From a virus: a stretch of DNA of 23,021 nucleotides. Below the pieces are notes generated by a model, which was not told the origin of the DNA, searched no databases, and worked only from the letters and a program-made list of their open reading frames with translations. The stretch lies in the IMG/VR virus record IMGVR_UViG_3300024262_000257, positions 1 through 23,021 of that record. One strand, given 5' to 3'. The position numbers and the translations under genes were made by a program. Numbering within the stretch: position 1 is the first letter of the stretch; each line of letters opens with the position of its first letter. Shown piece by piece: positions 1 through 23,021 of this stretch.

Positions 1-1
1 T

Positions 2-274
2 GGGCGAGCCATGGGGTTGTTTCAGATACACGACGCCGCAGTTATTGATTCGGGTTTTGTTTTAGAGTCAAGAGAGGAATTGCTATACGAAAGAACTAAC
101 ACGCTAGTGGCCATTTATTATCTATATGGAAGATACAAGAAAACTAAAAATAAATGGTGCGCAGTATCGGCTTTTAATAGGGGGCTTGGCAATTTGACGA
201 GTTATTCGATTAGAAAGAGTTGTCGAGATCACGAATATGTAATGAAAGTTAAAAAAGCTATGGGAGGCTTATGA
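2..274 (+). CDS. Lysozyme-like lytic transglycosylase, C-terminal part (cut by window edge)
   Basis: The frame is open from the left edge, so the first part of the gene lies outside the window. The visible part starts with RAMGLFQIH, which matches the 'G-A-x-G-L-M/F-Q-I' motif of SLT-type (goose-lysozyme-like) transglycosylases. Further on, VSAFNRGLGN matches the 'A-x-A-Y/F-N-x-G' motif that ends the fold. The catalytic Glu of this family lies about 25-30 residues before the GLFQI motif and is therefore not visible. The enzyme would cleave glycan strands of peptidoglycan, either as a virion-borne wall-opening enzyme or as an endolysin. Its stop overlaps the next start in an ATGA, so it leads a translationally coupled group of small genes. 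The internal ATG at 11 is very unlikely to be the real start because the motif is already under way there. Confidence 0.8.
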   Translation, partial: GRAMGLFQIHDAAVIDSGFVLESREELLYERTNTLVAIYYLYGRYKKTKNKWCAVSAFNRGLGNLTSYSIRKSCRDHEYVMKVKKAMGGL

Positions 275-483
275 TTGGATTAGTTGAAACCAGAGTCGAA
301 GAACTTGAAACATTGTTTAAAGAGTTGTCGAGGGCCGAAAAATTAGGCGATAAAGAGCTATTCAAGCAGGCCAAACTGGCATTAAAAAACACGACGGTTG
401 CCAAGCGCAACTTAATCACCGGGCTTAAGATCCTTGTAACTTGCGGAAAAAGAGACGCTAAGGAACTGGAGAAATGGCGATGA
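271..483 (+). CDS. Small charged helical protein, unknown function
   Basis: This 70-residue protein begins at an ATGA overlap with the transglycosylase gene, next to a GGGAGG-like ribosome site. It is rich in Lys, Glu and Leu, with heptad-like spacing in residues 5-45 that predicts one or two long helices, probably a coiled coil. There is no signal peptide and no cysteine-based motif; the single Cys is near residue 58. I do not recognise the family. Its position between a wall-degrading enzyme and a lipoprotein suggests a lysis or entry accessory role, but this is inference from location only. Confidence 0.6.
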   Translation: MIGLVETRVEELETLFKELSRAEKLGDKELFKQAKLALKNTTVAKRNLITGLKILVTCGKRDAKELEKWR

Positions 484-677
484 GCAAAAGTATAATATTT
501 GGGTGCGCGGTTCTATACGTAGTTGTACAACTTTCCTCATGCGTTACGCAGCCTAAAAACAACTATAAACCAACCAATGCAGACAAGATTATCAATTGTA
601 TAAAGAAGATGGGCGAAGATAGAAGTCTAATAGGTAGGCATAAAATTTGTGCTGAGATATACAAACAAAAGGATTGA
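480..677 (+). CDS. Small lipoprotein with lipobox
   Basis: The N-terminus has a short basic start, a hydrophobic stretch (IIFGCAVLYVVVQ) and then LSSC, a good lipobox (L-S-S-C) with the lipidated Cys near residue 21. The mature protein is only about 45 residues and contains two further cysteines (N-C-I-K-K and K-I-C-A-E). I chose the ATG at 480 rather than 474: GGAG at 468-471 is 8 nt before 480 but only 2 nt before 474, and 480 forms an ATGA overlap with the previous gene. It could act as an outer-membrane lysis protein (o-spanin-like), a superinfection-exclusion lipoprotein, or a cofactor of the upstream transglycosylase. It is not proline-rich as lambda Rz1 is, so the spanin reading is weak. 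Confidence 0.65.
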   Translation: MSKSIIFGCAVLYVVVQLSSCVTQPKNNYKPTNADKIINCIKKMGEDRSLIGRHKICAEIYKQKD

Positions 678-679
678 TT

Positions 680-946
680 GTGGAATGGAAAAACAAATAC
701 AAGGTGCCGGACCATGTGATTGAATATCTGGTAAAAGACAGGGGCTTAAGTGTGGGGGAAGTGGCAACGGTTGCCATGATGCCATTCTTCGAGGATTTGT
801 ACGGATGCCCGGATTCGATAGCTAGCGCGTGTGTCCAAGAAAAGTATTCTGAGGAAATGATCATGAGTATGGCAGGACTGGCAGTGGACAGATATTTAAG
901 GCGTGAAAAGGGAATAATAACAGGTGCAGGCGAGCAATACTGCTAA
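680..946 (+). CDS. Unknown small acidic protein
   Basis: This is an 88-residue protein with a GTG start at 680. The AAAGG at 668-672 lies about 7 nt upstream of it and only about 2 nt from the alternative TTG at 674, which overlaps the previous stop. The sequence is a mixed helical protein with a methionine-rich middle (VAMMPFF, MIMSMAG) and ends in Tyr-Cys. There is no signal peptide or known motif, and I do not recognise it. It is the last gene before a hairpin terminator, so genes 1 to 4 of the window appear to form one transcription unit. Confidence 0.55.
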   Translation: MEWKNKYKVPDHVIEYLVKDRGLSVGEVATVAMMPFFEDLYGCPDSIASACVQEKYSEEMIMSMAGLAVDRYLRREKGIITGAGEQYC

Positions 947-969
947 CGATTAGAGTCGGCTTGTATCAG

Positions 970-1008
970 GGGTCATAGTTAATTCCAAGGTGCTATGGCC
1001 CTATTTTT
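970..1008 (+). terminator. Probable Rho-independent terminator
   Basis: GGGTCATAG (970-978) pairs with CTATGGCCC (993-1001) over 9 bp including one G-U pair. The loop is 14 nt and the stem is followed by a short T-run (TATTTTT). It lies 24 nt after the stop at 946 and just before the ribosome site of the next ORF. The large loop and modest T-run make it a medium-strength terminator or attenuator. Confidence 0.55.
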
Positions 1009-1018
1009 AGGAGAGACT

Positions 1019-1045
1019 ATGAAAGCAATCCAAGAACTAAAATGA
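1019..1045 (+). CDS. Eight-codon ORF coupled to the next gene
   Basis: AGGAGA at 1009-1014 is a strong ribosome site 4-5 nt before an ATG at 1019. The reading frame encodes MKAIQELK and stops in a TGA that overlaps the ATG of the following gene (ATGA at 1042). The downstream gene has no good ribosome site of its own, so translation of this leader probably delivers ribosomes to it. It may also be the scar of a deleted gene. See findings. Confidence 0.4.
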   Translation: MKAIQELK

Positions 1046-1230
1046 GTGAGCACCCATCGTTAACAAAGATTAAGAACCACCCGTCAAGCGTTTGTCGAGA
1101 TTGTGTCAATTTACGAAAAGATTGTGGCATTGTTTCGTCAAGAACAATACAAAAAGGCAAGGCCAAGGATAGAATGGGGCAGAGAGATTACGTGATGAGT
1201 TGCGCGGAATACGATAAATTGGTATTATAA
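1042..1230 (+). CDS. Small four-cysteine (zinc-ribbon-like) protein
   Basis: This 62-residue basic protein has cysteines at 18, 21, 28 and 54 (C-R-D-C, then C-G-I, then S-C-A-E-Y). One CxxC pair plus two later cysteines is enough to hold a structural zinc ion. Such proteins are common in phage accessory regions, usually without known function, and some bind nucleic acid. Its start is an ATGA overlap with an eight-codon ORF. The next 190 bases carry no gene, so it ends its unit. Confidence 0.55.
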   Translation: MSEHPSLTKIKNHPSSVCRDCVNLRKDCGIVSSRTIQKGKAKDRMGQRDYVMSCAEYDKLVL

Positions 1231-1287
1231 GAAAAACATTTAAAATTGTTTCTCTGGTGCTCATGGAAGAGCGGTCAGAGTTTTATA

Positions 1288-1334
1288 CATTATAATGAAT
1301 GTTTTGTGAAAAATTGTGCATGATAATGAACGTT
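1288..1334 (+). repeat. Near-identical 16-nt direct repeats, operator-like
   Basis: Copy 1 at 1288-1303 and copy 2 at 1319-1334 match at 14 of 16 bases (CAT-T/G-ATAATGAA-T/C-GTT). Their starts are 31 nt apart, about three helical turns, so bound proteins would sit on the same face of the DNA. Copy 1 also contains the perfect 10-nt palindrome CATTATAATG. They lie 32-78 nt upstream of an extended -10 box, which suits a regulator or activator site. The regulator is not in the window. Confidence 0.4.
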
Positions 1335-1344
1335 ATGCGTTGCG

Positions 1345-1380
1345 CTTTAGCGAAATTCGGATATGTGCTATCATAGACTA
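1345..1380 (+). promoter_or_regulatory. Probable extended -10 promoter for the metallophosphoesterase gene
   Basis: TGCTATCAT at 1366-1374 is a full extended -10 (TGn plus TATCAT, five of six to consensus). The region 1345-1350 at 18 nt distance is a poor -35, as is normal for extended -10 promoters. Transcription would start near 1381. The 1231-1420 stretch holds no gene that I can see apart from this promoter and the direct repeats. Confidence 0.45.
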
Positions 1381-1420
1381 GTGCGACAAACTCTCAGAGA
1401 TACCAGGACGGAATAATAGA

Positions 1421-2113
1421 ATACTTTGTTTTGGAGATTGCCACTTCCCCTATGGGCACGTTGACACATTAGAATTTCTCACCCGAATTAAAGAACTATA
1501 TCAACCTACGCGCGTAGTTCACCTTGGTGACGAGGTAGATAATCACTGTATATCATTCCACGCAACTGATAATGACCTGCCTTATTCAGCTTCTACCGAA
1601 TTAGAAACGGCAAAGCGGCATATGATGGGCCTATACGAATTGTTTCCTGTTTGCGACGTACTGCATTCAAACCACGGAAGCCTGGCATTGAGAAGAGCGA
1701 AGGTTGAGGGCATTCCGATGCAATATATTAGGGATAACAAAGAAGTCCTTGATGCTCCCGATGGATGGAAATGGCACTTCGAATTAGTTGTTAATTTACC
1801 GAACGGATTAAAGTGCATGTTCGTACATCAACTATCAGCGAACGTGTTGCAGGCTGCGAAGGACAAAGAAATGAGTTTAGTCGAAGGTCATCACCACTCA
1901 AAACAGGTTATTCATTATTGGGGAGCAGAAAAAAATCCAAACTTCGCAGTTATCCCAGGATGTTTAATTGACAACAAATCGCTTGCCTATGCTTATAACA
2001 AAACGCAGTCAAAGTCTCCAAGGCTTGGCGCAATGATGATACTCAATGGCGATCCAATTATAATACCAATGCGACTTAGCAAAAATGGTAGATGGGTAGG
2101 CAGGAAAAGATGA
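1421..2113 (+). CDS. Calcineurin-like metallophosphoesterase with no canonical start codon
   Basis: The frame encodes all the metal-binding motifs of the calcineurin-type phosphoesterase fold in order. Counted from ATA at 1421 they are GDCH (D6, H8), LGDEVDN (D37), SNHG (N84, H85), FVHQ (H136) and GHHH (H157-H159). Such enzymes hydrolyse phosphomonoesters or phosphodiesters (nucleotides, nucleic acid ends, phosphoproteins) with two metal ions in the cytoplasm. The true substrate cannot be told. The first ATG in frame, at 1622, would remove D6, H8 and D37 and cannot give an active enzyme. Upstream there is no ATG, GTG or TTG before the in-frame TAG at 1379. I therefore mark ATA at 1421, with GGACGG 9 nt upstream, as the likeliest start. 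A lost start codon, a sequencing error or a frameshift are alternatives. Confidence 0.75.
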   Translation: MLCFGDCHFPYGHVDTLEFLTRIKELYQPTRVVHLGDEVDNHCISFHATDNDLPYSASTELETAKRHMMGLYELFPVCDVLHSNHGSLALRRAKVEGIPMQYIRDNKEVLDAPDGWKWHFELVVNLPNGLKCMFVHQLSANVLQAAKDKEMSLVEGHHHSKQVIHYWGAEKNPNFAVIPGCLIDNKSLAYAYNKTQSKSPRLGAMMILNGDPIIIPMRLSKNGRWVGRKR

Positions 2114-2367
2114 GAAAGAAAAGGTGGAATGTTTCAGAATTGTACTTGATCCGCTTTATGGATCATTCGACATGCAGCGACAAACCGATCATATTTGATA
2201 TAGTTGGTTATCTTGTAGAAAATAAATCAAAGTATATAGTTTTATCGAATTGGAAAGCTACCGAGGATTGGTTATCTCACATAGAGAAAGATGTGATTGT
2301 AAAAAGCACGATAATTAGTATTGAAAATCTTAGCGTTTCTTCCCGTTGCTCTTGTACTTCTTCTTGA
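2110..2367 (+). CDS. Small hypothetical protein
   Basis: This protein of about 85 residues starts at an ATGA overlap with the phosphoesterase gene, with AGGA 4 nt upstream. It has a basic start (MRKKRW), then alternating strands and helices (LYLIRFMDH, IIFDIVGYLV, YIVLSNW). There is no signal peptide or recognised motif. Coupling to the phosphoesterase suggests a joint role. The last 38 bases overlap the end of a minus-strand gene coming the other way, and the C-terminal residues (SSRCSCTSS) look like low-complexity readout of that antisense overlap. Confidence 0.55.
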   Translation: MRKKRWNVSELYLIRFMDHSTCSDKPIIFDIVGYLVENKSKYIVLSNWKATEDWLSHIEKDVIVKSTIISIENLSVSSRCSCTSS

Positions 2368-2632
2368 CCCAATTATAAATAGACCGATGCCATTTGGCTA
2401 GCTCGCCCCATTCTTTAGGCTTGAACCCGACTAGTTTTTCGCAGTATTCAATTGGATGAATTATGTTTTCTGAAATTGCACCCGATGATTCTTTTTTTAT
2501 TTCGTACATATGACAAATACAAGCTTGATGTTCTACAGATACAATGCATCTTTCTTGCGGCGCTATCGTTGGGAACGCGCAGCTATGGGAGATCAGCAAA
2601 AGCACTATCAATGTCAGCAAGTGACGTAGCAT
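2330..2632 (-). CDS. Secreted or lipoprotein-like lysis-region protein (possible o-spanin)
   Basis: This 100-residue protein starts with a clear export signal: MLRH, then a hydrophobic run (LLTLIVLLLI) and SHSC at 15-18, a degenerate lipobox because His precedes Ser-Cys. The mature part has four more cysteines (C29, C38, C40, C63) and a very basic C-terminus. The start is well supported: AAGGAG at 2640-2645 lies 7-8 nt upstream, inside the preceding gene. It overlaps that gene by 50 nt in another frame. An overlapping pair made of a membrane protein and a small exported protein at the end of the lysis genes resembles Rz/Rz1 spanins, but the weak lipobox and lack of proline-rich sequence leave this open. 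Confidence 0.6.
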   Translation of the reverse strand: MLRHLLTLIVLLLISHSCAFPTIAPQERCIVSVEHQACICHMYEIKKESSGAISENIIHPIEYCEKLVGFKPKEWGELAKWHRSIYNWVKKKYKSNGKKR

Positions 2633-2876
2633 TTTCGAGCTCCTTAACTTTTTTATCTATCTCTATTTTTTCGAATATAAGTTTGCCCTCTCCGACAAGA
2701 TCTTCGATTGCGGGCCATATAAAATATTTAATTGCTATTTTGATTAGAAAAGAAACTAGCCAGCCAAGCGGTCCAGCAAGAGAGCCTAGCTTAACCAATG
2801 CAAACTCTATCGCTCTCTTGGTAATTACGTCAAGAGTTATCGATTCGCCAATGTCAAGCAGGCCCTGTAGGTTCAC
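2583..2876 (-). CDS. Membrane protein of lysis region (holin- or i-spanin-like)
   Basis: This 97-residue protein has a GTG start that shares its G with the TAG stop of the gene before it (TAGTG), so translation is probably coupled. Residues about 26-56 (FALVKLGSLAGPLGWLVSFL and the following IKIAIKYFIW) form one or two membrane segments. Residues 58-90 form a charged helix (KIEIDKKVKELENA). That layout fits a holin, an i-spanin or an anti-holin. I do not recognise the exact family. Its 3' end overlaps the next gene by 50 nt. Confidence 0.6.
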   Translation of the reverse strand: MNLQGLLDIGESITLDVITKRAIEFALVKLGSLAGPLGWLVSFLIKIAIKYFIWPAIEDLVGEGKLIFEKIEIDKKVKELENATSLADIDSAFADLP

Positions 2877-3019
2877 TACTTGTTAGAGATAGCGTTCTTA
2901 ACCATTCCCATAACCTTGATGATCATGTCGAATACGCCGTTACTTTTCACTGAAGGGATAAGTGCCAGCCCTTCCGAAATCCCCAACAAGCAAGTTAAAA
3001 TAATTAAAAGTGTTTCCAT
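2876..3019 (-). CDS. 47-residue single-pass membrane protein
   Basis: The ATG at 3019 is preceded by AGGAGA (3025-3030) at 5-6 nt, a strong ribosome site. The protein starts METLLIILTCLLGISEGLAL, one membrane segment with Nout or Nin topology unclear. It is followed by an amphipathic basic tail that ends in SNK. The stop TAG shares one base with the GTG start of the next gene. Size, membrane segment and place directly after the peptidase gene suggest a holin or antiholin-type part of the lysis cassette. A promoter candidate lies 34 nt upstream. Confidence 0.65.
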   Translation of the reverse strand: METLLIILTCLLGISEGLALIPSVKSNGVFDMIIKVMGMVKNAISNK

Positions 3020-3052
3020 TAAGTTCTCCTGGAGTTGTTACTAGTAGATTAA

Positions 3053-3081
3053 ATTCTATTATGGATAAGGCCTTAAGGCAA
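3053..3081 (-). promoter_or_regulatory. Probable sigma70-type promoter with palindrome at the -35
   Basis: On the minus strand TTGCCT (3081-3076) and TAGAAT (3058-3053) are separated by exactly 17 nt. The -10 matches five of six consensus bases and the -35 four of six. The perfect palindrome GCCTTAAGGC (3070-3079) overlaps the -35 and could be an operator. It would drive the 47-aa, 97-aa and 100-aa membrane or secreted proteins independently of the long structural transcript. Confidence 0.5.
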
Positions 3082-3083
3082 GA

Positions 3084-3461
3084 CTAGTCGCGAATGTATA
3101 TATCACAATGCACAACGTGACAGTTCTCATAAGCAAAGGTAAACTCAAATATCTCTTCGCACGAATACTGAAACCAAGTCCAGTCAACATGCGTCGGGCA
3201 AACCAAGTCTAATGCCATTCCTATCATGTGCGTTGATTGCTTCGCGCCCTGTACATCAAAATTATGCAAGCAGCAGCGATGCCCAGAGTTTATTTGTATA
3301 GCTTCGCCCCAAATTAGCCTTAAAATTTCGAATTTCTCAAGCAATTCAGTATCATAAAATAAAGCCTTACATCTTGGGTCGCCGCAATTACATTCTATTT
3401 CATAGCTTTTAACATGAGCACTTAACTGAACATCGAGTCCTTTCTTCATTCGCTTTAGCAC
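3084..3461 (-). CDS. M15-family peptidase (endolysin)
   Basis: This 125-residue protein matches the M15_3 type (D-Ala-D-Ala carboxypeptidase or L-Ala-D-Glu endopeptidase). SGHRCCLHN at 59-67 corresponds to the 'SGYRs-x2-hN' motif, STHMIGMALD at 76-85 supplies zinc ligands H78 and D85, and VVHCD at 116-120 supplies the third ligand, H118. A cysteine cluster (CNCGDPRC, 24-31) matches the 'C-x-CG-x-C' entry often seen at the N-terminus of the family. It would cut peptide stems of peptidoglycan at lysis. I chose GTG at 3461: GGAGG at 3467-3471 is 5 nt upstream, while the TTG at 3473 overlaps that site and the ATG at 3449 is too far. The gene overlaps its neighbour by 7 nt. No signal peptide is present, so it needs a holin. 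Confidence 0.85.
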   Translation of the reverse strand: MLKRMKKGLDVQLSAHVKSYEIECNCGDPRCKALFYDTELLEKFEILRLIWGEAIQINSGHRCCLHNFDVQGAKQSTHMIGMALDLVCPTHVDWTWFQYSCEEIFEFTFAYENCHVVHCDIYIRD

Positions 3462-3664
3462 GATTGCCTCCAATCTAAGAGTAGCTTATAAATGGCGTCA
3501 ACTTTTCGCTCTACTCTGTCATCTGTTTTATCTTGGTAATCGTTGCGTTCATGCAATTCGATAATGTTTTCCCTAAGATCACTCATTTCTGACTGCGTCG
3601 GGATAAATGAAGAGGCTATCCACGCGAGGATAACAACTATTAGTCCTGTTATTACTGCTTTCAT
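3455..3664 (-). CDS. Small membrane protein with coiled coil (holin- or i-spanin-like)
   Basis: This 69-residue protein has one N-terminal membrane segment at about 4-21 (VITGLIVVILAWIASSF). A charged helix with heptad spacing follows at 26-65 (SDLRENIIELHERNDYQDK and further). This N-in, single-pass plus coiled-coil layout is typical of i-spanins and of some small phage holins. It lies directly between the tail fibre gene and the M15 peptidase and overlaps the latter. The ribosome site of the peptidase gene lies within its last codons, so the two are expressed together. Confidence 0.6.
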   Translation of the reverse strand: MKAVITGLIVVILAWIASSFIPTQSEMSDLRENIIELHERNDYQDKTDDRVERKVDAIYKLLLDWRQSC

Positions 3665-3665
3665 G

Positions 3666-5798
3666 TTATTCCCAGGTAAGTTTAGTTATTTTAACTTGTG
3701 CGAAAATCTGGTCATTCCCAAAAGAGTTACCCGATCCAAACCCGTTTGTTGCCTGAGTTGTTTGTCCATAGTGCTCTATTCGATAAGTCGTAGCTTCTGA
3801 AATATCTATAGTTGTTTCAATGCATGAGCTTATTGAACTTAGATCAGCCCCGGCATATTCGCTAGTTCCATAAGTAATGGCTGCGCTGCCTGAAACGCTA
3901 TACAAGCGTGATTGATGACCATCAACGTCGAGCGCAGGGGATTTTGCCGATATCTCATACTTCCCAGCAGGTAAGGTAAATTGATTTGTCGCTAGCGAGC
4001 ACCAAGAAATGTCTCCCTCTAATGTATTTAAATCTCTAGTTTGCCACGCGCCACTTGTGAAAGTTCCACCAGCAGTTCCACTAGCTTTCACGTCTTTTAT
4101 ATAACAAGTTTGTGTCAATGGAGTAACTGCATATGCACTAGGGTTTTTGTAGTCTGTGCCTTGTCGCTGAGCCATAATGAAAAAGTCTTCATCTCGCGCA
4201 GCGTTCGACCCATCAAAAATTCTAATGGACACACTAGACGTCGACACAGAGTTAACATTCAGAATCCTGACATGATTGGACGCGTCAGACACATTTCCAA
4301 CCACGGACGGTGCGACAGAAAAGAGCCCTGTAACAAAGTTTATGGTGTAGTCTCCCACTCCGTTGTCAGTAATGCTGGCTATAAAATCAATAGACGACTG
4401 CTCGACTGATGGTGTGCCGCCGCTAGCTGAGATGTTTGCGCTGAACGTGTTCTCTGTTCCGGTAGATGAGTGAACTACTGCGGCTGTTTCTGATGTCGCA
4501 GATATAGATACATGGTGCGTGTCCGTAGAAGATAATGCCCCGCCATCGAAATGTGGACGTAAAACATCAGCAGCACTCATTTTTATACTCACTGACACAT
4601 CATCAAAATATCCTGCTGCCGAAGTTGTCCCAATAACTAATCTGTCTGCTACCGTTAAGCTAGAAATACCTGTGGTTAACTCAGTGCTGTTTAGCGATAT
4701 CCCAACATTCCCAGCGGCTCCAAATGCTCCAGTCACGCCTAAATACACGACACATTCTTTATTAGCGGTAATGCTTAGTCCATTAACTGCGCTGTTTGCT
4801 ATTGTTATTATGCTTCCGGTGTCGTTTGAAACTTCATTCGAATAATATGGTATTTTATTGTTAGTTGAACCGTATCCAGTGACTGTGTTAAATATCGCAC
4901 CCTCTTGATCTAGTAAATTCTGATAAGTAAACGGATCATCGCTGAATTCAATATCGTCGAAAACGAACAGCTTCCCGTTATTGGCAACGTCAATCGTCGC
5001 TCTAAACTGAATCTCTTCGCAACTTGTCGGAATATATGGAACTATCGAGCCAGTAGTTGATACTGATGCAGCGTCTAAAGACAATGTTTCTAGTGTTGCC
5101 GAGTTTGTGACATCGTAAATTGATACTGAAATGTCATCGTCATCGCCATCATAAAGATACGGGAAATTAATTCCGCTAGTTTTTCCTCTTGACCTTAATG
5201 GTACCTCTACGTTTGGTGAAATTATAAACTCAGTACCAGCACTCGTGGCGTTCGTTAGCTCATAAGAACTATCGCCTGCCAAGGGGTCGGCTGAGTCTAA
5301 TCCCATTGATGCGTTACTTAAATTTGTTGTATTCCACTCAGCGACTAAATTACTTTCAGGCTTTATTAATGCATAAATTGATGCTGATCCGGCACCACCG
5401 CTGCCACCTGTTGAATCAAATGCGCTTGATACTATCACCCAATTGTCATTTGTAGCGTCGCCAACTACTGCTATTGCCTCATCAACGTTTGAAAATGCGT
5501 AGCTCGCATCACCATCTATTGTGTCCGACCCATCGGGATTGACGGTCACGCCGTTGGTTAAATCGGTTGCTTTTAAGATGTAATATTTCTTATCGTTATC
5601 AGCCAACGCTGGTAGATCAAGATCAACCGCCCCGCTTAGTGACGATGCGCTTATTACATTAGCATCAGTGCCGAGTGTTTTGTCGGCAGTTACCGAAAGA
5701 GGCGTTAGGACCAAGTCGTTATCGATTAAAGTTTTGATTGAGTTAAACCATGGCGCAGTAATTGTCTGACCATTTGTTCTTGTAGATAATACGCTCAT
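3666..5798 (-). CDS. Tail fibre or receptor-binding protein with jelly-roll C-terminal domain
   Basis: The 710-residue protein begins MSVLSTRTNGQTITAPWFN, a start found on many phage tail-tip proteins and thought to anchor them. Residues about 130-305 look like a carbohydrate-binding β-sandwich (SAGTEFIISPNVEVPLR, with a DGDDDD stretch). Further β-rich domains follow, and the last ~140 residues form a module with TFTSGAWQTRDLNT, FTLPAGKYEIS, HQSRLY and GTSEYAG. That module is a widespread C1q/TNF-like jelly-roll in phage receptor-binding proteins. It is almost free of long helices, as expected for a trimeric fibre. The upstream AAAGGA gives a normal start. It follows the glycine-rich tip protein and precedes the lysis genes. 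Confidence 0.8.
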   Translation of the reverse strand: MSVLSTRTNGQTITAPWFNSIKTLIDNDLVLTPLSVTADKTLGTDANVISASSLSGAVDLDLPALADNDKKYYILKATDLTNGVTVNPDGSDTIDGDASYAFSNVDEAIAVVGDATNDNWVIVSSAFDSTGGSGGAGSASIYALIKPESNLVAEWNTTNLSNASMGLDSADPLAGDSSYELTNATSAGTEFIISPNVEVPLRSRGKTSGINFPYLYDGDDDDISVSIYDVTNSATLETLSLDAASVSTTGSIVPYIPTSCEEIQFRATIDVANNGKLFVFDDIEFSDDPFTYQNLLDQEGAIFNTVTGYGSTNNKIPYYSNEVSNDTGSIITIANSAVNGLSITANKECVVYLGVTGAFGAAGNVGISLNSTELTTGISSLTVADRLVIGTTSAAGYFDDVSVSIKMSAADVLRPHFDGGALSSTDTHHVSISATSETAAVVHSSTGTENTFSANISASGGTPSVEQSSIDFIASITDNGVGDYTINFVTGLFSVAPSVVGNVSDASNHVRILNVNSVSTSSVSIRIFDGSNAARDEDFFIMAQRQGTDYKNPSAYAVTPLTQTCYIKDVKASGTAGGTFTSGAWQTRDLNTLEGDISWCSLATNQFTLPAGKYEISAKSPALDVDGHQSRLYSVSGSAAITYGTSEYAGADLSSISSCIETTIDISEATTYRIEHYGQTTQATNGFGSGNSFGNDQIFAQVKITKLTWE

Positions 5799-5809
5799 TA
5801 TAAGTCCTT

Positions 5810-6610
5810 TTAGTTTGGATCAACTACACCAGATGGTAAGTAATATTGAATTCTGACTCCAGCAGCTCCGCCAGTTACGCCAGACGCTGCAGCATATCCG
5901 CCGCCGCCCCCTGATTGATCAGAAGTTGCGTTCGCGCCATTTGCAACTCCGCCGCCACCGCCGCCTTGTGAATTTTTATCGGCCCCTAGACCTCGCCCGC
6001 CACGACCGCTGTACCCTGTTCCGCCTGCCCCGCCAGAAACATAGTTAATACCAGTGTCGTCACTTTCGCGTCCAGCACCACCTTGTCCACCGCACGACCC
6101 AACGCCAATTATCGTTGACGCTATAGTAAAGCCGCCACCGTCTCCACCTCCGCCGCCAAGACCCCCGGCGCCACCGGCCAGGCCAGTAAGGACAGAGTTG
6201 AAGTCAGCAGTCGTTGAAATAGTTATCGCATAGGAGACGCCTGGAACGACTTGAACCTCTGCAAACGCAGCGCCGCCGCCACCGCCGCCACCATAGTAGT
6301 TAGACGTTGATCCTGCCCCGCCTGCCCCGCAGACTAAAACATATGCGGTTGTAACTTCGTCGGGTGCCTCCCATGTATCAGTAGAAGAATACTCTTGCGT
6401 CGTTACTGTTCCCTGATTGAGAACTGCTCCCCTGATGTAAACGCTGCTAAACGGGTATGAAGATGTTCCGGCATCGCCCGCCCCTGCCTCTGGAACGCCA
6501 GACGCATTTCTAGGTACAATGTCACCAATTAAAGCTTCTTTATATTGGTTAGGGTCGGTAACGTTTATTACTTCGCCGTTCGATTTTGTTACTAGGTTAT
6601 TTGTGCCCAT
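5810..6610 (-). CDS. Glycine-rich tail-tip adhesin
   Basis: The 266-residue protein has a non-repetitive N-terminal ~75 residues. A 'TWEAPDEVTTAYVLVCGAGG' entry follows, the typical start of the phage glycine-rich domain (xF-x-P-x-GVT-x-v-x-v-x-x-x-GGGGGG). Residues ~98-250 contain at least seven runs of four to eight glycines (YYGGGGGGGAAF, LGGGGGDGGG, QGGGGGGV, SGGGGGY). In the T-even-type adhesin gp38 of Salmonella phage S16, such runs form polyglycine-II helices that present variable receptor-binding loops. The same role is likely here. It starts at a TAATG overlap with the upstream tail gene and lies beside the long fibre gene, so it probably works at the tail tip. Confidence 0.75.
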   Translation of the reverse strand: MGTNNLVTKSNGEVINVTDPNQYKEALIGDIVPRNASGVPEAGAGDAGTSSYPFSSVYIRGAVLNQGTVTTQEYSSTDTWEAPDEVTTAYVLVCGAGGAGSTSNYYGGGGGGGAAFAEVQVVPGVSYAITISTTADFNSVLTGLAGGAGGLGGGGGDGGGFTIASTIIGVGSCGGQGGAGRESDDTGINYVSGGAGGTGYSGRGGRGLGADKNSQGGGGGGVANGANATSDQSGGGGGYAAASGVTGGAAGVRIQYYLPSGVVDPN

Positions 6611-7833
6611 TATACTTCCCTTAATTTGAAAGTAACCTCTTGCATTTTGAGGTTAACTGTTATTCCTATGATCTTAAATCTTTCGTCTCGATCTATTGTT
6701 AGTGAAAATTCTGTGAATGGATATTTGTCTGTTCCATATTTTGCTACACCATAAAGCGGTAATACGTTGTCGCCAATTGCTATGCTTGTAGAAGGATAAT
6801 CAACGCTGATCTTGTCAAGCTGGTCAAGCTGAATTGTATCAATATCCCATAATCCCTTTAGATCAAACTCTACCTTAGGTATTCCGAACTCACCTATCAA
6901 GTTGTCTAGTATTGCTTGCCTGGTAGTGTTATTGGTTACAAAGCCATAAGAAATTTCTTTTTTTCTAACTCCATAATCATCAATAGAGCTTGTGTTTCTT
7001 GCGACTAGACTTGTACCTTCCCACGTCCATAAGTTGAAGGTTCTGTTCATTCCGTTTTTGTAGTTTGTTATATTCGCTATATTTTCTATGCCTCTTGGGC
7101 TTGCTTGACCATAGAAAGTATAAATTAACTCAGTAGACTCGTCTCTTGATTTAACATAAACAACATCATCTTCTATCACCAGCACTGAATTGGATGCCGC
7201 CAAAAGATCGTCCAAAACCTCTTTAACTGTCCCGTTCTCGAAGTCAGAAACATCATCAATCACGAAGTTTAGGTCAGGGTCTATATTGGCTAGGGTGACC
7301 GTTAACAATGTTGTTATTTCCGTTTGATCTAGTATGTCAAAAATTGCTTGCTTGACAGTATCGGTATTCACCGGAGCACCGCTTGGTATCTCGACCGCTT
7401 CAAATATCGACGCTCTTCCGAGAACATTAAACGTAATTAAATTAGTTTCAACGTTTATGGTTGTTGCCTTGTCTTCTAAAATTCCTTCGTAAAATATTTC
7501 TTGTGGACCTAAAATAGCTTCTCCGCAAATTGCCGAGCCTAAAATTGGTTCATATTCGCCAAAAAGCCAGGTTACTCTTACTAGTGTACCTGCCCTTCTA
7601 TAATTGAACATGCTTGTCAGTGAGCCGACATCATTATAAGAGCCAGATTGATTATTTAGCTTCATTGAGAATGATGAGTTAGTAAAAACGCCAGTATCGA
7701 AGTCGCTTCCGTCTAGCTTTTGAGTTATTGACCCGATTGTATCCTCGGAAACATCAGCAGTTACGTCTATAAAATCGTCCTGATATGTTCCATCAGTCTT
7801 AAATGGTTTAATAAATACTTTAATAGCTCCCAT
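6610..7833 (-). CDS. Tail hub or tail-associated protein (Tal-like)
   Basis: The 407-residue protein lies directly after the distal tail-like gene, the usual place of the tail hub/Tal protein of siphoviruses. It is mainly β-structured, with an N-terminal FIKPFKTDGTYQDDFIDVTA and a central ILVIEDDV-type strand pattern (NSVLVIEDDVVYVKSR) as in gp27/hub-like domains. Another conserved-looking patch is LNNQSGSYNDVGSLTS. I see no catalytic peptidase or lysozyme domain. It starts with a TAATG overlap. The hub assignment depends largely on gene order. Confidence 0.6.
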   Translation of the reverse strand: MGAIKVFIKPFKTDGTYQDDFIDVTADVSEDTIGSITQKLDGSDFDTGVFTNSSFSMKLNNQSGSYNDVGSLTSMFNYRRAGTLVRVTWLFGEYEPILGSAICGEAILGPQEIFYEGILEDKATTINVETNLITFNVLGRASIFEAVEIPSGAPVNTDTVKQAIFDILDQTEITTLLTVTLANIDPDLNFVIDDVSDFENGTVKEVLDDLLAASNSVLVIEDDVVYVKSRDESTELIYTFYGQASPRGIENIANITNYKNGMNRTFNLWTWEGTSLVARNTSSIDDYGVRKKEISYGFVTNNTTRQAILDNLIGEFGIPKVEFDLKGLWDIDTIQLDQLDKISVDYPSTSIAIGDNVLPLYGVAKYGTDKYPFTEFSLTIDRDERFKIIGITVNLKMQEVTFKLREV

Positions 7834-8636
7834 TATCTAACCACTTCCACTAAATTAAGGGTTTGTTTTGTCCCAAGACTATAAATACCCTTTTGCCATT
7901 CAGGCTTATACTCGTCGGTTGGTCGCATCCTGAAAATATCCTTACGCCGATATCCCTTGGCAGCAAAAGTAAATTGATCTTCATCGCCTCCGCATAACCA
8001 AACCTCGACACCATTTCTATTCAAGTAAATGTTTTGGACTAACTCTAGATCAGTTGCATCATTGAAATTATCAATTGAAAGCTTGCATTGAAATGACCCA
8101 ACGCCCTCAGTTAATGAGATTTTCCCAGATAGCATCTTGGTTTTTTTCTTGTTGGTTGAATTGGTCGGAGATTTTATAACAGGAAACCCGCTGAACTGCC
8201 CGAATAATTTAGTAATTAGGATTCGCTTAATAAACTTGTCATCATTGGCAGTTTGGGTGCCACTAATCACAATTCTAATAGCTGTCGTATCTACTTCCGT
8301 GAATGTAATTTCAGTTACGTCTTCGTCCTCAGCCGTTTCGGTGTGCTTGGTATCGTAGGTGGACCCATTGAATGTTGCTACCGTAAAGCTTTTAAGATTA
8401 TGACCGACTAATAAAATGCTTGAGACTGGCTGGCTGTCACCAATCGAAATATCAATTTGCGTTCCTGCCGCATCGGTTGAGTCCGTTGTTATCCATGCAC
8501 TATTGAGATCACGATTCCTCATGTAATCTACAATGTCGGATCCGGTGCTTGTGGCCACCGCGTCTGTAATTGTTATGGCCGCATTGCCGTTCAATAGGTC
8601 TACATAATTAGCTTCAAATATTTTGATCCTGCTCAT
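7833..8636 (-). CDS. Distal tail-like protein with discoidin-type domain
   Basis: This 267-residue protein follows the tape measure gene in an ATGA overlap, the standard place of the distal tail protein (Dit). Residues about 45-145 form a discoidin/F5-8C-like β-sandwich: AWITTDSTDAAGTQIDIS, then VSSILLVGHNLKSFTV, then AIRIVISG and IKRILITKLFG. Residues 165-267 form a second β-domain (LSGKISLTEGVGSFQCKL, with EVWLCGGDEDQFTF). A lectin-like insert in a tail ring protein suits host-surface contact. It could also be a minor tail protein rather than Dit itself. Confidence 0.6.
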   Translation of the reverse strand: MSRIKIFEANYVDLLNGNAAITITDAVATSTGSDIVDYMRNRDLNSAWITTDSTDAAGTQIDISIGDSQPVSSILLVGHNLKSFTVATFNGSTYDTKHTETAEDEDVTEITFTEVDTTAIRIVISGTQTANDDKFIKRILITKLFGQFSGFPVIKSPTNSTNKKKTKMLSGKISLTEGVGSFQCKLSIDNFNDATDLELVQNIYLNRNGVEVWLCGGDEDQFTFAAKGYRRKDIFRMRPTDEYKPEWQKGIYSLGTKQTLNLVEVVR

Positions 8637-10405
8637 AAGCTGCCCGTCCCTAGTGCTCGTCTTTGAATGACTGTTGCTTCAATTGCATCGCCAAATAAGC
8701 TATCATTTATTGTAATGTTTACGTCTAAGCTTTGTCCACCCCCGCCATTCGCTATTTCGAAAAGCTCTGCTTGTTGGCCAGCGTTTAAATACATTTCTCC
8801 GGTTTTCGCAGTAACTAATTGATCATCTGGTCCGCTGGTCGCCCCGTTAAACCCACCGATAACACCACCTTCTGCAAATCCTTTGATGCCTGCTAGCTTT
8901 CCTGCCTGTGTTGCCATTGCTGCCGCTGCTAATCCGCCGAATATGCCGCCTAAGATTGGTCCACCAACTCCGGTTCCATATCTGTACGCAGAACCTACCG
9001 CCACCGGAGTGTCCTGTGCTATTTTTAAAAGACCGTAGGCTTTGCCAGCCGCCGCTAGCGCTCCGAAGTTACTATTGGCAAGAACTTGCATTGAGTTACC
9101 AAAGCTCTTTTCGTCGTCTAGTTTCTTCTTTTTAGCAGCCTTATCGATCATTGCCCGTGCTTTTTCGTGCTCGCCTTTGGCCTCTAATTCTGCAGCGTCT
9201 CTTAATATCTTGGCCTCTGCTTCCTCTGCAGCCGCTGCCGCGCTGTTAGTAAAAAGCCTCCCCAGAAACCCCTTCTGCCCCTCTTCCTCGGTCCTGTATC
9301 CATCAACCGTCAACTGCTTCTTGGCTTCGTTAAATTCTGCAAGCTGGGCTAGTTTTAGTTTCTGAGCCTCTAGCACTCGGGTAGTCTCATTCGCCGCTAC
9401 TTTTTTCTTGAATTCGTCACTATTTAGATACTCTTCTTTTACTTTCGCGTTATATAGCTCTTGTAATCTAGCGGCCTCTGTTAACATGGCATCAAGATAC
9501 TTGGTCCCGGAAATACCGAAATAGCCCTTTTTGTTTGCCCTGCTAGCGACCTTTGCATCTTGTTCGGCTAGCTTTATGTTTATTTCGTCGAGGTCTTTCT
9601 TTATCTCCGCCGCGCTCTTAGATTCTGCAGCATCAGCAAACATTTTTGCTAAGCCATCCGCCGCGACTTTTGCGCCTTTTGTCAGCTTTAGCAGTGATGG
9701 AAGAACTATCTTACCAATTGATTCGGCGATGTCTCCAAGCGTGTTTGTTAATTGGGTCATTGAACCAGAACCTTTGGCAGCGGCTTTAGCGGCTCCGCCA
9801 AATTGTTGTTCAAGTTCTTTTAAAATTATTGCCTGCGCTCTTGCAGTGTCTCCGCCAGCCTGATGAGCCTTAATAAGGTCTTTTTGTTGCTTAGTAAACG
9901 TGATCCCAACGCGAGACAGCGCCGCAATCCCGGCAGTTGGATCATTCAGTGCCTTTCCTAATTGAATAGCAGAGCTTTTTAAATCTTGCCCCATCGCCTG
10001 GGACATGTCTAGCATAGCCTCGGTCGCCCGTGGAAATGTTTCTGAGCCAATATTCCTAAATGTTAACAATAGGCTCTGGCCACCGATGATAGCCTCGTCC
10101 CCGAAAGTGGTCACTTCCTGGAGTGCTGACGCCATGTTGAACAGCTCTTGAGACGTTAAGCCAGCCGCATATCCAGTGGCCTTGAGTGCCTGTTTTAGCC
10201 CTATCTCAGCCTGCTCCTGCACCTTATATGCGTTGATAACGGCATGAATACCAGCCGCCATTGCAGCGATTCCAACGCCTGCAGCGAGTGCAGCTTGCTT
10301 GCCAGTAACGCCTAATTTCTTAGCTTTCTTAGTTGACGTATCTAGGTTCTTGTCTAGTTTGGTTGTGTCAGCTTCGACGCCAATTATAATTTTATCATCA
10401 GCCAT
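8633..10405 (-). CDS. Tail tape measure protein
   Basis: The 590-residue protein is long, helical and alanine-rich, and it is the only gene of this kind after the chaperone pair. Residues 1-35 are charged (KIIIGVEADTTKLDKNLDTS). A hydrophobic segment lies at 37-58 (AALAAGVGIAAMAAGIH) and another near 455-485 (GPILGGIFGGLAAAAMATQA). The end has the common tape-measure signature KGFAEGGVIGG, then SGPDDQLVTAKTGEMYLNAG. A central coiled coil spans about 255-440. At roughly 0.15 nm per residue, as in other siphoviruses, it predicts a tail near 90 nm. The start has AAAGGA 6 nt upstream and overlaps the end of the frameshifted chaperone by 8 nt. Confidence 0.92.
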   Translation of the reverse strand: MADDKIIIGVEADTTKLDKNLDTSTKKAKKLGVTGKQAALAAGVGIAAMAAGIHAVINAYKVQEQAEIGLKQALKATGYAAGLTSQELFNMASALQEVTTFGDEAIIGGQSLLLTFRNIGSETFPRATEAMLDMSQAMGQDLKSSAIQLGKALNDPTAGIAALSRVGITFTKQQKDLIKAHQAGGDTARAQAIILKELEQQFGGAAKAAAKGSGSMTQLTNTLGDIAESIGKIVLPSLLKLTKGAKVAADGLAKMFADAAESKSAAEIKKDLDEINIKLAEQDAKVASRANKKGYFGISGTKYLDAMLTEAARLQELYNAKVKEEYLNSDEFKKKVAANETTRVLEAQKLKLAQLAEFNEAKKQLTVDGYRTEEEGQKGFLGRLFTNSAAAAAEEAEAKILRDAAELEAKGEHEKARAMIDKAAKKKKLDDEKSFGNSMQVLANSNFGALAAAGKAYGLLKIAQDTPVAVGSAYRYGTGVGGPILGGIFGGLAAAAMATQAGKLAGIKGFAEGGVIGGFNGATSGPDDQLVTAKTGEMYLNAGQQAELFEIANGGGGQSLDVNITINDSLFGDAIEATVIQRRALGTGSL

Positions 10406-10622
10406 TCTTAGTCCTTTCAGAAAATGCCTTGGCTATCGCGTCCTCTTTAGACTTATCAAGCGTAGGCTTTTCAGTATTACCAAACTTTCTTTTACCAATA
10501 GCTAAAAGTAATTCGTTAACTTCTTTAGTCGTGAGAGATAAAACCTTGTCTTTTGTCCAACTGTATTCACTAGCAAATAGGTCAAAAATTTCGTACCAAT
10601 TTATTTCTTCTGTTTTTTCACT
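10398..10622 (-). CDS. Tail assembly chaperone, T part reached by -1 frameshift
   Basis: This frame has no start of its own and is entered from the gene before it. After a -1 slip on the A-run, reading continues at 10622 for 74 residues (SEKTEEINWYEIFDLFASEY and on), up to TGA at 10398, 8 nt inside the tape measure gene. The text WYEIFDLFASEYSWTKDKVL then LTTKEVNELLLAIGKR fits the helical T-domain of lambda-like GT chaperones. The fusion would be 201 residues (127 + 74). In lambda, G and GT together hold the tape measure protein and guide tube assembly. Confidence 0.85.
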   Translation of the reverse strand, partial: SEKTEEINWYEIFDLFASEYSWTKDKVLSLTTKEVNELLLAIGKRKFGNTEKPTLDKSKEDAIAKAFSERTKNG

Positions 10623-11002
10623 TTTTTTTTATCCATAACGGGGCGACTAAACCCCATTAGCTCATTAAAAGCGAGTAACATATCTATTTTTTCCATTGGT
10701 CGAGTAACTTTTTGAGCTAACTTCTGCCAGCCACCAAACATAACTACACTTGTTTCGCCGTTCTCGTCTGTAGATTCGACCGAGGTAGCAGCGAAAGGTG
10801 TTTTATCTTCTAGCTGATTGTAGACTATTCGACATAATGCACTTAGATCGATGTTAGTTTCGTTAAATAACTCTGGTAATCTGTCGCCAAATTCTCTGGT
10901 TATAAAAGTTTCATCTAATAAGTTAATGGGTCGTAGTTTATATTCAACGCCCTTTAGTTTAAACTTAATATCTGATACAACATCTTCTAATTTCTTGGTC
11001 AT
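10601..11002 (-). CDS. Tail assembly chaperone, G part
   Basis: The 133-residue acidic-to-basic protein lies between the tail tube and tape measure genes, the fixed position of the lambda gpG-like chaperone. It begins MTKKLEDVVSDIKFKLKGVE, has PINLLDETFITREFG and ends in a lysine cluster (MDKKKVKKQKK). The stop TAA follows a run of nine A residues in frame (AAA AAA AAA), where a fraction of ribosomes would slip to make the longer GT form. The protein is expected to be cytoplasmic and absent from the finished virion. Confidence 0.85.
   Translation of the reverse strand: MTKKLEDVVSDIKFKLKGVEYKLRPINLLDETFITREFGDRLPELFNETNIDLSALCRIVYNQLEDKTPFAATSVESTDENGETSVVMFGGWQKLAQKVTRPMEKIDMLLAFNELMGFSRPVMDKKKVKKQKK
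10622..10630 (-). promoter_or_regulatory. Slippery A9 site for programmed -1 frameshifting
   Basis: The minus strand reads ATG GAT AAA AAA AAA GTG. The nine A residues contain A AAA AAA in the zero frame followed by G, which lets both tRNA-Lys re-pair after a one-base backward slip. In the -1 frame the ribosome escapes the nearby zero-frame TAA and reads 74 more codons to the tape measure gene. The position between G and tape measure genes makes chance unlikely. Confidence 0.8.
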
Positions 11003-11017
11003 ATGATCTCACAAGTT

Positions 11018-11040
11018 AAAGGGGACTTTCATCCCCCTTA
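11018..11040 (-). terminator. Hairpin after the tail tube gene (attenuator-like)
   Basis: On the minus strand AAGGGGGA and TCCCCTT (plus-strand arms 11032-11039 and 11019-11025) form a G-C-rich stem with a six-base loop and one bulged base. It begins 3-4 nt after the tail tube stop codon. The following T-run (TTTAACTT) is weak. It may lower expression of the chaperone and tape measure genes relative to the abundant tube protein, or protect the 3' end of the tube mRNA. Confidence 0.5.
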
Positions 11041-11042
11041 GT

Positions 11043-11891
11043 TTACTTAATCATTCTCGCGCTGAAAACCCCTAATCTATCAGAATCATAACTTGCTTTA
11101 GCAGTTATTGACATTTCAGACCAGTCACTTTCAGTAAAAACAATTGGCATCCCTATGCTTTTTAGCTTGAATATGTCCAACTCGAAAATTTCTGATCCAG
11201 CGCCAGATCCTTGCTTTTGTGCGTACAAATAACAGCCAAAGTATGGGAATGTATCAGATAGTCCGCCTACAGTTACGCTAGAAACGCTTGTTGCATCTTC
11301 AGATACGACGCTAAATTGCGCAGTATGGCCAGTAACGAAGGCTATGGTTCCAGATCCTTTCGTAAATTTGATCCCTGCGAGATTAGCATCTGCTGCGGAG
11401 ATGTCAATTGATCCGACCTTCAATGTGTCAGAATCAGTTAAAGTAATTCCATCAATGTCGCTTGAAATATAAACGTCAGCGGTATCGGCAGCGGTTGCAA
11501 CGACAGTGTAAATGCCTGTTGAAAGTCCAGTTGCTGGGCTGGCAATAGAAACGGATGCGATTCCAGTTGTTCCCGAAAGAACGCTTGTTCCGTACTTATT
11601 AACCAATGTTCCCGCAGACCCTACGGTCATTGCAGCCACAGACGGCGCCTTTCCCATAAAGATTTCGTATAGAAAATCAGGATATTCTTTTATGGAAAGT
11701 GAAAGTTCTGCGGTAATTTTTCCGTCAGCTACATTCCATGGGTACTTGGAAGATCCTGCCGTAAGTTCAATTACTTCTCCCGAAAGTGAAAACTCCCCCG
11801 ATGCGATAATTGGCGTGTGCCCATAAACTTGTCCTGTCGTAATGTCGTATGGCGCAAAACTGTGGATGCCGAAGACTGTTCTATTACTCAT
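11043..11891 (-). CDS. Major tail tube protein
   Basis: The 282-residue protein has a strong ribosome site (AGGAGG, about 5 nt upstream of the ATG) and lies between the tail terminator-like gene and the chaperones, as tube proteins do. It is β-rich: GEFSLSGEVIELTAGSSKYP and ITAELSLSIKEYPDFLYEIF are typical of the tube-protein N-terminal half, and DWSEMSITAKASYDSDRLG of the end. Residues about 88-205 (GTSVLSGTTGIASV to VTGHTAQFSVVSED) look like an inserted small β-domain, perhaps an Ig-like surface knob on the tube. The protein is longer than the roughly 200-residue norm because of it. Confidence 0.8.
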   Translation of the reverse strand: MSNRTVFGIHSFAPYDITTGQVYGHTPIIASGEFSLSGEVIELTAGSSKYPWNVADGKITAELSLSIKEYPDFLYEIFMGKAPSVAAMTVGSAGTLVNKYGTSVLSGTTGIASVSIASPATGLSTGIYTVVATAADTADVYISSDIDGITLTDSDTLKVGSIDISAADANLAGIKFTKGSGTIAFVTGHTAQFSVVSEDATSVSSVTVGGLSDTFPYFGCYLYAQKQGSGAGSEIFELDIFKLKSIGMPIVFTESDWSEMSITAKASYDSDRLGVFSARMIK

Positions 11892-11899
11892 GTTTCCTC

Positions 11900-12343
11900 C
11901 TAATGAAACTCGTTGTATTTTAGTTCAAAATCAACGGTCGTTGTTAAATATTTAATCTTCTCAACCTCAAGAAGCGTTATGCCGCTATCACCTGAAAAAT
12001 CTACATTTGTTACTGATTGTTTTAAGCTTGGATCTGTTTTTATTGCCTTAACAAGTGCCAGCGATTCAGTGAATAATACCTTTTCGGTTGCTACTCTTGA
12101 GGATGACTGAAGATCTGTGTCATATATTCGCTTAGTTAATTTAACCGATACTGATCTTGATGCCGTTACTGCTACATTGTATCCAAGAGCAATTACGTCA
12201 GCACTACCAGCAATAACTCCATAACCATTTTTAAGATAAACATCAGTGTTGTCAGTTAGCTCGTATGGATTAGGTAGTATGGTTTTTGTATCATACGCCG
12301 TTTCGATAACTGTTCTTATATAAGCTAGTATCTCGTTAATCAT
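11900..12343 (-). CDS. Tail terminator or completion-like protein
   Basis: The 147-residue protein is encoded immediately upstream of the tail tube gene, the place of the tail terminator (lambda gpU type). It has a helix at the start (MINEILAYIRTVIETAYDTK), then strands (YGVIAGSADVIALGYNVAVTASRSVSVKL), a helix, and strands at the end (YLTTTVDFELKYNEFH). That αβ order fits the terminator fold. The start ATG overlaps the previous stop (ATGA). Sequence alone does not prove the family. Confidence 0.6.
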   Translation of the reverse strand: MINEILAYIRTVIETAYDTKTILPNPYELTDNTDVYLKNGYGVIAGSADVIALGYNVAVTASRSVSVKLTKRIYDTDLQSSSRVATEKVLFTESLALVKAIKTDPSLKQSVTNVDFSGDSGITLLEVEKIKYLTTTVDFELKYNEFH

Positions 12344-13137
12344 CTTATTAGCTTCCCTTGTGATGCTGATCTCTCGCCAGCGTCCGCTCTACCGTCACCA
12401 TTTAGATCAATAGCTGGCTTAACTGTTTTTAATCGAGCATAAAACTCTTTCTTGGCAGCTTCTTTTTGATCGATATAAGCGTCGCCTAATTCATTAAATA
12501 TCATTGCAGCTACTTTTTGAACCGCTGCCGGCCGGTAGTCAGTTCTTAAAAGTAATTGGCTATCGTCCTGGATGAGCTCTCTTGACTGCAATTCATTGAT
12601 GATAATCTCTGAAGCCCTTACATGTTTATTCATATAATCAGTAACGCCAAGAGCTGTCTTTACTCCGGTTGTTGTTAAGTCGTAGAACTCATCTTCTAAG
12701 TCTTCGTCCTTGCTAAACAAGCTACCAATCCAATTGATTTCTAACCCGTCAGTAATTCCAGTAAATGTGATTTTAGTCCAATACCTACCAAAGATTCTAA
12801 TGTCATCGAAATCTGTCGCTGCTGTCATATCGTCGGTGTCTACTCGACTCCATCCCTCGTCTGGGTCCGGTGTCCAATGTAAGAAACCTGATTGCGTTGC
12901 GCCATATGTTTCATCGATCTTGTCGGCAACCTCTGAAAATTCTGATCCATCCCATAATTCAATTTTATAAGATCGAGCCGAAGTCTCCGGTGTTGTTATA
13001 TCGAAATAGATATGATTCATTTTATACAATGAGCTTATATATAAGGCTTTAGTGTCGTCAGCTATCGTGACTGTGTTGCCGTGATAGTCGTTGAGCTCTC
13101 TTGTGTGGTCAGTTGTTCCTAATATTATTCTATTCAT
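12340..13137 (-). CDS. Head-tail connector-like protein with EF-hand loop
   Basis: The 265-residue protein has two parts. Residues 1-145 form a β-sandwich (ALYISSLYKMNHIYFDITT, SYKIELWDG, FGRYWTKITFTG). Residues 155-235 are helical (HVRASEIIINELQSRELI and further), like gp6/gp15-type connector or adaptor proteins of the neck. At 244-255 lies D-L-N-G-D-G-R-A-D-A-G-E, a perfect calcium-binding EF-hand/dockerin loop with ligands at positions 1, 3, 5, 9 and 12. It overlaps neighbours on both sides (8 and 4 nt). The connector call rests on location and helix pattern. A structural neck protein of another type is possible. Confidence 0.55.
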   Translation of the reverse strand: MNRIILGTTDHTRELNDYHGNTVTIADDTKALYISSLYKMNHIYFDITTPETSARSYKIELWDGSEFSEVADKIDETYGATQSGFLHWTPDPDEGWSRVDTDDMTAATDFDDIRIFGRYWTKITFTGITDGLEINWIGSLFSKDEDLEDEFYDLTTTGVKTALGVTDYMNKHVRASEIIINELQSRELIQDDSQLLLRTDYRPAAVQKVAAMIFNELGDAYIDQKEAAKKEFYARLKTVKPAIDLNGDGRADAGERSASQGKLIR

Positions 13138-13348
13138 TTTCGCTCCATGCGCTACCTTTTACTATTTCTAATATTTTAGCATGTGTAAACTTAGTATAAC
13201 CATACATTGAATTTGGAAATTGCACAGGGAATTTTAATATTGCAATGGCGCCATCTAGAGAATATCTAATGCTGGATGCGTTCATGCACGACTCGCCAAC
13301 CATATCCTGTGTTATTTCTTCCGTTATTAAGACACAATAAGTTATCAT
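13130..13348 (-). CDS. Small 'TQDM' domain protein, third copy
   Basis: The 72-residue protein begins MITYCVLITEEITQDMVGES, matching the start of two neighbouring genes (YFVVDRADLTQDM and YYVILKADLTQEM). It also shares the later pattern of a strand-forming DG-x-x-x-IL-KF/Y stretch and a FxxY/YxxF patch. It lacks the linked lectin module of its neighbour. Function is unknown. Being flanked by overlapping neck genes, it is likely a virion or assembly protein. Starts at an ATGA overlap. Confidence 0.6.
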   Translation of the reverse strand: MITYCVLITEEITQDMVGESCMNASSIRYSLDGAIAILKFPVQFPNSMYGYTKFTHAKILEIVKGSAWSENE

Positions 13349-14538
13349 GATATGTCTCCAGCGGAAAAGTTATAAGCCGTCAGATCATAGCTACCGGCGA
13401 TATCTTCAATTAAGGATGTTGTATCATTATCCGACTCTCCAAACGTCCAATGCGCCAGCACTGTTAATCCGTCAATGTCAGAAATATCTTTATAGTCCCC
13501 GGAGTTGTATAGTGCCGATATCTCGCTTGCCGTCATTGCTTCTCTGACAATAAACATGTCAAGCAATTTTGCGCCGGTCCAGTTCGCTATTGCCCTCTCG
13601 ATTCCAACATAAGCTATCCACGCGTCAACCCCATCTTCAATTGTTGCCGCCGCCGTTGCCTCTGATGTTCCAGACAAGAGCGTTCCATTTTTATAGATCT
13701 TTAGTCTGCTGCCCCCTGTCTCTGTTCCGTCATAAACTCCAGTAAATAGATATTCTCCACTAGACGCCGTGCACCCATGCGCACTATAGGTTCCACCCCC
13801 GCCGGCCCTGAAATATATAGAGGCGTTGAATCTTAGAAAAGAAACGACATCGGGAGCGACCCCTATTTTGCTAAAGTAGTATTCAAAATCGTCAGCGGTG
13901 GCGTCAAAATCAAGCATCACACCAAAAGTAAACGATGATTCGCCGTCAAATATTTCCATGCTTTCGTTTTTTGCATACGTTGTTACGCCGTCGAACTGAT
14001 AACCAGTATCGTATGTCCACGCCGAGGTTACATCAATTGTAAATTCTTCTTCGTAGTACAGTTCTGTAGTGTTGTTTGTTACCCTAATTGTAACATCGTG
14101 AGACCCATCAGCAGAAAAATCAAGGGCTCCGCCAACCTCTAATGTGGTCCCGTCTATTTGGAACTTGCTATCAGCGTCGGTAGTTATTGTATAGGTATGG
14201 GTTCCGTCCTCTGCGTCAGTTGCAGACAACGTACCAATCGCAGTGCCAACCGTTGCGGACTCTATAATCGTAGACACTGTTAGCGCGATATCAGTCGGAG
14301 ACGCATAAACGAAACCATTTGAGGGTGTCGACAAATATGTTGCTATTGTTGTTTCTGTGTAAACGTCATAAGCAGACGAAAATAATGTTGATGGTATGTT
14401 TGCCGGGTCTACTGGATATATAACCTTGGTTCCGGCTATATTTTGCGTGAGCTTATATGGATTCTTCTCATGGCATCTGTCCATCATTTCTTGTGTTAGA
14501 TCAGCCTTCAATATAACATAGTATTTAAGCCACGACAT
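13345..14538 (-). CDS. Virion lectin-like protein: 'TQDM' domain, cadherin-like domain, LamG-like domain
   Basis: The 397-residue protein is a three-part mosaic. Residues 1-80 are the 'TQDM' domain (SWLKYYVILKADLTQEMMD). Residues 81-172 resemble a cadherin-like β-domain (VGTAIGTLSATDAEDGTHTY, KFQIDGTTLEVGGALDFSAD, SHDVTIRV). Residues 175-397 resemble a concanavalin/laminin-G fold (YQFDGVTTYAKN, FTFGVMLDFD, SGEYLFTGVYDGTE, SEISALYNSGDYKD, LAHWTFGE). The last two domain types recur in the gene at 14782-15849. I chose ATG at 14538: GAGG lies 9 nt upstream of it but directly abuts the ATG at 14547. Such domains bind glycans or proteins on surfaces. On a head or neck they could aid attachment. Confidence 0.7.
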   Translation of the reverse strand: MSWLKYYVILKADLTQEMMDRCHEKNPYKLTQNIAGTKVIYPVDPANIPSTLFSSAYDVYTETTIATYLSTPSNGFVYASPTDIALTVSTIIESATVGTAIGTLSATDAEDGTHTYTITTDADSKFQIDGTTLEVGGALDFSADGSHDVTIRVTNNTTELYYEEEFTIDVTSAWTYDTGYQFDGVTTYAKNESMEIFDGESSFTFGVMLDFDATADDFEYYFSKIGVAPDVVSFLRFNASIYFRAGGGGTYSAHGCTASSGEYLFTGVYDGTETGGSRLKIYKNGTLLSGTSEATAAATIEDGVDAWIAYVGIERAIANWTGAKLLDMFIVREAMTASEISALYNSGDYKDISDIDGLTVLAHWTFGESDNDTTSLIEDIAGSYDLTAYNFSAGDIS

Positions 14539-14785
14539 TTGTATCATCCTCTAAAAAACCATTATCCACATCGGATATGTGCTCAAGCATTTGCGCCTCA
14601 GTCATAGGCTCATAATATTTTGAAAACAATTCAGCCGGCACGTCTTCACAACTATATTTTAATAAAATCTTCTCGCCATCCGTACTGACTCTTCTGCAGT
14701 AGGGGTTATTACACTCGCGCGGCAAAGACTTGTCTAGCATGTCCTGCGTAAGATCGGCCCTGTCAACAACAAAATATCCGGTCAT
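14525..14785 (-). CDS. Small 'TQDM' domain protein, first copy
   Basis: The 86-residue protein starts MTGYFVVDRADLTQDMLDKS and contains the related stretches VSTDGEKILLKYSCEDVPAE and LFSKYYEPMTEAQM. It aligns with the N-terminal domain of the next gene (LFSSAYDVYTETTI at the same place). Two Cys (NNPYC, YSC) are not conserved in the copies. It starts at an ATGA overlap with the upstream lectin gene and overlaps the next gene by 14 nt. It is likely a structural or assembly protein of unknown function. Confidence 0.6.
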   Translation of the reverse strand: MTGYFVVDRADLTQDMLDKSLPRECNNPYCRRVSTDGEKILLKYSCEDVPAELFSKYYEPMTEAQMLEHISDVDNGFLEDDTNVVA

Positions 14786-15849
14786 ACAACGTCCCCACTG
14801 AGATTAGATGAGTCCATATTGTACGAAGTAAGATCATCCGAACCGACGTTATCTGTTATTGTCGGAATCGTATCATTATCAAATCTATACCATGACTGTA
14901 AATTAGATGCTGCGCTGTGCTCGCTGTAATCATATACTACACCAGCGTTGTATAACTCCGTTACTTCTGACTGCGTAAGTGCCTTGTCCCAAACTGTTAT
15001 TTCATCCATGTTTCCGCTGAAAAATCCAAATGAATTATTCCGCTGACCAATATAAAACGGTTGCCCGAAAAGCATTGTTCCGGATAGTGCCCCGCTTGGC
15101 GATGTACTGTTTTTAACTGCGTTCTTGTAAACACTTGCACCAGATATATTCGAAGCGCCAGAGTACGTAAAGCAAACAAATTGCCACGACCCTGCAGTCA
15201 ACACTGTATTAAACGTGTGAGATGTGCTTGTGGTGGCCCGCATTTGAAGATATAACGCGCCAGTAGTTGCATTCGATTGAAGCATATATCCGTTCACGCT
15301 TGCGTTAACCGTTGCCTTTGAAAAAAGAATACGAGCCGCTGCAATATTATCTGGCTTTATCCACATACAAATAGAGAAAGCGTTTGCTATGTCATATTTA
15401 TGTATGTCGCCACCCGATAAATACTCGTCAATTCCATTCATTAACACTGAAGTGGTATTCGGGGTCAAGACCGTTATTGTGAACGCTTGTGATATTGAAT
15501 ATCCAAACTCGTTAACCGTAGTTATTGTGACTAAGTGTGTTCCCTTCGTAACAGAGCTGACCGAATCGCTAAGAATTAAATAGCTGATATCGCCGGATTC
15601 TATTGCGAACTTATTGTCTGGGTCGTTTGTTATAGATAACGTTTGCGAAGTAGCAGACGAATCAACGACAGTTATGATGCCAACCCTGTCATCGGCGACA
15701 GACCCAGATGATATGCTAGTGCTTGAAAGTTGTATTTCGGTTGGGGCAGCGACTACCTTAATTTTCAAGTAGTAGTCACTCTTGTCACCAGCAGTCATTT
15801 CTTGCGCAGACTTTCTCATTGCCTCTAAACCGTGATCTGAAACTGACAT
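14782..15849 (-). CDS. Virion lectin-like protein: cadherin-like plus LamG-like domains
   Basis: The 355-residue protein has a short 35-residue N-terminus (MSVSDHGLEAMRKSAQEM). A cadherin-like β-domain follows at 36-128 (PTEIQLSSTSISSGS, NKFAIESGDI, THLVTITT). A LamG/concanavalin-like domain fills 133-355 (MNGIDEYLSG, FSICMWIKPDNI, GSWQFVCFTYSG, FYIGQRNNSFGFFSGNMDEI, VTELYNAGVVYDYSE, LQSWYRFD). It ends DDLTSYNMDSSNLSGDVV, parallel to the end of its paralogue (YDLTAYNFSAGDIS). It therefore shares two domains with the gene at 13345-14538 but lacks the 'TQDM' domain, which is encoded by the separate gene just downstream. A role on the virion surface is inferred. Confidence 0.7.
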   Translation of the reverse strand: MSVSDHGLEAMRKSAQEMTAGDKSDYYLKIKVVAAPTEIQLSSTSISSGSVADDRVGIITVVDSSATSQTLSITNDPDNKFAIESGDISYLILSDSVSSVTKGTHLVTITTVNEFGYSISQAFTITVLTPNTTSVLMNGIDEYLSGGDIHKYDIANAFSICMWIKPDNIAAARILFSKATVNASVNGYMLQSNATTGALYLQMRATTSTSHTFNTVLTAGSWQFVCFTYSGASNISGASVYKNAVKNSTSPSGALSGTMLFGQPFYIGQRNNSFGFFSGNMDEITVWDKALTQSEVTELYNAGVVYDYSEHSAASNLQSWYRFDNDTIPTITDNVGSDDLTSYNMDSSNLSGDVV

Positions 15850-15883
15850 CCTTGTCCCTCGTCTAAACTATTATTGGGCCAAC

Positions 15884-16786
15884 TTAACTTACAGTGCTTG
15901 GCTCTATTGTAATATCTGCTGGTGAGCTTGAAGCTAATGGGTAATTCTCATAACCCGCTTTAGCTGATCCATCAGTAGCAGTTGCTAAAATACTTCCGGC
16001 GCCTGAGTCATCAGTACTTTTTACAGATGCGTCAGTTGAATCGCCAATATCGTCAGCCGTTGCTGTAACCGTTCCGTCACCATTGTCAACAAAAGATATA
16101 TCCGTTGCGCTAACCGCTGCAAGTAATGACCCGCCAACAATCGCTGTTGTTGCCAAAGAACCCGCTGTAATTGTTCCAACTGTTATGCTCCCCGCTGCGC
16201 TATCGTCTGATTTCTTAGTTACTGCATCAGTTACAACGCCAACATTATCAACAACAACTGTTAATGTTCCATCTGAATTATCAGTGAAACTAACGTCAGT
16301 TACATTTCCGTTAAGTGCTGTGAAAGCGAGCGTTGCGTTTTGAGCCGCTGTTCCACCCGTTACGATATCAACTTCTATTTGATTATCCGAACCAGTATAC
16401 AAAGCACCCGTTGGGACTGTTGTATCTGCGTCAATGTCTAAATTAACTGCATAAGATGCATCGCTATCATTGTAGATCATTATGTAATCGCCTTGAGTAG
16501 CTGCCGAAGTAGCTGGGAAGGTTAGAACATAAGTCTCTGCTACTGCAGTAGTGTAAGCCAGCGTTGCTTGCTCATCAGATGCGGCATATAAAGCACCCGT
16601 TGGTGCAGTTCCGTCGCCGTCAATATCGATAAATGCTGAGACATAATTTCCTGCAGCATTGTAAATGTTTATGTAATCGCCCTGAGTAGCGGAGCCAACC
16701 GCTGGCATTGTTACTAAATCGCTTTCTCTTGTTCCGGCTTCAAACTCTAACGCGCCTACCGATTGAGAACCTTTAAATCTGCTCAT
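15884..16786 (-). CDS. Repeat-built head or neck structural protein
   Basis: The 300-residue protein contains two internal duplications. The first pair is ATQGDYINIYNAAGNY with IDIDGDGTAPTGALY, and ATQGDYIMIYNDSDASY with LDIDADTTVPTGALY (residues about 32-145). The second pair is TDVSFTDNSDGTLTVVVD with DDSAAGSITV, and TDISFVDNGDGTVTATAD with DDSGAGSILA (about 165-280). The 'GDYI-x-I then D-x-D-x-x-x-x-PTGA-y' unit is seen in other phage and bacterial surface proteins. Start: AGGAG at 16792-16796 is 5 nt before ATG 16786, so the ATG at 16861 is not used. It lies after a 65-aa gene whose stop overlaps this ribosome site. A capsid fibre or decoration role is likely. Confidence 0.65.
   Translation of the reverse strand: MSRFKGSQSVGALEFEAGTRESDLVTMPAVGSATQGDYINIYNAAGNYVSAFIDIDGDGTAPTGALYAASDEQATLAYTTAVAETYVLTFPATSAATQGDYIMIYNDSDASYAVNLDIDADTTVPTGALYTGSDNQIEVDIVTGGTAAQNATLAFTALNGNVTDVSFTDNSDGTLTVVVDNVGVVTDAVTKKSDDSAAGSITVGTITAGSLATTAIVGGSLLAAVSATDISFVDNGDGTVTATADDIGDSTDASVKSTDDSGAGSILATATDGSAKAGYENYPLASSSPADITIEPSTVS
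16322..16692 (-). repeat. Diverged internal tandem duplication of about 190 nt in the structural protein gene
   Basis: The strings TATGTAATCGCC(T/C)TGAGTAGC and (A/T)AAAGCACCCGTTGG each occur twice about 190 nt apart (near 16398/16588 and 16481/16670). They encode the two GDYI...PTGALY units. Copies have diverged but DNA identity remains visible, so the duplication is fairly recent or maintained by recombination. Confidence 0.6.
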
Positions 16787-16794
16787 ATGAACTC

Positions 16795-16992
16795 CTAATC
16801 TAAATCCCCAAAGGGCATTTCTTTGTTTAAATCTTCTGGCAAGACAAACCATAAGTGCCATTTCTTTTGTACAAATGTTGGATTGCCTTTAATTTCTACT
16901 TTGTAGCCAATGAGCTTATTCAAATATTCAAGGATAGTGTCAGGATTTGAACTACTGATATACCTTAATCTAGTTTGAATTACTTCAGTCAT
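16795..16992 (-). CDS. Small hypothetical virion-cluster protein
   Basis: The 65-residue protein starts MTEVIQTRLRYISSSNPDTI, with YLNKLIGYKVEIKGNPTFV and KKWHLWFVLPEDLN following, a compact αβ pattern. The ribosome site is AGGTGG 5 nt upstream. It lies just downstream of a strong terminator, and its stop TAG falls within the ribosome site of the next gene. Similar short αβ proteins exist in phage head clusters, but no function is known to me. Confidence 0.55.
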   Translation of the reverse strand: MTEVIQTRLRYISSSNPDTILEYLNKLIGYKVEIKGNPTFVQKKWHLWFVLPEDLNKEMPFGDLD

Positions 16993-17000
16993 TAGCCACC

Positions 17001-17030
17001 TAAAAAAGAGGGGCAGCCGAAGCCACCCCG
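17001..17030 (-). terminator. Rho-independent terminator with UUCG loop
   Basis: On the minus strand GGGGTGGC-TTCG-GCTGCCCC forms an 8-bp stem with two G-U pairs and a very stable UUCG tetraloop (17029-17010). It is followed by CTCTTTTTTA. It sits 10 nt after the stop of the gene at 17040-17477 and 9 nt before the start of the next gene. It would limit read-through from the capsid genes to the neck and tail genes. Confidence 0.85.
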
Positions 17031-17039
17031 AGCTATTTA

Positions 17040-17477
17040 TTAAACCTCAGAAGGCATAATATATTCTACGAAAAATCGAATCTTACCAGCAGTTAAGTCA
17101 GCAACATTGATCAAAAAGTTGAATGCACCAGTAGCAGCATCAGCAACTCTATAAGGAATCATGTGATCGTTTGAGTCATCCCAAAGAAGCGCTCCACCAA
17201 CAGTAGCGTGGTCCATTACGTAGTTTTCTGTAAAGGTTGCTTCTGCGATTGCTGTTCCTGAGTAACCATCTGTGTCAGAGTTTCCCCACTCTAAAGTAGA
17301 GCTAGACCCTGCAATGTTAGTTAAACAATGAGCAGTAACGCCAGTCACTATTGCCCCAACGGGTAATGGTGCTGAGCCAGCCTTGTCGCTAAGAACGATG
17401 TTCGAAGCGCTTCCGCCACCGTCTACTGCGAAATCGTAGAGGTATTCTTGTAGTTGTTTTTTATTTCCAATACTCAT
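17040..17477 (-). CDS. Probable capsid decoration protein
   Basis: The 145-residue protein has AGGAG 7 nt before its ATG and is the first complete-size gene after the major capsid protein. It is a β-rich protein with QEYLYDFAVDGGGS, VLSDKAGSAPLPVGAIVTGV, TLEWGNSDTDGYSGTAI and KIRFFVEYIMPSEV. No helical coiled coil or signal is present. A head decoration or stabilising protein often occupies this spot. A strong terminator directly follows, as expected for a highly expressed virion protein. Confidence 0.6.
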   Translation of the reverse strand: MSIGNKKQLQEYLYDFAVDGGGSASNIVLSDKAGSAPLPVGAIVTGVTAHCLTNIAGSSSTLEWGNSDTDGYSGTAIAEATFTENYVMDHATVGGALLWDDSNDHMIPYRVADAATGAFNFLINVADLTAGKIRFFVEYIMPSEV

Positions 17478-17489
17478 TATATGCTCCTA

Positions 17490-17645
17490 TTAAGTATTTA
17501 AATTTGATGAATAGTTCACGCTTAAACCACAGTATGTAGGGTCTAGCTTTCGACCTCTACATCTGGCCCGCTGGTTTTTCCATGCTTCGTAAGCATATTG
17601 AACCCTTGGTGACATTTTTCCTGTGGTTAAAACGTATTGCATCAT
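17490..17645 (-). CDS. 51-residue protein with HNH/AP2-associated-like motif
   Basis: An ATG at 17645 overlaps the capsid stop (ATGA). The protein reads MMQYVLTTGKMSPRVQYAYE, then AWKNQRARCRGRKLDPTYCG, then LSVNYSS. The A-Y-E-A-W-K-N-x-x-x-R-C and Y-C-G-L-S-V stretches resemble the start of many phage HNH/AP2 homing-endonuclease proteins ('aY-x-x-W-x-N-M-x-x-R-C ... Y-GG-x-GI-x-v'), but no nuclease domain is left. The stop at 17490 is 13 nt before the next start. It may be a remnant of a homing-type gene or a small real protein. Coupling to the capsid gene is clear. Confidence 0.5.
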   Translation of the reverse strand: MMQYVLTTGKMSPRVQYAYEAWKNQRARCRGRKLDPTYCGLSVNYSSNLNT

Positions 17646-18481
17646 GATATAGAAACTATCCGTTCGTCGTCTAATTGTTTGATTCCATAAAGAACATCAG
17701 CGTTAACTCTAGTTCCACGAACACCGTCAACACCTAGGTCGTACATTGCAATTCTAAGTTGATCTTGAATAGCAATAGTAAGGAATGAAGGATGAAAGAA
17801 ATAAGAAGTAGTGCTAACAACGTTAGTCATCTTAGGCATGAAACCTGCGATAGGTGTCAAAATTGCGCCACTTGTTAATGGAGAACCTGCTGGAATGAAA
17901 TCACGGCTGACGAATCCTGTGATATTCAGACAGTCATTTATAGCCGCCGCCCCGAGGACGCAAGATCTGTTATCTTCAGCTACATTAGCAGTGTCAAGAA
18001 GTTCTTTTGCTTCTAAAATATCAGCTAGTGCAAGAGTTGTTCCTGAGTCATAAGAAATCTGATGATCTGGAGTAGATGCACTAGGAACGATAGCGGAGAT
18101 GATGTCAGCCTGAATCTTTTTATTGATAGCGAAAATCATTCTGTCGCGTAATTGGTCCATGAAAGAAAGAGATTGAAGATCAGCTTCTCTAGTGACGATA
18201 ACGTCTTTGAAAGCTCTTGAATTAATTGTAAGTGCTTGAGATGTAATTGTAACTGCATCAGCATCGCCAGCCGCGCCTTCTGCAAGAAGAGTTGCTTGGT
18301 CAAATTCTGGAATAGAAGAAATGTTTACAATGTCACCCATTGCTTGGATTTCTCCGCTGTAGTCTTTGCTAACACTGTCGAAGAATGGAAGTCGATCACG
18401 ATTAATATCGTAGAATCTTGAACTCCACACTTCTGGGATGATAGCAGCATTAGTAGTCGAATTAGTTAGTTGATTCGCCAT
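17642..18481 (-). CDS. Major capsid protein
   Basis: The 279-residue protein starts MANQLTNSTTNAAIIPEVWS and contains FYDINRDRLPFFDSVSKDYSG and GDIVNISSIPEFD, characteristic of HK97-fold capsid proteins of the P22/T7-like groups (N-arm, E-loop entry). Later MIFAINKKIQADIISAIVPS is the spine helix, and GVRGTRVNADVLYGIKQLDDE the C-terminal P-domain. It follows the scaffold gene, has AGGAG 6 nt upstream and its own promoter candidate. The protein forms the icosahedral shell. I see no protease gene upstream, so capsid maturation may not need cleavage. Confidence 0.85.
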   Translation of the reverse strand: MANQLTNSTTNAAIIPEVWSSRFYDINRDRLPFFDSVSKDYSGEIQAMGDIVNISSIPEFDQATLLAEGAAGDADAVTITSQALTINSRAFKDVIVTREADLQSLSFMDQLRDRMIFAINKKIQADIISAIVPSASTPDHQISYDSGTTLALADILEAKELLDTANVAEDNRSCVLGAAAINDCLNITGFVSRDFIPAGSPLTSGAILTPIAGFMPKMTNVVSTTSYFFHPSFLTIAIQDQLRIAMYDLGVDGVRGTRVNADVLYGIKQLDDERIVSIS

Positions 18482-18553
18482 GAAAGCTCCTTTTGGTGAG
18501 ATTAATACCGATCAGAGCCATTCACTTGATAGTTTTTATTATTTCTATACTAC

Positions 18554-18580
18554 ATTATATCTAAATTCGTTGCAATGCAA
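18554..18580 (-). promoter_or_regulatory. Probable promoter for the major capsid protein gene
   Basis: In the 104-nt gap after the scaffold gene, the minus strand has TATAAT (18559-18554) as a perfect -10. TTGCAT (18580-18575) lies 15 nt upstream; it overlaps a palindromic TTGCATTGCAA. The spacer is short, so a -35 at TTGCAA (18575-18570) with -10 TAGTAT is a second option. Either way this gap gives the abundant capsid protein its own start site. Confidence 0.5.
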
Positions 18581-18585
18581 ACGTT

Positions 18586-19200
18586 CTAGCTTTTGCCAAG
18601 TCGCCGTTTCATTTCAGCTTGATACGCGGCCTTATCAGTTTTCTCTAATGCAACCAACTCAGCGCCTGTCATTTCTTTGGCGGCTGGTGGTAGTCCCGGA
18701 TTAGCGTTGTTAACAATTGGAGCCGTTTGGTCAGTAAACCAGTGTGCTCTACTTTCTTTTAATTGCTCAACAAATTCTTTCGCGCCCAAGACATTAGCGT
18801 TTCCTGTGCTTGTTGTTTCGACTTGCACAAGGCTATTGTCAATCATTGATATATCAGCAAGGGCGGTTTCCCTGATTCCAAGTTTAATCGCTTCTTGCTC
18901 TATTGCAGACATTTTTAAACCGTTAAAATATGATGTTGAGATATTAGTTGCTTTCTCTTCAGCTTGCTCGCGCTTAGTTTTTTCAAGCTCCCATAGTTCC
19001 TTGAAATTTTCTTTCTCTTGGAGTTGGGCGGTTTGCATCGCTTCCATATCGGCTTTTAATTTAGCGTTGGTTGCTTCCATATCAGCTATCTTTGACTTAT
19101 AAAAAGAGGATCCGCTAGCTGGCCTTGGAGGTGTTGGCTCTGCTGGCTCGACAGGTGGCGTTGGTTCAATTGGTTCAGTTGGTGTTACTTGCTCGCTCAT
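18586..19200 (-). CDS. Capsid scaffolding protein
   Basis: The 204-residue protein precedes the capsid gene as scaffolds usually do. Residues 6-27 are rich in Pro, Glu and Thr (PTEPIEPTPPVEPAEPTPPR), then a coiled coil runs about 34-85 (SKIADMEATNAKLKADMEAM, then KENFKELWELEKTKREQAEE). The C-terminus has a short helix with a basic end (AAYQAEMKRRLGKS) such as binds the coat in P22-like phages. AAGGAGA gives a good start. It acts in the procapsid and is absent from mature virions. Confidence 0.8.
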   Translation of the reverse strand: MSEQVTPTEPIEPTPPVEPAEPTPPRPASGSSFYKSKIADMEATNAKLKADMEAMQTAQLQEKENFKELWELEKTKREQAEEKATNISTSYFNGLKMSAIEQEAIKLGIRETALADISMIDNSLVQVETTSTGNANVLGAKEFVEQLKESRAHWFTDQTAPIVNNANPGLPPAAKEMTGAELVALEKTDKAAYQAEMKRRLGKS

Positions 19201-19215
19201 TAGTTCTCCTTACGG

Positions 19216-19707
19216 TTAAATTTCTTCTGTTTCACTTTCATCTAGTATTGACTGGGCCAGTGCAGTGACTTCTTTCATGATGCCAGTTCTTAATGACTCA
19301 CCCTTTTTGGGAATTGATTGTCGTTTCGGTAGCTTAGTTTTCCTTGATGCTGCCGAGACCTTGTTGTGATTGTCCATCTTCTTTGCTTGAGTAGGATCAA
19401 ATACGCCTATTTCTAGCCCGCCGTTATATGGTTCGGACGTCATCGAATCCCACATTGCTCCTGTTAACTCAAGATCAGCGGCAAAACTTCCAATAGCAGA
19501 ACTCTTGATTTTCTTATAATCCTTGCTAAGCCCCTTCCAGTTTTTACCAGTAACAGAACTCTTTTGACCATGAGCATCAGCCTTGATTTTTCTTATAACT
19601 AATTCGCCGACCTCTTTCTTTATACGCGCCTTTTCATCAGCACTTAATTTAGAAGAGTCTTCTATAAAGTCACTCAGTCTTAGCTTGAATGTTACCTTGC
19701 TGACCAT
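19216..19707 (-). CDS. Virion morphogenesis protein (Mu gpG / tail-completion-like)
   Basis: The 163-residue basic protein contains GKNWKGLSKDYKKIK (residues 54-68), LTGAMWDSMTSEP and DNHNKVSAASRKTKLPKRQS. Together these match the 'G-x-x-W-x-x-L-s-x-x-t...L-x-x-TG-x-m-x-x-S...H-N-x-g...lP-x-R-x-fi' order of the phage virion-morphogenesis family. Members complete tails or join heads and tails. Here the gene lies between portal and scaffold, an unusual place for a tail-completion protein, so a portal-neck function is likely. It starts 4 nt after the portal stop. Confidence 0.65.
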   Translation of the reverse strand: MVSKVTFKLRLSDFIEDSSKLSADEKARIKKEVGELVIRKIKADAHGQKSSVTGKNWKGLSKDYKKIKSSAIGSFAADLELTGAMWDSMTSEPYNGGLEIGVFDPTQAKKMDNHNKVSAASRKTKLPKRQSIPKKGESLRTGIMKEVTALAQSILDESETEEI

Positions 19708-19710
19708 ATG

Positions 19711-21306
19711 TTATTCTTCCGTTTCCATATCGTCGTCCTCTTCCTCTACTTCTTGATTGCCAAATTGCTTAAGTCTTTCACTTGATTCTTTAAGCTTTGT
19801 TTCCATTGCTACTCGAATCTTTTCCTTAGCCTCTTCTTCGCTTATATCTGGATTGTCCCGCTTAACTGCGTCGATCATTGAGTCTAATCCTATTGCTAAT
19901 CGTTTTTCAATTATTTCTAGACGTTCTTTTTCAGTGATGAATGGTTGAGGATCCGCAAACCTAAGTCTGATGTTCATATCTTCGTTTAATTTACCAACGC
20001 TTGCGAGTGGCTCACTTAATAGATTTTTACCTAAATAAAGATTGTGCCATTTTGCCATTATTCTAAACAAGCAAGGCTCACCATCTCTATACATTTCTCG
20101 TTGATCTTGTATATCGTCCATATTCTCAGCACGCTTAACCATTTCTTGGATACCGCTTGATGTCCCGGTAGCACTTAATTTACTTTGGACGCTGCCTATC
20201 TCTAAGTTATTGCTTGATAAAAGATACGCAACATATGTTTCTATCATTGATAAGTGATCCTGAATTGGAGGGCTTGAGGTAGCAAAACCCATCTGTGGAG
20301 TTGGGTCGCCGTCTTCCATGTCAAGGGTTATAAATGCGGATGGTCCAACCTTCATGTTTTGAGGAACGCCTTTTCCAAACAAATATCCAATTCCCATACC
20401 CTGGTAACGGGCAATATAGAATAAATCAGTTAGTAGGATGTCTAGTAAAATAGCCCCATCGATAATATCTTCACCGCCAACTGCCCAGAAATTGCCATCT
20501 TGATCCATTGAGAAATTACAAAATGGTAGCATCCCAATTGGATTTAACAGCTTTTCGTCTTGCTTGCCAGGTAGAATATTCCCCTTATCATCTGTTGTGA
20601 AATGGAATTTATTGCTCCACCATACATATTCAGTATGTTCACCGCCTGCGTCATTAGGCGAATCAGCTATGATTTCATTAACGCCGTTGCCATTTCTAAA
20701 TGATTGTTTATTGTCGCCGTCGTGATAACCGCTCTCACCAACATTGGCGTATCCTGGCCCGTTATCGTTGCTCATATAGCTGAATATATAAACTCTTGCG
20801 TCCTCTGGATTGTCAGCGTCTTCGATTACATCATAAAGATAAGGCTGCAAAACTCTTGATTTATATTTGTATTTACCAGTAGCGGCATCAGTATAGGGCA
20901 TTACCTGAACTAACGCGTTCTTAAATAACTCGGCGTATTTATTGGTTTTCTTCATTGTGCTATTGAAATTTGTTATGTCAACGATGCTGTCTAGTTGCGC
21001 TTGGGACGTTTCGTCTTCTAGCACTTCTCTGGTCACGCCGTCTTTATAAACCTGCGCCTTCTTATCGATGATCTTTCTAGCGAATGAAATATTAGCGGCC
21101 CTATTAATTACTTCGGCAACGACAGTCTTGTCAGATGATTCATTTTCCATCATTTCAAGTACATACTTCTTTGTGTCATCCTTGAATATATCGTAACGCT
21201 TTTTCATTGAGTCTTTGCGCGCTTGATTTTCAGGTGCTTCAATCTCTTTAATCACGGTCGATCTAAAGTTTATATCTAGTATTTCTTCTTCTTGTCTTAG
21301 TCTCAT
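19711..21306 (-). CDS. Portal protein
   Basis: The 531-residue protein follows the terminase, the usual order, and fits the SPP1/HK97-type portal. KNALVQVMPYTDAATGKYK and VLQPYLYDVIEDADN represent the β-rich clip-wing part, and FCNFSMDQDGNFWAVGGEDI and LLDILLTDLFYIARYQGMG the start of the crown and tunnel helices. AYLLSSNNLEIGSVQSKLS and SSGIQEMVKRAENMDDIQ belong to the stem. The acidic tail (QEVEEEDDDMETEE) is also typical. Twelve copies would form the DNA entry ring at one capsid vertex. GAGG lies 9 nt upstream. Confidence 0.85.
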   Translation of the reverse strand: MRLRQEEEILDINFRSTVIKEIEAPENQARKDSMKKRYDIFKDDTKKYVLEMMENESSDKTVVAEVINRAANISFARKIIDKKAQVYKDGVTREVLEDETSQAQLDSIVDITNFNSTMKKTNKYAELFKNALVQVMPYTDAATGKYKYKSRVLQPYLYDVIEDADNPEDARVYIFSYMSNDNGPGYANVGESGYHDGDNKQSFRNGNGVNEIIADSPNDAGGEHTEYVWWSNKFHFTTDDKGNILPGKQDEKLLNPIGMLPFCNFSMDQDGNFWAVGGEDIIDGAILLDILLTDLFYIARYQGMGIGYLFGKGVPQNMKVGPSAFITLDMEDGDPTPQMGFATSSPPIQDHLSMIETYVAYLLSSNNLEIGSVQSKLSATGTSSGIQEMVKRAENMDDIQDQREMYRDGEPCLFRIMAKWHNLYLGKNLLSEPLASVGKLNEDMNIRLRFADPQPFITEKERLEIIEKRLAIGLDSMIDAVKRDNPDISEEEAKEKIRVAMETKLKESSERLKQFGNQEVEEEDDDMETEE

Positions 21307-21391
21307 ATCAATTTACCTCGTTAGGTTGATAGTATTTATTCTATACCGATTCTTTGTTAACAGTCCACTTACAATTTATCACTTAACACTA

Positions 21392-22669
21392 TTAGTTAGT
21401 GCGTCCAATTGAGAAGTTATCCCTGTTGCTTGTGAGAGGATATAGATACCAGCAAAGATATGCAAGCCCGTCAACAAGATGCGATAATGACGGATCCGTT
21501 TTTTGGTCTAGTTGTCCATGCTTATCCCAAACCAATTGAGTTAAATCTCTTATAAGCTTTTTACATCTAGGGTTTATTCTTATTAATCCAAGCGTAAAGC
21601 ATCTATTAAGGTTCGCGATCTTGTCAATTACAGCAGGGTTTGTCTTGATTCTGACATCGAAACCGGCTTCTCTTAATATGATAACGTCAGACTTCCCCTT
21701 AGTGCTTCTTGCTCTTCCGGTTGAGTCACAAACAACAGCCGCCCCTTGAACGCCTTTTCTTTTTAACTCGTCAGCCTTTTTGAAGGTATCACCACATATC
21801 TGTACTTCGTCCCAAACATTAATTCCATGCGCGTGTTGGGCTGCTAAAATATCTGAGTTATATTCAAAGTTAAAATCAGTACCTACCCAGTCGGTCCCAT
21901 CTAGTCTTATAGAGTCATCGGTTACATGCTCATCTCTGTTGAACGCGTAAACGGCTGCGCCTGAGTTATCTGAATCATATTCGCCATCAAGAAACCTGAG
22001 CCGTTCTTTTTTGGGCAGCTTACCAAGCATCTTAAGAAATCCCTCATCGAGATTTTCAAGGTTTGAATTCGGGTTGATTCTTATAGACAAATAATCGCTT
22101 ACCGCTTCGTCGTCTAATGCTTCCCCGTCAATTGGGTCGATTCCCTGCTCAAATGCCTGATAGTAAGCACTCGTAACGGTCGTTGGGTTTTGAGTATAAA
22201 ACACTTTCTTGGTAAGTTTGTTTTTCTCTGCGAGTCTTGTCTTGAGTCTTTGCACCGCTACCCACGGAACCTGGTTGCACTCTTCCACTAATATAGAGGA
22301 AAATTCAAGGCCCAATAAACGTTCAAGTTTATCGCCGCTGTCTAGTCCTGCGCATCTTATCGTCGAATTATTAGGTAATATTAATCGGTAATTTGTTCGA
22401 TCCCACCTAACTGGCAAGTCAGGGAATGCCATCGTTAATACTTGCGGGAGCGTTCCCATCCATATTGAATTTTTGCATGAATTAAAAGTATTCCTAACTA
22501 TAATGTGATCTGACTTGCATTTTGCAGCGCGAACCAGTAGTATGTATACCGCCAAAAGCGACTTGCCGCTCCGCGCACCGCCGAAAAGTAATATATTCTT
22601 TGCTTCTGATTGAACTATCCTGCCTATAGCGCTTTTTTGTGCCGGTGTTTTAGTAAATCTATCTGCCAT
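21392..22669 (-). CDS. terL: Terminase large subunit
   Basis: The 425-residue protein has a complete packaging ATPase: Walker A GGARSGKS (30-37), Walker B SSILVEE (124-130, catalytic E129-E130) and the coupling motif FYTQNP (158-162). The C-terminal RNase H-like nuclease has three acidic residues: D265 (VGTDFNF), D315 (VVCDSTG) and D400 (SHLVDGLAY). It pumps DNA into the procapsid and cuts concatemers. The gene starts at a TAATG overlap with a small upstream gene. A 85-nt gap with no clear gene separates it from the portal. Confidence 0.95.
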   Translation of the reverse strand: MADRFTKTPAQKSAIGRIVQSEAKNILLFGGARSGKSLLAVYILLVRAAKCKSDHIIVRNTFNSCKNSIWMGTLPQVLTMAFPDLPVRWDRTNYRLILPNNSTIRCAGLDSGDKLERLLGLEFSSILVEECNQVPWVAVQRLKTRLAEKNKLTKKVFYTQNPTTVTSAYYQAFEQGIDPIDGEALDDEAVSDYLSIRINPNSNLENLDEGFLKMLGKLPKKERLRFLDGEYDSDNSGAAVYAFNRDEHVTDDSIRLDGTDWVGTDFNFEYNSDILAAQHAHGINVWDEVQICGDTFKKADELKRKGVQGAAVVCDSTGRARSTKGKSDVIILREAGFDVRIKTNPAVIDKIANLNRCFTLGLIRINPRCKKLIRDLTQLVWDKHGQLDQKTDPSLSHLVDGLAYLCWYLYPLTSNRDNFSIGRTN

Positions 22670-22935
22670 TACGGAAGCATGATTCCACTAGTCAGCTCTC
22701 TTGTCTTGACCCTTATAGCAACATCGCAAAACGTCCTTGCAAAGTCATTAACAAGCCCCTCGATAGTTTCCCTCTCCTTAATCACATGATCGGCTTTCTT
22801 AATTTGACCTAGAAGATTGCTTTCTAGTATGTGTCGCCTTTCGTGATTCTTTAGAAAGCTTCGAACAGTATCTTTAGGGAATGTGTCATCGATAAACTTA
22901 TCAACTGACGTGCTGATAATATCTTTAATTTCCAT
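22669..22935 (-). CDS. Small protein upstream of terminase (possible small subunit)
   Basis: The 88-residue helical protein begins MEIKDIISTSVDKFIDDTFP, with LKNHERRHILESNLLGQIKK and FARTFCDVAIRVKTREL. It overlaps the terminase start (TAATG) and itself starts at a TAATG with the gene upstream, so all three are coupled. Location and helical basic nature suit a terminase small subunit or a packaging accessory. No helix-turn-helix signature stands out. It is short for a small terminase. Confidence 0.5.
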   Translation of the reverse strand: MEIKDIISTSVDKFIDDTFPKDTVRSFLKNHERRHILESNLLGQIKKADHVIKERETIEGLVNDFARTFCDVAIRVKTRELTSGIMLP

Positions 22936-23021
22936 TATACTCTCTCGAAATTAGCTATAAATTGAGATGCTTTAGGATTAACTTTTCTGAGCTCTAATTC
23001 ATTTGATCGAATGTAGCTAAC
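22935..23021 (-). CDS. C-terminal end of an upstream gene (cut by window edge)
   Basis: The last 28 residues of a gene that continues beyond the right edge read VSYIRSNELELRKVNPKASQ and then FIANFERV. The stop TAA overlaps the next ATG by one base (TAATG). It is too short to assign. Being upstream of the terminase, it may belong to the packaging module or to a small-subunit gene. Confidence 0.6.
   Translation of the reverse strand, partial: VSYIRSNELELRKVNPKASQFIANFERV

Follow-up and report, generated by a model that had tools for sequence, protein, structure and literature searches.

What are the small proteins whose genes alternate with lectin genes in the structural module of a tailed phage, and what might they do there? 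The stretch of DNA analyzed here (hereafter the window) covers an entire virus record, 23,021 bases long. Its minus strand encodes a structural module of a tailed phage, in which the genes run in the order terminase, portal, scaffold-like protein, major capsid protein, a block of genes for decoration proteins and lectins, connector, tail tube and tape measure; other than for the capsid and the lectins, these names represent our reading of the sequences. Within the lectin block the local order is lectin A, T1, a fusion of T2 with lectin B, and T3 (Table 1). The first-pass annotation had proposed that a small domain recurs in three successive genes of this block, once fused to lectin modules, and that it might dock the lectins to the head or neck of the virion.

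Table 1. Genes and domains of the lectin block in the window, and the equivalent gene pairs recovered from other viral contigs by the motif scan
Record	Feature	Position	Strand	Junction	Support
Window	Lectin A, 355 aa, LamG domain; T1 is its putative partner gene	14782..15849	-		PF13385, E 2.8e-22
Window	T1, standalone TQ-domain protein, 86 aa	14525..14785	-	start overlaps lectin A stop by 4 bp (ATGA)	
Window	Fusion gene, 397 aa: T2 + cadherin-like + LamG-like (lectin B)	13345..14538	-		
Window	T2, TQ domain, N-terminal ~76 residues of the fusion	14311..14538	-		homology to T1; outside profile
Window	Cadherin-like domain of the fusion, residues 90-170	14029..14271	-		Pfam Cadherin, 8.5e-5 (under the Pfam cut-off)
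Window	LamG/ConA-like domain of the fusion, residues 181-396	13351..13998	-		local LamG HMM, E 7e-14
Window	T3, standalone TQ-domain protein, 72 aa	13130..13348	-	4-bp ATGA overlap with the fusion gene	
Window	Next structural gene downstream	12340..13137	-	overlaps T3 by 8 bp	
L025	TQ gene after LamG gene			gap +9 bp	PF13385, 2e-25
L030 group	TQ gene after LamG gene			-4 bp	4.5e-12, partial frame
L033	TQ gene after LamG gene			-4 bp	local LamG HMM, 1.2e-8
L083	TQ gene after LamG gene			-4 bp	LamG, 6e-8
L109	TQ gene after LamG gene			-4 bp	LamG, 7e-21

A virus-borne family of small alpha/beta proteins

The motif reported for the three genes is indeed found in each of them: its degenerate DNA form has exactly three matches in the window, all on the minus strand (13301-13339, 14485-14523 and 14738-14776), whereas none is expected, and none was seen, in shuffled sequence. 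When T1 is compared with the rest of the record it retrieves T2 (34% identity, E 5.4e-11) and T3 (34% identity, E 0.0025). A hidden Markov model of five members from outside the window recovers all three segments among 21,801 six-frame ORFs (T3, E 1.9e-11; T1, E 4.0e-6; T2, E 1.7e-5), with the window copies scoring 25-44 bits and the best motif-bearing non-member 17.9 bits. The latter, a 42-aa frame in L086, was omitted from the family as a likely chance match. With an eight-member profile every member scores at least 81 bits and the top motif-bearing non-member 18. When everything through the TQxM element is removed from the outside profile, T3 still ranks first (E 2.6e-5; next non-member E 1), and T1 and T2 are not recovered. 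The proposed relationship of the three segments is thus upheld by a profile comparison that draws on outside members alone, and, by these sequence criteria, T1, T2 and T3 are homologous. They belong to one virus-borne family of small alpha/beta proteins, which we here name the TQ proteins.

The TQ proteins are about 70-114 aa long and are defined by a start of the form Y-x-[VIL]-x4-[DE]-x-T-Q-x-M, followed by R/L-x-S-x-[DG]..K..[LIV]K[YFW]..P..Y[TN]..[EQ]I.....W. T1 and T3 fit this pattern nearly throughout and T2 chiefly at its start; likewise, a 'DG-IL-K' stretch that had been described as common to the three is clear in T1 and T3 and weak in T2 (AGTKVIYPV). The TQxM element is degenerate in the members from the phages S-SKS1 and immuto and from G050 (see below). 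The family is strongly diverged (11-50% identity), with conservation centered on the Y, TQxM, R-S-DG, P and terminal W residues.

Among the libraries scanned (Pfam, PHROGs, NCBIfam and PDB sequences) the family is absent, and we found neither a paper describing the small TQ proteins nor one on the virion proteomics of immuto. A small partner encoded after a fibre gene is already known as a kind of thing; the TQ family, its tie to LamG lectins and its fused form are, as far as could be tested, new.

No TQ member was recovered by HMM searches of 398 Pseudomonadota and 395 Bacteroidota genomes; the sole match, in G750, was rejected because its frame resembles a PAS-type histidine kinase. Scanning genome contigs from 84,980 species for the motif yielded 23 stretches, none of them a member, and a phenylalanine variant of the motif yielded 34 stretches, again with no member. 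Searches with single proteins returned no credible relatives other than those in S-SKS1 and immuto, as the family is too diverged for BLAST to detect the rest. The terminase-related viruses L004-L013 gave no profile match, while a search of that kind with a later profile does detect the records bearing members.

Genomic linkage to LamG lectins

Degenerate DNA versions of the motif were used to search public viral contigs, with lectins playing no part in the selection. Most matches were chance frames; however, five lineages displayed a small ORF matching the family along its full length, namely L025, L030 (the same protein is also found in L027, L032 and L040), L033, L083 (the same protein also in L116 and L127) and L109. 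To these a similarity search with gene 223 of Flavobacterium phage immuto, and with this query alone, added SWZG_00004 of the Synechococcus phage S-SKS1, which the five-member profile detects at E 1.3e-11 and which lies 30 bp behind a 960-aa protein carrying five LamG stretches. Gene 223 of immuto is itself a distant member (E 3.4e-9), separated by 12 bp from the three consecutive LamG genes that precede it, and the G050 member, which has E 0.07 with the profile that gave immuto, is 50% identical to immuto 223 and lies 12 bp after a LamG gene. Since the immuto and G050 members were found in LamG neighborhoods, they are not independent and count for less.

A standalone TQ gene comes immediately after a LamG lectin gene in all eight lineages examined, and the two mostly overlap by 4 bp (ATGA). 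Lectin A is followed in this way by T1 and lectin B by T3 in the window, and the TQ genes of the seven other lineages occupy the equivalent position. A LamG domain is present in 3 of 41 control viral records, and the chance of all six motif-found lineages (window included) and S-SKS1 adjoining a lectin is of the order of 1e-12, a rough hand estimate that assumes one gene per kb. The linkage is one-way, in that LamG proteins lacking a TQ partner are found in many phages. The relationship to LamG/concanavalin A-like lectins (PF13385) pertains to lectins A and B and their counterparts in the seven other lineages, that is, to the partner and not to TQ itself. PHROG 347, labeled 'tail terminator', matches the LamG lectins of the window and of two relatives; this label is probably wrong there.

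The phages bearing the pair are of several kinds: L109 is T7-like with tail-tubular-like genes, the window and L025 are long-tailed with a tape measure, and immuto carries a tail sheath gene. In three lineages (the window, L033 and L109) the pair separates the capsid genes from the tail genes; L025 and immuto carry it amid tail or baseplate genes. Only the lectin/TQ pair is conserved, the flanking genes vary between lineages, and the pair behaves like a cassette. In L004 and L013 a gene similar to the structural gene downstream of T3 is found at the same place, and neither has a TQ match. In L004, L012 and L013 the slot between this gene and the major capsid gene (window 13130-16861) carries other proteins, some of them fibre-like, and gene exchange at this slot is probably frequent in the terminase-related viruses. 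As a separate observation, L083 has, two genes beyond its TQ gene, an ORF of 92 aa (L083:2060-2338, minus strand) that contains a TQ-like stretch, SYTEYTETDINEIV, scores about 10 bits against the TQ profiles and is possibly a very distant paralogue.

Predicted structure

An AlphaFold2 model of T1, computed from eight sequences, displays one compact small alpha/beta domain (pLDDT 76, pTM 0.63) with the elements E2-8, H14-19, E39-45, H51-54 and H63-71. Against the PDB its best Foldseek match has E 0.63, and the best VIA-align match, an RRM domain (Z 3.5, rmsd 3.3, 64 residues aligned), is under the meaningful level. The model of the fusion protein (pLDDT 50.8) is too poor to place T2 relative to the lectin.

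In BFVD, about a dozen nameless viral proteins of 67-98 residues match the T1 model with a probability of 0.77-1.00. Four of these (A0A516M3T4, A0A516LJK5, A0A218MN01 and A0A6J7WH26; Foldseek probability 0.95-1.00, TM 0.59-0.65) resemble the TQ proteins in size, differ in sequence (14-23% identity) and have no recorded name or function. These fold matches suggest that the TQ family is larger than sequence searches reveal, and going by the predicted fold it may reach beyond phages. The T1 fold is also matched, with a probability of 0.82, by the 72-aa A0A7M3UP30 of the Pyramimonas orientalis virus, an algal giant virus.

Probable duplication and fusion in the window

The T2-lectin B gene likely starts at the ATG at 14538 rather than at 14547, with a Shine-Dalgarno-like AGAGG 9 nt upstream. 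Its description as a fusion with lectin modules stands as to the fusion itself; the modules are one cadherin-like domain and one LamG domain, the latter without a match to Pfam LamG. In a tree of the family, T1 and T2 form a sister pair (local support 0.978), and T3 groups with the outside members with weak support. Residues 77-397 of lectin B align to residues 32-351 of lectin A (26% identity, E 2e-16), and the lectin part common to the two starts exactly where T2 ends. This alignment points to a duplication of the lectin together with its cadherin-like domain and to a joining of T2 precisely at the N-terminus, while the sisterhood of T1 and T2 favors reading T2 as a copy of the partner gene that became fused to the next lectin. 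The simplest account, drawn from the tree and the alignment, would start from two lectin+TQ units, in which T1 was duplicated and its extra copy became fused to the second lectin. Fission, which had been offered as the other possibility, is made less likely by the absence of a fused form from every outside lineage, where TQ is always a separate small protein encoded downstream and the lectins are without it. The proposal of a shared domain that was duplicated and then fused is therefore in agreement with both the T1/T2 relationship and the boundary of the lectin alignment.

Relationship to fibre chaperones

Small phage proteins encoded straight after fibre genes are known as fibre chaperones, for instance gp27 of phage V22 (PMC7289586). 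Some of these leave the fibre, as do T4 gp38 and V22 gp27, and others, such as Mu Tfa and S16 gp38, stay bound (PMC7289586, PMC9608196, PMC10579305). In gene position the TQ proteins correspond to these chaperones, lying directly downstream of a lectin that is the putative receptor-binding protein. Closest in setting are gp27 of the Alteromonas phage V22 and gp9 of A5 (DUF4376), which are likewise small, come from marine phages and lie directly downstream of the receptor-binding fibre gene (PMC7289586, PMC10579305). However, unlike the TQ proteins they have 195-239 aa and an alpha-helical body (DUF4376), and the TQ profile has no match anywhere in the V22 genome. Mu Tfa, T4 gp38, Pam3 gp25 and PF16778 ('Phage_tail_APC') are also, as is proposed for TQ, small fibre partners encoded downstream that feature a small fibre-binding domain. 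In Tfa and gp25, the latter of which forms a 3:3 complex, a fibre-binding N-terminal domain is combined with an alpha-helical trimerization domain (PMC9608196), whereas TQ is a single small domain. No match better than chance to the chaperone families (Tfa, gp38, PF16778 and DUF4376) was found for TQ in Pfam, PHROGs or NCBIfam. Hence, with neither a sequence match nor a trimerization domain, the TQ proteins are not members of the known chaperone families.

In S-SKS1, a PF16778/tail-fibre-assembly-like protein (L177:1565-2074) is encoded just upstream of the multi-LamG gene, with TQ just downstream, so that a single lectin has two distinct small candidate partners. In the tail block of the window, a glycine-rich protein (5810-6610, minus strand; GGGGGG and GGAGG runs) could be a glycine-rich fibre tip of the S16 gp38 or Pam3 gp24 sort.

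A proposed dedicated partner of the lectin

The gene order, the overlap of reading frames, the recurrence in unrelated genomic contexts and the natural fusion together point to a physical partnership of TQ with the lectin. From the observed homology, linkage and frame overlap we infer physical binding and an assembly function, and the balance tips slightly toward the TQ protein being a dedicated partner of the lectin, either a folding or assembly factor or a stable subunit. Under such a mechanism TQ would be made right after the lectin, bind it and be needed for its folding, oligomerization or stable incorporation, acting as an intermolecular assembly factor that is possibly retained as a subunit. 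In this phage the lectin+TQ unit would occur twice, with T1 duplicated and T2 turned into a covalent partner by its fusion to the N-terminus of lectin B. That fusion indicates that both parts can occupy one chain, and, as a departing chaperone would not obviously tolerate a permanent N-terminal fusion, a stable subunit fits better. Several points speak against the partner role. The many phage LamG proteins without TQ imply that LamG folding as such is independent of it. TQ bears no likeness in sequence or solved structure to any known chaperone, it is smaller than the known fibre chaperones (T4 gp38, 22.3 kDa; V22 gp27, 21.8 kDa; PMC7289586), and the T1 model is without a helical trimerization domain.

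We rank this role first, and a docking role second, because small proteins after fibre genes are known as fibre chaperones. That TQ is a virion docking or adaptor unit, joining the lectin to the capsid, neck or baseplate as a separate subunit or an N-terminal anchor, appears unlikely to us, if a serious contender. The TQ domain of the fusion is at the N-terminus, the usual site of fibre anchors, the pair is between major capsid and tail genes in three of the lineages, and the S-SKS1 lectin consists almost only of LamG repeats, leaving room for an adaptor. Yet the window fusion is the one case where TQ is N-terminal to a receptor-binding module, with no lectin elsewhere carrying it, and lectin B has both T2 and the following T3, which is redundant for a simple anchor. 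Further, the placement of the pair beside tail or baseplate genes in L025 and immuto makes one common docking site unlikely. Accordingly, the head or neck docking suggested by the first-pass annotation does not generalize, and an accessory or assembly role suits the gene order better.

It seems improbable that TQ instead occupies the lectin tip of mature virions, where it would act as a cap or co-receptor subunit and help set the host range. There are precedents in S16 gp38 and Mu Tfa, which remain on the fibre (PMC7289586), and divergence as strong as that of TQ is common in host-range parts; nevertheless, TQ shows no obvious receptor-binding loops, glycine-rich or otherwise, and its conserved residues appear structural. 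Least probable is that TQ is an unrelated small gene hitch-hiking beside lectins in a mobile host-recognition cassette, as, although LamG proteins do occur without TQ, the lectin-then-TQ order with its overlap or short gap recurs in eight lineages with differing neighbors and the TQ-lectin fusion is hard to account for without a functional link.

Beyond the dedicated-partner role itself, a broader reading, which we put forward tentatively and at somewhat under even chances, is that TQ represents a new class of lectin-assembly factors, borne in a two-gene cassette across several kinds of tailed phages (possibly also an algal giant virus), with the partner captured into the lectin chain in the window.

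Implications

Many environmental phages have LamG-type lectins in their structural proteins, probably as receptor-binding parts. If some of these lectins require a small neighboring partner, co-expression could make them workable in the laboratory. The natural fusion in the window, where a single chain contains both partner and lectin, offers a direct and testable case, and S-SKS1 and immuto, as isolated and sequenced phages, are suited to testing the role of TQ. If the partner reading is true, the TQ profile would serve as a marker of host-recognition lectin cassettes among the unnamed genes of phages.
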